Assembly: GCA_014729995.1 (NCBI GenBank)
Contig: WJIZ01000035.1
Coordinates: 1 to 64,000, forward strand
Direction: 5' to 3'
DNA: 64,000 nucleotides
Source of the DNA: Candidatus Woesearchaeota archaeon
Lineage (GTDB): Archaea; Nanobdellota; Nanobdellia; Woesearchaeales; WJIZ01
In this document: positions 1 through 64,000 of the stretch, in pieces
Numbering within the stretch: the first letter of the stretch is position 1
Layout of the letters: each line of letters begins with the position of its first letter
Made by a program: the position numbers and the translations under genes
The notes under the pieces: model-generated
Databases searched by the model: none
Seen by the model: only the letters and a program-made list of their open reading frames with translations
Told to the model about the DNA's origin: nothing

Positions 1-1320
1 ATTGTCATTGTCTATGCCGTCATTGCACTGAAAATCGCCGTCATTTGCTTCTGAATCATCATCTTCAGAAGAACATCCGAAATCATCCGGATAATCAATA
101 TAGCCGTCAGCATCATTGTCTGCTCCGTCCGAGCATTCCGGCACATGGTATATGTGATAATTGATTGACTCTATCTCCTCAAGGTTATCTTTAAATGGGC
201 AGTCATCCGCAATTGCATATATTATAATTGTCAGCATGCCCTCAGCCGTAGATTCCCACTCAAAACTCTCCTTTATAAAGCCGGTATTATCAGGATTGGC
301 ATCAGCCAGTCTTGTCTCAGCATGTATAAGCTGAAAATTCTCATTATATATTTCCAGATCCAGCCACGTCGGCAAAGGATAAAGGTTTCCCTTAAAAGCA
401 AGATTGCTTAGCTTTTCAACATCAATGCCAATTTTATCCCCTTTTTGCGCGAAAATAGGCAAAGCAGTAAGGTTATTAAGCAATGTATAGCACATTCCTT
501 CCGGCTCTTCCTCCAGGACATTAAATTCCTTTGTTGCTTCCATGACCTCGCTCTCCAGGCATTTCTTATCTGTAACATAACTTGAAACAACAGCAAAATA
601 TTCATCTGCTTCATTAGGAACCCACTTAAAGCTTGTTCTTTCCTTTCCCGAAAATTCAATTAAAACATCAGTGATATTATTATAAACAACATGGCCTGCT
701 GAATCATAGATGTTAAGTTCTACACTGGTATTAACAGAATAGTACTTGCCTTTAAGGGGATCAGGAACATAGTCTATCGGCCCCGCATGCCCTAGCGCTG
801 CATGTGTAGCAGCATCTAAGCTCGCAGAAACATTCATGATAACAGGTATATTTGGCTTATCAGTATTCAGCACAGAAAACTCATCGATCTGTGCCCTGCA
901 CATCTGTGCCTTTGTTATATAAACAGTGTTGGAAAATTTTGGGCTGTTTTGCTCGCCCGGCTCCATGCCTGACCACTTTATTCCTCCTTGCTCCCATGTT
1001 ATATACCCCGGCTTATAAAAGAAAACACCGTATCCGTTTTGGCTCTGTAAATGGGTCGGGTAAGCCAGAACAATCTCATCCTTGTTTCCCGAATTCATTA
1101 TATCGCCCCCCCATAGCTCAGAAGAGGCAAAGCTGCATTCAGAATCTCCACACACATAGCCTGCCGCATTAACGCTCGCCAAAGGAATATCTGTTTTTGT
1201 ATAGCCGCCGGAAAAAAGCTCGCCATATCTGAAATCATACTCTATATATCTCACTGCACTTGTAAATCCAGTAGAAATTAACAATAAAAACAGTATCATG
1301 CTAAGTTTTCTTAATTTCAT
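1..1320 (-). CDS. Secreted Asp/Asn-rich repeat surface protein, C-terminus beyond window edge
   Basis: The reading frame is open for 440 codons from an ATG at 1320 to the window edge, so the protein is partial. Residues 1-22 form a signal peptide (basic MKLRK start, hydrophobic core, TSA end), so it is probably secreted or cell-surface. The body looks like beta-rich extracellular domains. Near the edge, CSDGADNDADG (from residue 396) and CNDGIDNDN (from residue 432) begin tandem repeats 36 residues apart, with a DxDxDG layout that resembles calcium-binding loops. N-glycosylation sequons sit at N163, N197, N215 and N283. A GGGGG Shine-Dalgarno-like run lies just upstream of the ATG and a TATA-like A/T run at about 1352-1365. 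The function is unknown; it may be a substrate of the nearby AglB. The gene reading is firm, the role is inferred. Confidence 0.85.
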   Translation of the reverse strand, partial: MKLRKLSMILFLLLISTGFTSAVRYIEYDFRYGELFSGGYTKTDIPLASVNAAGYVCGDSECSFASSELWGGDIMNSGNKDEIVLAYPTHLQSQNGYGVFFYKPGYITWEQGGIKWSGMEPGEQNSPKFSNTVYITKAQMCRAQIDEFSVLNTDKPNIPVIMNVSASLDAATHAALGHAGPIDYVPDPLKGKYYSVNTSVELNIYDSAGHVVYNNITDVLIEFSGKERTSFKWVPNEADEYFAVVSSYVTDKKCLESEVMEATKEFNVLEEEPEGMCYTLLNNLTALPIFAQKGDKIGIDVEKLSNLAFKGNLYPLPTWLDLEIYNENFQLIHAETRLADANPDNTGFIKESFEWESTAEGMLTIIIYAIADDCPFKDNLEEIESINYHIYHVPECSDGADNDADGYIDYPDDFGCSSEDDDSEANDGDFQCNDGIDNDN

Positions 1321-1442
1321 TGACAAAACCCCCAACATTGCCAGAATTGAAGCTATATATATAAATTTTTCTAAATTTACTATTATATAATAGTTAATAT
1401 ATTTAATCATTTCTGGATAAAAACATAAACTAGTTTAATCAG

Positions 1443-1454
1443 GGGAAATTTCCC
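1443..1454. promoter_or_regulatory. Perfect 12-bp palindrome GGGAAATTTCCC before the GGR-like gene
   Basis: The palindrome ends five bases before the ATG at 1460 and contains the only G-rich Shine-Dalgarno-like run. It could be an operator, or an RNA hairpin that hides the ribosome-binding site. TATA-like sequence lies around 1380-1410. The sequence is certain, the role is inferred. Confidence 0.4.
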
Positions 1455-1459
1455 ACACC

Positions 1460-2548
1460 ATGGTTTCGATTATTGGGGCAGGCCCTGCCGGGCTTTACTC
1501 TGCATATCTTCTGGGGAAAAAAGGATACGATGCAAGCATATACGAACAGAAAAAAATAATAGGGAATCCTGTCCAGTGCACAGGCATAGTGACATCTAAA
1601 ATAAGCAGCATAATCAGGCTGCCTGAAAATGTAATACAAAACAAAATAAAGAATATAAAAATAAATTCGGATAATAATTCAGCAGAATTGCGGTTAAAAC
1701 AGCCCGACATCGTTTTAGACAGGGCAGGGTTTGACCTCTTTCTTAAGCAAAAGGCACTGGATGCGGGTGCAGGCCTTTTCACAGGACATAAATTGTTGGA
1801 TGTTGGCAAAGAAAGCATAATGATAAAGAACATTCCTAAAAAAAGGAAGCAATCTGTAAAAACAGATTATATAATTGGGGCAGACGGCCCTTTAAGTGTT
1901 ATATATAACAAGCTGAATCCGGAAAATCCGAGAAGATACTATTATGGCATACAGGTAAGGGCAGAAGGAAATTTCGACAAGGAAACATTTGAAGTTTTTC
2001 TTGGCTCTGTCTGTCCTGATTTCTTCGCATGGCTGGTTCCTGAAGACAGCGAAATCGCAAGAATAGGTTTAGCCTCTATGCAAAATCCAAAGTTGTTATT
2101 AAAAAAACTATTGCAGAAACTTAAGATTAAAAAAGCGATGGAAATTCAGGCAGGCCTCATCCCGTTGTATGACCCGAAGATAAAAACAAATCTCAATAAT
2201 ACCTGCCTCGTTGGCGATGCCGCCGCTCAGATTAAAGCTTCAACTGGAGGGGGTATAATACAGGGATTGACAGCGGCAAAATGCCTTGCATCATCGGTGG
2301 AGACAAAATGCAATTATGAAAAAATATGGAGAAAAGAGCTTGGAAAAGATCTCAGGCTGCATCTAAAGCTTAGGCAGTGCCTGAATAAATTCACAGCCAA
2401 AGACTATGACCGGCTGGTTAAGATGATTAATAGGGATAAATTAAAAAATATCCTTGAAAACGAATCAAGAGATATCCCCTCTGAATTCCTTATTAAAATG
2501 CTTTTAGCAGAGCCGGGGCTGGTCTCATTCGCAGGTAAATTATTCTGA
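1460..2548 (+). CDS. Geranylgeranyl reductase family FAD-dependent oxidoreductase
   Basis: This is an FAD-dependent oxidoreductase of the geranylgeranyl reductase family, which in archaea saturates the isoprenoid chains of membrane lipids or lipid carriers. It has the N-terminal dinucleotide motif GAGPAG (residues 6-11) with a following acidic strand (YEQ), a GADGP segment (D142), and the FAD-binding CLVGDAAAQ segment (D253) followed by a STGGGI stretch typical of GGRs. At 362 residues it is slightly shorter than many archaeal GGRs. Because it lies next to aglB, it may reduce the dolichol-like carrier used for glycan assembly rather than bulk lipids; this is inference. The start is the ATG at 1460. 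Confidence 0.85.
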   Translation: MVSIIGAGPAGLYSAYLLGKKGYDASIYEQKKIIGNPVQCTGIVTSKISSIIRLPENVIQNKIKNIKINSDNNSAELRLKQPDIVLDRAGFDLFLKQKALDAGAGLFTGHKLLDVGKESIMIKNIPKKRKQSVKTDYIIGADGPLSVIYNKLNPENPRRYYYGIQVRAEGNFDKETFEVFLGSVCPDFFAWLVPEDSEIARIGLASMQNPKLLLKKLLQKLKIKKAMEIQAGLIPLYDPKIKTNLNNTCLVGDAAAQIKASTGGGIIQGLTAAKCLASSVETKCNYEKIWRKELGKDLRLHLKLRQCLNKFTAKDYDRLVKMINRDKLKNILENESRDIPSEFLIKMLLAEPGLVSFAGKLF

Positions 2549-2620
2549 AATTTTATGAACAAAAAGTTTTATAAAGCATTCCCCTTTCTTTCCTGACAAT
2601 AATTTTCATGGGGTTGTAAA

Positions 2621-5600
2621 TTGCCTGATAATGATATAGAAGACGAAGAAATAAACATAGATTTTTCTAAAATAAAAAACATGTTCAAAAAGAAAAAAGA
2701 GGCAGTGCCAAGACAAGATACAGAAGAAGACGAGATTTCTTTTGATTTTTCCAAAGTAAAGGGCTTCTTCAGGAATATGAAAAAGGGCTTAAAAGATGAA
2801 GGCAAAAAAGATCAGGAAGATATGGCAGTGGATTATAAGAAAATAATTGCTTTCACAAAAAAACACTACATTTTCTTCTTGATTCTCATTCCCCTTATTT
2901 TATCCATTTACCTGAGGGCAATGCCCGCTTATCTTCCTGTAACGGATGAATGGGCAGAAAGCCAGCTTTATAACATGAATAAAAACATTATAAGCCAGCA
3001 GATAAGAGCGCAATACCCTAACCTTCCGTCTGCCAACATAAATAAGCTAGTAAATGATGAAATAGAAAATCTTATCAAAAATAATGAAATATTAGTTCCA
3101 TCCCCCCAGGGAATACAGAAAGCTCCTTACAAAGAGGCGCTTGCCCAGTATTCGCAGAGTTTCAAAAGCAGGCTGCAAAAAGACGGCCAGACATATCTCC
3201 TGGCAATTGATCCCTATTTTTGGATGCGCCACGCAGAAAATGTCCTGGAAAATAGCCATCCGGGTGATGAGTTGCGAAACCCTGAAACAAGAGAGCCATG
3301 CTCCCAAAAAAATGAAAATTGCGTCCCGTGGAATACGCACATGTTCGCTCCGTTAGGCAGGCAAGTGCCACATGATATGTTTCATGCTTATTTTATGGCC
3401 TACTTTCATAATTTCCTCAGTATATTTAACAGTGAACAGGATATTATGAGTTCAGCTTTTATCATACCTGTACTGCTTTCTGCACTGGCTGTAATACCTG
3501 CCTTTTTCATTGCAAGGAAAATAGCGGGAAATTTTGGCGGATTGCTCGCTGCCTTATTTGTAGCTATTCATCCTGCCTTCCTTACAAGAACAGCAGGCGG
3601 TTTTGCTGACACAGATGCATATAACGTTCTCCTTCCCCTGCTGATAGTCTGGCTCTTTTTAGAGGCATTTGAGACAAAAGACTGGAAAAAAAGCACCGTA
3701 TTAAGCATGGGAGCAGGTCTTCTTGTTGCCCTATTCAGCATGACCTGGGGAGGCTGGTGGTATATATTTGATTTTCTGCTGGCATCACTGGTAATTTATA
3801 TTGCAATCTATCTGTTAACGAACAGGGCCAAATTAAAAAATATACTGAAGCACCAGGCAGTAAAACATTCCCTACTGGTGTTGGCTGTTTTCTTTTTGTC
3901 ATCAATGTTCTTCACTTCTATTATCTCAGGACTCGCTATATTTAATAATGCATTCGAAGGCCCAGGCACTTTCGCAAGATTAAAGGAAGTGGGAATAAGC
4001 AAAGTATGGCCTAACGTATATACGACAGTGGCAGAACAGAATCCTGCGTCATTGAACAATGTGATAAACCAGATCGGCACAGGCAGTCTTTTCTTATTCC
4101 TTTTTGCTATTTTAGGAGTAGTGCTGACATTGGTTAAGCAGGACAGCAGGGACAAAAAAGACCTTGTATATTTCATATTATCTGCAATATGGCTTGTAAT
4201 AATCCTGGCAGTTAAGCCCCAGAATCTCATAATTTTTCTGGTATTAATATCATTGCCCATACTTATAAAATTAATATTGGCAGTATACAGCAGAAACACA
4301 GAAATTGATTTTAAGCTGGCAATAATCCTTATTATCTGGTTTACCTCAACAATATACGCAAGCACAAAAGGCATAAGATACATGCTTTTATTAGTGCCTG
4401 CATTCTCGATTGCCCTGGGAGTTTTATTCGGTTTTGCTTATAATTATATTTCAGCATTCATTCACAGAAATCTCGATCTTAACAAAAAATTAGCAAAAAC
4501 CATTATAATTATACTGCTGCTTTTATTTCTGATAAGGCCATTTAACAGCGCCGCATCAACAGCTAAGAGGGAAATACCAAGCATGAACGATGCATGGTAT
4601 GAATCCCTGGACAAAATAAACCGTGAAGCCTCAGCAGATGCGATAATAAACTCATGGTGGGATTTTGGCCATTGGTTCAAGGCGATAGGGGATAGGGCAG
4701 TCACTTTTGACGGAACCTCACAAAACACTCCCATGGCCCACTGGATAGGCTATACACTTCTAACAAGCGATGAGGACGAAGCTGTGGGCATTCTCAGAAT
4801 GTTGGACTGCGGCTCTAATACAGCATTCAATATACTGGACAAAGATATTGGGGATACTGCGAAATCAGTTGAAATATTGCATGAGACAGTCCGGTTAAAT
4901 GAAGAAGAAGCTAAGTCCATGTTATCAGATTATGTAGATGAAGCAACAGCAGATGAAATCTTGAAATACACCCATTGTGAGTCTCCGGAAAATTACTACA
5001 TTACCTCAGACGACATGATAGGTAAGTCAGGAGTATGGGGGCATTTCGGAATCTGGGATTTTAACAGGGCATTAATCTACAATAAGTTAAAAAATAAGGA
5101 ATTCAGGAACAACAAAGAAAAAAGCATAGAATTCATGCAAAATAGGTTTAATTATACCTATGGTAAAGCAGAATCATTATATTTTGCAGTACAGAACATC
5201 AGAAACTCTGATGAGGCAAATTCCTGGATCGCTCCCTGGCCAAGCTATGCTTCTGGATTGGTTGCCTGCCAGCAGCAGGGAGCAGGCATAATAATATGCC
5301 CTATCAGGGTTCAGCAGGGAGCAGGCACGCTGGATATGAGGATAGACATAGAAAATAAAGAAGCTGAAATAAAAACACCCCAACAAAGCATTTACCCGAA
5401 TGCAATAGTCTATCCTACAGAAACAGGAATTGAAAAGATCGAGTTCGATAATAATACCATAGGCTATTCTATGACACTAGTTCCGTCTGAAAACGGCTGG
5501 CAGTATATCATGATGCTTCCGCCCCTGGAAGACAGCATGTTCACCAGATTGTATTTCCTAGACGGGCATGGCCTGACAAAATTCAGGAAATTCTCTGAAC

Positions 5601-5794
5601 AGCAGTCAGTTGTAGGAAATAAGATATTGGTTTGGAAAGTTGAATGGCAGGGAAAAGAAAAGAACATAATGGATTTCTTTGTGCCTAAAAATGTGACAGA
5701 AGAAGAAGAAGAAGAAAGCATTAACATTACAGAAGAACTGTTAAATAGCTCGGTCTCAGAATCAAAAAATAAATCAAATCTCACAGGCAAATGA
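2621..5794 (+). CDS. aglB: AglB/STT3-type oligosaccharyltransferase
   Basis: The catalytic subunit that transfers lipid-linked glycans to Asn-X-Ser/Thr on exported proteins, embedded in the membrane with its active site outside. Visible: an N-terminal charged cytosolic extension (residues 1-82), TM1 at about 83-105, the first loop Asp (IDPYFW, D197), the DxD-type motif DTD (330-332), about a dozen TM segments, a TVAEQNP loop like the SVSEN motif, the catalytic WWDFG (679-683), and DDMIGKSGVWGHFG (from 797) corresponding to the DK/MI motif. The 1057 residues exceed most AglBs because of the N-terminal extension. The C-terminus is acidic with five sequons in the last 35 residues or so. The start is TTG at 2621 with GGGG upstream, because the ATG at 2609 meets a stop at once. 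It overlaps the next gene by 4 bp (ATGA). Confidence 0.95.
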   Translation: MPDNDIEDEEINIDFSKIKNMFKKKKEAVPRQDTEEDEISFDFSKVKGFFRNMKKGLKDEGKKDQEDMAVDYKKIIAFTKKHYIFFLILIPLILSIYLRAMPAYLPVTDEWAESQLYNMNKNIISQQIRAQYPNLPSANINKLVNDEIENLIKNNEILVPSPQGIQKAPYKEALAQYSQSFKSRLQKDGQTYLLAIDPYFWMRHAENVLENSHPGDELRNPETREPCSQKNENCVPWNTHMFAPLGRQVPHDMFHAYFMAYFHNFLSIFNSEQDIMSSAFIIPVLLSALAVIPAFFIARKIAGNFGGLLAALFVAIHPAFLTRTAGGFADTDAYNVLLPLLIVWLFLEAFETKDWKKSTVLSMGAGLLVALFSMTWGGWWYIFDFLLASLVIYIAIYLLTNRAKLKNILKHQAVKHSLLVLAVFFLSSMFFTSIISGLAIFNNAFEGPGTFARLKEVGISKVWPNVYTTVAEQNPASLNNVINQIGTGSLFLFLFAILGVVLTLVKQDSRDKKDLVYFILSAIWLVIILAVKPQNLIIFLVLISLPILIKLILAVYSRNTEIDFKLAIILIIWFTSTIYASTKGIRYMLLLVPAFSIALGVLFGFAYNYISAFIHRNLDLNKKLAKTIIIILLLLFLIRPFNSAASTAKREIPSMNDAWYESLDKINREASADAIINSWWDFGHWFKAIGDRAVTFDGTSQNTPMAHWIGYTLLTSDEDEAVGILRMLDCGSNTAFNILDKDIGDTAKSVEILHETVRLNEEEAKSMLSDYVDEATADEILKYTHCESPENYYITSDDMIGKSGVWGHFGIWDFNRALIYNKLKNKEFRNNKEKSIEFMQNRFNYTYGKAESLYFAVQNIRNSDEANSWIAPWPSYASGLVACQQQGAGIIICPIRVQQGAGTLDMRIDIENKEAEIKTPQQSIYPNAIVYPTETGIEKIEFDNNTIGYSMTLVPSENGWQYIMMLPPLEDSMFTRLYFLDGHGLTKFRKFSEQQSVVGNKILVWKVEWQGKEKNIMDFFVPKNVTEEEEEESINITEELLNSSVSESKNKSNLTGK

Positions 5795-6453
5795 GCAGTT
5801 CTATATTCGCTATAATAGCAGCCAGAAACGAAGAAAGAAATATCTATAACATAATTAAAAAAACTATGAATTATGTTGACAAGGTAATTGTAGTCGACGA
5901 CGGCTCAGTGGACTTTACAAAGAAAGAAGCTGAAAAAGCAGGAGCTGTTGTCCTCAGGCATATTATCAATTTGGGGAAGGGAGCTGCCCTAAAAACAGGC
6001 TGCAGGCATGCCTTGAGCAGAAAAGCTGATATCATTGTGCTTATAGACGCAGACGGCCAGCACAAGCCTGAAGACATTCCCAAATTTCTGGAAAAACTGA
6101 AAAATAATGACATAGTGTTCGGTATCAGAAAAAGAAATAAGAACATGCCTCTTCTCTTAAGGTTTGGAAATTGGGGAATAGATAAAGTCAGCAGCATCTT
6201 ATACAGCATAGACATACCCGACACTCAGTGCGGATTCAGGGCATTTAAGGCAGATATCTATAAAAAAATAAAATGGCAAAGCCCTGATTACAGCATGGAA
6301 TCAGAGATGGTTGCCAATGTAGGAAAGAAAAATTTAAAATACTCAACTGTAACAATAAGCACAATATACTCAGATAAATATAAAGGCACCACAATATCGG
6401 ATGGGATTAAGATCGTGCTGAATTTATTTTGGTGGAAATTAAGCAGGAAATAA
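5791..6453 (+). CDS. GT2 glycosyltransferase, dolichyl-phosphate-sugar synthase-like
   Basis: A GT-A fold family 2 transferase resembling dolichyl-phosphate mannose/glucose synthases, which move a sugar from a nucleotide sugar to a polyprenyl phosphate on the cytoplasmic face. Donor-binding VVDDGS (D36, D37) and the metal-binding IDADGQ (D86, D88) are present, followed by DTQCGFRAF and an ESEM acceptor-region motif. At 220 residues it lacks C-terminal membrane segments. It starts inside the aglB stop codon (ATGA overlap) and is followed 1 bp later by a DUF2304 gene, so aglB, this gene and DUF2304 form one operon. It likely supplies a lipid-linked sugar to the AglB pathway. Confidence 0.88.
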   Translation: MSSSIFAIIAARNEERNIYNIIKKTMNYVDKVIVVDDGSVDFTKKEAEKAGAVVLRHIINLGKGAALKTGCRHALSRKADIIVLIDADGQHKPEDIPKFLEKLKNNDIVFGIRKRNKNMPLLLRFGNWGIDKVSSILYSIDIPDTQCGFRAFKADIYKKIKWQSPDYSMESEMVANVGKKNLKYSTVTISTIYSDKYKGTTISDGIKIVLNLFWWKLSRK

Positions 6454-6454
6454 A

Positions 6455-6793
6455 ATGGTACTCGGAATTCAGTTGGTAGGAACTTTTTTCGGATTGTTTA
6501 TGGTATATTACTCTTTTCTCCATTTCAAAAGAAAGGAATTTACAGCCAAAGAATTCGGATTTTGGATTATCCTATGGATAGCATTCATTTACATATCAAT
6601 ATTTCCGGATTCTCTGGATTTTATCGTAAAAAGGCTTAACCTTGCACGGACGCTGGATCTGTTTATCATCCTTGGCTTCATAATTTTGATTGCCATATTT
6701 TTTTATACATATACATTAGTGAGGGTAAATCAAAAGAGGATGGAAAAGATAGTCAGGGATATTGCAGGAAAAGAAAGCAACATAAAAAAATAA
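6455..6793 (+). CDS. DUF2304 family membrane protein
   Basis: A 112-residue protein with three predicted transmembrane segments (about residues 1-22, 33-50 and 68-92) and a basic cytosolic C-terminus. The layout and the RKEFTAKEFGFWI stretch match DUF2304 proteins, which are commonly encoded beside GT2 polyprenyl-phosphate glycosyltransferases. It begins 1 bp after the GT2 stop, so the two are almost certainly co-translated. It may anchor the TM-less GT2 to the membrane; that role is inference from context. Confidence 0.8.
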   Translation: MVLGIQLVGTFFGLFMVYYSFLHFKRKEFTAKEFGFWIILWIAFIYISIFPDSLDFIVKRLNLARTLDLFIILGFIILIAIFFYTYTLVRVNQKRMEKIVRDIAGKESNIKK

Positions 6794-6796
6794 AAA

Positions 6797-6808
6797 AAAA
6801 TATAAAGG
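6797..6808 (+). promoter_or_regulatory. TATA box for the GT9 gene
   Basis: An A/T run ending in TATAAAGG is centred 27 bases before the ATG at 6830. This is the spacing expected for a leaderless archaeal transcript starting at the initiator codon. It separates the GT9 gene from the aglB operon. Confidence 0.55.
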
Positions 6809-6829
6809 TATTTTAGGTTTTCCGACTAT

Positions 6830-7966
6830 ATGGCAGGCGTAGGAGTGATTAAGTTCACAGATAAGGTGTTTGGTTCTCTGTTAGCTTTTATCTTATCTCT
6901 CTTCTCGGGGAAAAAAGAAATTGAGCCGGATAAAGCTAAAAAAATTTTATTCATTCAGCTTTGGAGCATCGGGGAAACAATCCTGACGCTGCCTGCTGTC
7001 CTATCTGTCAAAAATACATATAAAAATACTGGGATTTACGTTTTAGCCACCAAAAGGAATAGAGACGTATATCTCTCTGCAATGCCTGAAATAAATATAA
7101 TAACTTTAAGGTTAAATCCCTTGTCTATAATCCTGGCTATATTTCATAATTTCAGAAAATTTGATTTGGTCATAGACCTTGAAGAATATCTGAACGCATC
7201 AGCAGTAATGTCTTTCTTCCTTGGAAAACAAAGAGTAGGATTTTCAACAGGAATAAGGTCTAAGCTGTATAATTCAGCAAAAGATTATGATGGCCAGCAG
7301 CATGTGGTTGATACATTTCTTGGCTTGGTTAAAATTATCGATGTAAAGCCTGTTAATAGCTTGCCGAGATTAAGCTACAATAAAGAAATAGAGGAGAAAA
7401 TACAGGCTATAATGCGGAAAATACCAAAAAATGCAAAAGCAATTGCCATTGCCGCAGGCGCCGCAGAATCAGCAAAAAGCAGAATGTGGCCCGCAAATAA
7501 GTTTGCGGAATTAAGCAAACAGCTGTTGGAGAAATTAGGTTGCTTCTTGATATTTCTTGGATCGGAAAAGGAAAAAAGTTTAGTAAATGATATAATAAAG
7601 AAGATAGACAAAACAAATAAAACAATAAATACAGCAGGCCGGATTTCAGTAGCCGAATTATTCTGTCTTATAGACAAAGTAGACTTGCTGATAGCTAATG
7701 ATACAGGCCCTGTCCATATTGCTTCAGCCCAAAAAACTAAGGCAATAGCCCTGTTTGGCCCCAATCTCCCAAAAAGGTTTGGCCCCTATCAGAATTACAG
7801 CATTTCAATTTATCACCCTGAAGCATGTGGATATTCGCCTTGCATCAACGTCCATCTCGGAAAAGTGCCTGACTGCCTGTATCCAGAAAACAGCAAGGAT
7901 TATCAAAAATGCATGAAATCTATTCAAGTCAAGGAAGTATTTAAGGCTGTAGAAAAAGTCATTTGA
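6830..7966 (+). CDS. GT9 glycosyltransferase (ADP-heptose:glycan heptosyltransferase-like)
   Basis: A GT-B fold transferase of family GT9, whose bacterial members (WaaC/WaaF) transfer heptose from ADP-heptose to lipopolysaccharide core. The C-terminal donor domain carries NDTGPVHIASA (N290, D291, H296) and IALFGPN, the hallmark of the family. The 378 residues are a normal length. An N-terminal hydrophobic stretch (SLLAFILSLFSG) may tether it to the membrane. It lies upstream of an ADP-heptose biosynthesis module and has a counterpart at 41754-42974, which supports heptose as donor; the acceptor is unknown. The 3' end overlaps the convergent regulator gene by 8 bp. Confidence 0.87.
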   Translation: MAGVGVIKFTDKVFGSLLAFILSLFSGKKEIEPDKAKKILFIQLWSIGETILTLPAVLSVKNTYKNTGIYVLATKRNRDVYLSAMPEINIITLRLNPLSIILAIFHNFRKFDLVIDLEEYLNASAVMSFFLGKQRVGFSTGIRSKLYNSAKDYDGQQHVVDTFLGLVKIIDVKPVNSLPRLSYNKEIEEKIQAIMRKIPKNAKAIAIAAGAAESAKSRMWPANKFAELSKQLLEKLGCFLIFLGSEKEKSLVNDIIKKIDKTNKTINTAGRISVAELFCLIDKVDLLIANDTGPVHIASAQKTKAIALFGPNLPKRFGPYQNYSISIYHPEACGYSPCINVHLGKVPDCLYPENSKDYQKCMKSIQVKEVFKAVEKVI

Positions 7967-8693
7967 AATGCTCGTATTCTCCATATGTAAAAAACCCAAC
8001 AAGCTCCCCTATTTTAGCAAGCTTTGGGAATAAATCTCTCTCCAGAGAATTGCCGGAAATCATCTCAAATATTTCGGGCTTAAAGATATATATTCCTGCA
8101 TTAACTATATGCGAGCTCAGTGATTTTGCCTTTTCCTCAAAATCAATTATCAAGTCCCCGTCCAAAATAGCTGTGCCGTAATCCGAGGATTTCTCTCTTG
8201 TCATAAGGCCCATGGTAGCAAGCTTGTTCATGGAAATATGCTTATTTATCATCCTGTCCATGTCAAAATTATTATAGGTGTCGCCGGACATGACAATAAA
8301 ATTATTGTTAATTTTTGCCTTTAACTCCAGAAGGGCAGAAGCATTTCCTTTGGCATCCTTTTCTATGACCTCAACATTAGTGCCAATCAGTCCTTCCCTC
8401 AATTCTCTCGATGCATTTTGGGTTATAAGATAAATTTTCTTTATTCCGTTTCTCCCAAAAAATTCAATCTGGTTCTTTATCAGGGATTTTCCCTTAAAAG
8501 TCCCTAAAGCTGCGTGCTGCTGGCAACCCTTAAGCAGCAGCACGGCAGTATTTATTGAATCTTCAGCCAGCCCTTTTCTCAAAAAATATTCTATAGCCTG
8601 GCTCCTGCTTCTGATCATCGAGCCGTCTACCTTAGAACCAACAAGCTTAAGCAGGGATTTATCAATTGAAATAGCTATCTTATTCTTTAACAT
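7959..8693 (-). CDS. Ribbon-helix-helix DNA-binding domain fused to a degenerate sugar nucleotidyltransferase domain
   Basis: A 244-residue protein with two parts. Residues 1-45 fit a ribbon-helix-helix DNA-binding unit (a basic strand KIAISIDKSLL, then helices with RSRSQAIEYFLRKGL). Residues 50-244 resemble NDP-sugar pyrophosphorylases: VLLLKG in place of the first strand, KSLIKNQIEFF matching KPLIEYQ, VMSGDTYNNFD matching VLNGD, and VNAGIYIFKPEIF. The signature GGxGTRL...PK loop is replaced by a short KGCQQHAALGTF, and the protein ends before the usual C-terminal region, so catalysis is unlikely. I infer a transcription regulator that senses a nucleotide sugar. It is divergent from the heptose operon, and repeated AGTAATAC sites lie at its own start. 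Confidence 0.82.
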   Translation of the reverse strand: MLKNKIAISIDKSLLKLVGSKVDGSMIRSRSQAIEYFLRKGLAEDSINTAVLLLKGCQQHAALGTFKGKSLIKNQIEFFGRNGIKKIYLITQNASRELREGLIGTNVEVIEKDAKGNASALLELKAKINNNFIVMSGDTYNNFDMDRMINKHISMNKLATMGLMTREKSSDYGTAILDGDLIIDFEEKAKSLSSHIVNAGIYIFKPEIFEMISGNSLERDLFPKLAKIGELVGFFTYGEYEHFK

Positions 8694-8788
8694 AGTAATA
8701 CCGAGTAATACTTATATATTTAAACCTTTCTATATAATTACCAAAAGTTTTAAATATTAAATCAAATTAGTATGAAAAAGTAATACTA
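8694..8788. promoter_or_regulatory. Divergent promoter with repeated AGTAATAC elements (candidate RHH operators)
   Basis: AGTAATAC occurs at 8694-8701 and 8704-8711, exactly 10 bp (one helical turn) apart, and again at 8779-8786. The third copy lies inside an inverted repeat TAGTAT-N9-ATACTA (8768-8788). A TATA-like box for the regulator gene lies at about 8713-8726, so the first pair sits between its TATA box and its start codon. A TATA-like run at 8747-8760 would place the start of the cupin operon transcript at about 8780, on the third copy. Repeats spaced one turn apart are typical ribbon-helix-helix targets. The repeats are certain; binding is inferred. Confidence 0.6.
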
Positions 8789-8802
8789 TCAAAAAAAAGA
8801 AA

Positions 8803-9171
8803 ATGCAAAATATTAAAATTGTTCCAAAAGCGTGGGGCGAAGAAAAATGGATTGTCAACAGGGATTATTGCGGTAAGATATTAATCCTGAAAAAAGGCTT
8901 CCGCTGCAGCATGCATCATCACAAAAACAAGGACGAGACTTTCTATATAAGTAAAGGAAAGGTGCTGCTTGAATATGACGGCAAAAAAAGCATAATGAAA
9001 CCCGGGCAGGCCCAGCTGATAGAGCCGAATAAAAAACACCGGTTCACTGGCCTGGAAGACTCTGAGATAATAGAGTTCTCAACCCATCATGAGGATTCTG
9101 ATTCATATAGGGAAGAAGGAATGCTTTCAGGAAAAGCTGATTTACCAGCATTAAATTTGCCGGAAGAATAA
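8803..9171 (+). CDS. Cupin-domain protein, mannose-6-phosphate isomerase-like
   Basis: A small single-domain cupin (122 residues) resembling the C-terminal domain of bifunctional mannose-1-phosphate guanylyltransferase/mannose-6-phosphate isomerases. The metal-binding set is visible: H38/H40 and E45 in SMHHHKNKDETFY, and H79 in PNKKHRF. It is the first gene of the long operon that continues into ADP-heptose genes, 10 bp before hldD. A sugar-phosphate isomerase role is plausible. Because no sedoheptulose-7-phosphate isomerase (GmhA) is seen here, it could be an alternative enzyme for that step. The cupin fold is confident, the substrate unknown. Confidence 0.75.
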   Translation: MQNIKIVPKAWGEEKWIVNRDYCGKILILKKGFRCSMHHHKNKDETFYISKGKVLLEYDGKKSIMKPGQAQLIEPNKKHRFTGLEDSEIIEFSTHHEDSDSYREEGMLSGKADLPALNLPEE

Positions 9172-9181
9172 GAGGGACAAA

Positions 9182-10081
9182 ATGCGCTGTTTAGTAACAG
9201 GAGGGGCAGGATTCATAGGCTCAAACTTGACCATTGAGCTGGAAAAACGGGGTAATGAAGTCATGGTGGTGGACAGCCTCCTGACAGGAAATAAGGATAA
9301 CCTTAAGGGCTTTAATGGCAAATTTATCAACGCAGATATATCAAAAGAAGAGGAGTTAAAGAAAATTCCGGATAACTTGGAGGCTGTCTTCCACGAAGCA
9401 GCAATCACCGATCCAAGATTTAAAGATGATAAAGAAATGCTCAGGGCTAATATTGAAGGATTCAAAAATATGATAGCATTGGCAAAAAAAAATAAAGCAA
9501 AACTGGTCTATGCTTCTACAGCCAATCTGTATGGAAACGGGCCTGTTCCCATGAAAGAAAGCCAAAAAAAAGATATAATAACTGTCTATGGAAAATCAAA
9601 GCTTATGATGGACAACATTGCAGAAAAATATTCTGATAATATGCACATAGTAGGCTTAAGGTATTTCAATGTATTCGGCCCGAAAGAAGCATCTAAAGGC
9701 AGGTCTGCAAGCATGATATACCATCTGGCAAAGCAGATGAAAGCAAATAAAAGGCCAAGAATCTTTAAATGGGGCCAACAGAAACGCGACCATATTTATG
9801 TAAAAGATGCAGTAAGGGCTACATTACTGGCTTTAAAAGCAAAATCAGGCATATATAATGTAGGTACAGGCATAGGAACAAGCTTCAATGAACTAATCAA
9901 AGCTTTAAATGATGTTTTAAAAACAAATTATCAGCCGGAATATTTTGACAGTCCCTATGACACGCAGACATATCAGGTCAATACTCAGGCAGACACAACA
10001 AAATCAAAAGAATTCCTGAATTTTGAATGTAAATACTCCTTAAAAGAAGGAATTAAAGAGTATGTGGAGATGATAGAATGA
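9182..10081 (+). CDS. hldD: ADP-L-glycero-D-manno-heptose 6-epimerase-like (HldD/RfaD)
   Basis: An extended short-chain dehydrogenase/epimerase. The N-terminal TGGAGFIGS motif (residues 6-14) binds NAD(P); Y136 and K140 form the YxxxK catalytic pair. The segment RYFNVFGPKEASKG followed by RSASMIYHLAKQ, and later KRDHIYVKDAV, closely follow the pattern of bacterial HldD (RYFNVYGP-E--KG-MASV), which distinguishes it from generic galactose epimerases. HldD converts ADP-D,D-heptose to ADP-L,D-heptose, the last step of the pathway. It overlaps the next gene by 4 bp and is followed by the kinase and phosphatase/nucleotidyltransferase of the same pathway. At 299 residues it is slightly shorter than bacterial HldD. 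Confidence 0.82.
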   Translation: MRCLVTGGAGFIGSNLTIELEKRGNEVMVVDSLLTGNKDNLKGFNGKFINADISKEEELKKIPDNLEAVFHEAAITDPRFKDDKEMLRANIEGFKNMIALAKKNKAKLVYASTANLYGNGPVPMKESQKKDIITVYGKSKLMMDNIAEKYSDNMHIVGLRYFNVFGPKEASKGRSASMIYHLAKQMKANKRPRIFKWGQQKRDHIYVKDAVRATLLALKAKSGIYNVGTGIGTSFNELIKALNDVLKTNYQPEYFDSPYDTQTYQVNTQADTTKSKEFLNFECKYSLKEGIKEYVEMIE

Positions 10082-11034
10082 AAGACATAATAAATAAATT
10101 CAAAAATCAGAATATTTTAGTAATTGGCGATTTAATATTAGATAAATATATATTCGGAAATGTTGAAAGAATCTCCCCTGAAGCTCCTGTTCCGGTAATA
10201 GAAGTAAAAAAAGAGATGTATGTTCCCGGAGGCGCAGCTAATGCAGCTAATAATGTATCTAGTCTTGGAGGGCGTGCTTTTTTGTTAGGCATTGTCGGAG
10301 AAGATACATCTAAGGATATACTCCTTGAAGAGGCAAGAAATAAGGGAATAAGCACAGAAGGCATTATAACTGATCCTAGAAAGCCTACCATACAAAAAAT
10401 AAGAGTAGTTGGTCAGAATCAGCAGTTATTAAGAATTGATTATGAAGACAAATCATACATAGATAATGAGGAAAAAATAATAGAGAGAATAAAGAACAAA
10501 GAAAAGATTGGAGCCATACTTATATCAGACTATGCTAAAGGCACTATAACAAAGAAGCTCATGAAAGATGTTTTAGGTCTTGCAAAGAAAAAAAACATAA
10601 TTCTTATCATAGATCCTAAACCTAGACATAAATCCTTTTACAAAAGCTGTTATTTAATAACACCAAATAAAAAAGAAGCTGAAGAGATGACAAATATGGC
10701 AATTAAAACAGAAGAAGATTTGGAGAAAGCAGGAACAAAACTCATGGAAGAGCTTGACTGTAATGTCTTGATTACGACAGGTGAAAGAGGTATGTCCTTG
10801 TTTGAAAAAAAAAATGCCCCAATTCACATTCCTACCCTCGCAAAAGAGGTATATGATGTCTCAGGAGCAGGCGATACGGTGATAGCAACATTAAGTCTTG
10901 CGCTTTCTTCAAGAGCAAGCCTGAAAGATGCTGCAGTATTGGCAAATCATGCGGCAGGTATTAAAGTTGGAAAATTGGGAACTGCTCCTGTCTCAGCAGA
11001 AGAACTAAAAAATAGTCTTGATAATAATGCATAA
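10078..11034 (+). CDS. rfaE1: D-glycero-beta-D-manno-heptose-7-phosphate kinase-like (HldE N-terminal domain, RfaE1)
   Basis: A PfkB-family sugar kinase of 318 residues. GDLILDKYIFG near the start, RISPEAPVPV, PGGAANAANNV and the catalytic DVSGAGDT near the C-terminus (D266 as base) match the kinase half of bacterial HldE, which phosphorylates heptose-7-phosphate at C1. In Escherichia coli this domain is fused to the nucleotidyltransferase; here it stands alone and the nucleotidyltransferase is fused to the phosphatase in the next gene. Four-bp overlap with hldD, and overlap of its last 8 bases with the next start, indicate tight coupling. Confidence 0.87.
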   Translation: MKDIINKFKNQNILVIGDLILDKYIFGNVERISPEAPVPVIEVKKEMYVPGGAANAANNVSSLGGRAFLLGIVGEDTSKDILLEEARNKGISTEGIITDPRKPTIQKIRVVGQNQQLLRIDYEDKSYIDNEEKIIERIKNKEKIGAILISDYAKGTITKKLMKDVLGLAKKKNIILIIDPKPRHKSFYKSCYLITPNKKEAEEMTNMAIKTEEDLEKAGTKLMEELDCNVLITTGERGMSLFEKKNAPIHIPTLAKEVYDVSGAGDTVIATLSLALSSRASLKDAAVLANHAAGIKVGKLGTAPVSAEELKNSLDNNA

Positions 11035-12028
11035 AGCAATATTTCTAGATAGGGATGGTACTCTCAATGTAGACGAAAAAGGATACACCCATAAGATAGA
11101 AGACTTTAAGCTGCATGAAGGCGTCCTAGAAGGATTAAAAAGGCTGAAAGATTATAAGTTGTTCATAATAACCAACCAATCAGGCATAGGAAGAGGCTAT
11201 TATACAGAAAAAGACATGCATAAGTTTAATGACTATATGCTGGCAGAATTGAATAAACATGATATAAATATTGAAAAGATTTATTTCTGCCCGCACACTG
11301 CAGAAGAAAACTGTGATTGCAGAAAACCGAAAACAAAGTATATCGAAAAAGCTCAAAAAGATTTCAAGATAAAACTTGATGAATCTTATGTAATAGGGGA
11401 TCATCCTGCTGATATTAAGTTAGCCCGTAATTCAGGCTTCAAGTCAATATACTTGCTGACCGGTCATGGCACAAAACATCTTGACGAAGCAAGAAAAGCC
11501 AATCCTGATTATATAGCAGCTAATTTCAAGCAGGCAGTCGATTATATATTGAATAACAAAGGGGAAAAAATCAAAGATAGGGCAGTTTTGAAAAAAATAG
11601 CAGATAAATTAAAAAAAAATGGAAAAAAGATTGTGACGATCAACGGCACGTTCGATATACTGCACCCTGGCCATGAATATATACTAAAAGAAGCCAAAAA
11701 ACAGGGAGATGTTTTGATTGTTGGGATTAATTCAGATACTTCAGTTAAATCAAATAAAGGGCAGGAAAGGCCTCTGAACAACCAGCTGAATAGGGCTAAG
11801 TTGATGGCAAATTATCCATTTGTTGATTATGTCACAATTTTTACCGAAAAGTCTCCGCTGAAGCTGTTGGAGCTTATTAAGCCGGACATACACGTGAATG
11901 GTTCAGAATACGGAGAGGATTGTATTGAAGCAGAAACAGTAAAGAAGCAGGGTGGTAAGATTTATATAATTCAGCTGCTCAAAGGATATTCTACAACAGG
12001 TATCATCAAAAGAGAAATTATTAAATAA
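11027..12028 (+). CDS. gmhB-rfaE2: Fusion of heptose-1,7-bisphosphate phosphatase (GmhB) and heptose-1-phosphate nucleotidyltransferase (HldE2)
   Basis: A two-domain enzyme of 333 residues. Residues 1 to about 160 are a HAD phosphatase with the nucleophile motif DRDGT (D8, D10), TNQSGIGRG, the GmhB-type zinc site CPH...CDC (C88, H90, C96, C98) and GDHPADI. Residues from about 185 are a cytidylyltransferase-fold domain with NGTFDILHPGH (H213, H216) and a C-terminal STTGIIK, as in HldE2. Together they would remove the C7 phosphate of heptose-1,7-bisphosphate and adenylylate the product. The usual fusion is kinase plus nucleotidyltransferase, so this pairing is unusual. The ATG at 11027 is chosen because the in-frame TTG at 11018 only adds three residues. 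Confidence 0.88.
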   Translation: MHKAIFLDRDGTLNVDEKGYTHKIEDFKLHEGVLEGLKRLKDYKLFIITNQSGIGRGYYTEKDMHKFNDYMLAELNKHDINIEKIYFCPHTAEENCDCRKPKTKYIEKAQKDFKIKLDESYVIGDHPADIKLARNSGFKSIYLLTGHGTKHLDEARKANPDYIAANFKQAVDYILNNKGEKIKDRAVLKKIADKLKKNGKKIVTINGTFDILHPGHEYILKEAKKQGDVLIVGINSDTSVKSNKGQERPLNNQLNRAKLMANYPFVDYVTIFTEKSPLKLLELIKPDIHVNGSEYGEDCIEAETVKKQGGKIYIIQLLKGYSTTGIIKREIIK

Positions 12029-12059
12029 GAACAGCAATTGATATCTACAAGAGAAAAAA

Positions 12060-12497
12060 ATGAATCGGGTTAGTAAGGAATATAATGATTTTTGTATAAT
12101 TGTAGGAAAACCTAAAATTGCAGATAACGTCTGGATAGGTTACTTTACTCTCTTAGATGGGTCTGGAGGTCTCATCGTAGAGGAAAATGTAAGTATTTCA
12201 TCCGGAGCACAAATTATCACACATTCTACTCATGTCAGAACTGTACGTGAAAGTAAATTCATTAATGGCAGAAAAAATGATAAGGATGTTCTCCATGCAC
12301 CAGTTAAGATTGAACGTGGATGCTTTATTGGTTCAAATGCTGTTGTATTGATGGGTGTTACAATAGGACACCATAGTATTATTGGTGCGGGCACAGTAGT
12401 TACAAAAGACGTCCCCCCTTATTCAATGGTTACTGGAGTTCCGGGGAAAGTAACCGGTTCCTCGAAGAAATTTCTTAAAAATGACAGCAAAGATTAG
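12060..12497 (+). CDS. Left-handed beta-helix O-acetyltransferase (hexapeptide repeat family)
   Basis: A 145-residue hexapeptide-repeat acyltransferase resembling maltose/galactoside O-acetyltransferases and WbbJ/NodL. Turns such as VEENVSISSGAQIITH, ERGCFIGSNAVVLMGV and GHHSIIGAGTVVTKDV show the repeating isoleucine-patch pattern, and the final GVPGKV is the common C-terminal signature. It probably adds an acetyl group to a sugar hydroxyl. The first ~10 residues are not clearly part of the fold, so a later start is possible. It lies 31 bp after the heptose fusion gene and overlaps the next gene by 17 bp. Confidence 0.85.
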   Translation: MNRVSKEYNDFCIIVGKPKIADNVWIGYFTLLDGSGGLIVEENVSISSGAQIITHSTHVRTVRESKFINGRKNDKDVLHAPVKIERGCFIGSNAVVLMGVTIGHHSIIGAGTVVTKDVPPYSMVTGVPGKVTGSSKKFLKNDSKD

Positions 12498-13200
12498 CAT
12501 TATTACTCCTGCTAGAAATGAATCAGAAAATATTTTTGCATATGTTAAAGATGTCAATAAGCTTTTCCATAAATCAGAATATACAGGGGAACTAATCATT
12601 GTCGACGATGCAAGCTCTGATAATACATTAAAAATATTAAAAAAACTTGCCAATAAATATCCTTTTTTGAAAGTGCTGCATAACAAGAATCAGCAGGGCA
12701 TGACAGGCGGCTGGATGAAAGGGATCAAAGCTTCAAAATATGATATTGTTCATCTGTCAGTATCAGACCTCAGCAGTTTGCCTAGCGAGGATGTTCCTAA
12801 GATGATTCCTCCTCTTCTTCAAGGCTATGATGTAGTCATCGCTCAAAAAGAGAAAGATACAAGAAGCCTTCCTAAAATATTCCTATCAAATTGTTTTGCC
12901 ATGGCACTTAAGATTCTCTTTAATGTAAACGGTCCGGGCTGGGTAAAGGCTTTGAAAAAAGATGCGTTTCAGAAAATGCCTTCTTTAAAGCATAATTGGC
13001 ATAGATTCATATATCCGCTTGCAAAGTCATCCGGATTGAAGATAAAGGAAGTCAAAACCCATTTTTATCCAAGATATAAGGGAAAATCCAATTATGGAAA
13101 AATAGGCTTTTCAAGAGGGATAGACGCCCTTGTTGATCTTATAGATGTAAAGCTTTCAGCTATGCGTTTTAATAAAAGAATGAAAAGTTACAAAAAATAA
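12481..13200 (+). CDS. GT2 glycosyltransferase
   Basis: A 239-residue family 2 transferase. The N-terminal strand ISIITPARNESENI and IIVDDASSDNT give the nucleotide-sugar site. The usual DxD metal motif is altered: the corresponding segment reads HLSVSDLSSLPSEDVPKM, with only a single Asp in SVSD. The C-terminal half carries a GPGWVKALKKDAF acceptor loop and a basic tail, without membrane segments. The altered motif could mean changed metal use or a different donor. It overlaps the acetyltransferase gene by 17 bp and ends before a 60-bp gap. Donor and acceptor are unknown. Confidence 0.82.
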   Translation: MTAKISIITPARNESENIFAYVKDVNKLFHKSEYTGELIIVDDASSDNTLKILKKLANKYPFLKVLHNKNQQGMTGGWMKGIKASKYDIVHLSVSDLSSLPSEDVPKMIPPLLQGYDVVIAQKEKDTRSLPKIFLSNCFAMALKILFNVNGPGWVKALKKDAFQKMPSLKHNWHRFIYPLAKSSGLKIKEVKTHFYPRYKGKSNYGKIGFSRGIDALVDLIDVKLSAMRFNKRMKSYKK

Positions 13201-13208
13201 CTAGCGAT

Positions 13209-13220
13209 ACTTTTAAAAAC
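13209..13220 (+). promoter_or_regulatory. Possible internal promoter for the diacetamido-uronate genes
   Basis: A TATA-like ACTTTTAAAAAC stands in the only sizeable gap (60 bp) of this operon and is centred 47 bases before the ATG at 13261. It would allow the wbpD-like gene and its followers to be transcribed independently of the heptose module. Confidence 0.35.
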
Positions 13221-13260
13221 TTCTGGCATTTCCTTTTTAAGACCTATTTGGTTATCAAAA

Positions 13261-13782
13261 ATGGTAAAAATACATTCTACTGCAGAAGTCGGGAAAAAAG
13301 CAAAAATTGGTAAAAACACAAGTATTTGGAACGAATCTCAGATTAGGGAAAATGCCTGTATAGGGAAAAATTGTATTATAGGCAAAAACGTTTACATTGA
13401 TTCCGGGGTTAAGATAGGGGATTGCGTTAAGATACAAAATAATGTTTCAATCTATCATGGTGCTGCAATAGAAGATGGTGTGTTTATCGGCCCGCATGTC
13501 TGTCTTACAAATGACAAAAATCCGCGTGCCGTTAATCCTGACCTAACTTTAAAAAAGGGTGATGACTGGACTGTATCTGAGACTCTGATAAGAAAAGGGG
13601 CATCTATAGGAGCCTGCTCAGTGATCCTGCCGGGAGTAACCATCGGAAGCTTTGCTATGATAGGATCAGGATCTGTAGTAACCAAAGATGTTCCTGATTT
13701 CGGACTTGTATATGGTAATCCGGCTGTCTTAAAAGGGAAAGTAGATAAACATGGTAAAATAATCAACAGGTCGGGACCATGA
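13261..13782 (+). CDS. wbpD: N-acetyltransferase for UDP-3-amino sugar uronate (WbpD/WlbB-like)
   Basis: A left-handed beta-helix acyltransferase of 173 residues with continuous hexapeptide turns (for example [28 protein letters not shown]). The loop [14 protein letters not shown], with its conserved His and Asn-Asp-Lys, is typical of WbpD/WlbB/FdtC-type enzymes that acetylate the 3-amino group of nucleotide sugars using acetyl-CoA. Right after it come aminotransferase (WbpE-like), oxidoreductase (WbpB-like) and dehydrogenase (WbpA-like) genes. This is the set that makes UDP-2,3-diacetamido-2,3-dideoxy-glucuronate in Pseudomonas and in methanogen N-glycans. It overlaps the next start by 4 bp. 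Confidence 0.83.
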
Positions 13783-14873
13783 TACCAATAGCAAAACCTA
13801 TAATAGGTGAAAAAGAGAAAGAATTAGTAGCTGAAGTACTTAATACAGGCATGCTGGCTCAGGGCCCAAAAGTAAAAGAATTTGAGCAAAGATTTGCAGA
13901 GCTCTGTGGAATTAAGCACGCTGTTGCTGTTAACTCAGGAACTGCCGCATTGCATTCTTGTGTTTATGCCGCTGGAATCAGGCCCGGAGATGAAGTGATA
14001 ACTGTCCCATTTACCTTCGTTGCGACCGTAAATCCAATCATAATGCAGGGAGCAAAGCCTGTCTTCGTTGATGTCAGAGAAGATACTTTCAACATAGATT
14101 CTGATTCTGTTCTTGATAAGATTACACCAAAAACAAAAGCAATTATTGCGGTCGACCTCTATGGGCAGGTCTATGATTATCCCGCAATAAAGGAAATAGC
14201 AGATGACCACAAATTAATGCTGATTGAGGACGCTGCCCAGGCTGTTAATGCCTTGCTTGGCGATAAAAAAGCAGGTAATTTCGGAGATCTTGCTTCTTTC
14301 TCCTTCTATGCTACAAAAAATATGATAACTGGTGAAGGCGGCATTGTAGCAACAGAAAATGATGAGTATGCAGAATTAGCAAAAAGATTCAGGCATCACG
14401 GCCAGAGTGAGAAGACCCGATACGAATATTATAATCTCGGATACAATTATAGGATGATGGATCTTCAGGCTGCAATAGGGTTGGGCCAGCTCGATAAGAT
14501 CAGGGAATACACAGAAAGAAGGATAGAAATAGCTGAAGAACTAAACACTGGTTTAAAAGATATTGAAGGAATCAAAATCCCTTTTGTCAAGCCAAACGCA
14601 AAGCATGTATACCATCAATATACAATAAAAGTTGACGGATTTAAGCTGTCCAGGCAAGATCTGGCAGGCTATCTCAAAAAAAATGGTATAGGGTGCGGCA
14701 TCTACTATCCCAAACCATTGCACCTCCATCCTCATTTTAGGAAATTTGGATATAAAAAAGGGGATTTTCCAGTAGCTGAGAGGCTGTCTAAACAAGTTAT
14801 TTCTCTGCCTGTACATCCTTCCTTAAGTGCGCCTGATGTAAAAGAGATTATTAAAGTGATAAAAAATGCTTAA
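13779..14873 (+). CDS. wbpE: DegT/DnrJ/EryC1 sugar aminotransferase (WbpE-like)
   Basis: A PLP-dependent nucleotide-sugar aminotransferase of 364 residues. It has the N-terminal [14 protein letters not shown] segment, NSGTAALH for phosphate binding, LIEDAAQA with the PLP-contacting Asp, and the Schiff-base lysine K180 in [14 protein letters not shown]. In the WbpABDE scheme it transaminates the 3-keto group generated by WbpB to a 3-amino group, which the preceding acetyltransferase then acetylates. Overlaps with both neighbours (4 bp and 8 bp) support one functional unit. A second DegT enzyme lies at 17951-19066. Confidence 0.88.
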
Positions 14874-15852
14874 GGCAGCAGTTATAGGCACAGGCCTCAT
14901 GGGTAGTAACCATGTCAGGGTATTATCCGAAACAGAAAACGTCGAATTAGTTGCTATTGCTGAAAGCAATAATAGTATTCTTACAAAGATATCGAAGAAA
15001 TATGGATGTAAGCCATATAGCGATTACAGAAAGATGATAAAAAATGAAAAGATAGACCTAATCTGTATAGCCGTGCCCACCAGCCTGCACAGGGAAGTGT
15101 CACTGTTCGCTATTAAAAATAAGATAAACGTGCTCATTGAGAAACCAATAGCAGCTACACTTGAAGAAGGCAGGGAGATAATCGATCAGGCCCATAAACA
15201 GGGAGTAAAATTGATGGTAGGTCATATTGAAAGGTTTAATCCTGGAATTATTGAGCTAAAAAAAAGGCTAAAGAACGGCGAATTAGGCAGGATATTTAAG
15301 GTTGATGTACATAGGATTGGACCTTTTCCTACAAGGGTAAAAGATATTGGGGTGGTTATAGACCTAGCCGTACATGACTTAGACATTATCAGATATTTAT
15401 CAGATTCAGAAGTAAAAAGAATATACGCAGAAACAGAGAAAAAAATACACACAGGTCATGAAGATTTGCTTACTGCACTCCTTAAGCTCCAGAATGGCGC
15501 TATTTGTAATCTAAACATCAATTGGCTTACCCCGACGAAGATTAGGAAACTATACCTCACTGGAGAAAGGGGTATGTTCGAAATCAATTATCTGACCCAA
15601 GATTTATATTTCTATGAAAATGCCGAAGTAAAAAAAGATATAGGTTATTTTGATGTGATGATGGGTGTCAGTGAAGGTAAGATGGTAAGGTTCAAGATTG
15701 ACAGAAAAGAGCCCCTCAAAGCTGAGATTGAGCATTTTATAGACTGCATCGAAAACAAATCTGAGCCGTTGGTCAAGGGAGAAGATGGCTTGAAGGCAAT
15801 AGAGTTAGCACATGCTATCATCAGGTCATCAAATGAAAATAGTGTAATTTAG
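14866..15852 (+). CDS. wbpB: Gfo/Idh/MocA oxidoreductase (WbpB-like)
   Basis: A 328-residue NAD-dependent sugar oxidoreductase. The Rossmann motif GTGLMGSNH (residues 8-16), the EKPIA motif (E92, K93, P94) and the active-site HIERFNP and DLAVHDLDI segments identify the Gfo/Idh/MocA family. In the predicted pathway it oxidises C3 of UDP-GlcNAc-uronate to a ketone for the aminotransferase encoded just upstream. The overlap with that gene and the 3-bp gap to the dehydrogenase gene indicate coupled translation. Confidence 0.87.
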   Translation: MLKAAVIGTGLMGSNHVRVLSETENVELVAIAESNNSILTKISKKYGCKPYSDYRKMIKNEKIDLICIAVPTSLHREVSLFAIKNKINVLIEKPIAATLEEGREIIDQAHKQGVKLMVGHIERFNPGIIELKKRLKNGELGRIFKVDVHRIGPFPTRVKDIGVVIDLAVHDLDIIRYLSDSEVKRIYAETEKKIHTGHEDLLTALLKLQNGAICNLNINWLTPTKIRKLYLTGERGMFEINYLTQDLYFYENAEVKKDIGYFDVMMGVSEGKMVRFKIDRKEPLKAEIEHFIDCIENKSEPLVKGEDGLKAIELAHAIIRSSNENSVI

Positions 15853-15855
15853 ACA

Positions 15856-17016
15856 ATGAAAGTCGCTGTAATTGGTTTGGGAAAGGCCGGCTTGCCTTTA
15901 GCATCTGTCATTGCTGATTCAGGTATGGACGTAGTAGGTGTAGATATATCAGATAAAAGGGTACAAAACATAAATAAAGGTATAAATCCCATACCGGAAG
16001 AAAAGGGATTATCAGAACTTATTGGAAAGTATGGCGGCAGTAAGCTAAAAGCAGTAAATGATTATAAATACGCAGCAGAAGAATGCAATGCTTACATTGT
16101 TATTGTACCGTTGTTCATAGGCGAAAATAAGGTTCCGGACTTCTCTAACTTAAAAGAATCCTTCAAAAGATTGGCCAAAATAATTAAGGATCACTATCTT
16201 GTTGTACTCGAAACAACTGTACCTCCTGGCACAACTGAAAATTTAATAAAACCCATCTTAGATAAATCTGGTAAGAAATACTTCTTAGCTTACTCGCCCG
16301 AGAGAATAATGACTGGCTATTCAATCTCGAGATATAAGGAATTCCCTAAAGTGATAGGGGGGATAGATAAAAAAAGCGGAAAAATGGCATTTGAACTTTA
16401 CTCAAAATTCTGTAAAAAAGTAAATCTTGTTTCAGATGTGAAAACAGCTGAGCTGATAAAAGTTGCCGAAGGCGTATACAGGGACGTAAACATAGCATTA
16501 GCAAATGAACTTTATCAAGTATGCGAAAAAGAAGGCATAGATTATTATGAGCTTAGGAAAAATGCCAATCATGAATTCTGTAATTTGCACTTGCCCGGCA
16601 ATGTAGGGGGGCATTGCATTCCTGTATACCCCTGGTTTTTAATAAATAAACTTGATGTGCCATTAATTAAAAAAGCTAGAGAGATAAACGACTCTATGAT
16701 TGAATATTATGCAGACAAAATAGGTATAAAAGAAGGGAAAATTGCTGTTTTAGGACTGACATACAGGGACAATGTTAAAGAACTCGCATACACAAGATCA
16801 ATACCTATGATAAATCTCCTCCAAAAAAGAGGATATGATGTATATGCTAGCGATCCTATGTACGATAAAAATGAAATTGAGAAACTCGGTGTAAAATTCA
16901 CTGACAGGTTTGAAGAAATGGATGGAATAATTCTTATGAATAGTTGCGAAAAGTATAAGGAAAGATTAAAATTGATAAAGGATAGGGTTATTGATACAAA
17001 GGGGATTTTAAAATGA
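15856..17016 (+). CDS. wbpA: UDP-N-acetyl-hexosamine 6-dehydrogenase (WbpA-like)
   Basis: A nucleotide-sugar dehydrogenase of 386 residues that performs two successive oxidations at C6 to give a uronate. The Rossmann motif GLGKAGLP lies at residues 7-14; LETTVPPGTT and SPERIM are conserved, and the catalytic cysteine is C254 in NVGGHCIPVYPW. The C-terminal UDP-binding domain is shorter than in many members. Context with the wbpD, wbpE and wbpB homologues makes UDP-GlcNAc the likely substrate, giving UDP-GlcNAcA as pathway entry. A paralogue at 26058-27305 sits near a 2-epimerase instead. It overlaps the next gene by 4 bp. Confidence 0.87.
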   Translation: MKVAVIGLGKAGLPLASVIADSGMDVVGVDISDKRVQNINKGINPIPEEKGLSELIGKYGGSKLKAVNDYKYAAEECNAYIVIVPLFIGENKVPDFSNLKESFKRLAKIIKDHYLVVLETTVPPGTTENLIKPILDKSGKKYFLAYSPERIMTGYSISRYKEFPKVIGGIDKKSGKMAFELYSKFCKKVNLVSDVKTAELIKVAEGVYRDVNIALANELYQVCEKEGIDYYELRKNANHEFCNLHLPGNVGGHCIPVYPWFLINKLDVPLIKKAREINDSMIEYYADKIGIKEGKIAVLGLTYRDNVKELAYTRSIPMINLLQKRGYDVYASDPMYDKNEIEKLGVKFTDRFEEMDGIILMNSCEKYKERLKLIKDRVIDTKGILK

Positions 17017-17954
17017 GAGGTTTAGCGCTTGTAACAGGGGGTGCAGGATTTATAGGTTCTCATCTGGTAAAACAATTAATAAAAGAAGGCTATAATGTAA
17101 GGGTATTTGATAACCTTTCAAGAACTAAAAACAATATAGAAGAATTGAAAGAAATGAAAAAAGTTGAATTCATACAAGGCGACATCAGAGACAAAGAAGC
17201 TGTGGCAAAATCAATGAAAGATGTGGATTATGTATTCCATGAAGCTGCTATTTGCCTAAATAAAGCAAAAAAATTTCCCGAAGAAGCAATTGATGTTAAT
17301 TTGAAAGGTTCTTTCAATATTTTTACAGCTGCGATTAAAAACAAAGTAAAGAAGATAATCTATGCATCTACATCGAGCGTTTATGGGCAGCCCAATTATC
17401 TTCCAATAGACGAAAAACATCCTAAAAACTGCAAAACACCCTATGAGTCTACTAAATTGTGTGCAGAACATATGCTAAAATTTTTAGCTGGGCAAAGCGA
17501 AACCAGATATATAATTCTCAGGTACTTCAATGTATATGGAAAAAGGCAGAGCACTGATGCATATTATACTTCAGTTATAAATATATTCATAAAAAAAATA
17601 TTAGCAGGTGAATCTCCTAAGATACATGGAAAAGGGACTCAGTCAATGGATTTCACGCATGTTTCTGATGTTGTGAGCGCTAATATAGTTGCTCTGAAAA
17701 GGGAAATCAGCGGAGAAGTTTTTAACGTTTGCAAAGGAGAAGAAAATACTATAAAATCAATTGCGGAATTTATTATTTCAAAGCTAAATTCTGAATTAAA
17801 GCCCGAATTTATTGAGAGGGATGTTTTTGTCACACGAAGAAAAGGAGACAACACAAAATTAAAAGAGACGCTTGGCTATACTCCAAAAATTACATTACAG
17901 GAAGGGTTAGCAGAATTAATTGAGGATGTCAAAGCAAATCCTGATTTATATTAA
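17013..17954 (+). CDS. NAD-dependent nucleotide-sugar epimerase/dehydratase
   Basis: A 313-residue extended SDR. TGGAGFIGS near the N-terminus binds NAD; STSSVYGQ and Y144/K148 in PYESTK form the active site. The overall pattern resembles UDP-glucose/UDP-GlcNAc 4-epimerases, including WbpP-type enzymes. As the last gene of the operon it may epimerise one of the UDP-sugars made upstream, for example GlcNAc to GalNAc forms. The precise substrate cannot be read from the sequence. Four bases overlap the convergent aminotransferase gene. Confidence 0.83.
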   Translation: MRGLALVTGGAGFIGSHLVKQLIKEGYNVRVFDNLSRTKNNIEELKEMKKVEFIQGDIRDKEAVAKSMKDVDYVFHEAAICLNKAKKFPEEAIDVNLKGSFNIFTAAIKNKVKKIIYASTSSVYGQPNYLPIDEKHPKNCKTPYESTKLCAEHMLKFLAGQSETRYIILRYFNVYGKRQSTDAYYTSVINIFIKKILAGESPKIHGKGTQSMDFTHVSDVVSANIVALKREISGEVFNVCKGEENTIKSIAEFIISKLNSELKPEFIERDVFVTRRKGDNTKLKETLGYTPKITLQEGLAELIEDVKANPDLY

Positions 17955-19066
17955 ATCAGAGATTTAATTTCTTTTTTTAATTTCTCGACAACATACATCT
18001 GATCATTTTCTGTCATAGAATGATATAAGGGTAGAACAAGTGCTCTGTTAAATATATCCTTTGAATTAATGAGCTCACCCCCCCTCTTTATATTCTTGAA
18101 AACAGGCTGGATACTTAAGCAGTAAGAGCCTATTTGTGATTCAATGCCGTCTCTTTTAAGATTCAAAATCAGCTTATTTCTGTCTATATCTTTTGATAAT
18201 AGGCAGCAGAATGATTGGAAAGTGTGTTTAGTATCTGGAATTTCTTTTGGGCACTCTATGCCTTCAGTTTCTTTAAGCAGATCAATATATTTGTGTGCTT
18301 TCTTTATCCTGTCATCTATTACATTATCGAGCAAAGCAAGCTGTTCAATACCCATAGCTGCCAAAATATTTGGAAATTTGTAATTCCCTCCTAGTTCATA
18401 ATATTCAAATATTTTGGTGCCGGGAATAAGTCTGCCGCCGAACATCTTCATTTGCTTCGCAATATCAAAAATTTCTTTTGATTTTGTTACAAGCATCCCT
18501 CCTTCGCCTGTAGAGAGGATTTTTCTGGGATGAAAAGAAAAACAGGTTATATCTGATAGTTTACCTGCTCTAAAGCCTTTATATTCTGCGCCAAGACTGC
18601 ATGCGGCATCTTCAACTATAGAAAAATCATGCTCTTTTTTCATAGAAATCAATTTTTCAATATTTACAGGCTGTCCAAAAAGCGATACGGGCATTATAGC
18701 CTTTGTTTTTTCAGATACTGCCTCATCGGCGGCACTAAGTGATATATTATATGTATCCATATCAACATCTACAAGAACAGGCTTTCCGCCAGCAGAAATA
18801 ACAGCATTTATAGTTGCAGGATGGGTATAGTCAGGGATAATGATTTCATCGTCTTTTTTAATTTTTAAGGCTTTCAAAGAAAGTTCAAGAGCAAGCGCAC
18901 AATTGGGATTTGCCATCCCATATTGAATTCCCACATAATCACACACCTTCCTCTCAAATTCCCGTGTGACTAATCCATCTGTAAGCATGCCGCTGTCCAA
19001 TACTTTTTTAACAGCTGGAAATACACTGTTGTTAACAAAGGGTTTTATGAGCGGAATTTTTCTCAT
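17951..19066 (-). CDS. DegT/DnrJ/EryC1 sugar aminotransferase
   Basis: A PLP-dependent sugar aminotransferase of 371 residues. NPNCALALE for phosphate binding, IVEDAACSLGA with the PLP Asp, and the lysine in SFHPRKILSTGEGG are present, so it is not the RfbH type that has His in place of Lys. The start is placed at the ATG at 19066 (MRKIPLIKPF), which aligns with family N-termini; a TATA box is centred 26 bases upstream, and an upstream ATG at 19144 would overlap that promoter. It faces away from the operon at 8.8-18 kb. The substrate is an unknown keto-sugar nucleotide. Confidence 0.86.
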   Translation of the reverse strand: MRKIPLIKPFVNNSVFPAVKKVLDSGMLTDGLVTREFERKVCDYVGIQYGMANPNCALALELSLKALKIKKDDEIIIPDYTHPATINAVISAGGKPVLVDVDMDTYNISLSAADEAVSEKTKAIMPVSLFGQPVNIEKLISMKKEHDFSIVEDAACSLGAEYKGFRAGKLSDITCFSFHPRKILSTGEGGMLVTKSKEIFDIAKQMKMFGGRLIPGTKIFEYYELGGNYKFPNILAAMGIEQLALLDNVIDDRIKKAHKYIDLLKETEGIECPKEIPDTKHTFQSFCCLLSKDIDRNKLILNLKRDGIESQIGSYCLSIQPVFKNIKRGGELINSKDIFNRALVLPLYHSMTENDQMYVVEKLKKEIKSLI

Positions 19067-19085
19067 AGAATAAACAGATTGAAAT

Positions 19086-19141
19086 CGATATTTAAAACTT
19101 TTCTTTGAGAATTTCGTTATTACTAAAAAGATTTTTATAAT
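19086..19141. promoter_or_regulatory. Divergent TATA boxes for the aminotransferase and membrane-protein genes
   Basis: A minus-strand box (GTTTTAAATATCG, 19086-19098) is centred about 26 bases from the ATG at 19066. A plus-strand box (TTTTTATAATC, 19131-19141) is centred about 26 bases from the ATG at 19163. Both genes would be transcribed as leaderless mRNAs. Confidence 0.55.
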
Positions 19142-19162
19142 CAACTAGGTAAAACAGTTTAA

Positions 19163-20116
19163 ATGAAGTATGTAAAAAGGACATTAGGCATAATACTCTC
19201 CATTATAATAATTATAATCCTGTTTAAGGTAATTGATATAAATGATATAATTCTTTCATTAAAAAAACTGGCGCTTCCGGCAATAATTGGCAGCGGGCTG
19301 TTTTATACACTTTCCTACATATTTAGGGCAGTAAGGTTCAAGATATTACTTCAGAAAAAACTTAGTTCTAAAATACTTTTCACAGTAGTGTGTTTGCATA
19401 ATTTTTTTAATAATATACTTCCAGCTAGAACAGGAGAAATTTCTTATGTTTACCTTCTCAAAAGAAGAAAAATAGAAACAAGCAGGGGTATCAGCTCATT
19501 ATTTATTGCACGCATTTTAGATGTGCTGTTTATACTTGTGCTTCTTTTATCGGCAGTGCCTTTTCTATATAAGAGATTATCTATGCCGGCAACAGTATTA
19601 ATAATTTTTATATTGGTATTGCTTATATTAACCCCATTCCTTCTTTTAGAGTTCAAAACAGGCTTTATAAAAATAGTAAAAAAAATATTATTAGCTCTGA
19701 AATTAAAGAAAAAAACATCAGAAAAATTAATTGGGAAAACGGAAGAAATGATTGAGAGTTTAAGGGTGATAAAATCAAAAAAAATTTTCATCAAGACCTT
19801 CATTTCAACGATACTGATAATTGGTTCTCAATATGGGTTTTATTATCTGATTCTTCATGGGTTGGGAATAGAATTAAGTGCATTCAGTATGGTTTTGGCT
19901 TTAGGTGTAGTGATGTTGGCAGGAATACTTCCTGTTCAGGGCATCGCTGGCATAGGCACTTATGAAGGAGCATGGGCACTGTCACTAATTTTTCTTGGTA
20001 TTGCTAAAGAAACAGCAATTGTCGCAGGCTTTGTAATACATATAATGCAGGTCTTATTTTTGGTACTGCTTGGATTATTTGGATTTTTAATTTCACTAAA
20101 ACAAAAATTTAAATAA
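19163..20116 (+). CDS. Lysylphosphatidylglycerol synthase TM-domain family membrane protein (UPF0104-like)
   Basis: A 317-residue polytopic membrane protein with about eight hydrophobic segments. Hallmarks of the LPG-synthase TM family are visible: RAVRFKILLQ after TM2, NNILPARTGEISYVYLL, and the C-terminal GILPVQGIAGIGTYEGAW. Archaeal relatives of this family occur in glycosylation loci and have been suggested to move or handle lipid-linked sugars. Here it is followed 23 bp later by a YfhO-like protein, so the pair may act together outside or within the membrane. The precise function is unknown. Confidence 0.82.
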   Translation: MKYVKRTLGIILSIIIIIILFKVIDINDIILSLKKLALPAIIGSGLFYTLSYIFRAVRFKILLQKKLSSKILFTVVCLHNFFNNILPARTGEISYVYLLKRRKIETSRGISSLFIARILDVLFILVLLLSAVPFLYKRLSMPATVLIIFILVLLILTPFLLLEFKTGFIKIVKKILLALKLKKKTSEKLIGKTEEMIESLRVIKSKKIFIKTFISTILIIGSQYGFYYLILHGLGIELSAFSMVLALGVVMLAGILPVQGIAGIGTYEGAWALSLIFLGIAKETAIVAGFVIHIMQVLFLVLLGLFGFLISLKQKFK

Positions 20117-20139
20117 AACTTCTTATTGAATATCGGTTA

Positions 20140-22524
20140 ATGGAACAAAAAAAATGGATATATAGCTTAATATTCATAGTACTAATAGCGGCTGTTGGAT
20201 ATTTAAATGTAAGAGAGTTCTATACATACAATGAAATGCCTGTTTTAGACACATTCAGCGGTTATTATCCCAGGGCAAAGGTTTTGAGAGAATCCATTTT
20301 TGAATATGGTGCTTTCTTTCCGCTGTGGAACCCATATCTCATGTCAGGTATGCCTTACCTGGATGCATCTTCCTACGACATAATTTCCTATATTGGAATA
20401 TTGAATCTAATTTTGCCTGACGCTTTCATGGCAGTGGGTATTAGCTATATGCTTGCTTATATAGCATTGGGTATAAGTATGTATATTTTAGGTCTTTACC
20501 TGCTCAAAAACCCCAAATACGCCTTTTTAACTTCCATGGTATTTATGTTAAATGGTTATACAACTGCCCTGTTTGGGCACGGTGCATCGCAGATGTACTC
20601 GCTCAGTATACTGCCTGTCACATTCTTATTTCTGCTAAAAATTTTCAGGGAAAAAAAGTGGATAATGAATTCTGTGATTTGCGGGGTATTGGTTGCATTG
20701 CAGGTAAAATTTTCCCCCTCAATGAGGGTTATTATGTTTGCCAGCTTATTATTCGCGCTATTCTTTATTTTTCAGCTTATTGGCAAAAATCCCAAATCAA
20801 GATTAGCCAAGGTTTCAATCGCAGGTATTATCATTCTGGTTGTCGCATTCGGCCTCACTGCACATTACATACTGCCCCAAAAAGTGCAGATTGATGAGAG
20901 CGCCAGGGCGCATAACGCCTGGGAAGAAACAAGCGCAAGGAAAGTACCCGTAAGAGAACTGTTCTCAGAAATGGTTGAGCCTTTCCATAAAGAAATATTT
21001 AATATAAGGAGCAATAAGGAAAAATTTCCAAGTTCGAGAAGCAAAATAGGTATAGTAGCATTCTTATTAGCAGTGTTTGCCATATATAAAAAACCAAAAA
21101 ATAAATTAATTTTGTTCTTCGCTGTAGCTTCTCTTTTGGCTATAGCAGTAGGAACCGGCTCTTTTCTATTATATTTACTATGGAAATACATACCTCCATG
21201 GGATAGTTTTAGATATGCTAACCGGGCCTTTGTTTTGTGGGCATTTAGCGGATCTATACTTGCCGGCTTTGGCACAAAATATTTCATTAACTATTTAAAA
21301 TCTAAATTTAACGACAAAAAAGCGAATATTGCATACATAATAATCTTAATCCTCATATTAATGAATTTAACTTTATTCATAAGAGTTCCTATAAATACCC
21401 AAAGATATCCAAGATGCAATCTTTATGAACTTTTAGAAAATGCAGATGCCCTAAATTATATAAAAAATACGAAACAAAAAAACAATGAAATCTTCCGTAT
21501 TCACGATTGGGAAACAACAGGGATTGACTGGCCTACGGATCCTTACACGGTAGCGCTTGGGCTGGAGCATATATTCGGCTATCTTGGGGGATGGCGTCCG
21601 GAATACATGAATGTATACTTGAGCTTGGCTTACAGGAATCCTGCAAAATTTTGGGGCATATTGAATGTAAAATATCTTACCGCTCGCAGTCCGATCAATA
21701 TAACAGGATTCAGGCTTATTAAAGAGTTCGATAGATTCGAATCTGACGGCAAATGCCCCCCTTTTAATAAGTCAACATGGAACGATCCGAACGCAGATGC
21801 AGGAATGAAGGCTTTCGGCCAGTATCTTTACCAGAACGAACTCTACCTTCCAAGAGCATATGTAGCACCGAATTCCATACTTATAGTAGGAAACCATGAA
21901 AATATAATGAACGTGATGTACTCTTTGATGCTGAATAAGGAATTCAATCCATCTAACACAGTAATAGTTCATGGCAGGAAAACTATAGATGATTACAGTA
22001 CAGAAGAGCTGCAGCGATACAATGCAATTATCCTTACCGCCGGGTCAGTGACAGAAAGCTCCAGATTTAAGCTTGCTCAGTATGCAGAAGCAGGATACAC
22101 TCTTCTGCCAAACATCATTGAAGGAAAATCACAGATATCAGAGGATGACATAAATAGACTATTAGCGTCTTTTAACGGGGATATTGTCAAAATAGAAGAT
22201 AGAAACATAGATACGAAAAGATTTAGCAAAAAAACTATAAAGCTTGAAGCCCCTCATCGCGGATTTTTGGTGCTCAGCGAAAGGTATGCCATGTTTGAGG
22301 GATGGGAAGCCGATTTAAACAATAACCAGAAGGAACTTGCAAGAGCAAACGGCGTTGTAACTGCTGTCTATCTTAATAATGAAGAAGGAAAGATTGAATT
22401 AGATTATAAGCCAAAATACCATGCTCTTGGCTGGGCATTAACCTGGATAACTGTAGCTTTCCTTTTCATATACTTTATATCCAATACCAGCATCCTAGAA
22501 AAGTTAAAGAAAAAGCTAAGATAG
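20140..22524 (+). CDS. YfhO-like GT-C-type membrane protein
   Basis: A 794-residue protein with an N-terminal membrane half (about 12 TM segments, to about residue 420) and a C-terminal extracytoplasmic half, ending in one TM segment. The first outer loop holds acidic residues (MPVLDTFSGYYPRAK) followed by PLWNPYLMSGMP, as in YfhO/GT-C proteins. The soluble half contains LPRAYVAPNS, ILTAGSV and RGFLVLSERYAMFEGWEA, all repeated in the paralogue at 23595-25943. Bacterial YfhO is implicated in extracytoplasmic glycosylation using polyprenyl-phosphate sugars. Its last 9 bases overlap the convergent wecB-like gene. Confidence 0.8.
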   Translation: MEQKKWIYSLIFIVLIAAVGYLNVREFYTYNEMPVLDTFSGYYPRAKVLRESIFEYGAFFPLWNPYLMSGMPYLDASSYDIISYIGILNLILPDAFMAVGISYMLAYIALGISMYILGLYLLKNPKYAFLTSMVFMLNGYTTALFGHGASQMYSLSILPVTFLFLLKIFREKKWIMNSVICGVLVALQVKFSPSMRVIMFASLLFALFFIFQLIGKNPKSRLAKVSIAGIIILVVAFGLTAHYILPQKVQIDESARAHNAWEETSARKVPVRELFSEMVEPFHKEIFNIRSNKEKFPSSRSKIGIVAFLLAVFAIYKKPKNKLILFFAVASLLAIAVGTGSFLLYLLWKYIPPWDSFRYANRAFVLWAFSGSILAGFGTKYFINYLKSKFNDKKANIAYIIILILILMNLTLFIRVPINTQRYPRCNLYELLENADALNYIKNTKQKNNEIFRIHDWETTGIDWPTDPYTVALGLEHIFGYLGGWRPEYMNVYLSLAYRNPAKFWGILNVKYLTARSPINITGFRLIKEFDRFESDGKCPPFNKSTWNDPNADAGMKAFGQYLYQNELYLPRAYVAPNSILIVGNHENIMNVMYSLMLNKEFNPSNTVIVHGRKTIDDYSTEELQRYNAIILTAGSVTESSRFKLAQYAEAGYTLLPNIIEGKSQISEDDINRLLASFNGDIVKIEDRNIDTKRFSKKTIKLEAPHRGFLVLSERYAMFEGWEADLNNNQKELARANGVVTAVYLNNEEGKIELDYKPKYHALGWALTWITVAFLFIYFISNTSILEKLKKKLR

Positions 22525-23598
22525 AAATTCCTTTACTGTATTTACTGCCCTTTCTCCGCTTTTTCCGTCTCCAAAGGGATTTTTCCAGTTTCTCTCTGTA
22601 CTTATCATTTTTTCAACACACTTGATAATCTTTTCTGTGCCGGTGCCTGCAAGAACATTGCTGCCAGCTTCGAGTGTTTCAGGTCTTTCTGTATTTTCAC
22701 GCAGTGTTACACAAGGTACTTTTAAAATACAGGCTTCTTCCTGCATCCCCCCTGAATCTGTTAATATCAGCTTTGCATTCTTTTCAAGATTCAGAAAATC
22801 AAGATAGCCTACTGGCTTAATGAGGCTTAATCCTTTGGGGATAATTATATTATTATCTTCAATGAATTTTAAGGTTCTTGGATGAGCAGGAAATAAAAAT
22901 TCAGTTTCATACCTTTTATAGAGCAAGTCAAAAGCTGAAAATATATCTTCTATTTTTTTTGGATATTCTGTATTTTCCCTGCGATGTATGGTTACTAAAA
23001 AATAATTATTTTTTTTGATCCTGTGTTTCAGAAATATGCCCTCTTTTTTCTCAGCAAGCTTTATGTGCCTATTGAGTGCATCAACAATTGTGTTGCCTGT
23101 CACAAAAATTTTTTTTTTGGAAATCCCCTCTCTAAGAAGATTTCTCCTAGCCCAATCGGTTGGGGGCAAAAGAATATCAGAAATCGAATCCACAATAATT
23201 CTGTTTATTTCCTCAGGCATATGCCTGTCAAAACTTCTCAGGCCTGCTTCCACATGCGCAACTTTTATTCCCATCTTTGCGGCTGTAAGGCCGCCTGCCA
23301 GCACCGAATTTGTATCTCCCTGCACGATAACACAATCCGGCTTTTCCCTTAAAAAAACATCTTCAATCTTGGAGATCATTTCTGCAACCTGTTTAGCATG
23401 GCTTTTTGACCCCGCCCCAAGGCTATAATCTGCAGCAGGAAGATGAAGCTCCTCAAAAAAAATCTTATCCAGCTCATAATTATAATGCTGATTTGTATGT
23501 ATAAGTCTATAATCTATTTCGTTTTCCTCGCAATAAGCGATAATAGAAGCTAACTTTATTATTTCCGGTCTGGTTCCGAGCACAATGGCAAGTTTCAT
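22516..23598 (-). CDS. wecB: UDP-N-acetylglucosamine 2-epimerase, non-hydrolysing (WecB/WbpI family)
   Basis: A 360-residue GT-B-fold epimerase. LGTRPEIIKLA, QGDTNSVLAG, HVEAGLRSFDRHMPEE and NRIIVD in the N-terminal half, then LTDSGGMQEEAC and RENTERPET in the C-terminal half, are hallmark segments of WecB. It would convert UDP-GlcNAc to UDP-ManNAc, the substrate for the dehydrogenase encoded 2.5 kb away at 26058; WbpI homologues act on the diacetamido-uronate, so that substrate is also possible. It is translated from a start overlapping the upstream YfhO-like gene by 4 bp. Confidence 0.9.
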   Translation of the reverse strand: MKLAIVLGTRPEIIKLASIIAYCEENEIDYRLIHTNQHYNYELDKIFFEELHLPAADYSLGAGSKSHAKQVAEMISKIEDVFLREKPDCVIVQGDTNSVLAGGLTAAKMGIKVAHVEAGLRSFDRHMPEEINRIIVDSISDILLPPTDWARRNLLREGISKKKIFVTGNTIVDALNRHIKLAEKKEGIFLKHRIKKNNYFLVTIHRRENTEYPKKIEDIFSAFDLLYKRYETEFLFPAHPRTLKFIEDNNIIIPKGLSLIKPVGYLDFLNLEKNAKLILTDSGGMQEEACILKVPCVTLRENTERPETLEAGSNVLAGTGTEKIIKCVEKMISTERNWKNPFGDGKSGERAVNTVKEFLS

Positions 23599-25943
23599 TT
23601 TTTCCTCTTAATAAAAAATACTGTAAATACTGTTAATAAAACAAGTAGCGTAGCAATAGTTATATTCCTTCCTATAATGAATGATCTCGGCTCATAAGCC
23701 AGCTCAAGTTCAATAGATCCTGGCGGAATAAATACACTGGATATTACGCCATTTGCTCTTAGGATATCTGCTTCATTACCATCCAGGCGGGCTTTCCATC
23801 CGTCATATAATGAGTATACTTCGCTGAGTACAAGAAAGCCTGATTTCCCGGATACGTTAATCACGTCTTTATTGGGCGTATCCATAATATGGTCAACTTT
23901 CTCGTATTTGCTGCCTTTCAAATTGCTGAAAATTCTATCTCTGTCAAATGGCTTCTCTCCAAATATATCAGGCACAATTACCCCTCCTTTTTCGTAATAA
24001 ACCCTTAGTTTCCTTATTTCGTCATTAGATAGGCTCTCCTTAGACAGCACAGTAGCGTTAAAAATCTCAATATTTGAAATATCCAAAGCATAGATCAATA
24101 CAGACTCCTCAGGATTAAACTCATCATCAAGCAGTAAAGAATACATTGCCTTCTTGCCTTCTGTTAAAGTGCCGTGCTCATGCCTGCCAACTATAACTGC
24201 TGCATTCTTCACAATATATGCTCTGGGCAAAAATTCACTATTCTCATATAAATATGGGCCGTAAGCAGAGGCGTCATGCTTGTACTTCAGGTTCTGCATA
24301 TTAATTTCAAATTTCCTGATAAGATGAAATCCTGATATATTAATCTGTTCCTGGGAAAAAAGGTATTTTACATTCAATATGCCGTAAAGCCTCGCTCTTT
24401 TGTTGCTGCTTTCTGCAATCATGGGATACTGGACATACTCGGTATTCCACAGGTTATTCCTCCCCCAGATATTCTGCAGTTCCAGCGGCGCAGTCCAAAA
24501 ATCCATCTCAAAGCCGTATGGCCTGTTTTCATCATGGTTCTTTATTCTGAATATTCCCTCCTGCCTTGATAGGTACTGCATCATTTCACTGGATTCCAGG
24601 GCATCGACAGCATCATAATTTCTGCCCAGCCACATCGTATCCATCGGTTTATTGGTAAGCCTGCCTGATAATATTTCAGAAACAGGCACTAAAAAACCTG
24701 CTTCAAGTATCACTATAATAATTAAAGCAAAGGGAATATACTTAGAAATTCTATATTTGTCTGTAGCTGCAAGAACATACTTGGCTCCGTATCCCGCTAG
24801 TATAGCGGCAATGAGTTCATATACCAGCACTACCTTATACATATTTCTCTGCAGGTTGAATACAGGTACAAACTTCCAGAAAAAGTAAGATACAGGCGAT
24901 CTCATCATGAGCAGTACAAAAAAAACAAAAGCAATCATGAAGAAAAGTGCATTCTTTTTTCTGTACATTGCAAAACTAAGAAGAAGAAGGCCGAAAGCTA
25001 AAAACCCTATGCCTCCATGGCCCCCGTCTAAATTATATGGAAACTTTCTGTCACCGGTAATAAGAAACCTGGAAAAAGTAGAAATGTCATGGATATAGAA
25101 TGCTTCCGGCCCTAAAAAGCTGTTGTAATCAAAAGTTAGCCCCTGTTCAGGTGATCTGTTGCTTAATGCAACATATTCCCTGGATATAAAAAGTTTAATG
25201 GAGATTAATCCGCCTGTAAAAAATAAAACAAGAAGCAAGATTAAGGAAACTTTATAGAAGTGCTTTAATGAAGGCTTCAGAAGGAAAAAGTATAAGAAAT
25301 ATAAGGAAAGCAGAAGAAAGCTATACAGGAAAAAAGAAACTCCCCCCCCTAAAAAAGATAAGGCCAGGCAAACTGCAGCCAGGGCTGAAAATACTGGATA
25401 ATGGCTGCTTTGAACTGCTTGGATTCCAAAAAGAATGATAAAAGGCAGCATAGCATAGGAAACAGCAGTATAAGAGTAGCCGTAAAAAGCAAGAGAGCTG
25501 AATGGATTAACCATGTATACTGTCACAATAAGCCCTGCAATGCTTTTGCTGAACTTAAGCTTCAGGGTCAGAAAGTAAACTCCCAGCGCTGCCAGGACAA
25601 AGAGAAAAACCATGTTAAGCCTAAAGCCGGCATACACTGTAGGGGCCATTAAATTTATTATAGTAGTCAAGCCCGGAAATCCAAACTCCGGCTCCGCAGC
25701 CAGCACTGGCTCAGTGAGCCTGTTTTCCGTCCATAACGGATACTGGCCGTAATCAAATATGCTTTTGCGCATCAAATAATTGTTCGGAAGATGGAAATTT
25801 GTAACGTCCTGCTTTCCGATAGAATTCATAAGATTATCCGTATTTGTAATGTAGGGCCAAAATGAAACAATAGTCAGCAGAAGTATGTAAAACAGCATCC
25901 ATTTGTGTTCATTTAAGAAATCAGATACTTTTTTCCAAGGCAT
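23595..25943 (-). CDS. YfhO-like GT-C-type membrane protein (paralogue)
   Basis: A 782-residue protein with the same plan as the protein at 20140-22524: TM-rich N-terminal half, extracytoplasmic C-terminal half, and a final TM anchor followed by basic residues. Shared segments are FLPRAYIVKNAA, IVGRHEHG, DDEFNPEES and SGFLVLSEVYSLYDGWKARLDG. The first loop contains IGKQDVTNFHLP and YPLWTENRLTEP. Its coding strand has an 8-G run (25342-25349) in SFLGGGVSFF, read in frame. A TATA box 26 bases before the ATG suggests a leaderless transcript that continues into wecB. It is probably a glycosyltransferase or glycan-modifying protein acting outside. Confidence 0.8.
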   Translation of the reverse strand: MPWKKVSDFLNEHKWMLFYILLLTIVSFWPYITNTDNLMNSIGKQDVTNFHLPNNYLMRKSIFDYGQYPLWTENRLTEPVLAAEPEFGFPGLTTIINLMAPTVYAGFRLNMVFLFVLAALGVYFLTLKLKFSKSIAGLIVTVYMVNPFSSLAFYGYSYTAVSYAMLPFIILFGIQAVQSSHYPVFSALAAVCLALSFLGGGVSFFLYSFLLLSLYFLYFFLLKPSLKHFYKVSLILLLVLFFTGGLISIKLFISREYVALSNRSPEQGLTFDYNSFLGPEAFYIHDISTFSRFLITGDRKFPYNLDGGHGGIGFLAFGLLLLSFAMYRKKNALFFMIAFVFFVLLMMRSPVSYFFWKFVPVFNLQRNMYKVVLVYELIAAILAGYGAKYVLAATDKYRISKYIPFALIIIVILEAGFLVPVSEILSGRLTNKPMDTMWLGRNYDAVDALESSEMMQYLSRQEGIFRIKNHDENRPYGFEMDFWTAPLELQNIWGRNNLWNTEYVQYPMIAESSNKRARLYGILNVKYLFSQEQINISGFHLIRKFEINMQNLKYKHDASAYGPYLYENSEFLPRAYIVKNAAVIVGRHEHGTLTEGKKAMYSLLLDDEFNPEESVLIYALDISNIEIFNATVLSKESLSNDEIRKLRVYYEKGGVIVPDIFGEKPFDRDRIFSNLKGSKYEKVDHIMDTPNKDVINVSGKSGFLVLSEVYSLYDGWKARLDGNEADILRANGVISSVFIPPGSIELELAYEPRSFIIGRNITIATLLVLLTVFTVFFIKRKK

Positions 25944-25963
25944 GAATCTGGAATATCTCGTCT

Positions 25964-26011
25964 CCTTTTATAAAGATTATGAAATAGTAAAATAGGAAAA
26001 AATATATAAAA
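25964..26011. promoter_or_regulatory. Divergent promoter between YfhO-like and UDP-sugar dehydrogenase genes
   Basis: The minus-strand box CTTTATAAAAGG (25964-25975) is centred 26 bases from the ATG at 25943. The plus-strand box AATATATAAAA (26001-26011) precedes the dehydrogenase gene by enough for a leader of about 25 nt holding a GGGGAG ribosome-binding site. Confidence 0.6.
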
Positions 26012-26057
26012 GGGTTCTGTCCAATAAACTGAAATCTGTGTCGGTTTGGGGAGCTTA

Positions 26058-27305
26058 ATGAAAAAAATTTGTGTATTGGGATTAGGCTATATTGGTTTGC
26101 CTATTGCTAGTTTGTTCGCGACTTACGGGCTTAAAGTAACGGGCGTAGATATCGACAAGGAGAATATTGAAAGTATCAGGAAAGGTAAAGCACTTGCAAG
26201 CGAGCCCGATCTAAACATTATGACTGCTGCGGCATTAAAATCAGGCAATCTCATCACCAGCAATAAACCAACTGAAGCAGATGTATTCATAATTGCTGTG
26301 CCCACGCCAAAATGTAATGATAACAGCTGTGATCTTGCATCCGTAATCCATGCATCAGAATCTATTGTTACTTATTTAAACCGGGATAATCTTGTAATTC
26401 TTGAATCCACTGTACCGCCCGGAACAACAGAAGAGGTTGTAAAACCAATATTAGAAAAATCTGGACTCCATGCTGGAAAGGATTTTTATCTTGCCCATTG
26501 TCCTGAAAAAGTGCTGCCGGGTAAGATATTATTCGAGCTTGTTCAGAATGAAAGAGTGTTTGGGGGAATAGATAAGAAATCTTTTGAAGAAACAAAAAAA
26601 CTTTACTCTACTTTTGTGAAGGGGAAAATTTATGGCACTAACCTAAAAACAGCAGAATTCATTAAGCTGATCGAGAACAGTTATAGAGATGTAAACATAG
26701 CTTTTGCGAATGAGCTTGCTAAAATCTGCAGGAAACTCGATATGGATATATGGGAGAGTATATGGTTTGCCAATAGGCATCCGCGTGTAAATATTCATAA
26801 TCCCGGACCCGGCGTAGGCGGCCATTGCATAGCTATAGACCCGTGGTTTATAGTAAATAAAGCCCATGAACTTTCAAAGCTTATAACCCTGGCAAGAAAA
26901 ATAAATGATTCCATGCCTTCATATGTCGTCAGCATTGTTAGCGAAGCCATAAAAGGTATTGAAAACCCGACAATATCAGTTTTAGGCGCTGCATACAAGG
27001 CTGAAATAGAAGATCCTAGAAATAGCCCTGCAAGGGAGATAATTAATCTGCTTAAAAAAATGAATTTCAATGTAAAGGTGTACGATCCTTACGTTAAGAA
27101 TTTTGAGTATGCCTTTGAGCCAAACATTGATGCTGCTCTAAAAGATAGCAGCTGCATAATCATCGTGACTGACCATAATATTTTCAAGGAAATGAGTCCT
27201 GAAAGGGCTGCAAGGCTCGTAAAGGATAAGATACTGATAGATACGCGTAATTGCACCGACAGGGAAAACTGGAAAAAATCAGGATTCAGATGGATAAGTA
27301 TATAA
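26058..27305 (+). CDS. wecC: UDP-N-acetyl-D-mannosamine dehydrogenase family (WecC-like)
   Basis: A 415-residue nucleotide-sugar dehydrogenase. GLGYIGLPIAS near the N-terminus, ESTVPPGTTEE, HCPEKVLPG, ENSYRDVNIAFANE and catalytic C257 in GVGGHCIAIDPW follow the WecC pattern closely. It would oxidise UDP-ManNAc to UDP-ManNAcA, and a WecB-type epimerase gene is nearby. The ATG at 26058 is preferred over an in-frame TTG at 26046 because GGGGAG at 26048-26053 gives it a proper ribosome-binding site. It is followed by an epimerase gene after 12 bp. Confidence 0.9.
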   Translation: MKKICVLGLGYIGLPIASLFATYGLKVTGVDIDKENIESIRKGKALASEPDLNIMTAAALKSGNLITSNKPTEADVFIIAVPTPKCNDNSCDLASVIHASESIVTYLNRDNLVILESTVPPGTTEEVVKPILEKSGLHAGKDFYLAHCPEKVLPGKILFELVQNERVFGGIDKKSFEETKKLYSTFVKGKIYGTNLKTAEFIKLIENSYRDVNIAFANELAKICRKLDMDIWESIWFANRHPRVNIHNPGPGVGGHCIAIDPWFIVNKAHELSKLITLARKINDSMPSYVVSIVSEAIKGIENPTISVLGAAYKAEIEDPRNSPAREIINLLKKMNFNVKVYDPYVKNFEYAFEPNIDAALKDSSCIIIVTDHNIFKEMSPERAARLVKDKILIDTRNCTDRENWKKSGFRWISI

Positions 27306-27317
27306 AGGGGGTTTATA

Positions 27318-28259
27318 GTGTCATTTTTCGAATCAAAAAAAATCTTAATCAGCGGGGGGGCTGGAGCCATTGGCTCAAATCTTTGTATATCTCTTTTGGA
27401 AAAGAAAGCAGAAGTCATTGTAATAGACAATCTTAGTTCAGGCAGCAGGAAAAATATTCCAAAGGAAGCAGTTTTTGTAGAAGGGTCTATCAATAACGAC
27501 AAAGCTTTGCAAAAGGCTTTTTCTTATTCACCTCAAATAATTTTTCATCTGGCTGCCAACTTTGCCAATCAGAGCTCGGTGGACAATCCATTAATAGATC
27601 TTGAAACAAACGGAAAGGGAACAATAAAATTATTGCAGCACTCCATAAAGAATAATGTTGAAAATTTCATCTATTCCTCCTCATCCTGTGTCTATGGGAA
27701 TAAAAGCGGCGCTCTTAATGAAGAAGATGTTTCAACTGTATTGGATACTCCGTATGCATTCACGAAATTTCTCGGGGAGCAATATGTTAATTTCTTTCAT
27801 AGGCATTTTGGTTTAGATACAGTAATTCTCAGATATTTCAATTCATACGGGCCTCGTGAATTTCCAGGAAAGTATAGAAATGTCATTCCGAATTTTTTAT
27901 CTATGGCTCTTCAGGGCAAACCGCTGGCTATAACAGGAACAGGAAATGAGACAAGGGACTTTACATTTGTAGGCGACATAGTGAATGGTACCCTTCTTGC
28001 TGCGCAAAAAAAGGCTGCCATCGGAGAAACTTTTAATTTAGGCAGTGGAAAAGAGACAAAGATTGAGGTATTGGCAAAAAAAATAAACCGTCTTACCGGA
28101 AACAGGGCCGGAATAAGGTATATCCCAAAGAGAAAATGGGATTATGTAAGACATAGGCTGGCTGATATCGCTAAATCAATGAACATCCTGGGGCACTCTC
28201 CCCAAACATCCCTGGATGATGGTCTGAATATAACTATTGAATGGTTTAAAGGCAGATGA
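27318..28259 (+). CDS. NAD-dependent nucleotide-sugar epimerase/dehydratase
   Basis: A 313-residue extended SDR. The glycine motif is GGAGAIGS; the active site has SSSSCVYG and PYAFTK (YxxxK). NSYGPREFPGKYRNVIPNF resembles UDP-glucose 4-epimerase and UDP-glucuronate decarboxylase relatives. It starts with GTG at 27318, preceded by AAAGGGGG. A run of seven G (27354-27360) encodes part of the NAD-binding motif and is in frame. It overlaps the next GT2 gene by 4 bp. The substrate may be the UDP-uronate made by the preceding gene; unproven. Confidence 0.82.
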   Translation: MSFFESKKILISGGAGAIGSNLCISLLEKKAEVIVIDNLSSGSRKNIPKEAVFVEGSINNDKALQKAFSYSPQIIFHLAANFANQSSVDNPLIDLETNGKGTIKLLQHSIKNNVENFIYSSSSCVYGNKSGALNEEDVSTVLDTPYAFTKFLGEQYVNFFHRHFGLDTVILRYFNSYGPREFPGKYRNVIPNFLSMALQGKPLAITGTGNETRDFTFVGDIVNGTLLAAQKKAAIGETFNLGSGKETKIEVLAKKINRLTGNRAGIRYIPKRKWDYVRHRLADIAKSMNILGHSPQTSLDDGLNITIEWFKGR

Positions 28260-28951
28260 TATCTATAGTGATTCCTGCATACAATGAATCAGAGACAATA
28301 GAGAGCACCATAAAGAAGATAAGGGGCGTTATGAAAAACCTCGGGGAAGAATGGGAGCTTATAATCGTGGACGACTGCAGCAGCGATAATACCCTCAAAA
28401 AGATTAGGGCATTCAAGAAAAAGTATGAGTTTCTCAGAATATTTTCTCATAAAAAAAATTTAGGACCTGGTGCCGGCTTCAGAACAGGGTTTAAACAGGC
28501 AGAGGGAGATATAATAATAACGAATGACGCAGATTCATCTTTTTCACCGAAAGATATACCCAGGCTTTTATCGGAAATTAAAAATGCTGATGTTGTTATA
28601 GGTTCGCAGCATATGGAAGGGGCAAGGATGATTAATGTACCCATAAAGAGGGTAATTGCCAGCAAGGCAGCCTTATTTTTGGACAGGTTATTTTTAGGAG
28701 TCAGATTGAGCTCATTAAGCAGCTTTTTTGTTGCATACAGGAAAAATGTGATAAAAACACTTAATTTTGAATCAAATGGGTTTGATGCACAGTGTGAAAT
28801 ATTAACTAAGCTGTATCATAAAGGATATAAAATAAAAGAGATTCCCTGCAGCCTGAGATGGGATATAGGAAGAAAAAGAAAATCTTCAATAAACATATTT
28901 AAAGAAGCAAAAAAAAGGGTAAAATTATGGCGCAAATTAAAAAAGGCATAA
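28256..28951 (+). CDS. GT2 glycosyltransferase
   Basis: A 231-residue family 2 transferase with ISIVIPAYNESETI, IIVDDCSSDNT and the metal-binding NDADSSFSPKDIP. The later QCEILTKLYHKGYKIKEIP stretch is common in polyprenyl-phosphate glycosyltransferases of the DPM type. The C-terminus is basic and lacks TM segments. It overlaps the preceding epimerase gene by 4 bp and is followed 25 bp later by a nucleotidyltransferase gene. Confidence 0.85.
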   Translation: MISIVIPAYNESETIESTIKKIRGVMKNLGEEWELIIVDDCSSDNTLKKIRAFKKKYEFLRIFSHKKNLGPGAGFRTGFKQAEGDIIITNDADSSFSPKDIPRLLSEIKNADVVIGSQHMEGARMINVPIKRVIASKAALFLDRLFLGVRLSSLSSFFVAYRKNVIKTLNFESNGFDAQCEILTKLYHKGYKIKEIPCSLRWDIGRKRKSSINIFKEAKKRVKLWRKLKKA

Positions 28952-28976
28952 AACCAAAAATAATGGCTGATACATC

Positions 28977-29675
28977 ATGAAAGTAGTTATTCTGTGCGGC
29001 GGAAAAGGCACAAGGTTAAAAGAGCTTACAGAAGAACTGCCAAAACCACTTGTAGAGATAGGGGATAAGCCTATAATCTGGCACATAATGAAAACTTATT
29101 CTCATTATGGATACAAGGATTTCATTCTTTGCTTGGGTTATAAGGGCCACATGATTAGGGATTACTTCAATAGAAATGAGGAAAATTGGAACATAGAATT
29201 TATTGATACCGGAAAAGAAAGCAATAAAGGGCAAAGGATAAAAGCTATTGAAAACTATATAGAGGAAGAAAATTTTTTTGTAGCTTATGGAGATGATGTT
29301 GCTGATATAAATATTAAAGAATTGCTCCAATATCATGTCAGGAAGAACAAAATTGTAACATTAACAGCAGTAAACCCAGTATCCCAGTTTGGAATAATAG
29401 AGTTAAACAGCAGGAATGAGATAATAGAATTCAAAGAAAAGCCTAAGCTTGATCATTGTATAAACGGGGGTTTCTTTATATTCAACAGAAAAATATTTAA
29501 TTTTATAAAAAAAGGCTACGATCTTGAAAAACAAACATTTGAAGATCTTGTAAAAATAAACCAAATATGTGCTTATAAGCATAAAGGCTTCTGGAAATGC
29601 ATGAACACTTTCAAGGATACAATGGAGCTTAATGAATTATGGGATAAAAAGCGTGCTCCATGGGTATTATGGTAG
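28977..29675 (+). CDS. rfbF: Glucose-1-phosphate cytidylyltransferase-like (RfbF family)
   Basis: A sugar-1-phosphate nucleotidyltransferase of 232 residues with an intact GGKGTRL motif (residues 8-14) and the PK lysine (K23), GYKGHMIRDYF, YGDDVADI and NGGFFIFNRKIF. GYKGHMIRDYF, EIGDKPIIWHIMK and the FWKCMNTFKDTMELNELW ending are characteristic of RfbF, which makes CDP-glucose. It is somewhat shorter than bacterial RfbF. The RfbG-like dehydratase gene lies 1.5 kb downstream on the same strand, with a radical SAM gene between them on the other strand. Confidence 0.85.
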   Translation: MKVVILCGGKGTRLKELTEELPKPLVEIGDKPIIWHIMKTYSHYGYKDFILCLGYKGHMIRDYFNRNEENWNIEFIDTGKESNKGQRIKAIENYIEEENFFVAYGDDVADINIKELLQYHVRKNKIVTLTAVNPVSQFGIIELNSRNEIIEFKEKPKLDHCINGGFFIFNRKIFNFIKKGYDLEKQTFEDLVKINQICAYKHKGFWKCMNTFKDTMELNELWDKKRAPWVLW

Positions 29676-29676
29676 T

Positions 29677-31107
29677 TCAGGTTTTAGTAAGAACTCTTTT
29701 AAGCGAAGTTAATAAAAGCCATGCCCCTGATTTAAATGTCCTTTTAAATTCTTTTAAATTAGTGAGGGTCTTTAGCTTCCTTAAGATATAGTCAAGAGTT
29801 AAGTAAATTGAAAGATACGCCCTGCCGTTCCAGTAAGCCAGCTCTCTGGAAGTAAGGTACCTTGTCCTTATTGTCGGTGTTTCTCCATGGGGACTATATT
29901 TTTCCCATGTATAATCTTTATCAAAAAGGCCTTCCTTCTTAATCTGATAATAGATAGGGGTATGGGGATATGGGTTCAAGGTATTGAAAAAAGTAAGGTC
30001 CGCCTTAAGCTTTTTTGCAAACCTGATTGTCTTCTTAATCTCCTTCTCCCCTTCCCAGGGAAACCCCATCATAAATGTAACTTTTGGGCTTATGCCGTAA
30101 TTCTTTGAAAGATTTACTGCATCTACCGCCTGTTTTAAAGTTATTTTCTTATTTATTTTATCGATTCCTTCCTGATATCCGCATTCTATGCCAAATAGTA
30201 TGCTCCTGCAACCCGCCTCGCTCATTTTTCTCAGTAAAGGCTCATCAACATGGCTCACCCTTGTCAGGCACTCCCAAACAAGGTCCAGTTTCTGGTCTAT
30301 AATCATATCACAGATCTTCATGACCCTGTCATGATTCACTGTAAATTCATCATCCTGAAAATATATATGTCTGACTTTATATTTATCATATAATAATCTT
30401 ATCTCTTCCATGACTTTCTCAGGGCTTCTGTATCTCCACCTATAGCCAAAAATATTAGAGCTTGTGCAATAAGTACACTGAAAAGGACACCCTCTTGAAG
30501 TTATCATTGAACAAAATTTTCTGCCAAGATCCAGCCAGCCGTAAGACCTGTAATGGTTCATCGGAAGCAGATGGTAAGCAGGCATAGGAAGTTTATTGAT
30601 ATCTTTTATAAAGTCTCTTGCCTGATTAATTTTAACATGTCCATTATTGTCCCTATAAGCTATACCTTTTATCTTCCCTAATTGTCCTTTGCTTTTAAGG
30701 ATAAAATCAAGAAGTTCAACAATGGTTTCTTCCGCCTCACCGAGAACTGCATAATTAATTGATTTAAACTTTATAACGGTCTCAGGCATTATAGTTACAT
30801 GTGGCCCTCCATATATTATAATAATGTCAGGGTTGACCCTTTTTATAGAATTAATAAGTTGGATAGATTCCGGATAATTAGCGGTAACACTGCTTATTCC
30901 AATAACAGTAGGATTTTCAGAAACAACATAATCAGTAATCTGTTTTTTGTCAAGGCCAAGAGCAAAAGAATCCAATATCTCAACATCATAGCCTTTTTCC
31001 TCCAATACAGAAGCTAATATTGCTATTCCTAAAGGGGGGCATCTCGTGCTTGCTTCATCTAGGGTTTTATAGCTGAACTGAGGAACAACAAACAGGATAT
31101 CAGGCAT
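29677..31107 (-). CDS. B12-binding-domain radical SAM protein
   Basis: A 476-residue protein of the BchE/P-methylase-like class. An N-terminal cobalamin-binding-like Rossmann domain (residues 1 to about 135; CPPLGIAILASVLEEKGY, IIYGGPH) is followed by a radical SAM barrel with the cluster motif CPFQCTYC (C207, C211, C214). It probably binds a 4Fe-4S cluster and SAM, and perhaps cobalamin; such enzymes methylate unactivated carbons or rearrange substrates. It is inserted, on the opposite strand, between the CDP-glucose synthase and dehydratase genes, so a sugar or lipid-carrier substrate is possible. Its start codon follows a TATA-like box at 31135-31146. Confidence 0.88.
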   Translation of the reverse strand: MPDILFVVPQFSYKTLDEASTRCPPLGIAILASVLEEKGYDVEILDSFALGLDKKQITDYVVSENPTVIGISSVTANYPESIQLINSIKRVNPDIIIIYGGPHVTIMPETVIKFKSINYAVLGEAEETIVELLDFILKSKGQLGKIKGIAYRDNNGHVKINQARDFIKDINKLPMPAYHLLPMNHYRSYGWLDLGRKFCSMITSRGCPFQCTYCTSSNIFGYRWRYRSPEKVMEEIRLLYDKYKVRHIYFQDDEFTVNHDRVMKICDMIIDQKLDLVWECLTRVSHVDEPLLRKMSEAGCRSILFGIECGYQEGIDKINKKITLKQAVDAVNLSKNYGISPKVTFMMGFPWEGEKEIKKTIRFAKKLKADLTFFNTLNPYPHTPIYYQIKKEGLFDKDYTWEKYSPHGETPTIRTRYLTSRELAYWNGRAYLSIYLTLDYILRKLKTLTNLKEFKRTFKSGAWLLLTSLKRVLTKT

Positions 31108-31181
31108 AAATCATCTGTGCAGAAAAAAATAAGTACATTTATAAAGATTATTATTTTTCGGATTTTTAAAGGGGGATCAAG

Positions 31182-32162
31182 ATGAGTGACTTTTGGAATT
31201 CAAAAAAAGTATTCTTAACTGGGGCAGATGGTTTTATTGGTGCCTGGCTTGCAGAAGGTTTGATAGAAAAAGGCGCAGAAGTTTTTGTGATAATAAGAGA
31301 CATAAAAAAGATATGTGGGCTAGACCTTCTAAAAATTAAAAATAAAGTAGAAATAATAAACGGAGACATAATTGACTTGAAATGCATTGAAAGAATAATA
31401 AACGAAAAAGAGATTGATACGGTATTTCATCTTGCAGCACAGGCTTTGGTAAGTATAGCAAATAAAAGCCCGATATCAACCTTTGAATCCAATATAAGGG
31501 GGACATGGAATATTCTTGAAGCATGCAGGCTGAAGAGCGGAGTTAAAAGAATAATCATAGCATCAAGCGATAAAGCATATGGCTCGCAAAAAGAATTGCC
31601 ATATAAGGAAGAATCCCCGTTGCTGGGCATATATCCTTATGACGCCTCAAAGGCCTGTGCTGACATAATCGCAAGATCATACTTTGAGACTTATAATCTG
31701 CCTGTTTCTGTCACAAGGAATGCAAACACTTACGGAGGAGGGGACCTAAATACATCTAGGATAATACCCGGAGCAATATGCACGATGATAAAAAGAAAGG
31801 AGTTTGAGATAAGAAGCGATGGGACACCCGAAAGGGATTATATGTATGTTAAAGATGCTGTTGACGCTTACCTTACTTTAGGGAAAAATTTGAACAAAAA
31901 GGCAAAGGGAGAAGCCTTCAATTTTGGTACCGGAAATCCGATAAGCGTGAAAAAATTAATTTACTTAATAGCAAAACAGATGGGAATAAAAGATTTTAAA
32001 TCCAAGATAAGGGGAGAGGCAAAGAATGAAATAGACCGCCAGTTCCTTGATATTTCCAAAGTAAAAAAATTTTTTGGCTGGGAGCCAAGATATTCCATAG
32101 AAGAGGGATTACAAGAAACAATACAATGGTACAAAAGTAATCGTGAGATTTTAGGGCTATGA
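31182..32162 (+). CDS. rfbG: CDP-glucose 4,6-dehydratase-like (RfbG family)
   Basis: A 326-residue SDR dehydratase. TGADGFIGAWLAE, HLAAQALVSIA, SSDKAYGSQKELPY, YPYDASKACAD (YxxxK) and TRNANTYGGGDLN are typical of RfbG, which converts CDP-glucose to CDP-4-keto-6-deoxyglucose. With the RfbF-like enzyme it forms a two-step CDP-6-deoxyhexose module; no RfbH-type dehydrase is seen here. A strong ribosome-binding site GGGGGATCA (31171-31179) precedes the ATG. The next GT2 gene begins 3 bp after its stop. Confidence 0.87.
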   Translation: MSDFWNSKKVFLTGADGFIGAWLAEGLIEKGAEVFVIIRDIKKICGLDLLKIKNKVEIINGDIIDLKCIERIINEKEIDTVFHLAAQALVSIANKSPISTFESNIRGTWNILEACRLKSGVKRIIIASSDKAYGSQKELPYKEESPLLGIYPYDASKACADIIARSYFETYNLPVSVTRNANTYGGGDLNTSRIIPGAICTMIKRKEFEIRSDGTPERDYMYVKDAVDAYLTLGKNLNKKAKGEAFNFGTGNPISVKKLIYLIAKQMGIKDFKSKIRGEAKNEIDRQFLDISKVKKFFGWEPRYSIEEGLQETIQWYKSNREILGL

Positions 32163-32165
32163 ATA

Positions 32166-32807
32166 ATGAAAACAATTATTTGCCTGCCGACAAAAAACGA
32201 GAAGGAAAATGTAAAATATATGATAGACAGTATAAGGAAATTGGGTTATGACTTATTTATATGCGATGAGAATTCTAAAGACGGAACTATAGAGACAGCA
32301 CAAGAAAATAATGTCCAGGTATATCAAAGGGAAGGCAATGGAAAGGGCTACGGCATAAGGAAAGCTTTGTCTGTAGCTAAAGATAAAGGTTATGATACAT
32401 TAGTCTTGATAGATTGTGACAGGACATATCCTGCCGGTTATATCCCTGTTATGCTCAGATACCTTGATAAATATGATATGGTCGTGGGTTCAAGAAAAAG
32501 AAAAGATATAAAATCTTTTCACAGGCTGCCGAATAAAATACATACTGCCGCAATAAACTTGTTGTTTGGTAGTAATTTGAAGGATATAAATTCAGGCTTA
32601 AGGGCTTTTAAAGTTAATAAATTTAAGAATTTTAAGTCAAAAGGATTTGACATTGAAGCAGAAATAACCACAAAAGCTTTGAAAAACAAACTAAAAATAA
32701 AAGAGATACCCATTGAATATAAGAAAAGAACAGGGCATTCAAAGATAAGAATCAAGGACGGATTATTGATACTATCAAGAATAATAAAAGAAAGGTTCGC
32801 AAAGTGA
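32166..32807 (+). CDS. GT2 glycosyltransferase
   Basis: A 213-residue family 2 transferase. CLPTKNEKENV, ICDENSKDGT and the metal motif LIDCDRTYPAGYIP are present, then GSRKRKDIKSFHRLPNKIHT and DINSGLRAF, like DPM-synthase relatives. The nucleotide-site Asp pair reads DENS rather than DDGS. No TM segments. Its stop overlaps the GTG start of the next membrane-protein gene (GTGA), so the two are likely coupled: this enzyme may charge a lipid carrier whose sugar the GT-C-like protein uses. Confidence 0.85.
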   Translation: MKTIICLPTKNEKENVKYMIDSIRKLGYDLFICDENSKDGTIETAQENNVQVYQREGNGKGYGIRKALSVAKDKGYDTLVLIDCDRTYPAGYIPVMLRYLDKYDMVVGSRKRKDIKSFHRLPNKIHTAAINLLFGSNLKDINSGLRAFKVNKFKNFKSKGFDIEAEITTKALKNKLKIKEIPIEYKKRTGHSKIRIKDGLLILSRIIKERFAK

Positions 32808-34477
32808 AAGCAAAACTTAATCTTGAAGGCATTTTTTTAGTGGTGTTCTTCTTTTTTCTGCTTTGGGCAGGATTAGCTGCTCTATGGGATCATAGGATTA
32901 ATCATGATTTTCCGTATGCTTATATGGCATCTGATGGTTTTCAGCATCAGGTCAGGGCAGACAGCATAAAGCAGATGGGCAATTATCGATACGAAGCCCC
33001 CTATATTGCTGGAGGATTCAAGGACGCAATAGGATTTTATCCGCCCTTAATGTACCATCTAGACGTAATTATGTCAAATCTGAGTGGTATAGAGATATAC
33101 GATATTTCATATTTTTTAGTATTTGTATTCTTAGGATTCGGGTCATTAACATTCTATTTCATAATAAGAAAATTTAATAAGAATATTGCACTAATATCCC
33201 TGCCTCTTTCATTATTACTATTCTCAAAAGGTCCTGGCATTGGGCCTTATGCCTTAATAACTTGGGGTAGCTGGCCTTTGATTTTCGGGCACTTCTTTTT
33301 GATTTGTTTTTTCTGGTATTTTCAAAATATGAATATTAAACACTCATGGATATTCTTGGGGATATTTTTAAGCGCGCTGGCACTCCAGCATCAAAGTGAA
33401 TTATTCTTTGTTTTCGTGTTCATAGGAATAATTCTGATCTTCTGGCTGATTAGGAAAGATTTAAGCTTTGATAAAATAAGAAGCATGGCTTTTGGAGGCA
33501 TTTTATTCATAATATTATCGATATATTACCTTATCATATTCAGATTTACCCTGATGGAAAGCCAAAAGGTTAATTTTTTTGAAGTTGTAAAGACTACAAC
33601 CACTGACCAAACTTTATATTTCTCAAATTTTGGCATCATAGGCTTCCTTATAATCGGGGGGATAATACTTTCATTATTCCTAATCAAAAAAAAGCATCCT
33701 ATGCCTATGATGGTATCATTCTTTATGTTTCTGGTGGGATATGGAAATTACATCGGCTTTAACAGGCATGCATTCAAAACAAGATGCTTATGGCCGATTT
33801 ATTTATCTGTATTTATGGCAATATCTCTCTTTTATCTTATTAAGTTAATAGTTAAAAGATGGAAAATATATTATTCAATATCTGTTGCTATAATACTGGC
33901 GGTCATATTGAGCGGAATAATAAAAATACCTTATATCCCCCATTCACAAAGATTCACGTCTCCTGGCATAATGGACAGGCATCACTGGGATGCCCTGGTG
34001 TGGGTGCGCCACAATACTCCCCAAGATACAAAAATATTATTCTTATATGGGGATCCGTACAACCAAAACGCTTTGTTAAGGAACACTTTCAGAGTGCCAT
34101 ATATGGTAAAGACAAAGGCAGAGATATTGCCGAATATCGAAAATAGGACAATAAAAAGGAATATGCTTATTAACCTTTTAGGAGATCATCATGGGGTTTA
34201 TTATGCTTACAGAAAATCACTCTTTGATTATGGGTATCATGCTAAAGAAATGGGAGACGATTATTTTTATAATAAAAAAAGGGATATCTGTAGTTTTGAC
34301 TATATAATATTTGATAAAGCCAGCATGCAGCCAGTGCTTGCTCAATACAACCTGTTAATTGCAAACAAACTTTTGAATAACAGTAATATAAAGATTGCCT
34401 ATGAAAATCAGATCGTGGCTGTTTTAAATAATGAAAATCCAGGAGGAGATTGTATTGAAAATCAAACAAGTTTTTGA
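32804..34477 (+). CDS. GT-C-like polytopic membrane protein
   Basis: A 557-residue protein with about 11 TM segments followed by an extracytoplasmic C-terminal region of about 170 residues. The first outer loop contains YMASDGFQHQVRADS, with an Asp and His placed as in GT-C enzymes, and IGFYPPLMYHLD. The soluble part has FTSPGIMDRHHWDALVWVRHNTPQD, similar in plan to AglB-like and PMT-like proteins. The GTG start at 32804 overlaps the previous gene's TGA. It probably transfers a sugar from a lipid carrier outside the membrane; donor unknown. Confidence 0.72.
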   Translation: MKAKLNLEGIFLVVFFFFLLWAGLAALWDHRINHDFPYAYMASDGFQHQVRADSIKQMGNYRYEAPYIAGGFKDAIGFYPPLMYHLDVIMSNLSGIEIYDISYFLVFVFLGFGSLTFYFIIRKFNKNIALISLPLSLLLFSKGPGIGPYALITWGSWPLIFGHFFLICFFWYFQNMNIKHSWIFLGIFLSALALQHQSELFFVFVFIGIILIFWLIRKDLSFDKIRSMAFGGILFIILSIYYLIIFRFTLMESQKVNFFEVVKTTTTDQTLYFSNFGIIGFLIIGGIILSLFLIKKKHPMPMMVSFFMFLVGYGNYIGFNRHAFKTRCLWPIYLSVFMAISLFYLIKLIVKRWKIYYSISVAIILAVILSGIIKIPYIPHSQRFTSPGIMDRHHWDALVWVRHNTPQDTKILFLYGDPYNQNALLRNTFRVPYMVKTKAEILPNIENRTIKRNMLINLLGDHHGVYYAYRKSLFDYGYHAKEMGDDYFYNKKRDICSFDYIIFDKASMQPVLAQYNLLIANKLLNNSNIKIAYENQIVAVLNNENPGGDCIENQTSF

Positions 34478-34823
34478 CAAAATCAGGGGAGAAATAGCCT
34501 TGCTGGCAGGATTGTTTATAATAAGCATTATATCTTTAAAATTCATATTTTTTAAAGAAGATTTTATCACAATAATAAGGCTGGTATTTTCCTTTTTTTT
34601 TGTCTTTATCATTCCGGGGTTTGCAGCAATGTTATACTGGAAAAACAAATTAAATTTCAGCGAAAGGCTGGTTATAGGTACAGGATTAAGCGCCGCCCTG
34701 ACAGGAATAGCCAGTTATTATATTGGGATTATTGGATTAGATATAAAATACCACGGATATCTGATTCCTTCTGCCGTTATTATAGCTGGGTTTGCAATAT
34801 ACTATAAAAAGTTCATTTCTTAA
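34455..34823 (+). CDS. Small polytopic membrane protein
   Basis: A 122-residue membrane protein with four hydrophobic segments (about residues 13-30, 35-60, 68-85 and 95-112) and a conserved-looking FSERLVIGTGLSAALTG. The TTG at 34455 is chosen because GGAGGAG (34442-34448) lies six bases upstream, the clearest Shine-Dalgarno site in this region; the in-frame ATG at 34431 lacks one. It overlaps the end of the GT-C-like gene by 23 bp and is convergent with the next gene by 11 bp. It resembles the N-terminal portion of DUF1616-type proteins, but I cannot assign it. Confidence 0.65.
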   Translation: MKIKQVFDKIRGEIALLAGLFIISIISLKFIFFKEDFITIIRLVFSFFFVFIIPGFAAMLYWKNKLNFSERLVIGTGLSAALTGIASYYIGIIGLDIKYHGYLIPSAVIIAGFAIYYKKFIS

Positions 34824-35142
34824 ATTTCTTTAGAATAAAAGCTGATAAAATAAAAAACAAAAATGAGATTAGTATTGCCAGCTTAAATGAAATAACAGTG
34901 CCAAGCCAATAAACTGGAATTGAAAATATGCCTAAACCTATAAAAAAAGACAAAAAAACCTTATCTGCCATTTGGATATTAAAATTATCAAGTATTAGGT
35001 AAAATGGCAGAAAATATAATAAAATCATGCCAAACATTACTTTAAATCCTGCAAAACCTAAGAAAATAAATGAAAAAACAGCTATTAAAGCTAGTATAAT
35101 AAACGCTGTTATTTTATCATCTAATTTAATTTTCAAGCTCAT
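34813..35142 (-). CDS. Small polytopic membrane protein
   Basis: A 109-residue protein of almost entirely hydrophobic sequence, with three to four TM segments (FIILALIAVFSFIFLGFAG, MILLYFLPFYLILDNF, and two near the C-terminus) and a lysine-rich end. It starts within the last 17 bases of the preceding GT-C-like gene, so it is co-translated with it. Size and plan resemble the small protein at 34455-34823, which is likewise paired with a GT-C-like protein. Each may be a partner subunit of its neighbour; this is inference. Confidence 0.65.
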   Translation of the reverse strand: MSLKIKLDDKITAFIILALIAVFSFIFLGFAGFKVMFGMILLYFLPFYLILDNFNIQMADKVFLSFFIGLGIFSIPVYWLGTVISFKLAILISFLFFILSAFILKKFKK

Positions 35143-36682
35143 ACACCCTGATATATTTCGTACTATACACTAGCGTGTTATTGTGCAAATTTCGCTCTTC
35201 AAATTCCTGAAGCTGCAATAATGCTTCTTTGTTCTGGAGCATAGTTAGATCAGAATAGTCTATTATTATGTGCGTCGAATTTATTTCATCGAGGGAATAT
35301 CTTGTAGAATCAATCATATGCCTATGGCCTATCATCCAGAGCCACCTTGTTCTTGCAAGGCTGATTGAGCCCATATGATACAGATTATCTGTTTCTTCTA
35401 TGGTGCTTTCTCGCAGCCATTTGCTAAACCCATACTGAATGGGATTTATCCTGGCGATTCCTGAATAAGCATCTTTTAGGGAATTATAAGCAGGCAGTCC
35501 GACTGAAAAGAACATCAGAACAGCGAAGACAAGCAGCAGCAATGGCTTAATTGCTTTCCTGTAATGTTTGGGGATCAATGAGAACGTATATATCAGGCCT
35601 AATGCCATCAGCGGATAAAATATATGGGCTGTACCACTAAGTGAGCGATGCACCCTGCCTTTGCCTATCACATCCAAATGAATCATTATGTATAAGCTGA
35701 CCAGCCAGCCCAAAATTACAAGATCCTTTTTCTTTCTTCTTAGCATTAAAAATAATATTCCCATCAGCAGCAGAGGAATCGACCAGTAAGGGCCAATCAT
35801 TGACTTATAGGAAAAGTACGATTGCGGCACGCCCTTATTACTTTCCTGCGGCTTGAACCAATAAAATAATCTGCTTATCCTGCCTGTTCCCCCTTGGCTT
35901 GTATCATCTGTTTGTAATCTTACCAGGACATTCATTGTCTGGAAAGGGAATACACTTATTATTAGCAGAAAAAGAACAATCGCTGCAGAAATATGCCTGG
36001 CATTAAAGAACAGTTTTCTCTCCTTGATAAAGAAAAACAAAGTTATTATAATTAAAGCTGCAACAGAATGAAAAAAATCCATTGGATGAATAAAAAGATT
36101 AAGTGCCAGCAGTATAGACATGAGATAGATATATATTGGTTTTTCATTTCTGTCTAGGTAAGATTTGCAGTACATATAGAAACAATATATAATTAGTGGA
36201 AGATAGGCAAACGCCATCCTTTCAGGCCACTGCCCCCAAAGATAGATCATGATATCTCTTATTGAAAATATCAGCAGAAATGAAGAAAGCAGCGCCGCCT
36301 CTATATTATATAGTCTCCGCACTAAGAAATAAACCGCCAGTACAATTAAAGAGCAGAAGATCGCATTTGCTACATAGATTGAATAATCACTTTCGCCGCC
36401 GAACACAGCAGCTATCGCCAGTGACGTATGGAATGGTGGGGGATACCATAAAGTATGGGCGCTGAATTTATTATCATAGCCGTATCTCTTATCTATATAA
36501 TAAGGCAGTTCGCTTATCGAACGGTCGGAATAATAGGTATAATCTGCCAAAGCGTAGTGTGATGCAGCATCTACCTCACCGTAAGGTATGGGATTATCTT
36601 TAATAGGCAATGTCCAGAAATATAAGCACGTAAGATAGATTACAGCTATTATTATCGCTTCTATATGCCTGTTAACTCTCAT
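35126..36682 (-). CDS. GT-C-like polytopic membrane protein
   Basis: A 518-residue protein with an N-terminal TM, an outer loop containing the acidic IPYGEVDAASHYALADY, then ten or more TM segments and a C-terminal soluble part (from about residue 420: FSKWLRESTIEETDN, SLARTRWLWMIGHRHMID). The Glu/Asp-then-His loop matches the other GT-C-like proteins here. YPPPFHTSLA in the loop is also a recurrent feature of such proteins. It probably transfers a lipid-linked sugar on the outside. The next gene (34813-35142) overlaps its end by 17 bp. Confidence 0.72.
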   Translation of the reverse strand: MRVNRHIEAIIIAVIYLTCLYFWTLPIKDNPIPYGEVDAASHYALADYTYYSDRSISELPYYIDKRYGYDNKFSAHTLWYPPPFHTSLAIAAVFGGESDYSIYVANAIFCSLIVLAVYFLVRRLYNIEAALLSSFLLIFSIRDIMIYLWGQWPERMAFAYLPLIIYCFYMYCKSYLDRNEKPIYIYLMSILLALNLFIHPMDFFHSVAALIIITLFFFIKERKLFFNARHISAAIVLFLLIISVFPFQTMNVLVRLQTDDTSQGGTGRISRLFYWFKPQESNKGVPQSYFSYKSMIGPYWSIPLLLMGILFLMLRRKKKDLVILGWLVSLYIMIHLDVIGKGRVHRSLSGTAHIFYPLMALGLIYTFSLIPKHYRKAIKPLLLLVFAVLMFFSVGLPAYNSLKDAYSGIARINPIQYGFSKWLRESTIEETDNLYHMGSISLARTRWLWMIGHRHMIDSTRYSLDEINSTHIIIDYSDLTMLQNKEALLQLQEFEERNLHNNTLVYSTKYIRVYELEN

Positions 36683-36756
36683 TCTATATAAAAAATTAAA
36701 AACATTAATAAATATTATGTTATTAATTTATAATCAGGTGAAACAAATTCTTTTTT

Positions 36757-37719
36757 ATGTGTTGGAAGATGGCTAACAAAAAAAACACAGGCAATATGCC
36801 CAAAGCTTCTGTTGTTCTTATGGTAGATACTGAAGGTGAATTCAGCAGATTGGCCTTTAGTTCAAGAACCCCTCTCTTATACAAGATAAAGATGGCCATA
36901 TCATATTGGGCAGGAATGGATTATAGTTTAAAAACATTGGACAAGATAGTAAAAATACTTAAAAAGTATAATTTGCCGGCTACTTTCTTCTTTGTAGGTG
37001 CCCTCTACTTAAGAAAACAGGACAAATCTCCTTTAAAAAAATACATTGAAACAAAATCAAAAACATCTTATCTGTTCAACATTAAAAAGATAATTAGGAT
37101 AATTCCTTCATGGGGCGATTATATCGAAAAAAATATGAAAAATGACCTTTTTGAATTGGGTATCCATAATTTTCTGCATGAAAGTAATTTTGTCGAGGAC
37201 GATGAACAAATAAGAAAATCAATTAAATATACAAAAAAAGCAGCTAATGCCATAGGCATAAAACCAAAATCTTACGCTGCTCCCTGGTTTGAGCTAGAAA
37301 CAAAGGAAAGCCCAAAAAGGATTTATGATATACTTAAAACAGAAAATATTGATTCTACAAGGTTTGACGGAATTCTGGATACAAGATTAAACAAAATCAT
37401 AAAGAAAAACAAAATAAGTCAGATCTATAAGAGATATGGAATTAACTGCATTAATTCTTCATATTTTATTGCCAATGGAAAAATAGATAAAAAGGAATAT
37501 GCTGTCATAGAAAAAGGCATACAAAAGGCGATTAATAATGGTGCTGTTTATGCCATCTCTACCCATGATACCACTTTCGCTAGAGAAGGGACTAAACATT
37601 TTGAGAACATCATCAGGACCATTAGCAAATATAGAAAAGATATACAAATAAGGAAAATTTCAGATCTGGTAAAAAATGGAAAGCCCACTACCCATAAACG
37701 CAGCTGTACAGGATTATGA
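36757..37719 (+). CDS. Polysaccharide deacetylase family protein (NodB-like)
   Basis: A 320-residue protein with the NodB homology fold: LMVDTEGEF near the start (metal/catalytic acid region), LKTLDKIVKILKKYNLPATFFFVGAL, FELGIHNFLHE (His positions for the metal), KPKSYAAPWFELE, and a final AISTHDT. No signal peptide is seen, so it probably acts in the cytoplasm or at the inner membrane face on a sugar or lipid-linked sugar. The second catalytic Asp of the usual DD pair reads as Glu/Thr here, so activity is not certain. A TATA-like box at 36725-36735 lies about 27 bases from the ATG. Confidence 0.78.
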   Translation: MCWKMANKKNTGNMPKASVVLMVDTEGEFSRLAFSSRTPLLYKIKMAISYWAGMDYSLKTLDKIVKILKKYNLPATFFFVGALYLRKQDKSPLKKYIETKSKTSYLFNIKKIIRIIPSWGDYIEKNMKNDLFELGIHNFLHESNFVEDDEQIRKSIKYTKKAANAIGIKPKSYAAPWFELETKESPKRIYDILKTENIDSTRFDGILDTRLNKIIKKNKISQIYKRYGINCINSSYFIANGKIDKKEYAVIEKGIQKAINNGAVYAISTHDTTFAREGTKHFENIIRTISKYRKDIQIRKISDLVKNGKPTTHKRSCTGL

Positions 37720-38737
37720 AAAAATAGCAGAGATGATCATAAACAGCAGGGGAGCAATTTCTAGATTAATTAATAGGAGGAACCCTGGCCTGTATTCAGA
37801 TAAGCAAAAACTAGTATCTGCGCTCAAAAAACATCTTATGTGGAAATTTGATGAAAATCCCAAGAATAAGGGGCAAAAAAAACTATGGATAATAAGGAAA
37901 GGGGGAGAGCTAATAGGTATGGCAGGACTGCTTCCTGTGAAATTAAAAGTAAAAGGAAAGTATTATTCGGCAGGATGGGGGGCTAACTTATTGGTAAAAA
38001 AGAAATATAGGGGGAAAGGATTTAGCAAGCCCTTAAACAAAAAGCGTATGGCCTATTTTGATATTTATATGAGCTATCCATCATCAAAAATTGCTTCCAA
38101 AATTTACAAAAAAATGAACGGCAAGCCTTTTAATGTACCGATATATATAAAAATACTAAATAATTTTGTTAAGAAAAGGAATAAATTTCTTAATTCTATA
38201 CTTTGTTTGATTGATTTTTTTATTCAGACTAAACATGATAAAAATAGACTAGCAATTAAAAGAGTGAATCGCTTTGATGAGGAAATAAATAAATTCTGGG
38301 ATAAAATCGAAAAAAATTTCAATTTTATAGTCAAAAGGGATATGGATTATCTAAACTGGAAATATGTGGATATAAAGCCTGATATAAACTACGAAATTTT
38401 CATAGCTAGAGACAAAAAAGGAGACATAACAGGGTATATAATCTTAAGAAAAATAAAGTCAGATATCAGTCAGGGTCTGATTTGTGATCTCCTGGCAGAT
38501 CCCGGCGATACATTTACGATAAACGAACTGTTGGATTTTGCAGTATCATATTTTAAGGAATGCAAAATGGGTGTTATTATTTTTTCTACATCATTCAAAA
38601 AATATAAGAAAATTCTTATTAAAAAAGGATTTATTTATTCTTTTAAAAAACATAGGGGCTCGATCTTTATTAAGAACAACATTCCGCAGAGTGGCTTAGA
38701 TTTATTTATTAATAGTACAGATTCAGATGGGACATGA
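37676..38737 (+). CDS. GNAT-superfamily N-acyltransferase, paralogue 1
   Basis: A 353-residue protein with an N-terminal GNAT domain (LWIIRKGGELIGMAGLLPVKL, then NLLVKKKYRGKGFSKPL as the acetyl-CoA loop) and a second half with FIVKRDMDYLNWKYVDIKP, GYIILRKIKS and GLICDLLADPGD, suggesting a duplicated fold. The protein ends in NSTDSDGT. Its start overlaps the deacetylase gene by 44 bp. It is the partner of the paralogue at 40608-41579, and the two flank asnB. It may acylate an amino sugar, perhaps one exposed by the preceding deacetylase; this is inference. Confidence 0.78.
   Translation: MESPLPINAAVQDYEKIAEMIINSRGAISRLINRRNPGLYSDKQKLVSALKKHLMWKFDENPKNKGQKKLWIIRKGGELIGMAGLLPVKLKVKGKYYSAGWGANLLVKKKYRGKGFSKPLNKKRMAYFDIYMSYPSSKIASKIYKKMNGKPFNVPIYIKILNNFVKKRNKFLNSILCLIDFFIQTKHDKNRLAIKRVNRFDEEINKFWDKIEKNFNFIVKRDMDYLNWKYVDIKPDINYEIFIARDKKGDITGYIILRKIKSDISQGLICDLLADPGDTFTINELLDFAVSYFKECKMGVIIFSTSFKKYKKILIKKGFIYSFKKHRGSIFIKNNIPQSGLDLFINSTDSDGT
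38324..38376 (+). repeat. 53-bp perfect repeat, copy 1 (within GNAT paralogue 1)
   Basis: This 53-bp stretch, encoding IVKRDMDYLNWKYVDIK, is identical base for base to 41169-41221 in the second GNAT gene, although the two proteins differ at roughly half of their residues elsewhere. Confidence 0.9.
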
Positions 38738-38929
38738 TAAATACAATGTCATGATATCGAAAGATAACTAGATTTGAATTATCTGATGCTTTGCTCATGC
38801 CCTTTCGGTCTAAATCCCCGGTCTTGCTTTTTGCTCGCCGCGGCAACGCACTGCTCAAAAGCAAAAGCTTTATATCTTTTGAGAAAAACGTTCTTGAGTC
38901 AAAATTTGGTTAAATGAGCAGGTGATTAT
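38738..38929. other. Intergenic region with higher G+C before asnB
   Basis: 192 bases without a convincing reading frame. The middle (about 38800-38850) is noticeably richer in G+C than the surroundings (CCCCGG, GCCGCGGC). The end holds the asnB promoter with its inverted repeat. I see no tRNA fold or known RNA motif. Confidence 0.5.
38854..38883. promoter_or_regulatory. Inverted repeat CTCAAAAG-N14-CTTTTGAG enclosing a TATA box
   Basis: Two perfect 8-bp arms (38854-38861 and 38876-38883) enclose CTTTATAT (38868-38875), a TATA-like box about 60 bases before the asnB ATG. A protein bound to the arms would block the TATA box, so this is a candidate operator. A GGTG motif (GCAGGTGAT) near 38920 is the likely ribosome-binding site. 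Confidence 0.45.
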
Positions 38930-40511
38930 ATGTGCAGTATCTGTGGTATTGTTGGGATGAATGACAGGCAGCTTATTAAAGCCATGAATGATTCCATGGT
39001 ATATAGGGGGCCGGATGATCAGGGTTATTTTTCTGACGATAAATTAGAATTTGGGCACAATAGGCTTAGTATAATAGACCTTTCAGAAAAGGGGCATCAG
39101 CCTATGCATAATGAGGATAAGAATGTTTGGGTAATATTTAATGGCGAAATCTATAATTTTATTAAATTAAGGGAAAAGCTTGCAAAAACAGGACATAAGT
39201 TCATGAGCAGGACAGACACCGAAGTTATTATTCACGCATATGAAGAATTTGGGGAAAGCTTTCTTGAAAAGATTGATGGCATGTTTTCCATTGCCTTATA
39301 TGATAAAAAAAAAAGAAAGGTTGTCTTGGCTAGAGACAGGATAGGCGTAAAGCCTTTTTATTATGCTAAATTTGCAGATAAGTTTTTGTTTGCTTCTGAA
39401 ATGAAGGCTTTAATGAGGGATAACTCCTTAAAGATGGAATTTAATGATTATGGGCTGCAGGATTATTTTAAGTTCGATAGGAAAAGCCCGATAAAATCTA
39501 TAAATGAGCTATTGCCCGGCCATTACCTTACTATATCCATTAAGGAAGATGGGATTAAAATTTCGGGGCAAATAGAATATTGGCGGCCTAATATAAAATT
39601 ATTATTTTATCAGGATGAAGCAAAGGTTTCTTCTGAATTGGGAGAATTACTTAAGGATTCTGTAAAGCAAAGGATGGTTAGTGATGTTCCCATTGCTTTG
39701 TTTTTTTCTGGCGGAATAGATTCTACAATTCTTGCTTTTTTTGCAAAGAAATTTCATAATAATACATTAAAAGCTTTTACAATCGGCACTAAAGATAGAA
39801 ATGAATTTGAAGCTGCGAAGAGGGGCTGTAAAGCGCTGAATCTTGATTATGTGCCCATACTATTGGATAAAGATCAGATAATAAACATTGTTCCTACTGC
39901 AATATATCATCTTGAGGATTTTGATCCCAGGAATGTTGAACTTTGCATACTTAGTTATTTTCTTGCAAAGGCTTCGAGAGAGCACGGCATCAAGGTCGTG
40001 CTTTGCGGAGAAGGGGCTGATGAAATTTTTTGTGGTTACAGGGATTTTTTCCCCGATTATTTTAAGGGGGGGGGAATACAGCAGAAAGAATTTGCATAAG
40101 GAAATTCTGAGATGGGTGAATGGGCTTAATAATAACCATCTTAAGAATAAAGACAGGGGCACAATGGCTTTTGGGCTGGAACTTAGGTTGCCATTTATAG
40201 ATCATCTTGGTTTTTTTGAGTATGGGTTAAGTATCGACCCTTTCCTTAAAGTTAAAAACAACCAGGAAAAATACATTCTTAGAAGGGTCATAAGGGAAAG
40301 TGAGCTTCCTGATTCTATGATAAACAGAAAGAAAGCGTATTTTCATATGGAATCTGGAGTTCCTTTTATATTAAATGAATATTTTGGAATCCGGGGAAAA
40401 GGCAGCTTGCAGAAACGCTTTGGTATCTATAAGGAAATATTTGAAAGGATATTCATCAAAAAGGAAAATTATCTTGATATTGATATGAACCAGTATAATA
40501 TGACGGGTTAA
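38930..40511 (+). pseudogene. asnB: asnB-like glutamine amidotransferase, frameshifted at a nine-G run
   Basis: Glutamine-dependent asparagine-synthase family. The first frame (38930-40099) has the Cys2 nucleophile (MCSICGIVG), the GATase domain, the PP-loop SGGIDST and LCGEGADEIFCGY, then stops soon after FKGG. The rest of the synthetase domain (HKEILRWV, FGLELRLPFIDH, MINRKKAYF) continues in the +1 frame to 40511. Removing one G from the run at 40066-40074 restores a single 526-residue frame of normal length. It may be a true pseudogene, a phase-variable gene or an assembly error. Homologues such as WbpS amidate uronic acids in surface glycans, which suits the uronate pathways here. An intact relative lies at 51767-53683. 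Confidence 0.85.
40066..40074 (+). repeat. Poly-G tract (nine G) at the asnB frameshift
   Basis: Nine consecutive G, the longest G/C run in the window. Eight G would keep asnB in frame. Other runs of seven or eight G/C in coding sequence (1106-1112, 18078-18084, 25342-25349, 27354-27360) are all in frame. Confidence 0.9.
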
Positions 40512-40607
40512 AAAATTCAGGCGGAAAAACAGATGATTATACTATTTTGTATAAAAAAATAATGCCTTAAAACAAGCCAAACAAAAACATAATGAGGTTA
40601 GAGAAGG

Positions 40608-41579
40608 ATGGGTTATATAATGAAAGAGGCTGTAGAAGAAGATTACAGGCAGATATCAGAAATAACAATACACAATGAAGGGTCGATATCTAAGTTTATT
40701 CATGATAGCAATCCGGAGTTTTATTCAGACAAAGAGAAATTAATTAAGGCTCTTGAAGAGCATTTTATGTGGAAATTTAAAAAGAACCCGTTGTGGGTAG
40801 TTAAGAAAGGCGGGGAAATAGTGGGGATGGGAGGCGTACTTTCGGTTGAATTAAAATTTAAAACAGGTTATTATAGTGCATCTTGGGATGCTAATTTATT
40901 TGTTAAAAAAGAACATAGAAATAAATCTATTGGTTCATGGATAATAAAAAAAAGGAGGAATTATGCTGATTTTTCTATGAACTATCCTTCATCAAAAATG
41001 GCACTAAGAATATATAAAAAATTAGGCGATAAAATGTTTAGTGTCCCTGTTTATATTAAACCAATATTAAGTTCAAAAAAAAAGAAAATGAAGTTGGATA
41101 TTAAAGAAATAAAACGATTTGATGAAGAAATCAACAGCTTTTGGGCAAGGGTTGAAAATAATTTTGAATTTATAGTCAAAAGGGATATGGATTATCTAAA
41201 CTGGAAATATGTGGATATAAAACCCAAAATGAACTACAAAATATTCTTAGCAAGAAATAATGGTATAATAGGAGGATATATAATCTTAAGAACAATTAAT
41301 GCGTCAATTAAGCAGGGATTAATATGTGATTTGCTAACAAATCCAAATGATAAAGTAGCAATATCATCTCTGATTAATTTTGCTGCTAACTATTTTAAAG
41401 AGAAGAATATAAAAATTGTGATTTTTTCTACTTTGTATAAGAAGTATAAAAATGCACTTTTTAAGAAAGGATTTTTTTGGTCGTTTAAAAGCTTAAGGGG
41501 CTCCATTGCCAGGAAGCAGTTTGATATACCAAAAAAATTAGACATATTTATCAATGGTACAGATTCAGATGGAGCATAA
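40608..41579 (+). CDS. GNAT-superfamily N-acyltransferase, paralogue 2
   Basis: A 323-residue paralogue of the protein at 37676-38737. Matching segments include PEFYSDKEKLIKALEEHFMWKF, WVVKKGGEIVGMGGVLSVELKF, NLFVKKEHRNKSIGSW (acetyl-CoA loop), FIVKRDMDYLNWKYVDIKP, LICDLLTNPND and the C-terminal NGTDSDGA. The ATG at 40608 and one four codons later are both possible; the later one aligns with the start of the conserved part. It follows the broken asnB by 96 bp. An acyl transfer to an amino sugar is plausible. Confidence 0.77.
   Translation: MGYIMKEAVEEDYRQISEITIHNEGSISKFIHDSNPEFYSDKEKLIKALEEHFMWKFKKNPLWVVKKGGEIVGMGGVLSVELKFKTGYYSASWDANLFVKKEHRNKSIGSWIIKKRRNYADFSMNYPSSKMALRIYKKLGDKMFSVPVYIKPILSSKKKKMKLDIKEIKRFDEEINSFWARVENNFEFIVKRDMDYLNWKYVDIKPKMNYKIFLARNNGIIGGYIILRTINASIKQGLICDLLTNPNDKVAISSLINFAANYFKEKNIKIVIFSTLYKKYKNALFKKGFFWSFKSLRGSIARKQFDIPKKLDIFINGTDSDGA
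41169..41221 (+). repeat. 53-bp perfect repeat, copy 2 (within GNAT paralogue 2)
   Basis: Identical to 38324-38376. The two copies are in direct orientation about 2.85 kb apart and bracket asnB, so recombination between them would delete asnB and fuse the two GNAT genes. Confidence 0.9.
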
Positions 41580-41753
41580 CATTAGAATTATATCATAAAT
41601 GGGAAAAATTAAGATATTTTATTGTAAATAAAAATCCGGTTGCCGGCGCCTGCAGACCTAACTCTTTTTCATTTTCCATGCTCAGTCTGCAAAAACTGGT
41701 TTTGGCCAGATACAGTAGTGGAATTCCTTCGGATTAAAATTTGTTCTGGTCAC
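41580..41753. other. Intergenic region without a gene
   Basis: 174 bases between convergent genes. A GC-rich patch (GCCGGCGCC, about 41641-41649) and a CTGG...CCAG inverted pair near 41696-41709 could be part of transcription ends, but I recognise no RNA or reading frame. Confidence 0.4.
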
Positions 41754-42974
41754 CTAGTGCAAAATACTTATAATTAGTTTATATGCGGCATTTACTTTAA
41801 TTGTTTTTAAGCATACATTATTCCGGCAGGGGGTTTTCCTGTGATTAAATGCAGAAACGCAGGGCGAACAGGCCAAGTTTGCGTATAATGGGTAACAATC
41901 TTCACTCAATGGTGCGTAAATTTTGGGTGTTTCCGGGCCAAATAGTACAATAGACTTTATATTTGAAAGAGATGCAAAATGTGCTGGTCCTGAATCATTT
42001 GACACAAGAACTTCTGATATGTTATAAAGATCTATAAGCTCCTTAAGATTTGTCTCACCCGTAAAATCAATACATCTGTTATTATTAACATATTCACATA
42101 TTTTAACTGCATCCATTTTTTCTGATTCCAGCCCCGTAATCACTAAAAAAATATCCTTCCCTATTTCCAGTATCTTTTTAGCTAATTCTTGAAAATTTTC
42201 AAGAGGCCATTTTCTTATAGGTAATAGCTGGCTTGCATTTGGATTAATAATGATTATTCTGCTTTTTATATCAACAGCACTGTTCTTTTTCTTTAATCTT
42301 GCGTATATATCGGACTTCGCTTTTTCAGAAGAATTTAATTTTGGACAGATTATCTCGTCTTGAATAATTTTCCTTTTTAGCATAGGAATATCCCGATAGT
42401 CATATTTAAGGCTGTATACCATCGACATAAAGCTATAGCTAATATGGATATGGGGATTATACTCTATCTTATGGGTAATAAAGTTTCCGCGATACAGTCC
42501 TTCCATATGATATCGATAAAATCCGACAGTCGCTTTCGCACCACTTAAGAAACTAAGTATGCTTGTAAATCTTGAAAAAAGTTCCAGATCAATGACAGTA
42601 TCGATCTTTAAAGACCTCATCTTAAAAACTGCTTTAATAGTGTCTAAACCAAGCAATAAAAAAGATTTGCTCCTTATTGTAATAACGTTTTCGGGAGGTA
42701 TTACATTGAGCAGTCTGATACTCTGTTCATTTTCCTTAAATATCATGAAATAGGCTTCTGATTTATATAATTCCTTTGCTTTTTTCATAGCACCGTATGC
42801 TAGTATTGTACTGCCCATCTCAGAAAGCTCGATAAATAATATTTTTTTAGGCTTAAATCCCTTATCTAATCTTTTAATACCCATACCATTCTCTATATAC
42901 CTTAAAATAGTTAAGAGAAAACAGATTGGTATGCCTATCCAGTAATCTATCCGGCGCATAAAATCTACTTTCAT
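41754..42974 (-). CDS. GT9 glycosyltransferase (heptosyltransferase-like), second copy
   Basis: A 406-residue GT-B protein with the GT9 hallmarks IIINPNASQLLPIRKWPLE, VSNDSGPAHFASL and IVLFGPETP near the C-terminus. ILFIELSEMGSTILAYGAM at the N-terminus parallels ILFIQLWSIGETILTLPAV of the protein at 6830-7966. A cysteine-rich end (CSPC...CRNNVC) may bind metal or form disulphides. Two hydrophobic segments near residues 12-25 and 95-110 may associate it with the membrane. With an ADP-heptose pathway in the same window, heptose is a reasonable donor. A TATA-like run lies about 27 bases before the ATG, inside the end of the upstream gene. Confidence 0.85.
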   Translation of the reverse strand: MKVDFMRRIDYWIGIPICFLLTILRYIENGMGIKRLDKGFKPKKILFIELSEMGSTILAYGAMKKAKELYKSEAYFMIFKENEQSIRLLNVIPPENVITIRSKSFLLLGLDTIKAVFKMRSLKIDTVIDLELFSRFTSILSFLSGAKATVGFYRYHMEGLYRGNFITHKIEYNPHIHISYSFMSMVYSLKYDYRDIPMLKRKIIQDEIICPKLNSSEKAKSDIYARLKKKNSAVDIKSRIIIINPNASQLLPIRKWPLENFQELAKKILEIGKDIFLVITGLESEKMDAVKICEYVNNNRCIDFTGETNLKELIDLYNISEVLVSNDSGPAHFASLSNIKSIVLFGPETPKIYAPLSEDCYPLYANLACSPCVSAFNHRKTPCRNNVCLKTIKVNAAYKLIISILH

Positions 42975-43000
42975 GAAAGAAAAGTTTACAATGGCATATT

Positions 43001-43927
43001 TTAAATTTTTTGTTTTCTGATTTCAGGAATAAGCTTTTTTCTCCAATAACACAGCATATCATTTAGCGTAGTCTTCATTGGGATATCAGGATGCCACCCT
43101 GTCATCTTGGAAAATTTTGAATGATTTCCTGTCAGGTTGGGTATATCTGAATTTCTAATTAAAGAGGGGTCTTTCTTTATTTTTATATTTTTATCTGTAA
43201 GGGTAAGAAAAATACCAAGAATCCTATTTATTTCGTAGCTCTTTTCGCTGCATATATTATATATGCCTCCTGATTCACATCTCTCTACAGCAGCAGCATA
43301 GGCCCTGACAATATCCCTAACATCAGTAAAATCCCTTTTCACTTCCAAATTCCCTGTATATATTAAAGCATCTTTGCCATTTTCTATTTCAGCTATTTGC
43401 TTAGCAAAAGAACTGCAGACGAATAAAGCACTCTGTCCCGGTCCTGTGTGGGGAAAGCTCCTGCATACAACAACATCAAGCCCGGATTCGATAGCAAGTT
43501 TCTCCTGTGCCAGCTTAGATCTTCCATATGGGCTGACTGGATTCACATCAGAATTTTCATCCAAAGGCAACTTTTTAGGTATGCCATAGACATCAGCAGA
43601 ACTGGCAATAAGGACCCTTGATTTCGGAGCATATAATTTAACAGCATTAAGCAGGTTATCTGTGCCGGTAACATTGATACGCCATGTCAATTCTGGTTTT
43701 TCGAAGCTTATTTTCACTGAAGATTGTGCTGCCAAGTGAAAAATGAAATCTGGGCTTACTTCACTTATCAAACTTCTGGCCTTCCTCGTATGCAGCAGAT
43801 CAACAGAAAAATCAACATTCTCTCCCTTTGTAATATCTGTCCCGATAACCTCTAACTCTTTTTTTAATAGGATTTCTTTGAGGTATGAGCCGACAAAACC
43901 ATTAATCCCCGTTATCAAAGCTTTCAT
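43001..43927 (-). CDS. rmd: GDP-6-deoxy-4-keto-D-mannose reductase (Rmd-like)
   Basis: A 308-residue [14 protein letters not shown] binds NAD(P); [20 protein letters not shown] (YxxxK) and [19 protein letters not shown] followed by [15 protein letters not shown] match Rmd enzymes, which reduce GDP-4-keto-6-deoxymannose to GDP-D-rhamnose. Its gene overlaps gmd by 26 bp, and together they complete a two-step pathway from GDP-mannose. A GDP-talose (Tld-like) product is a less likely alternative. Confidence 0.87.
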
Positions 43928-44885
43928 TCTTCTTATATCTATTTAGGTCTGAATCAACCATAATCTCTATCAATTCCTTGAATTTTACTTTTGGTTCCCA
44001 GCCGAGATCTTTCTTTGCTTTGCTGTAATCTCCAATTAGGATATCAACTTCAGCAGGCCTGATAAACTTCTTGTCTATCCGGACAAAGTCCCTATAATTT
44101 AGTCCGACACGGTCAAAAGCGATCTCACAAAGTTCCCTCACTGAATGTGTCTCTCCTGTAGCGATGACAAAATCGTCGGGTTTATCATGTCGTAGCATCA
44201 GCCACATAGCTTCCACATAGTCCTTAGCATACCCCCAGTCCCGTTTCGCTTCCAAGTTGCCTAATTTAATCTCTTTTTGTAATCCCAGCTTAATCCTGGC
44301 AGCAGCATCTGTTACTTTTCTCGTTACAAATTGAAAGCCCCTTCTGGGGCTTTCATGATTAAACAAGATCCCGTTAGCACAGAACATGCCGTAGCTTTCT
44401 CGATAATTCTTCATCATCCAGTAAGCGAATACTTTAGACACGCCATAAGGGCTCCGTGGATAAAAAGGAGTCTTTTCTGTCTGGGGAGTCTCTCTGACTT
44501 TGCCGAACATCTCAGAAGAGGATGCCTGATAGATCTTAATTTTGGGATTGATGTGCTTCAGCGCATCAAGAACCCTCAGGGCTCCCAATGCTGTTACATT
44601 TGCCGTCAGAATTGGCTGTGTCCATGATTCTGGCACAAAACTTTGTGCCGCAAGATTATATATTTCATCGGGCTTAACTCTTTTGATAGTATCATTCAAA
44701 GAAGTCTGGTCCATTAAGTCTGCACATATTAGGCTGATCTTATCCTTTATATGTTTTAACCTTTCAAAAGTCTCTGTACTTACTCTCCTGTATATTGCAT
44801 GGACATCATATCCCTTTTCTAATAAGAACTCAGCCAAATAACTTCCATCCTGACCTGTTACTCCCGTTATCAAAGCCCTTGTCAT
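43902..44885 (-). CDS. gmd: GDP-mannose 4,6-dehydratase
   Basis: A 327-residue SDR dehydratase. [20 protein letters not shown] with [42 protein letters not shown] and the highly specific [16 protein letters not shown] identify Gmd. It produces GDP-4-keto-6-deoxy-D-mannose, which the overlapping rmd gene product reduces. The ATG at 44885 stands about 27 bases from a TATA-like box (44906-44919), consistent with a leaderless transcript. Confidence 0.95.
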
Positions 44886-44905
44886 GATGAGTAGGTTTTA
44901 GGTAA

Positions 44906-44950
44906 GTTTTTAAATATTACTATACATCAGTCCGAAATGTGGTTATTTCG
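44906..44950. promoter_or_regulatory. Shared A/T box and inverted repeat between gmd and a GT4 gene
   Basis: The box around 44906-44919 (TTTTTAAATATT) reads as TATA-like on both strands. It is 27 bases from the gmd start and about 26 bases from the inverted repeat CGAAAT-N6-ATTTCG (44933-44950), which would sit at the transcription start or 5' leader of the plus-strand GT4 gene. An operator or leader hairpin is possible. Confidence 0.4.
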
Positions 44951-44966
44951 AATAGGATAGACATAG

Positions 44967-46001
44967 ATGATAGATATGAAAATAGCTATTTTGACACCAA
45001 CATTTTCGCACTTTTCAGGCATCGACCGTCTTGTAGAATTAAAAAGCAGGGAATTTATAGGACAGGGTCAGGAGGTGGATATCTTTGCTCTAAAAGGCAC
45101 TCTAAAACCAAAAAAAGCTAATCTCTTTCTCATGGGTTGTCCTTCTTATCCGTTCTTGGAGAGAATATATAGGTTATTCATGTTTCTGGATTTTAGGAAG
45201 ATAAAACACTATGTTCAGATATTACAGGATTATGACTTGATTATCTCGCATCTTTACCCTATGAATATATTGGCAAGCAAAGCCAAGAAAAAAAACAAGA
45301 ATATTAAATATATTTATCATAATGCAGGAGTGGGCATAGTAGAAAGCTATTCAATCCTAGAAAAGCTCTATCTGCACATATTCAATTATTTTACAAATAA
45401 CAGCATAAAAAATGCTGACAAGGTTATTTCCATAAGTAATTTTCTGCGGAAAGAACTTAAGAGAGAGACAGGAATCGATAGTGAAGTTGAATATATCCCC
45501 ATTGACAAAAAAAGATTCCATAAGGGCATTAGAGGAGAGATGATAAGGAAAAGGTACAATATAAAAGACCAGCCGATATTGTTATACATCGGAAGGGTAA
45601 GCCCGCATAAAGGTATACATATCCTGATCCGGGCTTTTCAGAAAGTAAAGGAAAAGTTTCCGGACTCAAAGCTCATTATCGTCGGAAAAAAGACATTTGG
45701 TAATTACATCAAAAAATTAAAAAAAATGTCTAATACTGATATCATTTTCACTGGCTTTGTCAATGATAATGACTTGCCTAATTTTTATGCAGCATGTGAT
45801 GTATATACCACTGCTTCACTCTGGGAGGGATTTGATCTTCCTTTAGCAGAAGCAAACGCCATGGCCAAACCAGCAGTTGCTTTTGATATCGGAGCACATA
45901 AAGAAGTTATGAAAAAAGGTAGACTGGTTAAAAAGGGCGATATAGGTGAATTCGCAAAGGCAGTAATCACATTTATTGAGAAGAAAAATCTTAAAGCCTA
46001 G
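44967..46001 (+). CDS. GT4 glycosyltransferase
   Basis: A 344-residue GT-B transferase. The N-terminal acceptor domain begins KIAILTPTFSHFSGIDRLV; the donor domain has ILLYIGRVSPHKGIHILIRAF, IFTGFVNDNDLPNFYAACD and the E-x7-E motif in EGFDLPLAEANAMAKP. These are standard GT4 features. It is placed between gmd/rmd and a GT-C-like gene, and GDP-rhamnose is a possible donor (inference). The ATG at 44967 or the one at 44976 may initiate. It overlaps the convergent gene by 4 bp. Confidence 0.9.
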   Translation: MIDMKIAILTPTFSHFSGIDRLVELKSREFIGQGQEVDIFALKGTLKPKKANLFLMGCPSYPFLERIYRLFMFLDFRKIKHYVQILQDYDLIISHLYPMNILASKAKKKNKNIKYIYHNAGVGIVESYSILEKLYLHIFNYFTNNSIKNADKVISISNFLRKELKRETGIDSEVEYIPIDKKRFHKGIRGEMIRKRYNIKDQPILLYIGRVSPHKGIHILIRAFQKVKEKFPDSKLIIVGKKTFGNYIKKLKKMSNTDIIFTGFVNDNDLPNFYAACDVYTTASLWEGFDLPLAEANAMAKPAVAFDIGAHKEVMKKGRLVKKGDIGEFAKAVITFIEKKNLKA

Positions 46002-47524
46002 TTCTGGTCTGAATCCACACAGGAATCTATTACATCTTTTGGAGTAATTTTCTTTTTGATATCATAATAAATATTGATATTGCCAATACTCTGCTTCCGG
46101 AAAACTACATCATTTTTAACAAGATATAAATGGAATTTATTATCTAAGGTGCTTTCTTTTTTAAAGACAAAATTACTAGTTCCAGAACCCTCTACTCTTT
46201 GCTCATATTTTGGATAGCGGTACAGACAGGGGCAGAGGCCATCACAGCTGCCTATTATTTCCTCTTTGCTGTTGAAAAGAATTCTCCACTTCAATTTGTA
46301 TGGTGCATAGAAATATTTCACATTATTCTCCTTAAGAAAATCTACTACTTCGGGGACTGCAGGAAAAGTATTTTCCAGGCGGGAAAAAAACAAAATATTG
46401 GATATAACAACTATAAAAAGCAGCACTACAACAATTGCATACCTATACCTAAGCTTAGCTATTTTATCAGATACAAAATAGCCAAACATGATTGCTATAA
46501 ATGGAAACATTATTATAAGATGCTGGACATCCATCCTTTTGGAAATAATAATTATTAAGATATAAAACACAATAAACCAATTATTAAACTGCATAAACTG
46601 GTCCTTATAGGTATATAGTGAATAGACAAGTATCGCCAAAAATAAGATATATATTATCCAGGATGCGAACAAATCCTTTAAGACGCCTGTAAAAAAAACA
46701 ACTAAAGACACAGGGATTCTTGAATTAAGAAATATACTGCAATGGTCTACTGTTCTTCCTGCAAACTCCACACTATCAGAAAATATATTCAGGTTGCATG
46801 CTATTTTATGTAATATAGATCCTGCTAAAAATTGCTTTATATTATCAAGATTATGAGTAAGGTTGTAAATTATTAAGGGTATCAGGCCAGCAATCAGCCC
46901 TAAAAAAACCAGCCATAAATCTCTCTTAAAAATAGAAATCCCTTCATCCACAAGCCAAAATACTATACAAAAGATAAAAACAGGCAGTACAAATTCAAGG
47001 TTCCACCATGCCAGACCGACGATAATCCCAAAAAAAACGAGTTTTAAAAAAGTCCTATTTTTCTGAGAGATAATCTGGAAAAATAGCAATACTACTGCAA
47101 TATTCAATATCAAAGCGACTGCATAAGCAGCTACAGTAATATAGAACATAAAATAGAAAGCTACTGGAGAAATGAACAAAGATAAACAGCTAATTAATGC
47201 TGCCTTTTCGTTAAGGTATTTCTCTGCAAAAAAATAATATAGCAGTATGAATAAGAAGCCTATAAAGGCTGACAATATCCGATAGCTCAGGGAATGCATG
47301 CCAAAAATCCAGTAAATAGGAACCAAAAAGGCAGCAACCAGACTGCATCCTCCGCAGTAAGCGCTGCCGTAAAGGAAGAAAGGTACTGGCTTTCCTTCCA
47401 TTATATGCTTGGCCATTATCCCTTCGACCGCCTTGTCTGCAGATATACTATAATTAAAAGTAGCAAACAATGAAAAGTACAAAACAAATACAACTATCAA
47501 AACGATAAGCCACTTCTTCTGCAT
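45998..47524 (-). CDS. GT39-like polytopic membrane protein
   Basis: A 508-residue membrane protein with an N-terminal TM, a first outer loop containing SADKAVEGIMAKHIMEGKP and FFLYGSAYCGGC, about ten more TM segments and a soluble C-terminal region of about 130 residues (from VPEVVDFLKENNVKYFYAPY). The D..E loop and layout suit protein-mannosyl-transferase-like (GT39/GT-C) enzymes that use lipid-linked sugars. The soluble end has cysteines (GSCDGLCPC), an unusual feature for this family. Substrates unknown. Confidence 0.72.
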   Translation of the reverse strand: MQKKWLIVLIVVFVLYFSLFATFNYSISADKAVEGIMAKHIMEGKPVPFFLYGSAYCGGCSLVAAFLVPIYWIFGMHSLSYRILSAFIGFLFILLYYFFAEKYLNEKAALISCLSLFISPVAFYFMFYITVAAYAVALILNIAVVLLFFQIISQKNRTFLKLVFFGIIVGLAWWNLEFVLPVFIFCIVFWLVDEGISIFKRDLWLVFLGLIAGLIPLIIYNLTHNLDNIKQFLAGSILHKIACNLNIFSDSVEFAGRTVDHCSIFLNSRIPVSLVVFFTGVLKDLFASWIIYILFLAILVYSLYTYKDQFMQFNNWFIVFYILIIIISKRMDVQHLIIMFPFIAIMFGYFVSDKIAKLRYRYAIVVVLLFIVVISNILFFSRLENTFPAVPEVVDFLKENNVKYFYAPYKLKWRILFNSKEEIIGSCDGLCPCLYRYPKYEQRVEGSGTSNFVFKKESTLDNKFHLYLVKNDVVFRKQSIGNINIYYDIKKKITPKDVIDSCVDSDQN

Positions 47525-47727
47525 TAATAACGCTATTCAACAAAATATTATAAAGCTTTTGTAGGGATATCAGAATTACCAGAGAATTCTAAAATGAATA
47601 AGAAAAAACTGACAAAGCTTTTGGAATATTTTTAGCAGCCTGGTTTTTTATTTGTCGTAAATACCCCGCCGCTTTACATTGCCTTTAGAACTAAAGCCTA
47701 AATAAGATCAACATAAAAAAGCGTTAT
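47525..47727. other. Intergenic region without a gene
   Basis: About 200 bases upstream of the GT39-like gene and downstream of the methyltransferase gene. Only very short frames (12 codons) are present. It contains A/T-rich promoter-like stretches near 47525-47555 for the GT39-like gene and a GCGGCGGG patch on the minus strand, with no recognisable RNA. Confidence 0.4.
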
Positions 47728-48387
47728 TCAAGGTCTGCTCTTTTTTACATAAATTACAAACTGAAATGCCAGCAATCTCCTGAAAGAATGAGCAAAAAAA
47801 TTATTTATCTTATGGACAAAATTTAGAATATTGCTTTCGGCAAAAGCCTTATTAATAATGGGCAGAGGAACAGGAGTTGGGATTATCTTGATTATCCTGA
47901 ATCCTGCTTTGTCCAATTCTTTCTTAATAGAAGAAAGTGTATAAAACCTTAAGTGGGTCTTATCCAGTATCCCCTTTTTCTCATAGTTAAACCTTCCAAA
48001 TAACAGGTTAATCCTAATCCATAGATGTGCTACATTAGGTACAGATATTATCATTTTTCCATTTTTTTTTAGGGAATTTCGCAGCTTTAAAAGAACTTTA
48101 GCAGGATTCTTAAGGTGTTCTAATATGTCGGCTGCAATTATCATGTCAAATTTGTTCTTAGGAAGTCTTGCACTTTCGATATCTCCTAGGATAGCTTTCT
48201 TGCAGTATCTTTTCGCGTTCTTAATTGATTCCTTGTCTATATCTATACAATAGACTGTATAATTAGTCAATTGTTTGGCGATATAGCCGGATGAGCTGCC
48301 TATATCAAGCGCAGTTCCACTGCCATTGCACAAGTCAATTATCCTAGAATGGCTGCTGTACTTATCCTCCTTATAAAGATAGCTCAA
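47728..48387 (-). CDS. Class I SAM-dependent methyltransferase
   Basis: A 219-residue methyltransferase. Motif I is ALDIGSSSGYIAKQL, followed by YCIDID, GDIESARLPKNKFDMIIAADILEHL (motif II/post-II) and GKMIISVPNV. The C-terminal 90 residues (FYTLSSIKKELDKAGFRII and a hydrophobic IPTPVPLP segment) follow the plan of sugar or lipid O-methyltransferases in polysaccharide clusters. It overlaps the upstream GT2 gene by 4 bp, so it may cap or decorate the sugar that this GT2 handles. Confidence 0.87.
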   Translation of the reverse strand: MSYLYKEDKYSSHSRIIDLCNGSGTALDIGSSSGYIAKQLTNYTVYCIDIDKESIKNAKRYCKKAILGDIESARLPKNKFDMIIAADILEHLKNPAKVLLKLRNSLKKNGKMIISVPNVAHLWIRINLLFGRFNYEKKGILDKTHLRFYTLSSIKKELDKAGFRIIKIIPTPVPLPIINKAFAESNILNFVHKINNFFAHSFRRLLAFQFVIYVKKSRP

Positions 48388-49103
48388 AGGTTATAGCCTC
48401 CTCTTAAATATTTGAATATAATGCTCAGAACATCAAAACCATAAGCAAAGATATTAAGATGTGACTTTTCGTTAGCATACGTAGTGGGGATTGGCACTTC
48501 TTTGATTCTCAGTTTTTTCTTCCCTGCCATCATGGTCATCTCGCCATCAAAATGAAAATTGTTAGAAAGTGCGTTGAATTTGATTGTTCGGAGGGCATTG
48601 CTAGAATACGCCATATAACCAGAATGGTATTCAGAGATATTGAGTCCATAAGCAAGATTCTCGATAAATGTCAGTCCTCTATTTCCTATATACTTTATCA
48701 GGGGCATACCTCCCTTCAGGGCTTCTCCTCCTAATATCCTGCTTCCAAGTACAACATCATACCCATTCTCCAATGGAGAGATCATCTTTTCGATAATCTC
48801 AGGCGGGTACTGGCCGTCTGAGTGAAGGAGTATTGCTATGTCTGCCTCAAGCCCTAATGCCTTATTGAAACCAGTCTTCTGGGCAGCCCCATATCCTTTA
48901 TTTACTCCATGCTTCAGCAATATTATCTTATTATTTTCTTCTTGCAGTTTTTTAATAATCTCTTCAGTCTTATCAGTACAGCCGTCATCCACAACAATAA
49001 TACTGTATATCTTCTCCAATATGTTTTTAGGAATCCTTTTGAAAACACTTTCTATTGTACTTTCTGCTTGATAAGCAGGCATAACTATTACAGCACGTTT
49101 CAT
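48384..49103 (-). CDS. GT2 glycosyltransferase, dolichyl-phosphate-sugar synthase-like
   Basis: A 239-residue family 2 transferase with VIVMPAYQAESTI, IIVVDDGCTDKT and the metal motif LLHSDGQYPPEII (one Asp, HSDG rather than DADG). GSRILGGEALKGGMP and FDGEMTMMAG are typical of DPM-synthase relatives; no C-terminal TM. The ATG at 49103 is preferred: it lies one base after the preceding gene's stop (TAAAATG) and fits family N-termini, whereas the ATG at 49157 would add 18 residues inside the upstream gene. Confidence 0.87.
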   Translation of the reverse strand: MKRAVIVMPAYQAESTIESVFKRIPKNILEKIYSIIVVDDGCTDKTEEIIKKLQEENNKIILLKHGVNKGYGAAQKTGFNKALGLEADIAILLHSDGQYPPEIIEKMISPLENGYDVVLGSRILGGEALKGGMPLIKYIGNRGLTFIENLAYGLNISEYHSGYMAYSSNALRTIKFNALSNNFHFDGEMTMMAGKKKLRIKEVPIPTTYANEKSHLNIFAYGFDVLSIIFKYLRGGYNL

Positions 49104-49104
49104 T

Positions 49105-50118
49105 TTAGAATATCTTATCTTTCCATGTGACTGGAATCTTGCTATTAATAATTTCAAGATCCAGATGATACTTAAAGCGCTTGGGACCCCGTTCTCGGAT
49201 CCAGTCTATCATTTCCTGAAGGCCTTGTTTTAGCGTATATTTTGTTTTGTATCCTAGCATCTTCCTTGCCTTGTCAGCCGAACAATTAGCTAACGCGACT
49301 TCCTGTGGCCTGTCAGGGTAGTAAACAGGTTCAAGGTCAAAGTCCAATAGTTCCGCAAGCACTTTTGCTAGATCATTAATGGATACGAATTCTTCATCAG
49401 GCCCTATATTGATTATTTCCCCAACTACGTTGTGCTGAAATGCCAGTTTTTCTAAGCATGCTATACAGTCCTGGACAAAGCTAAAGCATCTCTTCTGGTT
49501 TCCGTTTCCATAAATGATTGGCTGCCTGTTCTGCAGCATCAGATTGATCATTATGCTGGCAACGTTCCTGTAAGGATCATCGTATTTTTGCCTCGGGCCG
49601 ATAATATTATGCGGAACTGCTATGACATGATCCATTTCATGGACTGAACTCAGATTCCTGATAAGCAGTTCAGAAGAGTACTTGCCGATTCCGTAAGGAT
49701 CCTGCGGTTTGGGAGTCATATCCTCATTAAAAGGCACTTTTTCCTGCGTTCCATATCTTGCCATAGAAGATGTGAACACAAATCTCTCGACATTATTTTG
49801 GATAGCTGCACTTGCAACAGAGGCAGTTATCTGAAAAATATTCTTTGTTATCAAATGTGGGCTGAATACGCTTAAACCTTCATAAGCAGTTGCTGCCGTA
49901 TGATATATCACGTCCGCCCCTTTTGTAATCTTGACCATAGAGTTTAGAAAATTGCAGTCATATTGATGAAAGTCAACATCTGGATTAACGTTATCAAGAT
50001 ACCCTCCTATGAGACTATCGCATCCAACAACTTCATGTCCTTTCTCTATGAATCTATCCGCAAGATGGCTTCCCAGAAAACCTGCAACCCCTGTTATAAA
50101 TATTTTTTTGGTCTCCAT
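49105..50118 (-). CDS. NAD-dependent nucleotide-sugar epimerase/dehydratase
   Basis: A 337-residue SDR with ITGVAGFLGSHLADRF, YHTAATAYEGLSVFSP, TSSMARYGTQEKVPF and PYGIGKYSSE (YxxxK). VPHNIIGPRQKYDDPYRNVASIMI is in the position where the family distinguishes substrates. It resembles UDP-glucose 4-epimerases; the exact substrate is not readable. The start is the ATG at 50118, which stands about 29 bases from a TATA-like box (50142-50154); an upstream ATG at 50172 would overlap the promoter. It leads an operon with the GT2 and methyltransferase genes. Confidence 0.83.
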   Translation of the reverse strand: METKKIFITGVAGFLGSHLADRFIEKGHEVVGCDSLIGGYLDNVNPDVDFHQYDCNFLNSMVKITKGADVIYHTAATAYEGLSVFSPHLITKNIFQITASVASAAIQNNVERFVFTSSMARYGTQEKVPFNEDMTPKPQDPYGIGKYSSELLIRNLSSVHEMDHVIAVPHNIIGPRQKYDDPYRNVASIMINLMLQNRQPIIYGNGNQKRCFSFVQDCIACLEKLAFQHNVVGEIINIGPDEEFVSINDLAKVLAELLDFDLEPVYYPDRPQEVALANCSADKARKMLGYKTKYTLKQGLQEMIDWIRERGPKRFKYHLDLEIINSKIPVTWKDKIF

Positions 50119-50141
50119 CAGAGTACTAAGTGGAATATCAA

Positions 50142-50187
50142 TTATTTTTAAAACTTGTCTTTTTATAAACAAAGTTTTTTATAATAA
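50142..50187. promoter_or_regulatory. Divergent TATA boxes between the epimerase and GT4 genes
   Basis: The minus-strand box GTTTTAAAAATAA (50142-50154) and the plus-strand box TTTTTATAATAAC (50175-50187) lie about 29 and 25 bases from the start codons at 50118 and 50206. Both genes would be leaderless. Confidence 0.55.
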
Positions 50188-50205
50188 CGGGCAACACTAT
50201 ATGAA

Positions 50206-51267
50206 ATGAAAAAGATAGGACTTGTCAGCCCCTTTCCGCCAAAAAAAGATGGAATAGCTATTTATTCAGATAATTTATATCAAAGTTTGAAAAAAAATGA
50301 ATATGAAATAGTGACTATTGGAAATAGGGGCAGCAATGCTGACTATAATGTTGATTTTAAGTCATTTAATCTGCAAAAAGATATTTATAATATTATAAAA
50401 AAGGAAAAAATTGATATTATCCATATTCAATACGTCGCTGCTTTATTTGGCAGAAGATTTATGAATATAAACTTAATTTCGGCCTTAAATTTATCTGTGC
50501 CTGTAATTGTTACTTTGCACGAGGTTCAATATTGTACAAAAGGCTTTAAAAATAAAATTTTATCATATATTGAAAAGAAAATTATTAACAAAGCAGACAG
50601 CATTGTTGTACATACTGGGCAGCAGAAAAAATTCCTGGAAAAGAAGTATAAGGCTGAAAATATCACTCATATATACCATGGCCTCAGCTTATACCGCATT
50701 CAAAAAAGCCCGAACAATAAGATTATCTTTTTTGGCATGATATCTAAAGGGAAAGGAGTAGAATATTTGATAAAGGCGATGCAGTATCTGCCTGAATATC
50801 ATCTTTTAATTGCAGGGAGGTTTGTTGATAAAAAAACTAAAAAGTCTGTAATAAAAGAATTGAAAGCTTTGAACCTGAAAAATATCAGTATGCATTTTGG
50901 ATGGGTCGGTGAGGAGCAGAAAAAAACCTATTATAAGAATTCCGATCTTGTAGTACTGCCTTATGTTTGGGCCCCATACCAGTCTGGTGTGATGCATGAT
51001 GCACTATCCTGGAATCTCCCTCTTGTTGTGACTGAGGAAGGGGGCTTGCCGGAATTGGTAAGAGAATTTAGATTTGGGGAAATTGTAAAAACCAGAAGCC
51101 CCGCCGAGATTGCGAAGGGGGTAAAATCTGTTTTTAATAATTACGCAAAATATAAAGAGGGAATAATACGATACAGAAAAGCTGCAAATTGGAAGACAGT
51201 TGCATATAAGCATCTGACTTTGTATGAGCTAGTTACGCGGGACTTAAAATATTCAAAAAATATATAA
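50206..51267 (+). CDS. GT4-like glycosyltransferase
   Basis: A 353-residue GT-B transferase. GLVSPFPPKKDGIAIYSDNLY begins the acceptor domain, DIIHIQYVAALFGRRF follows, and the donor domain has IIFFGMISKGKGVEYLIKAM, SMHFGWVGEEQKKTYYKNSDLVVLPY and HDALSWNLPLVVTEEGGLPE. The usual E-x7-E pattern is altered (the first Glu position reads SGVMHDALSW), so the donor-binding site may be unusual. It is followed by a TagD-like gene after a 31-bp gap. Confidence 0.83.
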   Translation: MKKIGLVSPFPPKKDGIAIYSDNLYQSLKKNEYEIVTIGNRGSNADYNVDFKSFNLQKDIYNIIKKEKIDIIHIQYVAALFGRRFMNINLISALNLSVPVIVTLHEVQYCTKGFKNKILSYIEKKIINKADSIVVHTGQQKKFLEKKYKAENITHIYHGLSLYRIQKSPNNKIIFFGMISKGKGVEYLIKAMQYLPEYHLLIAGRFVDKKTKKSVIKELKALNLKNISMHFGWVGEEQKKTYYKNSDLVVLPYVWAPYQSGVMHDALSWNLPLVVTEEGGLPELVREFRFGEIVKTRSPAEIAKGVKSVFNNYAKYKEGIIRYRKAANWKTVAYKHLTLYELVTRDLKYSKNI

Positions 51268-51298
51268 AATGATATGCTTTTAACAAGGATTAGTTATA

Positions 51299-51763
51299 AT
51301 GAAAAAACAAGAAGAAAAAATAGTAGTGGGCTATACTGCAGGAGTTTTCGATTTATTCCATATAGGCCATCTTAATATTCTCAGGAATGCTAAATCGATG
51401 TGCGATAAGCTGATCGTGGCAGTTAGCACCGATGACCTTGTAGAATATAAGGCTAAGAGGGCTCTCATTCCGTTCACAGAAAGATGTGAGATTGTAAGGT
51501 CGATTAAATATGTAGATTCGGTTGTGCCCCAGTACAATATGGATAAATTTGCTGCTTGGAAGAAAATAAAATTCGATATCATGTTTGTCGGAGATGATTG
51601 GCACGATACACCGAAATGGCAGAAGATTGAAGAAAAATTTAAAGAAGTAGGTGTAAAGATAATATATTTCCCATATACTAAGGGGATTTCATCTACAATC
51701 TTGAATGAGATGATAGATAAAGAAAGGGAAAAACTGGGGAAAAATAATAAAAAAGGGCAATAG
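51299..51763 (+). CDS. Cytidylyltransferase, glycerol-3-phosphate type (TagD-like)
   Basis: A 154-residue nucleotidyltransferase with GVFDLFHIGH (HxGH motif), VAVSTDDLVEYKAKR, IVRSIKYVDSVVPQ, FVGDDWHDTPKWQ and the C-terminal ISSTILNEMI. The GDDW and STT/SST elements match TagD, which makes CDP-glycerol for teichoic acids, although ethanolamine-phosphate and other cytidylyltransferases share much of this pattern. Two CDP-alcohol phosphotransferases are encoded within 7 kb, so it probably makes their CDP-alcohol donor. Convergent with asnB at 51767. Confidence 0.83.
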   Translation: MKKQEEKIVVGYTAGVFDLFHIGHLNILRNAKSMCDKLIVAVSTDDLVEYKAKRALIPFTERCEIVRSIKYVDSVVPQYNMDKFAAWKKIKFDIMFVGDDWHDTPKWQKIEEKFKEVGVKIIYFPYTKGISSTILNEMIDKEREKLGKNNKKGQ

Positions 51764-51766
51764 TTT

Positions 51767-53683
51767 TTATCCAAAATATTCTTTAAGCCAAATCTCAATA
51801 TTTAGAAGCATCCATACCTTTTGGCCAAAAGAAGAGTCTTCTCCTCTTTTTAATTTTTCATTTATCCATCTGGAAAGATTTTTTTGATCTACTATTTTTC
51901 TTATTCTGGCATGGGGATGCAAAAGAGTTTTCCTAGCATAATCAATAAAATCATTTTTGAACCAGACATCTAAAGGTACGGGAAATCCCTGCTTTTTCCT
52001 TCTTAAAACAGATTTAGGGATATCATCTTTGAATGCTTCCCGAAGCAGATGTTTAGTTATATCCGATACCTCGCTAACCTCATCGGAATTTCTAAAAAAT
52101 GCCTTAACAAAAGACAGGGGGTTCTTCCACTTAAGTTTATATGTATGGGGAACATTAAACATAAACTCAACTAGCTTATGGTCTACAAAAGGAACTCTTG
52201 CCTCTACAGCAGTTGCCATAGTAGAATTATCCACTCTTCCTAAAAGTCCCACCAGATGTAATTTTTCAAATATATATGAAATCTGATCATAGTAATTAAG
52301 ATTCTTAGCTTTCTCAAATCTACTTCTAAAAATGTCCCTTAAATCCCTATCATTATCTATCAGGTTGTTCATGTAATTGTTAAATATTCTTTTCTTTTCA
52401 TCTAAAGGAAAATAGCTATAAAGGTAAAGAAAATGTTCCATTCTGTTTTTAAAGCTTTTATCTCCATATTTTTCCATCAAAGATTTTATGAAAATCATCT
52501 GAAAAGATTTTGGTATTGATTTTAGACGATAATAATCAAACGGACTTCTAAATATCCTACCATATCCAGAAAAAATTTCATCTGCACCTTCACCAGATAG
52601 CACGACAGTTATATCTTCTTTCAGGACTTTAGACATTAAATAAATAGCAACTTCATTTGGCACTGCTAAAGGGGTATCTTTATATTTTATTAATTTAGTC
52701 ATTATCTTAAAATACTGTTTAGCATCTACATTTATTTCAGTATGTTTAGTTTTATACATATCAGAAACTTTTTTTGCATACTTTAGCTCATCATACCCTT
52801 TTTGGTTAAAGGCAATAGAATACGTCTTCACTTGCTCTTTGCTGAATTTAGACATTATAGAGACAATAATGCTTGAATCAAGCCCGCCGCTTAAGTATGC
52901 ACCCAGAGGCACGTCACTAATCATCCTCATCTGCACTGATTTTTCAAGAAGTTCTTTGACTTTCTCGACATAATAATCTTTACCGAGGTCTTTCTTTCTA
53001 TGATTAATGGGTATATCCCAATATTGTTTTTCTTTGATTTCTTTCTTATCAATAGATAGATAATGCCCTGGAGGCAATTTAAAAACAGATTTAAAAAAGG
53101 TTGGCTTTCCCAAAACATACCTATAAGATAAATAGCTACTTATTGATTTCCAATTTGGTTCTTTTTTAAAACCAGGATATTTAAGAATAGCTTTAATTTC
53201 CGAAGCAAAAATTATTTTATCATTAATAATAGCATAAAAAAGGGGTTTAATGCCCAAACGATCTCTTATCAGATATAGTTTATCATATCTCTTATCATAC
53301 AAGGCAAAAGCAAACATCCCATTGAACTTATGTATAAAATCAATCCCCCATTCTTTATATGCATAAATTATCACTTCAGTATCAGACTTCGATTTAAAGT
53401 CATATCCTTTTCTAAGAAGCTCATCTTTTATTTCATTAAAATTATATACTTCTCCATTAAATGATACATAAATTTCTTTAGCAGAATCCGACATTGGTTG
53501 GCTTCCTTTTCTGGTTAAGTCCAGTATTTTCAAACGCCTATGGCCCAAGCCTACATTGTAATCAATAAAAATTCCTTTATCATCAGGTCCGCGGTGTACT
53601 AATGAATGAATCATATTCAATAGGATTTTACGATCAATTCTTGATTTTCCTTTAAGGTTATATACCCCGACTATACCGCACAT
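51767..53683 (-). CDS. asnB: Asparagine synthase (glutamine-hydrolysing) family protein, intact
   Basis: A 638-residue amidotransferase with the Cys2 nucleophile (MCGIVGVYN), RGPDDKGIF, a GATase domain to about residue 200, and the synthetase domain with the PP-loop YLSGGLDSSI, LSGEGADEIFSGYG, VEARVPFVDHKLVEF and RKKQGFPVPLD. All the usual motifs are present, so it is probably active. It may make asparagine, or, as proposed for WbpS, amidate a sugar uronate using glutamine. Context favours the latter but does not prove it. Its ATG is followed upstream by the CDP-alcohol transferase gene after 13 bp, suggesting one transcript. Confidence 0.9.
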   Translation of the reverse strand: MCGIVGVYNLKGKSRIDRKILLNMIHSLVHRGPDDKGIFIDYNVGLGHRRLKILDLTRKGSQPMSDSAKEIYVSFNGEVYNFNEIKDELLRKGYDFKSKSDTEVIIYAYKEWGIDFIHKFNGMFAFALYDKRYDKLYLIRDRLGIKPLFYAIINDKIIFASEIKAILKYPGFKKEPNWKSISSYLSYRYVLGKPTFFKSVFKLPPGHYLSIDKKEIKEKQYWDIPINHRKKDLGKDYYVEKVKELLEKSVQMRMISDVPLGAYLSGGLDSSIIVSIMSKFSKEQVKTYSIAFNQKGYDELKYAKKVSDMYKTKHTEINVDAKQYFKIMTKLIKYKDTPLAVPNEVAIYLMSKVLKEDITVVLSGEGADEIFSGYGRIFRSPFDYYRLKSIPKSFQMIFIKSLMEKYGDKSFKNRMEHFLYLYSYFPLDEKKRIFNNYMNNLIDNDRDLRDIFRSRFEKAKNLNYYDQISYIFEKLHLVGLLGRVDNSTMATAVEARVPFVDHKLVEFMFNVPHTYKLKWKNPLSFVKAFFRNSDEVSEVSDITKHLLREAFKDDIPKSVLRRKKQGFPVPLDVWFKNDFIDYARKTLLHPHARIRKIVDQKNLSRWINEKLKRGEDSSFGQKVWMLLNIEIWLKEYFG

Positions 53684-53696
53684 ATAAGCTACCTCC

Positions 53697-54707
53697 CTAG
53701 GTTTCTAGTATATCTCCTTCCTTAAGATATTTGAGAAGATAAAAAACAAAATACATCAACCACAACAGGTTGAAATAAAAAGCATAAAAAATAATAAAAA
53801 TATCTAGTCCATTAAGAATAGCCGCTACCGTGAGTAGATGGTATTTTATATCAACAGCGGAAAATGATAGAAATAATTTTATTATTGGATTCTGCTTCAC
53901 CTTGCTCTTAGATTTTACATCAAAGCGATTGTTTCTGAAGTAAGCAACAGAAGTGTATAAGAGATAATTATACATCATATAGCCTGCTAATAAAAAAAGG
54001 CCTGCTAATAAAAAAAAAATTCGTTTGCTTTCGACATACAACAATATCGAAATAGAAATAGACCATGAAACAAAAACCAGCCTGTCTCCTGCCCCGTCAA
54101 TCCATTTCCCAAATCGTGTGCCCTGGCATTTTATTCTGGCCAACTGACCGTCCACAATATCCAGCATATGGAAAATTCTGATCCATATCCCGAATGCAAG
54201 TTTACCATAATAACCTAAAAAAAGCAGGACATTGGAAAGTATTGCCAGCAAGGTATTCATAAAAGTTACAGTATTAGGTGAAATTGATGTATTTCTTAGC
54301 CAAAACCCTATTCTTTCACCCCATGGTTCTATATAAAATTTTGATAAGGGGTTCCATTCCTTTCTTTCATATAGGCAGCCGGTATTTTTTATATGGCATA
54401 TTTTTTCATTTTTGAACAGGATTGCCTCATTGAAAGATTTGTTTTCTCTAATCATTTTTTCCAATTTTCTGCTGTCGTAAGTATACCTTAAATCTATTAT
54501 ATGTTTCATTTTAGAATTAATCTCTGAGACATGTATATTTTTTATGCCTTTAAATCCCTGATTCGCATCAGAAGCTAGGATTACATCCTTAATATTATTT
54601 TTTCTAAGGAATTCCACCAGCCTTTCAGCTATATTTAGGCCTTTGTAACTATATTTTGCAATAAGCTTTCCGTCAATCCTTCCGTCGCAGCGTATGATTG
54701 CTTTCAT
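53697..54707 (-). CDS. CDP-alcohol phosphatidyltransferase with an N-terminal extra domain
   Basis: A 336-residue protein. Residues 1 to about 110 form a soluble domain (MKAIIRCDGRIDGK, AERLVEFLRKNNIKDVILAS) that looks like a worn-down nucleotidyltransferase half without its glycine-rich loop. The rest is a membrane CDP-alcohol phosphotransferase with a complete motif: DGQLAR, eight residues, G, three, D, three, D (DGQLARIKCQGTRFGKWIDG). The arrangement recalls inositol-1-phosphate cytidylyltransferase/phosphodiester synthase fusions of thermophilic archaea. The start is the ATG at 54707, 26 bases from a TATA box; an upstream ATG at 54857 would run through the divergent promoter. Confidence 0.82.
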   Translation of the reverse strand: MKAIIRCDGRIDGKLIAKYSYKGLNIAERLVEFLRKNNIKDVILASDANQGFKGIKNIHVSEINSKMKHIIDLRYTYDSRKLEKMIRENKSFNEAILFKNEKICHIKNTGCLYERKEWNPLSKFYIEPWGERIGFWLRNTSISPNTVTFMNTLLAILSNVLLFLGYYGKLAFGIWIRIFHMLDIVDGQLARIKCQGTRFGKWIDGAGDRLVFVSWSISISILLYVESKRIFFLLAGLFLLAGYMMYNYLLYTSVAYFRNNRFDVKSKSKVKQNPIIKLFLSFSAVDIKYHLLTVAAILNGLDIFIIFYAFYFNLLWLMYFVFYLLKYLKEGDILET

Positions 54708-54727
54708 AGTCTTGGAAATAATAGTTC

Positions 54728-54810
54728 GGTTTAAATAGTTTTGGGGCAGGAGTAAGTTTGCTGAAATGCGCATACTGATTGTATAAATTCCATACATAAG
54801 CTTTAAAAAC
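54728..54810. promoter_or_regulatory. Divergent TATA boxes between the CDP-alcohol transferase and flippase genes
   Basis: ACTATTTAAACC on the minus strand (54728-54739) and CTTTAAAAAC on the plus strand (54801-54810) are centred 26 and 27 bases from the chosen start codons at 54707 and 54832. This supports both starts and leaderless transcription. Confidence 0.6.
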
Positions 54811-54831
54811 AAGGTTGGCCATTTATTGGGC

Positions 54832-56262
54832 ATGGCTCTGGCAAAGACTATTATCAAGAATACTGGCTTTCTTTTCTGGAATGAAATAATAAATAAGCTG
54901 CTTTCCTTTTTTCTAGTAATAATTATAACAAGATATTTGGGCGATGTAGGTTATGGAAAATACTCTTTTGCTTTTGCATTTATCAGCTTATTCATAATGC
55001 TTTCACATATAGGGCTTACAACATATATTTTTAGAGAGATAGCAAAAGACAGGCAGCAGGCAGGAAAACTATTAAGCAGTGTTTTCTCATTGAAAATATT
55101 GCTCATTTCCTTGCTTTATCTGATAATAATTCCGGTTTCTTACTTCATGCCCACTACCAAAAAGATAATTCTTGTAATTTTGCTTGTGGCTATCCATGAA
55201 TCTTTTACAGTAATGAATTCTCTGATAGGAATTGTCTATAAAGCATTTGAAAAAGGCGAATATAATTCTTATTCTACAATGATAGACAGGATATTGGCTC
55301 TTGTCTTCGCATATTTAGTACTAACTAAAGGGTATGGGATATATGTTCTTATGGGCGCCCTTATCCTGAGTAAAATATTTGCTTTTGTATTCAATTACTT
55401 TACATGCACTAAAAAATTTGCCAAGATACAGCTAAGTGCAGATTTCGGTCATTGGAAAAAACTAGTGAGAAATTCGCTTCCATTTTGGTTTACCCTGATA
55501 TTTCGCAAGATATATTATGAAACAGATAAGGTGATGCTGGCTGCTTTCAGGGGTTTTGCAGTTACGGGGTGGTATAGTGCAGCTGCAACTCTTATAGGTG
55601 CGCTTACTGTTATTCCATCTATAATTACCTACGGAAGTTTTCCGGCTATGGCAAGATTTCATCACCAGGGTTCAAAAAAATTATTAAAAATATTATATAA
55701 GAAAGTTTTTTATTATTTATTAGTTATAGGTATTCCTGTAGTTATAGGCATTAGCCTGCTCTCGGGAAGGATAATAATATTTATTTATTCTAATGAATTT
55801 ATCAGATCAGGTTTTATTCTTAAAATTCTTTCATGGGGTCTTCTCTTAATTTTTTTGAACCATATCATGGGAAACTTGCTTAATGCGATTAATAAGCAAT
55901 CTTTATTTACATTATCAACTGGTATTAGTGCATTTATGAATATATTACTAAATGCTGTGCTGATTCCTTTCTATAGCTATATTGGAGCTGCCTTTGCAAC
56001 TATAGCAACACAGGCTGTTAATTTTTTTGTTTTATATTATTTCACGTCTAAGGAAGGATATCCTCTGAATATGTTATCTTTAACTTATAAGCCGCTCATT
56101 GCAGCTATTATTATGGCCTTAGCTGTATATATTATAAGGGCGTTTCATATCTTATATATAATTCCAATAGCTGCATTGGTATATTTCTGTATGCTGATCA
56201 TATTAGGGGGTTTGGAAAAGGAAGAAATAAACTTGATTAGATCCTTCAAAAAAGGCAAGTAA
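54832..56262 (+). CDS. Polysaccharide/lipid-linked oligosaccharide flippase (Wzx family)
   Basis: A 476-residue membrane protein with about 14 TM segments and the family start AKTIIKNTGFLFWNEIINKL, GYGKYSFAFAFISLF, then RKIYYETDKVMLAAFRG. These match Wzx/RfbX flippases of the MOP superfamily, which turn lipid-linked oligosaccharides to the outer membrane face. It is the only clear Wzx here and is the likely exporter for glycans made by this region. The ATG at 54832 is preferred over the TTG six bases earlier. Confidence 0.92.
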   Translation: MALAKTIIKNTGFLFWNEIINKLLSFFLVIIITRYLGDVGYGKYSFAFAFISLFIMLSHIGLTTYIFREIAKDRQQAGKLLSSVFSLKILLISLLYLIIIPVSYFMPTTKKIILVILLVAIHESFTVMNSLIGIVYKAFEKGEYNSYSTMIDRILALVFAYLVLTKGYGIYVLMGALILSKIFAFVFNYFTCTKKFAKIQLSADFGHWKKLVRNSLPFWFTLIFRKIYYETDKVMLAAFRGFAVTGWYSAAATLIGALTVIPSIITYGSFPAMARFHHQGSKKLLKILYKKVFYYLLVIGIPVVIGISLLSGRIIIFIYSNEFIRSGFILKILSWGLLLIFLNHIMGNLLNAINKQSLFTLSTGISAFMNILLNAVLIPFYSYIGAAFATIATQAVNFFVLYYFTSKEGYPLNMLSLTYKPLIAAIIMALAVYIIRAFHILYIIPIAALVYFCMLIILGGLEKEEINLIRSFKKGK

Positions 56263-56265
56263 AAT

Positions 56266-57408
56266 TTAATCGGTTAGTTCTTTATAGAGAACTTTCAAAT
56301 CCTTCATGACTAAGGGATAATCCCATTTCTTGGCAAATCTGCTTAGTTTATTCCCTGATTTATTTCTGAGAACAGGATTTTCAAAATACTTTAAAAAATT
56401 TTTTAGAAGTCCTTTCTCATCTCTTGGTTCACTATAAAGTGCCATATCTCCAAAAACGCTTGTAAAGGATCCGATTTTGGACAAACATAAAGGCACTCCT
56501 GCAGAAGCTGCTTCATAAACAGATAAGCACATAGCTTCCAAATCCGAGTTATTTACATATATATCTGATATTGCAAGAATTTTTCTCACTTGTCTATAGC
56601 CAATGCCGCCTGTAAAAATAACTTTATCACCAAGCTGTTTTACAATTGAATTAATTCCTAACGCATAACCCCTGGAATTCCCCTGCTCTGAATATTTTTT
56701 ATTCTGCAGCTGATTTTTACCCACTACAATAAATTTAGATTTCTTATTGTAATATAAAAATTTTTGAAAAGCAGATAACATAGTTTCAAGGTTCTTTATT
56801 CTCCGAAAGTTTGCAACGGTTGTAATCACAAATTCATTGTCATAAATATTATATCTTTTCCTTATTTTTTCTGTTGGTTCAAGATGAGCCTTTGAGAAAA
56901 AATCCCAGTCGATTGGGTGGGGGATTAGTCTTACCTTATTGCTTGTAATTCCATTATCCAGATAGATTTGGCGTTCGTGGGGTGTTAACGCTATTATTCT
57001 GTCAAATTGTTTCATGAGCATTAATGAAAATTTTTTTATTAGCCACGATGATCCAAGCATGTATGTATGTGGGGTAAGTACACACTTTTTATTTAATAGA
57101 CCCGATAAAAGAGAAGGGAGATAAGGCCTTAAATGGGCATGAATCAGTTTAACTTTCTTATTTGATAATAAATTTAAAACCAAAAAAAGGGCAGAGGAAA
57201 ATCTTCTTATCCTGGCCCCTCTGCAGTTGCCGGGGGCTCCCTTTTCAAGCGTCCATACCTCAGGAATATACCCCTTTTCCTTCATGACTGTAATGGGATG
57301 TAGAAAATAATCTTCCCTAGGGGAGAGCTGGTCTGCACACCCTCCTGTAGTTCCTAGTAATATCTGGACAAATATAGGTTTATCTGACACCATACTCCCG
57401 GAAACCAT
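56266..57408 (-). CDS. GT4 glycosyltransferase
   Basis: A GT-B transferase of up to 380 residues. The acceptor domain has LLGTTGGCADQLSPREDYFL and LIHAHLRPYLPSLL; the donor domain has VANFRRIKNLETMLSAF, VIFTGGIGYRQVRKILAISD and the E-x7-E motif in LEAMCLSVYEAASAGVP. The start is uncertain: the ATGs at 57408 and 57393 both overlap the end of the preceding gene. It is the third gene of a minus-strand operon with a methyltransferase and a CDP-alcohol transferase. Confidence 0.87.
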   Translation of the reverse strand: MVSGSMVSDKPIFVQILLGTTGGCADQLSPREDYFLHPITVMKEKGYIPEVWTLEKGAPGNCRGARIRRFSSALFLVLNLLSNKKVKLIHAHLRPYLPSLLSGLLNKKCVLTPHTYMLGSSWLIKKFSLMLMKQFDRIIALTPHERQIYLDNGITSNKVRLIPHPIDWDFFSKAHLEPTEKIRKRYNIYDNEFVITTVANFRRIKNLETMLSAFQKFLYYNKKSKFIVVGKNQLQNKKYSEQGNSRGYALGINSIVKQLGDKVIFTGGIGYRQVRKILAISDIYVNNSDLEAMCLSVYEAASAGVPLCLSKIGSFTSVFGDMALYSEPRDEKGLLKNFLKYFENPVLRNKSGNKLSRFAKKWDYPLVMKDLKVLYKELTD

Positions 57409-58123
57409 TCCTTAATTCAATAACTAGCTTTGTTATAGCTATTAAAATATAAAATATTGAGTAAAAAATAATTGCATATTGCAAAAAATCAATGATAGCC
57501 AGAAAAAACAATAAATAAAATAAATTACTGATATCATTAAAAATATATATAAAATGAGAAATTATTCTTTTGATTGGATTCTTTGATTTGAAGTCAGATA
57601 CTTTATAATTTGCAAATTCCCCCGGAAGGGTGCTTTTCTTGATAGAATAGATAAACATAGTTCTGTGCTTGCCCAGCGTAACTATATTTACAGATATGGC
57701 AGCTAAGCTGGTAACCGCGCCCACTATAATGAAATAATAGTTATTGAAATAATTGAAGGAATACAAACCAAGCGCCATATAGACCAATGGCACGCCGAGT
57801 TCATGAAAAAGAAATTCGAGGTACTGTCCCATTAAAGTCTGGTTATTGTTGTATCGGGCAAGACCGCCGTCTACATAATCTAAGAATTGAAGGAAAATTA
57901 AGATCGCTGTACCGGTAATTGCCCATATTCGTATTCCAAGAGATATCATAAAAATAGGGACAATTAAAAATAAGAAGCTAAATAAGCTAACCTGGTTGCC
58001 GGTTATGTGAAAAGGAAGTAAAATCTTGATAATGTAGTATGACAAAGGTCTGTGTATATATTTACCTAATGGATTTCTATCATTCCTATGAATTTTTTCT
58101 TTTATTTTTTTAACTGTAACCAT
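57380..58123 (-). CDS. CDP-alcohol phosphatidyltransferase family protein with variant active site
   Basis: A 247-residue membrane protein with about six TM segments. The first half of the family motif is intact (DYVDGGLARYNNNQ), but the second half reads GQYLEFLFHE: Glu replaces the third Asp and His the fourth, catalytic, Asp of D-G-x2-A-R-x8-G-x3-D-x3-D. Some CDP-alcohol-transferase-like proteins of glycan loci are, to my knowledge, also His-substituted, so it may be active in a different way. Its gene abuts the methyltransferase gene and overlaps the GT4 gene. Confidence 0.8.
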   Translation of the reverse strand: MVTVKKIKEKIHRNDRNPLGKYIHRPLSYYIIKILLPFHITGNQVSLFSFLFLIVPIFMISLGIRIWAITGTAILIFLQFLDYVDGGLARYNNNQTLMGQYLEFLFHELGVPLVYMALGLYSFNYFNNYYFIIVGAVTSLAAISVNIVTLGKHRTMFIYSIKKSTLPGEFANYKVSDFKSKNPIKRIISHFIYIFNDISNLFYLLFFLAIIDFLQYAIIFYSIFYILIAITKLVIELRNGFREYGVR

Positions 58124-58855
58124 CTACTTTTCTCCAACGATTATCAAATTTTTTACATCAATTAAACAATCTTTTTCCGTAATCTTCATGTTATAAGCTT
58201 CCTTAAATTCATCAGAGGCATTTACGTGTAACTCATATATTTTGTTGCTTTTTTCCTCTGGTAATCCGCTGTTTCGTAACCAATTGTTAATACTGAATCC
58301 TTTCATTATATACTCAACTGTTTTAATAGTCTGAAAACCTGATTTTTTCATTAAATTGACAAGATCTTGTTTTAGGAATACTAGCCTTTTTTCTTTTAGT
58401 TGAAATATCGTGGCATAATCTTCTTTTATTTCAGGTTTTGGAGGAATCCCTTCTGCAAGAATCATTTTGCCTCCATACTTTAATATTCTATAGCATTCAT
58501 CCATTGCTTCCTGTGTGTTTTCAGTAATATGATGAAAAACCATCCTTGCAACAATTTTATCAAAAACACAGTCGCAAAAAATGGGGTCCCTTATATCCCG
58601 CTTGATAAAATATTTATTGTCTTTCCAATTACTATGTTGCAGCATATCCTGTGATATGTCCAGTCCAATTATTTCATTTACAAGCGGTGCCAGCGTATGT
58701 GCCATTACTCCAGTACCTGTGCCTACATCAAGCACAAGGTCTTTTTCGCAGAAGTCGGTAGAAGAAATTATTGCCGATTTATAGGAGCTATCATTTACCC
58801 ACTTGAGTTCATTATATTTTTCAGACCTAATTTTCCAGAATTTTTCCTGTTTCAT
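58124..58855 (-). CDS. Class I SAM-dependent methyltransferase (UbiE/COQ5-like)
   Basis: A 243-residue methyltransferase: LVLDVGTGTGVMAHTL (motif I), IIGLDISQDM, FDKIVARMVFHHI and GGKMILAEGIPP are clear. KQEKFWKIRSEKYNEL at the start is typical of small-molecule methyltransferases acting on sugars or polyketides. It ends right at the start of the CDP-alcohol transferase gene (no gap), so the two are co-translated. The substrate is unknown; a sugar or the alcohol head group is possible. Confidence 0.88.
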   Translation of the reverse strand: MKQEKFWKIRSEKYNELKWVNDSSYKSAIISSTDFCEKDLVLDVGTGTGVMAHTLAPLVNEIIGLDISQDMLQHSNWKDNKYFIKRDIRDPIFCDCVFDKIVARMVFHHITENTQEAMDECYRILKYGGKMILAEGIPPKPEIKEDYATIFQLKEKRLVFLKQDLVNLMKKSGFQTIKTVEYIMKGFSINNWLRNSGLPEEKSNKIYELHVNASDEFKEAYNMKITEKDCLIDVKNLIIVGEK

Positions 58856-58960
58856 TTTATCTAAAGTTTTTTTTTAGTTCTTACCGCATAAGTTTTCCCT
58901 GAAATATATAAAGGCATATATAAATCTTATTAAGCCTACCTTAGAATTATCATAAAGGAT

Positions 58961-60850
58961 TTATGCAATTCTAAAAACAGCCATCCCTCCAGTTTGATGC
59001 ACCTTCTGAAAATTCGACGAAGCGCTTATTTCCTCATACCTTTCAGGCAATAACTCATTTGTTTCATTTTCACCGAACTTTCTCCCTAGATTCCTAAAAG
59101 CCATGCCGTCAACTATTAGATATTCGTATTCATACCTTCTTAACCAGTTATGAACTTCTGATGCATTCTTATATAGTAAATCAGACCTGAACTCCTGCAC
59201 ATGGTCGCACCATGAACAACTGAACATATCAAGGCCAATTACCTGTTCATCATGGGAATATGAAAATACTTTTGTATTTGCAGGCAGATTCTTCAGCCAT
59301 AAATAGCCCTGGATTTCTTCCCCGCTTGTCCACATCTGGCCGGGTCCCCACATAGCTGTATTTACTGCATATTTCTGCTGACCTGACGTCCAGAATATAG
59401 CAAGCACTAAGACAACAACTGTTGCTATCCTGGGTATGCCGATTTTCCTAGTTAAATTTATAAGAAACAAAAATCCTTCTGCAGCTATCAGAGAAAGAGG
59501 AATGGCAAAAAGCATCCAGAATCTAAAAGCAAAAAGCCGGACAGGCAGGTTAAAAGTGAGGCTATTGATGCCCATAAATGTAAAAACAAGCCATGATAAA
59601 GCAATTAAAGCCCATTCCTTCTTTGGTTTTTTCATCGATTTGAAAGAACATATTATTGCGGCTACCCCGATTAACAACAACAAAGAGGCTATAATACCAA
59701 CTCCCACGGGATTATTTATCATATTCTGCCCTTCAAAAAGCTTCATTCCAGGTTTATTTAACAGTAGAAAATCCTTAAGATCATATACCCTATCTGCTGT
59801 TCCTCCTGTGTTCAAAGAACTTAACCTCTCAAAAAATCCTGAAATAACATTGCCTTTCTCAATCGGCTGTTCAAAAAATCCTCCTGCCCTTCTCATGAAT
59901 TGTTCTCTAAAATTAAAGGCCCACCAGACAAGAGAAATAAAATATCCTCCAAATATAGCCAAAAAAGAGGTATAATGAAATTTTTTGTTAAGTATTGATT
60001 TTACAAGAAAAAATAAGATAAAAATTATAAAGAATTTAATTGATTGTGATGGCTGGGTAACCGCGGCGCTTCCCACTAAAAGCATACTGGGAATAGTCCA
60101 TTTTCTGTCATGTTCAATCATTACAAATGCATACAAAGATATTATCAGGATAGTTATTACAAGAGAATGCGACCATATAAAATGGCTCAAGTAACAGGGA
60201 ACCATAGCTAAGATGAAAGTAGCAGCAAGCCCTCCGCTGTTGCTTTTCATAAATTGCCTTGCAAAGAAATAAAAGAAGATAAGCCCCAAAGAAATTATTA
60301 GAGAATTAAAAAATTTCATTGTCCACATCAAAGACTCGGATGTTTGGTGAAGAATGCCCATGAGAGCATCATATCCGGGAGGATAAGGCTCAATATATTT
60401 GAAGGTATCATTTGGATCATCAATCTTCTTTTCAACAGCGATATATTTTATGCTTGATGCATGTGCCCATGGATCATCATCTTCAAAATATGGATAGTTG
60501 AAAGCTCCCTTAGTGTAAGTAAAAAGGCTGAAAAAAAATATGATTAGGACAAAAAAAATGTAAATATCCGACTTTTTGATAGAAAGAACTGGAATTTTGA
60601 ACCCTTTTTTGTAAGTTTTATAAGCAGAATAAATAGGTATTATCAAAACTATAGCAGATAATATTCTCCAATCAAGGGGGACATATAAAAAATCCATGCA
60701 GACTAGCAAAAAAGGTAGAATACCCAAACCAATGCCCACTCTCATAAGGTTTCTTTCAAAAAAATTTTCAGAGTTTTTAAAAAAGAATGTTAAGCTGTAA
60801 CCTAGACCATAAGAATACATAAAAAACAGTATTATAGATATGATACTCAT
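58961..60850 (-). CDS. GT-C-like polytopic membrane protein
   Basis: A 629-residue protein with about 13 TM segments. The first big outer loop contains YFEDDDPWAHASSIKYIA, with clustered acids and a His placed as in AglB and other GT-C enzymes, then EPYPPGYDALMG. The C-terminal soluble part (from about residue 500) has MWTSGEEIQGYLWLKNLP and a cysteine pair in SCSWCDH. GT-C transfer from a lipid carrier is likely. It is divergent from a DPM-like GT2 gene with which it shares a promoter. Confidence 0.73.
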   Translation of the reverse strand: MSIISIILFFMYSYGLGYSLTFFFKNSENFFERNLMRVGIGLGILPFLLVCMDFLYVPLDWRILSAIVLIIPIYSAYKTYKKGFKIPVLSIKKSDIYIFFVLIIFFFSLFTYTKGAFNYPYFEDDDPWAHASSIKYIAVEKKIDDPNDTFKYIEPYPPGYDALMGILHQTSESLMWTMKFFNSLIISLGLIFFYFFARQFMKSNSGGLAATFILAMVPCYLSHFIWSHSLVITILIISLYAFVMIEHDRKWTIPSMLLVGSAAVTQPSQSIKFFIIFILFFLVKSILNKKFHYTSFLAIFGGYFISLVWWAFNFREQFMRRAGGFFEQPIEKGNVISGFFERLSSLNTGGTADRVYDLKDFLLLNKPGMKLFEGQNMINNPVGVGIIASLLLLIGVAAIICSFKSMKKPKKEWALIALSWLVFTFMGINSLTFNLPVRLFAFRFWMLFAIPLSLIAAEGFLFLINLTRKIGIPRIATVVVLVLAIFWTSGQQKYAVNTAMWGPGQMWTSGEEIQGYLWLKNLPANTKVFSYSHDEQVIGLDMFSCSWCDHVQEFRSDLLYKNASEVHNWLRRYEYEYLIVDGMAFRNLGRKFGENETNELLPERYEEISASSNFQKVHQTGGMAVFRIA

Positions 60851-60874
60851 GAATATCTTTCTGCTATTCGAAAT

Positions 60875-60886
60875 CTATTTAAATAG
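60875..60886. promoter_or_regulatory. Palindromic TATA box CTATTTAAATAG serving two divergent genes
   Basis: A perfect 12-bp palindrome centred about 30 bases from the minus-strand ATG (60850) and 26 bases from the plus-strand ATG (60907). No other TATA-like sequence fits either gene as well, so one box may drive both leaderless transcripts. Confidence 0.55.
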
Positions 60887-60906
60887 TTTACTCTTTTATG
60901 GAATAA

Positions 60907-61785
60907 ATGAAAATCATAGTAACTATACCTGCATATAACGAGGAAAAAACCTTGCCCAAAGTGATAGAAGAAGTAAATCAGGCAATGAAGACTTTGGGAT
61001 ACGATTATCAGGTATTGGTAATAGATGATGGCAGTAATGACCGCACTGGAGAAGTTGCTGGAAAAGCAGGAGCCGATGTATTTTATCATCAGGTTAACCT
61101 GGGTCTGGCAGAAGCATTTCGCACTGAGATGAAGCTTGCTCTTCAAAATAATGCTGACATCATTGTCCATATTGATGCTGATGGCCAGTACAGGGGTAAG
61201 GATATAAGTAAATTAATCCGGCCGATAATTGAAAAAAAAGCTGATATAGTCCTGGGTTCAAGATTCAGGGGGCATATCGAAAAGATGTCTTTTATTAAAA
61301 AAATAGGAAACATAGCTTTTTCAAAAGTATTAACAAGCATAACGGGAAAGAGAATCACCGATGGCCAGACAGGATTCAGGGCATTTACAAAAGAAGTAGC
61401 CGGAATAAATATTATATCAAGGCATACATATACACAGGAGCAGGTGATTAAATCAATAAAAAGTAAATACAGGCTGGTAGAAGTTCCTGTTTATTTTGCA
61501 GAAAGAAAGGGAAAGAGTCGATTGATAAAACACCCATTAAGCTATGCCGCAAAGGCATGGATTAATATAATAAGGATTTATAGGGATTATGAACCATTGA
61601 AATTTTTTGGGATTATTGGGGGTTTATTCTTATTTTTAGGGAGCCTGCTGGGTATTCTGATTTTGGCCACTCTAATAAACAAAGGGGTTGTAGGGGGCAT
61701 ACCCAGAGTGATACTTTCAGGGTTGTTCATAACGACAGGCATCCAGATTCTGCTTTTTGGCTTTTTGGCAGATATGAAAAAATAG
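60907..61785 (+). CDS. GT2 polyprenyl-phosphate glycosyltransferase with C-terminal membrane segments
   Basis: A 292-residue DPM/DPG-synthase-like enzyme. VTIPAYNEEKTLPKVI, VIDDGSNDRT and HIDADGQYRGKDI give donor and metal binding; ITDGQTGFRAFTKEV and TYTQEQVIKSIKSKY follow. Two TM segments lie at the C-terminus (about residues 232-256 and 266-287). It charges a membrane lipid carrier with a sugar, probably for the GT-C-like protein encoded divergently. Transcription likely starts at the ATG. Confidence 0.9.
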   Translation: MKIIVTIPAYNEEKTLPKVIEEVNQAMKTLGYDYQVLVIDDGSNDRTGEVAGKAGADVFYHQVNLGLAEAFRTEMKLALQNNADIIVHIDADGQYRGKDISKLIRPIIEKKADIVLGSRFRGHIEKMSFIKKIGNIAFSKVLTSITGKRITDGQTGFRAFTKEVAGINIISRHTYTQEQVIKSIKSKYRLVEVPVYFAERKGKSRLIKHPLSYAAKAWINIIRIYRDYEPLKFFGIIGGLFLFLGSLLGILILATLINKGVVGGIPRVILSGLFITTGIQILLFGFLADMKK

Positions 61786-61813
61786 CTTTCTGCAAGAAGA
61801 AGTGTATTCAACT

Positions 61814-62944
61814 ATGGCGCGCAAAAAAAAAATAAGGATACTTATTTCAGCTTGGGCAGGTACAAGAAATACAGGAGACAATGCAATTTTTATGGGAGAG
61901 GTACGGGCTATCAGGAAGTACGTTCCCAAAGCAGAAATTACGGCATTCACCCAAAATATTGATAATTACATTATAGATAAATTGAGTATAAGAAGCGTAT
62001 CGAATAGATTTTCTAATTTGCTTCAAATAATTAATGAAATAATAAGTTGTGATATATTTATACTGGGAGGGGGCGGCCTTATTCAGGAAAAAACCTCTAT
62101 ATTCACAATTTTCCATCATTGCTACAAAACAATATTAGCTGGTTTGTATAAGAAGAAAATAATAGCTTACAGTCTGGGAATAGAAAAAATAAAATCAAAG
62201 TTCAACAAGATTATTTTGAGCCTTGCATTTAAAAATGCTAAAATTATAATGGTTAGAGACAAAAAATCAAAAAAAAATCTGCTGGATATAAATAAAGATT
62301 TGGAAGGAAAAATAAAAGTAACTGCAGATTGCGCTTTGAACCTTTTCTCAGGAAAAAAACAAAATAAATCTTCATCAAAAATTGGAATTTGCGTCCGTGA
62401 TTGGTTTATATACAATAAGTACCTTACGGTGAATATATCCAGAAAAATCAGTACTATTATAAAACAGGACAAACATAATTGCTTTATTAAAAAAATGACT
62501 CACTGTATTCAAAAACTCATCGAAGAAGGATATAGCATAAATCTGATACCTTTTGAAGGAGTGAGAGACGAAGAAGCGATACAAAAGATTGCCCTAAACC
62601 TAAAGGGCCCTTATAAAGTCATTAAATGGCATTCTGATCCGAGAATCATGTGTAAAATAATATCAGAAATGGATCTTATAGTAGGTATGAGGCTGCATTC
62701 CCTGGTTTTAGGGGCTGCAATGGAGAAAAAATTGATTAGTATCAATTATTCAGAAAAAGTCAAATCATTTATGGATTCATTAGGGCTGTATGATAATCAG
62801 TTCTCCTTGCTGTTTCAGTCTGAAAAATTTATCAAAAAGATAGAAATAGAAATAATGAAAAAAAGTATAGATTACAAAGCAAAATTATCGGAATTAAGAT
62901 GCAGGGAGAGAGAGAATATTATGCTTCTTAAAAAAAATATATAA
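61814..62944 (+). CDS. Polysaccharide pyruvyl transferase family protein (CsaB-like)
   Basis: A 376-residue protein with SAWAGTRNTGDNAIFMGE at the start, LGGGGLIQEKTS, a central region with CVRDWF, and GMRLHSLVLGAAMEKKLISINYSEKVK near the C-terminus. These are the hallmarks of the polysaccharide pyruvyltransferase family, which adds ketal-linked pyruvate from PEP to sugars; CsaB acts on cell-wall polymers that anchor S-layer proteins. The ATG at 61814 is preferred to a GTG four codons earlier. It is downstream of the polyprenyl-phosphate transferase gene by 28 bp. Confidence 0.88.
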   Translation: MARKKKIRILISAWAGTRNTGDNAIFMGEVRAIRKYVPKAEITAFTQNIDNYIIDKLSIRSVSNRFSNLLQIINEIISCDIFILGGGGLIQEKTSIFTIFHHCYKTILAGLYKKKIIAYSLGIEKIKSKFNKIILSLAFKNAKIIMVRDKKSKKNLLDINKDLEGKIKVTADCALNLFSGKKQNKSSSKIGICVRDWFIYNKYLTVNISRKISTIIKQDKHNCFIKKMTHCIQKLIEEGYSINLIPFEGVRDEEAIQKIALNLKGPYKVIKWHSDPRIMCKIISEMDLIVGMRLHSLVLGAAMEKKLISINYSEKVKSFMDSLGLYDNQFSLLFQSEKFIKKIEIEIMKKSIDYKAKLSELRCRERENIMLLKKNI

Positions 62945-62968
62945 AGTATTCGATATTAAATCTCCAAA

Positions 62969-64000
62969 ATGGAAGATCCAGCAAAGATAGTTGCTTTTGG
63001 CGATTCTATAGTTAAAGAATGGGCTCCTCTTTTAGAGAAGAAACTGAAAAAGAGATATCCTAAAAAAAATATTACTGTAATTAATCAGGGGATTACTGGC
63101 GACACTTCTGAAGATGGTTTAAAAAGGGCCAGAATAATACCAGGGCTTAAACCGAATGTGGTTTTAATCGGATTCGGTATGAATGACTGGAGAAAAGGCA
63201 TCTCAAAAAAAATTTATCAGAAAAATATATCAGAAATAATAAACATACTGAAAAAACCAGGAATCAGGGTTATATTAATTGAAGTGACACCCGACTACAA
63301 CGGCAGATTTTATGAATTCTCAAAAAAAAGATATACAGGGACCAGCAGGATAATAGACACATATAATGAAGTCTTACAAAAGCTGGCAAGGGAGAATAAG
63401 TTAAGGATAGTTATGGCTAATGCCCTCTGGAAAAGAGAGATTAAACCGTTGCAAAAGGGATTAAGGGACGCTATACATCCAAATAGCCTGGGCAAAAAGA
63501 TTATATTAAAAGCATTGCTAAGGGTTGTGCCGCAGGACCATATTACAATACTCTGGCAGTTTAATGGGAGGTTCGGCTTTTGCAATTATGCATGCGAATA
63601 CTGCTATAGGCCCACATCCTGTCAAAAAGAAAGAACAGATATCGGAGATATTAAAAAATGGAAAAGAGCATTTAAGAGGTCATTTGGGGATGAAAAAATC
63701 GTATTTTATCTGTCATATGGAGAGCCGACAATTGCTAAAAAATTTTTTGAAGTCATAAAAATGGTGAGCTCTGAGCCTAAATGGTCGATAATAATGACCA
63801 GTAATTTAAGCAGTATGACCGTATTAAAAAAGATGGTAAAATATCCCATTGTAAAAGAGGGAAGAATGCACATAAATGCATCATTTCATGCTACTCAGAT
63901 AGATCAGGAAAGTTTTATCAAGAGGTTATTGTTCCTTAGAAAACACGGTATAGAGGCTCCTGTAGTTTTTGTTATGTGGCCCCCTTTGATTAAAAAATTT
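62969..64000 (+). CDS. SGNH hydrolase fused to a radical SAM domain, C-terminus beyond window edge
   Basis: An open frame of 344 codons from the ATG at 62969 to the window edge. Residues 1 to about 185 are an SGNH/GDSL hydrolase: FGDSI with S13, NQGITGDT (block II), GFGMNDW (block III, N72) and DAIHPN (D167, H170) complete the catalytic set. From about residue 195 a radical SAM domain follows, with the iron-sulphur motif CNYACEYC (C205, C209, C212) and the later SYGEPT and MTSNL segments. No stop separates the two. SGNH enzymes remove or move acyl groups; the radical SAM half could modify a sugar, lipid or peptide. I do not recognise this fusion. It starts 24 bp after the pyruvyltransferase gene. 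Confidence 0.9.
   Translation, partial: MEDPAKIVAFGDSIVKEWAPLLEKKLKKRYPKKNITVINQGITGDTSEDGLKRARIIPGLKPNVVLIGFGMNDWRKGISKKIYQKNISEIINILKKPGIRVILIEVTPDYNGRFYEFSKKRYTGTSRIIDTYNEVLQKLARENKLRIVMANALWKREIKPLQKGLRDAIHPNSLGKKIILKALLRVVPQDHITILWQFNGRFGFCNYACEYCYRPTSCQKERTDIGDIKKWKRAFKRSFGDEKIVFYLSYGEPTIAKKFFEVIKMVSSEPKWSIIMTSNLSSMTVLKKMVKYPIVKEGRMHINASFHATQIDQESFIKRLLFLRKHGIEAPVVFVMWPPLIKKF

What the first reader, a model, noticed from the sequence alone, without database searches (positions are those of the whole stretch)
62969..64000. SGNH hydrolase and radical SAM domain in one polypeptide
One uninterrupted frame joins a complete SGNH triad (S13, D167, H170) to a radical SAM CxxxCxxC motif (C205, C209, C212). 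The two domains belong to unrelated enzyme classes, and the gene sits in a surface-glycan operon right after a pyruvyltransferase. I do not know of a described system with this fusion. A possible logic is a radical SAM enzyme that modifies a glycan or lipid carbon, paired with a hydrolase that adds or removes an acyl protecting group. The reading frame is seen directly, the function is inference.
Basis: partly seen in the sequence, partly recalled or inferred. Interest (0 to 1): 0.82.

Follow-up and report, generated by a model that had tools for sequence, protein, structure and literature searches.

The report
SGNH esterase fused to radical-SAM enzyme
A small archaeon, and at least two unrelated bacterial lineages, carry one protein that joins an ester-cutting enzyme to a free-radical enzyme, encoded beside a sugar-pyruvate-adding enzyme; it is a real, rare, undescribed two-headed enzyme that probably tailors a surface sugar.

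Summary
The window ends inside the gene; the contig runs on, and the gene is an intact 575-codon frame (window 62969 to about 64696) holding a complete SGNH hydrolase domain (Pfam E 6e-22), a radical SAM domain (E 6e-9, CxxxCxxC) and a basic C-terminal tail.

It is not an assembly accident. The same fusion, colinear and with all catalytic residues kept, occurs in a WOR-3 bacterium and a Cloacimonadota bacterium. A Woesearchaeota contig carries its first 135 residues and then ends. In all four a PF04230 pyruvyltransferase lies upstream: directly before the fusion in three, and in three it is the genome's only one. The fusion is very rare (2 of 353 genomes of the order), which points to horizontal transfer.

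New here: unfused relatives of the radical SAM half, mostly in glycan gene clusters, keep five C-terminal auxiliary-cluster cysteines. The fusions have lost them while keeping the radical-SAM cysteines.

Best reading: a cytosolic, membrane-surface glycan-tailoring enzyme whose SGNH head deacylates, and whose radical SAM head modifies, a sugar intermediate handled by the pyruvyltransferase. Substrate and reaction are inferred. A new variant of known enzyme kinds.

The parts
60907..61785 (+). GT2 glycosyltransferase, first gene of the co-directional run GT2 - pyruvyltransferase - fusion
   Evidence: Pfam PF00535 E 2.2e-23; 50-53% identical to the GT2 beside PF04230 genes of three genomes of the same order
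61802..62944 (+). CsaB-type polysaccharide pyruvyltransferase (PF04230), partner gene; has the RLH motif of CsaB R306/H308
   Evidence: Pfam E 2.1e-36; TIGR03609 CsaB 156 bits, below its equivalog cut-off 213; only PF04230 gene in this genome; GMRLHSL motif, roles of R306/H308 from PMC10435577
62969..64000 (+). SGNH-radical SAM fusion gene, part inside the window (344 of 575 codons); continues on the contig to the stop at 64696 (L019:2970-4697)
62993..63499 (+). SGNH/GDSL hydrolase domain, residues 9-177: FGDS S13, G44, GMND N72, D167, H170
   Evidence: PF13472 E 6.3e-22; motifs; invariant in the three full fusions
63575..63847 (+). radical SAM core, Pfam stretch residues 203-293; barrel continues to about residue 385
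   Evidence: PF04055 E 5.6e-9; predicted beta/alpha barrel of the L021 homologue matches anSME, MoaA, viperin, BtrN
63581..63604 (+). CxxxCxxC [4Fe-4S]/SAM motif, CNYACEYC, residues 205-212
63716..63727 (+). YGEP, residues 250-253, the counterpart of the GGE(P) SAM-binding motif

Best explanation
The gene encodes a bifunctional, cytosolic, anaerobic glycan-tailoring enzyme that works in the same pathway step or block as the adjacent pyruvyltransferase. Shown: one polypeptide; complete SGNH catalytic residues; complete radical SAM cysteine motif; conservation of both across three phyla; linkage to a PF04230 pyruvyltransferase in 4 of 4 genomes; loss of the auxiliary-cluster cysteines that unfused relatives keep. 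Inferred: the SGNH head removes an O-acyl (probably O-acetyl) group from a sugar of a nucleotide- or polyprenyl-linked intermediate, for example freeing the hydroxyls that the pyruvyltransferase needs for its ketal. The radical SAM head makes a 5'-deoxyadenosyl radical that abstracts hydrogen from a carbon of the same sugar and, lacking an auxiliary cluster as electron acceptor, carries out redox-neutral chemistry (dehydration, deoxygenation, rearrangement or epimerisation). The basic amphipathic tail holds the protein at the membrane surface where the lipid-linked glycan is built.
For: Fusion in three independent assemblies with SGNH, radical SAM and GEP residues invariant. Radical SAM half forms one well-supported clade (100/100). 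PF04230 partner upstream in 4 of 4 genomes and sole copy in 3, although only 13 of 338 genomes of the order have any PF04230 gene and only 2 of 353 have the fusion. A radical SAM protein with weak similarity directly follows a pyruvyltransferase in a Lachnospira eligens glycan cluster. Most unfused relatives lie in glycosyltransferase clusters, and one is fused in a 1168-aa protein to what reads like a PseG-type domain and a GT2 domain. Auxiliary Cys: present in all 8 unfused relatives aligned, in STM4011 proteins and in most distant viral relatives; absent in the fusions except window C426. PMC9012708 reports auxiliary clusters as likely electron acceptors in two-electron oxidations such as BtrN. 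Last 60 residues carry net charge +13/+14/+13, and no signal-like or TM-like segment was seen. Xanthan mannose is either acetylated or pyruvylated, and pyruvylation in P. alvei acts on a lipid-linked precursor (PMC6801904).
Against: No substrate, product or activity is known. PF04230 membership does not prove pyruvylation, and neither pyruvyltransferase tested reaches the CsaB equivalog cut-off. A single origin of the gene pair followed by transfer together could explain the adjacency without direct coupling: one clade for the four pyruvyltransferases is not rejected (p-AU 0.31). Only three complete fusions are known, and the fourth is cut by a contig end. Redox-neutral chemistry is argued from absent cysteines only; MoaA, for instance, is redox-neutral and has an auxiliary cluster. 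Epimerisation is the least likely of the named outcomes if it needs a Cys hydrogen donor, because no further Cys is invariant.
Confidence: 0.42

Rival explanations
1. Both heads are active glycan enzymes but act on different substrates or steps; the fusion serves only equal expression or co-localisation, with no channelling on one sugar.
For: Each half has unfused homologues. A separate SGNH-like gene and separate radical SAM genes of this family lie near each other in L064, so the two activities can live apart in one cluster.
Against: Conserved order, short linker (about residues 180-200) and a start codon at the same residue in four genomes; a single origin kept at 42-45% identity.
Confidence: 0.22
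2. The SGNH head is an acyltransferase (O-acetylation using the SGNH triad) rather than a deacylase, so the protein adds an acyl group to a radically modified sugar.
For: SGNH domains are known as acetyltransferases in other glycan systems (PatB/OafB type, from general knowledge).
Against: Closest solved relatives by sequence and fold are esterases/thioesterases (TesA, Axe2, AlinE4, AlAXEase). Known SGNH transferases act outside the membrane with a membrane acyl supplier (general knowledge); no signal-like segment is seen here.
Confidence: 0.15
3. The radical SAM half acts on a protein or peptide, as in sulfatase maturases or RiPP enzymes, and the glycan setting is incidental.
For: Closest solved relative by profile and fold is the sulfatase maturase anSME; SuiB, PqqE and EpeE also match.
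Against: No recurring small precursor gene was seen beside the fusions, though only ORFs of at least 50-120 aa were listed; neighbours are glycan genes; the auxiliary-cluster cysteines typical of anSME and SPASM peptide maturases are lost.
Confidence: 0.12
4. The radical SAM half is a degenerate, non-catalytic scaffold for an active SGNH esterase.
For: Auxiliary cysteines lost and GGEP changed to YGEP/FGEP; long branch of the clade (1.33 changes per column).
Against: CxxxCxxC, GEP and many further residues are invariant across three phyla; STM4011 proteins also have [WY]GE in place of GGE.
Confidence: 0.07

Closest known systems
SGNH/GDSL hydrolases (Pfam PF13472; TesA, Axe2 acetylxylan esterase, AlinE4, AlAXEase)
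   Same: All four SGNH blocks and triad in order; E 6e-22; the best fold matches of the N-terminal half are of this fold
   Different: No signal-like segment, so probably cytosolic; fused to radical SAM
STM4011 family radical SAM proteins (NCBIfam NF038073; STM4011-STM4015 operon)
   Same: Best named match of the radical SAM half (53 bits) over nearly its whole length; shares xGE in place of GGE
   Different: Far below the cut-off of 200; the fusion clade lies outside the STM4011 clade; STM4011 keeps five C-terminal Cys and sits with STM4012-4015 genes, not with PF04230
SPASM/twitch radical SAM enzymes (anSME, BtrN, MoaA)
   Same: Profile and fold matches to anSME, BtrN and MoaA; unfused relatives have C-x17-C ... 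C-x4-C-x-C
   Different: Auxiliary-cluster cysteines absent in the fusions
CsaB / WcaK polysaccharide pyruvyltransferases (the partner gene)
   Same: PF04230, RLH motif
   Different: Below the CsaB equivalog cut-off; substrate unknown

Membership tests
SGNH hydrolase superfamily | Ser in block I (GDS), Gly in block II, Asn in block III (GxND), Asp and His in block V (DxxH) | tested here: met
   S13, G44, N72, D167, H170 present and invariant in the three full fusions; PF13472 above cut-off
SGNH hydrolase superfamily | Esterase or acyl-hydrolase activity | not testable with these tools
   needs an assay
Radical SAM superfamily (PF04055) | CxxxCxxC and a score above the curated cut-off | tested here: met
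   CNYACEYC 205-212; 36.8 bits against 29.5 for the window protein, 32.9 for L020; L021 is below (24.2)
Radical SAM superfamily (PF04055) | Partial beta/alpha barrel | tested here: met
   Predicted model of the L021 radical SAM half, barrel blocks mostly pLDDT 70-93, matches anSME, MoaA, viperin; the window protein itself was not modelled
SPASM/twitch subfamily | C-terminal cysteines ligating one or two auxiliary clusters | tested here: not met
   Five Cys columns filled in 8 of 8 unfused relatives; empty in the three fusions except C426 of the window protein
STM4011 family (NF038073) | Score above 200 bits and STM4012-4015 neighbours | tested here: not met
   53 bits; neighbours are GT2 and PF04230
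CsaB equivalog (TIGR03609), partner gene | Score above 213 bits | tested here: not met
   156 bits (window) and 190 bits (L021); PF04230 family membership itself is met

The most novel reading that the evidence does not exclude
A horizontally spread two-gene module, pyruvyltransferase plus SGNH-radical SAM fusion, makes a previously unknown radically modified (for example deoxygenated, dehydrated or rearranged) and pyruvylated surface sugar, by a radical SAM enzyme that evolved from an auxiliary-cluster ancestor by discarding that cluster and acquiring a deacylase head.
Probability: 0.3. Interest if true: 0.8.

Novelty: new variant of a known kind. Interest (0 to 1): 0.55.

Why it matters
Radical SAM genes are scattered through polysaccharide clusters of bacteria and archaea, mostly without known chemistry. 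A fusion that ties one of them to an esterase, and a constant pyruvyltransferase neighbour, narrows the substrate to a sugar in a pyruvylation pathway and makes the chemistry testable. The clean loss of auxiliary-cluster cysteines in one clade is also a natural experiment on what the auxiliary cluster is for.

Tried and rejected
Chimaeric assembly or frameshift artefact: rejected by two colinear homologues. Viral or plasmid origin: no fusion in the phage, plasmid or IMG/VR searches; plasmid hits covered the SGNH part only, and a plasmid search with the radical SAM half alone found nothing. Filing under STM4011: rejected on score and tree. Window pyruvyltransferase as ortholog of the other fusion-linked ones: they group in only 2-3% of bootstrap trees, but one clade is not rejected, so left open. 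First structure model of the whole L021 protein (4 sequences) was poor, mean pLDDT 56; only the SGNH half gave useful hits. Second model with distant viral radical SAM proteins added resolved the barrel but not the middle of the tail. Tail, about residues 460-575: no Pfam match. Literature: 'radical SAM' with SGNH gave 5 papers that by title and abstract were unrelated; with GDSL and fusion, with pyruvyltransferase, and for STM4011, none.

Full report
CHECK. The reported frame is real: ATG at 62969, open to the window end, with S13, D167, H170 and C205/C209/C212 as stated. The window is part of a 65,615-base contig of a 1.33-Mb genome of 45 contigs, 98% complete. Reading on, the gene ends at window position 64696 after 575 codons and is followed by a convergent TylF-like methyltransferase gene. 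Pfam: Lipase_GDSL_2 at residues 9-177, Radical_SAM at 203-293, both above the curated cut-offs. Composition hardly changes at the junction (GC 0.361 and 0.336).

OTHER GENOMES. A scan of one genome per species for exact matches to six 8-residue peptides of the protein gave three relatives: L020, candidate division WOR-3 bacterium, 556 aa; L021, Candidatus Cloacimonadota bacterium, 564 aa; L022, Candidatus Woesearchaeota archaeon, cut by the contig end after 135 aa, so its radical SAM half is not observed. L020 and L021 are 63% identical to each other and 42-45% identical to the window protein; L022 is 66-67% identical to the two bacterial ones and 47% to the window protein over the part seen. 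The L022 contig was also found in a genome of the same order as the window genome (G173), so the window genome is probably Woesearchaeota-like. Distribution: 2 of 353 genomes of the order, 1 of 125 in the L021 phylum, 1 of 147 in the L020 phylum; no other in two samples of about 370 genomes of the window's and L022's phyla. Such a patchy spread with cross-domain similarity suggests horizontal transfer (inference). Misbinning of the short L022 contig (3.9 kb) cannot be excluded.

PARTNER. In the window, in L021 and in L022 the gene directly before the fusion is a PF04230 pyruvyltransferase (gaps of 24, 46 and 1 bases); in L020 it is also upstream, with an IS110-like transposase-type ORF and a methyltransferase gene between. 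It is the only PF04230 gene in the genomes of the window, L021 and L022, and one of two in L020's. PF04230 genes occur in only 13 of 338 genomes of the order; both fusion carriers are among them. None of the other PF04230 loci of the order that were fetched had an SGNH match, and none had a convincing radical SAM relative, within about 1.5 kb. In Lachnospira eligens a radical SAM protein weakly similar to this family directly follows a pyruvyltransferase in a glycan cluster. The trees do not settle whether the window's pyruvyltransferase and the other three share one origin (p-AU 0.31), so repeated independent pairing is possible but not shown.

RADICAL SAM HALF. Unfused relatives (L040, L041, L042, L043, L064 twice, L066) and the middle part of the multidomain protein L065 align over the barrel and C-terminus. 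All eight carry five cysteines, C-x17-C ... C-x4-C-x-C, of the kind that bind auxiliary clusters in twitch/SPASM enzymes; the three fusions have none of them except C426 of the window protein. STM4011 proteins carry all five and distant viral relatives carry most. The only cysteines invariant in the fusions are C205, C209 and C212. GGEP is YGEP or FGEP. Profile and fold searches reach anSME, BtrN, MoaA, viperin, SuiB, PqqE and EpeE. The fusions are one clade (100/100) outside the STM4011 clade. All such relatives inspected except L043 lie among glycan genes.

SGNH HALF. All catalytic and oxyanion-hole residues are invariant in the three full proteins. Nearest solved proteins are TesA and acetylxylan esterases. 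No stretch in the fusions has the hydrophobicity of a transmembrane segment (highest 19-residue mean 0.9-1.35) and the SGNH block I begins at residue 10, which argues for a cytosolic enzyme.

TAIL. The last 60 residues carry net charge +13, +14 and +13 with amphipathic helices, predicted helical in L021; membrane-surface binding is inferred.

MECHANISM. Shown: architecture, residue conservation, linkage and loss of cysteines. Inferred: substrate class (sugar of a nucleotide- or lipid-linked intermediate), deacylation by the SGNH head, radical chemistry without net oxidation by the other head, membrane association. The review PMC9012708 describes auxiliary clusters as likely electron acceptors in BtrN, PqqE and SuiB, all two-electron oxidations, while MoaA is net redox-neutral despite having one; hence the inference from cluster loss is suggestive only. 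Viperin, a fold match without an auxiliary cluster that acts on a ribose (general knowledge), is a reasonable mechanistic analogue. The review PMC6801904 notes that xanthan's outer mannose is either acetylated or pyruvylated and that pyruvylation in P. alvei acts on a lipid-linked precursor, which makes a deacylase beside a pyruvyltransferase plausible. In L022 a hexapeptide-repeat acyltransferase gene overlaps the start of the pyruvyltransferase gene.

VERDICT. Real, rare, conserved and, as far as the searches here reach, undescribed. Both halves are members of known superfamilies, so I call it a new variant of a known kind, interest 0.55.

Noticed in passing
L065:3457-6963: A 1168-aa archaeal ORF that reads as a PseG-like nucleotide-sugar hydrolase region, a first radical SAM-like region, a second radical SAM region with the five auxiliary Cys, and a GT2 domain in one polypeptide (domain names other than the aligned second radical SAM region are by eye).
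   Followed up: partly
L042:6645-8459: A 604-aa ORF on the minus strand that by eye joins a GT2 domain to a radical SAM domain, next to an unfused radical SAM relative.
   Followed up: no
L064:1541-10967: A glycan-type cluster with two radical SAM relatives of this family and a separate SGNH-like gene (3205-4182), next to a carbamoyltransferase-like gene.
   Followed up: partly
L075-L116 (IMG/VR): 42 viral contigs carry distant radical SAM proteins of this broad family; those read carry C-terminal cysteines; function unknown.
   Followed up: partly
L063, L121: Other PF04230 genes lie beside an F420-hydrogenase beta-subunit-like ferredoxin-type gene (identified by eye).
   Followed up: no
window 58961-61785: The divergent pair membrane protein / GT2 is conserved in another genome of the order (L117, 52% and 51% identity), upstream of a different pyruvyltransferase and without the fusion.
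   Followed up: partly
L020:1106-2146: An IS110-like transposase-type ORF lies between the pyruvyltransferase and the downstream methyltransferase and fusion genes.
   Followed up: no
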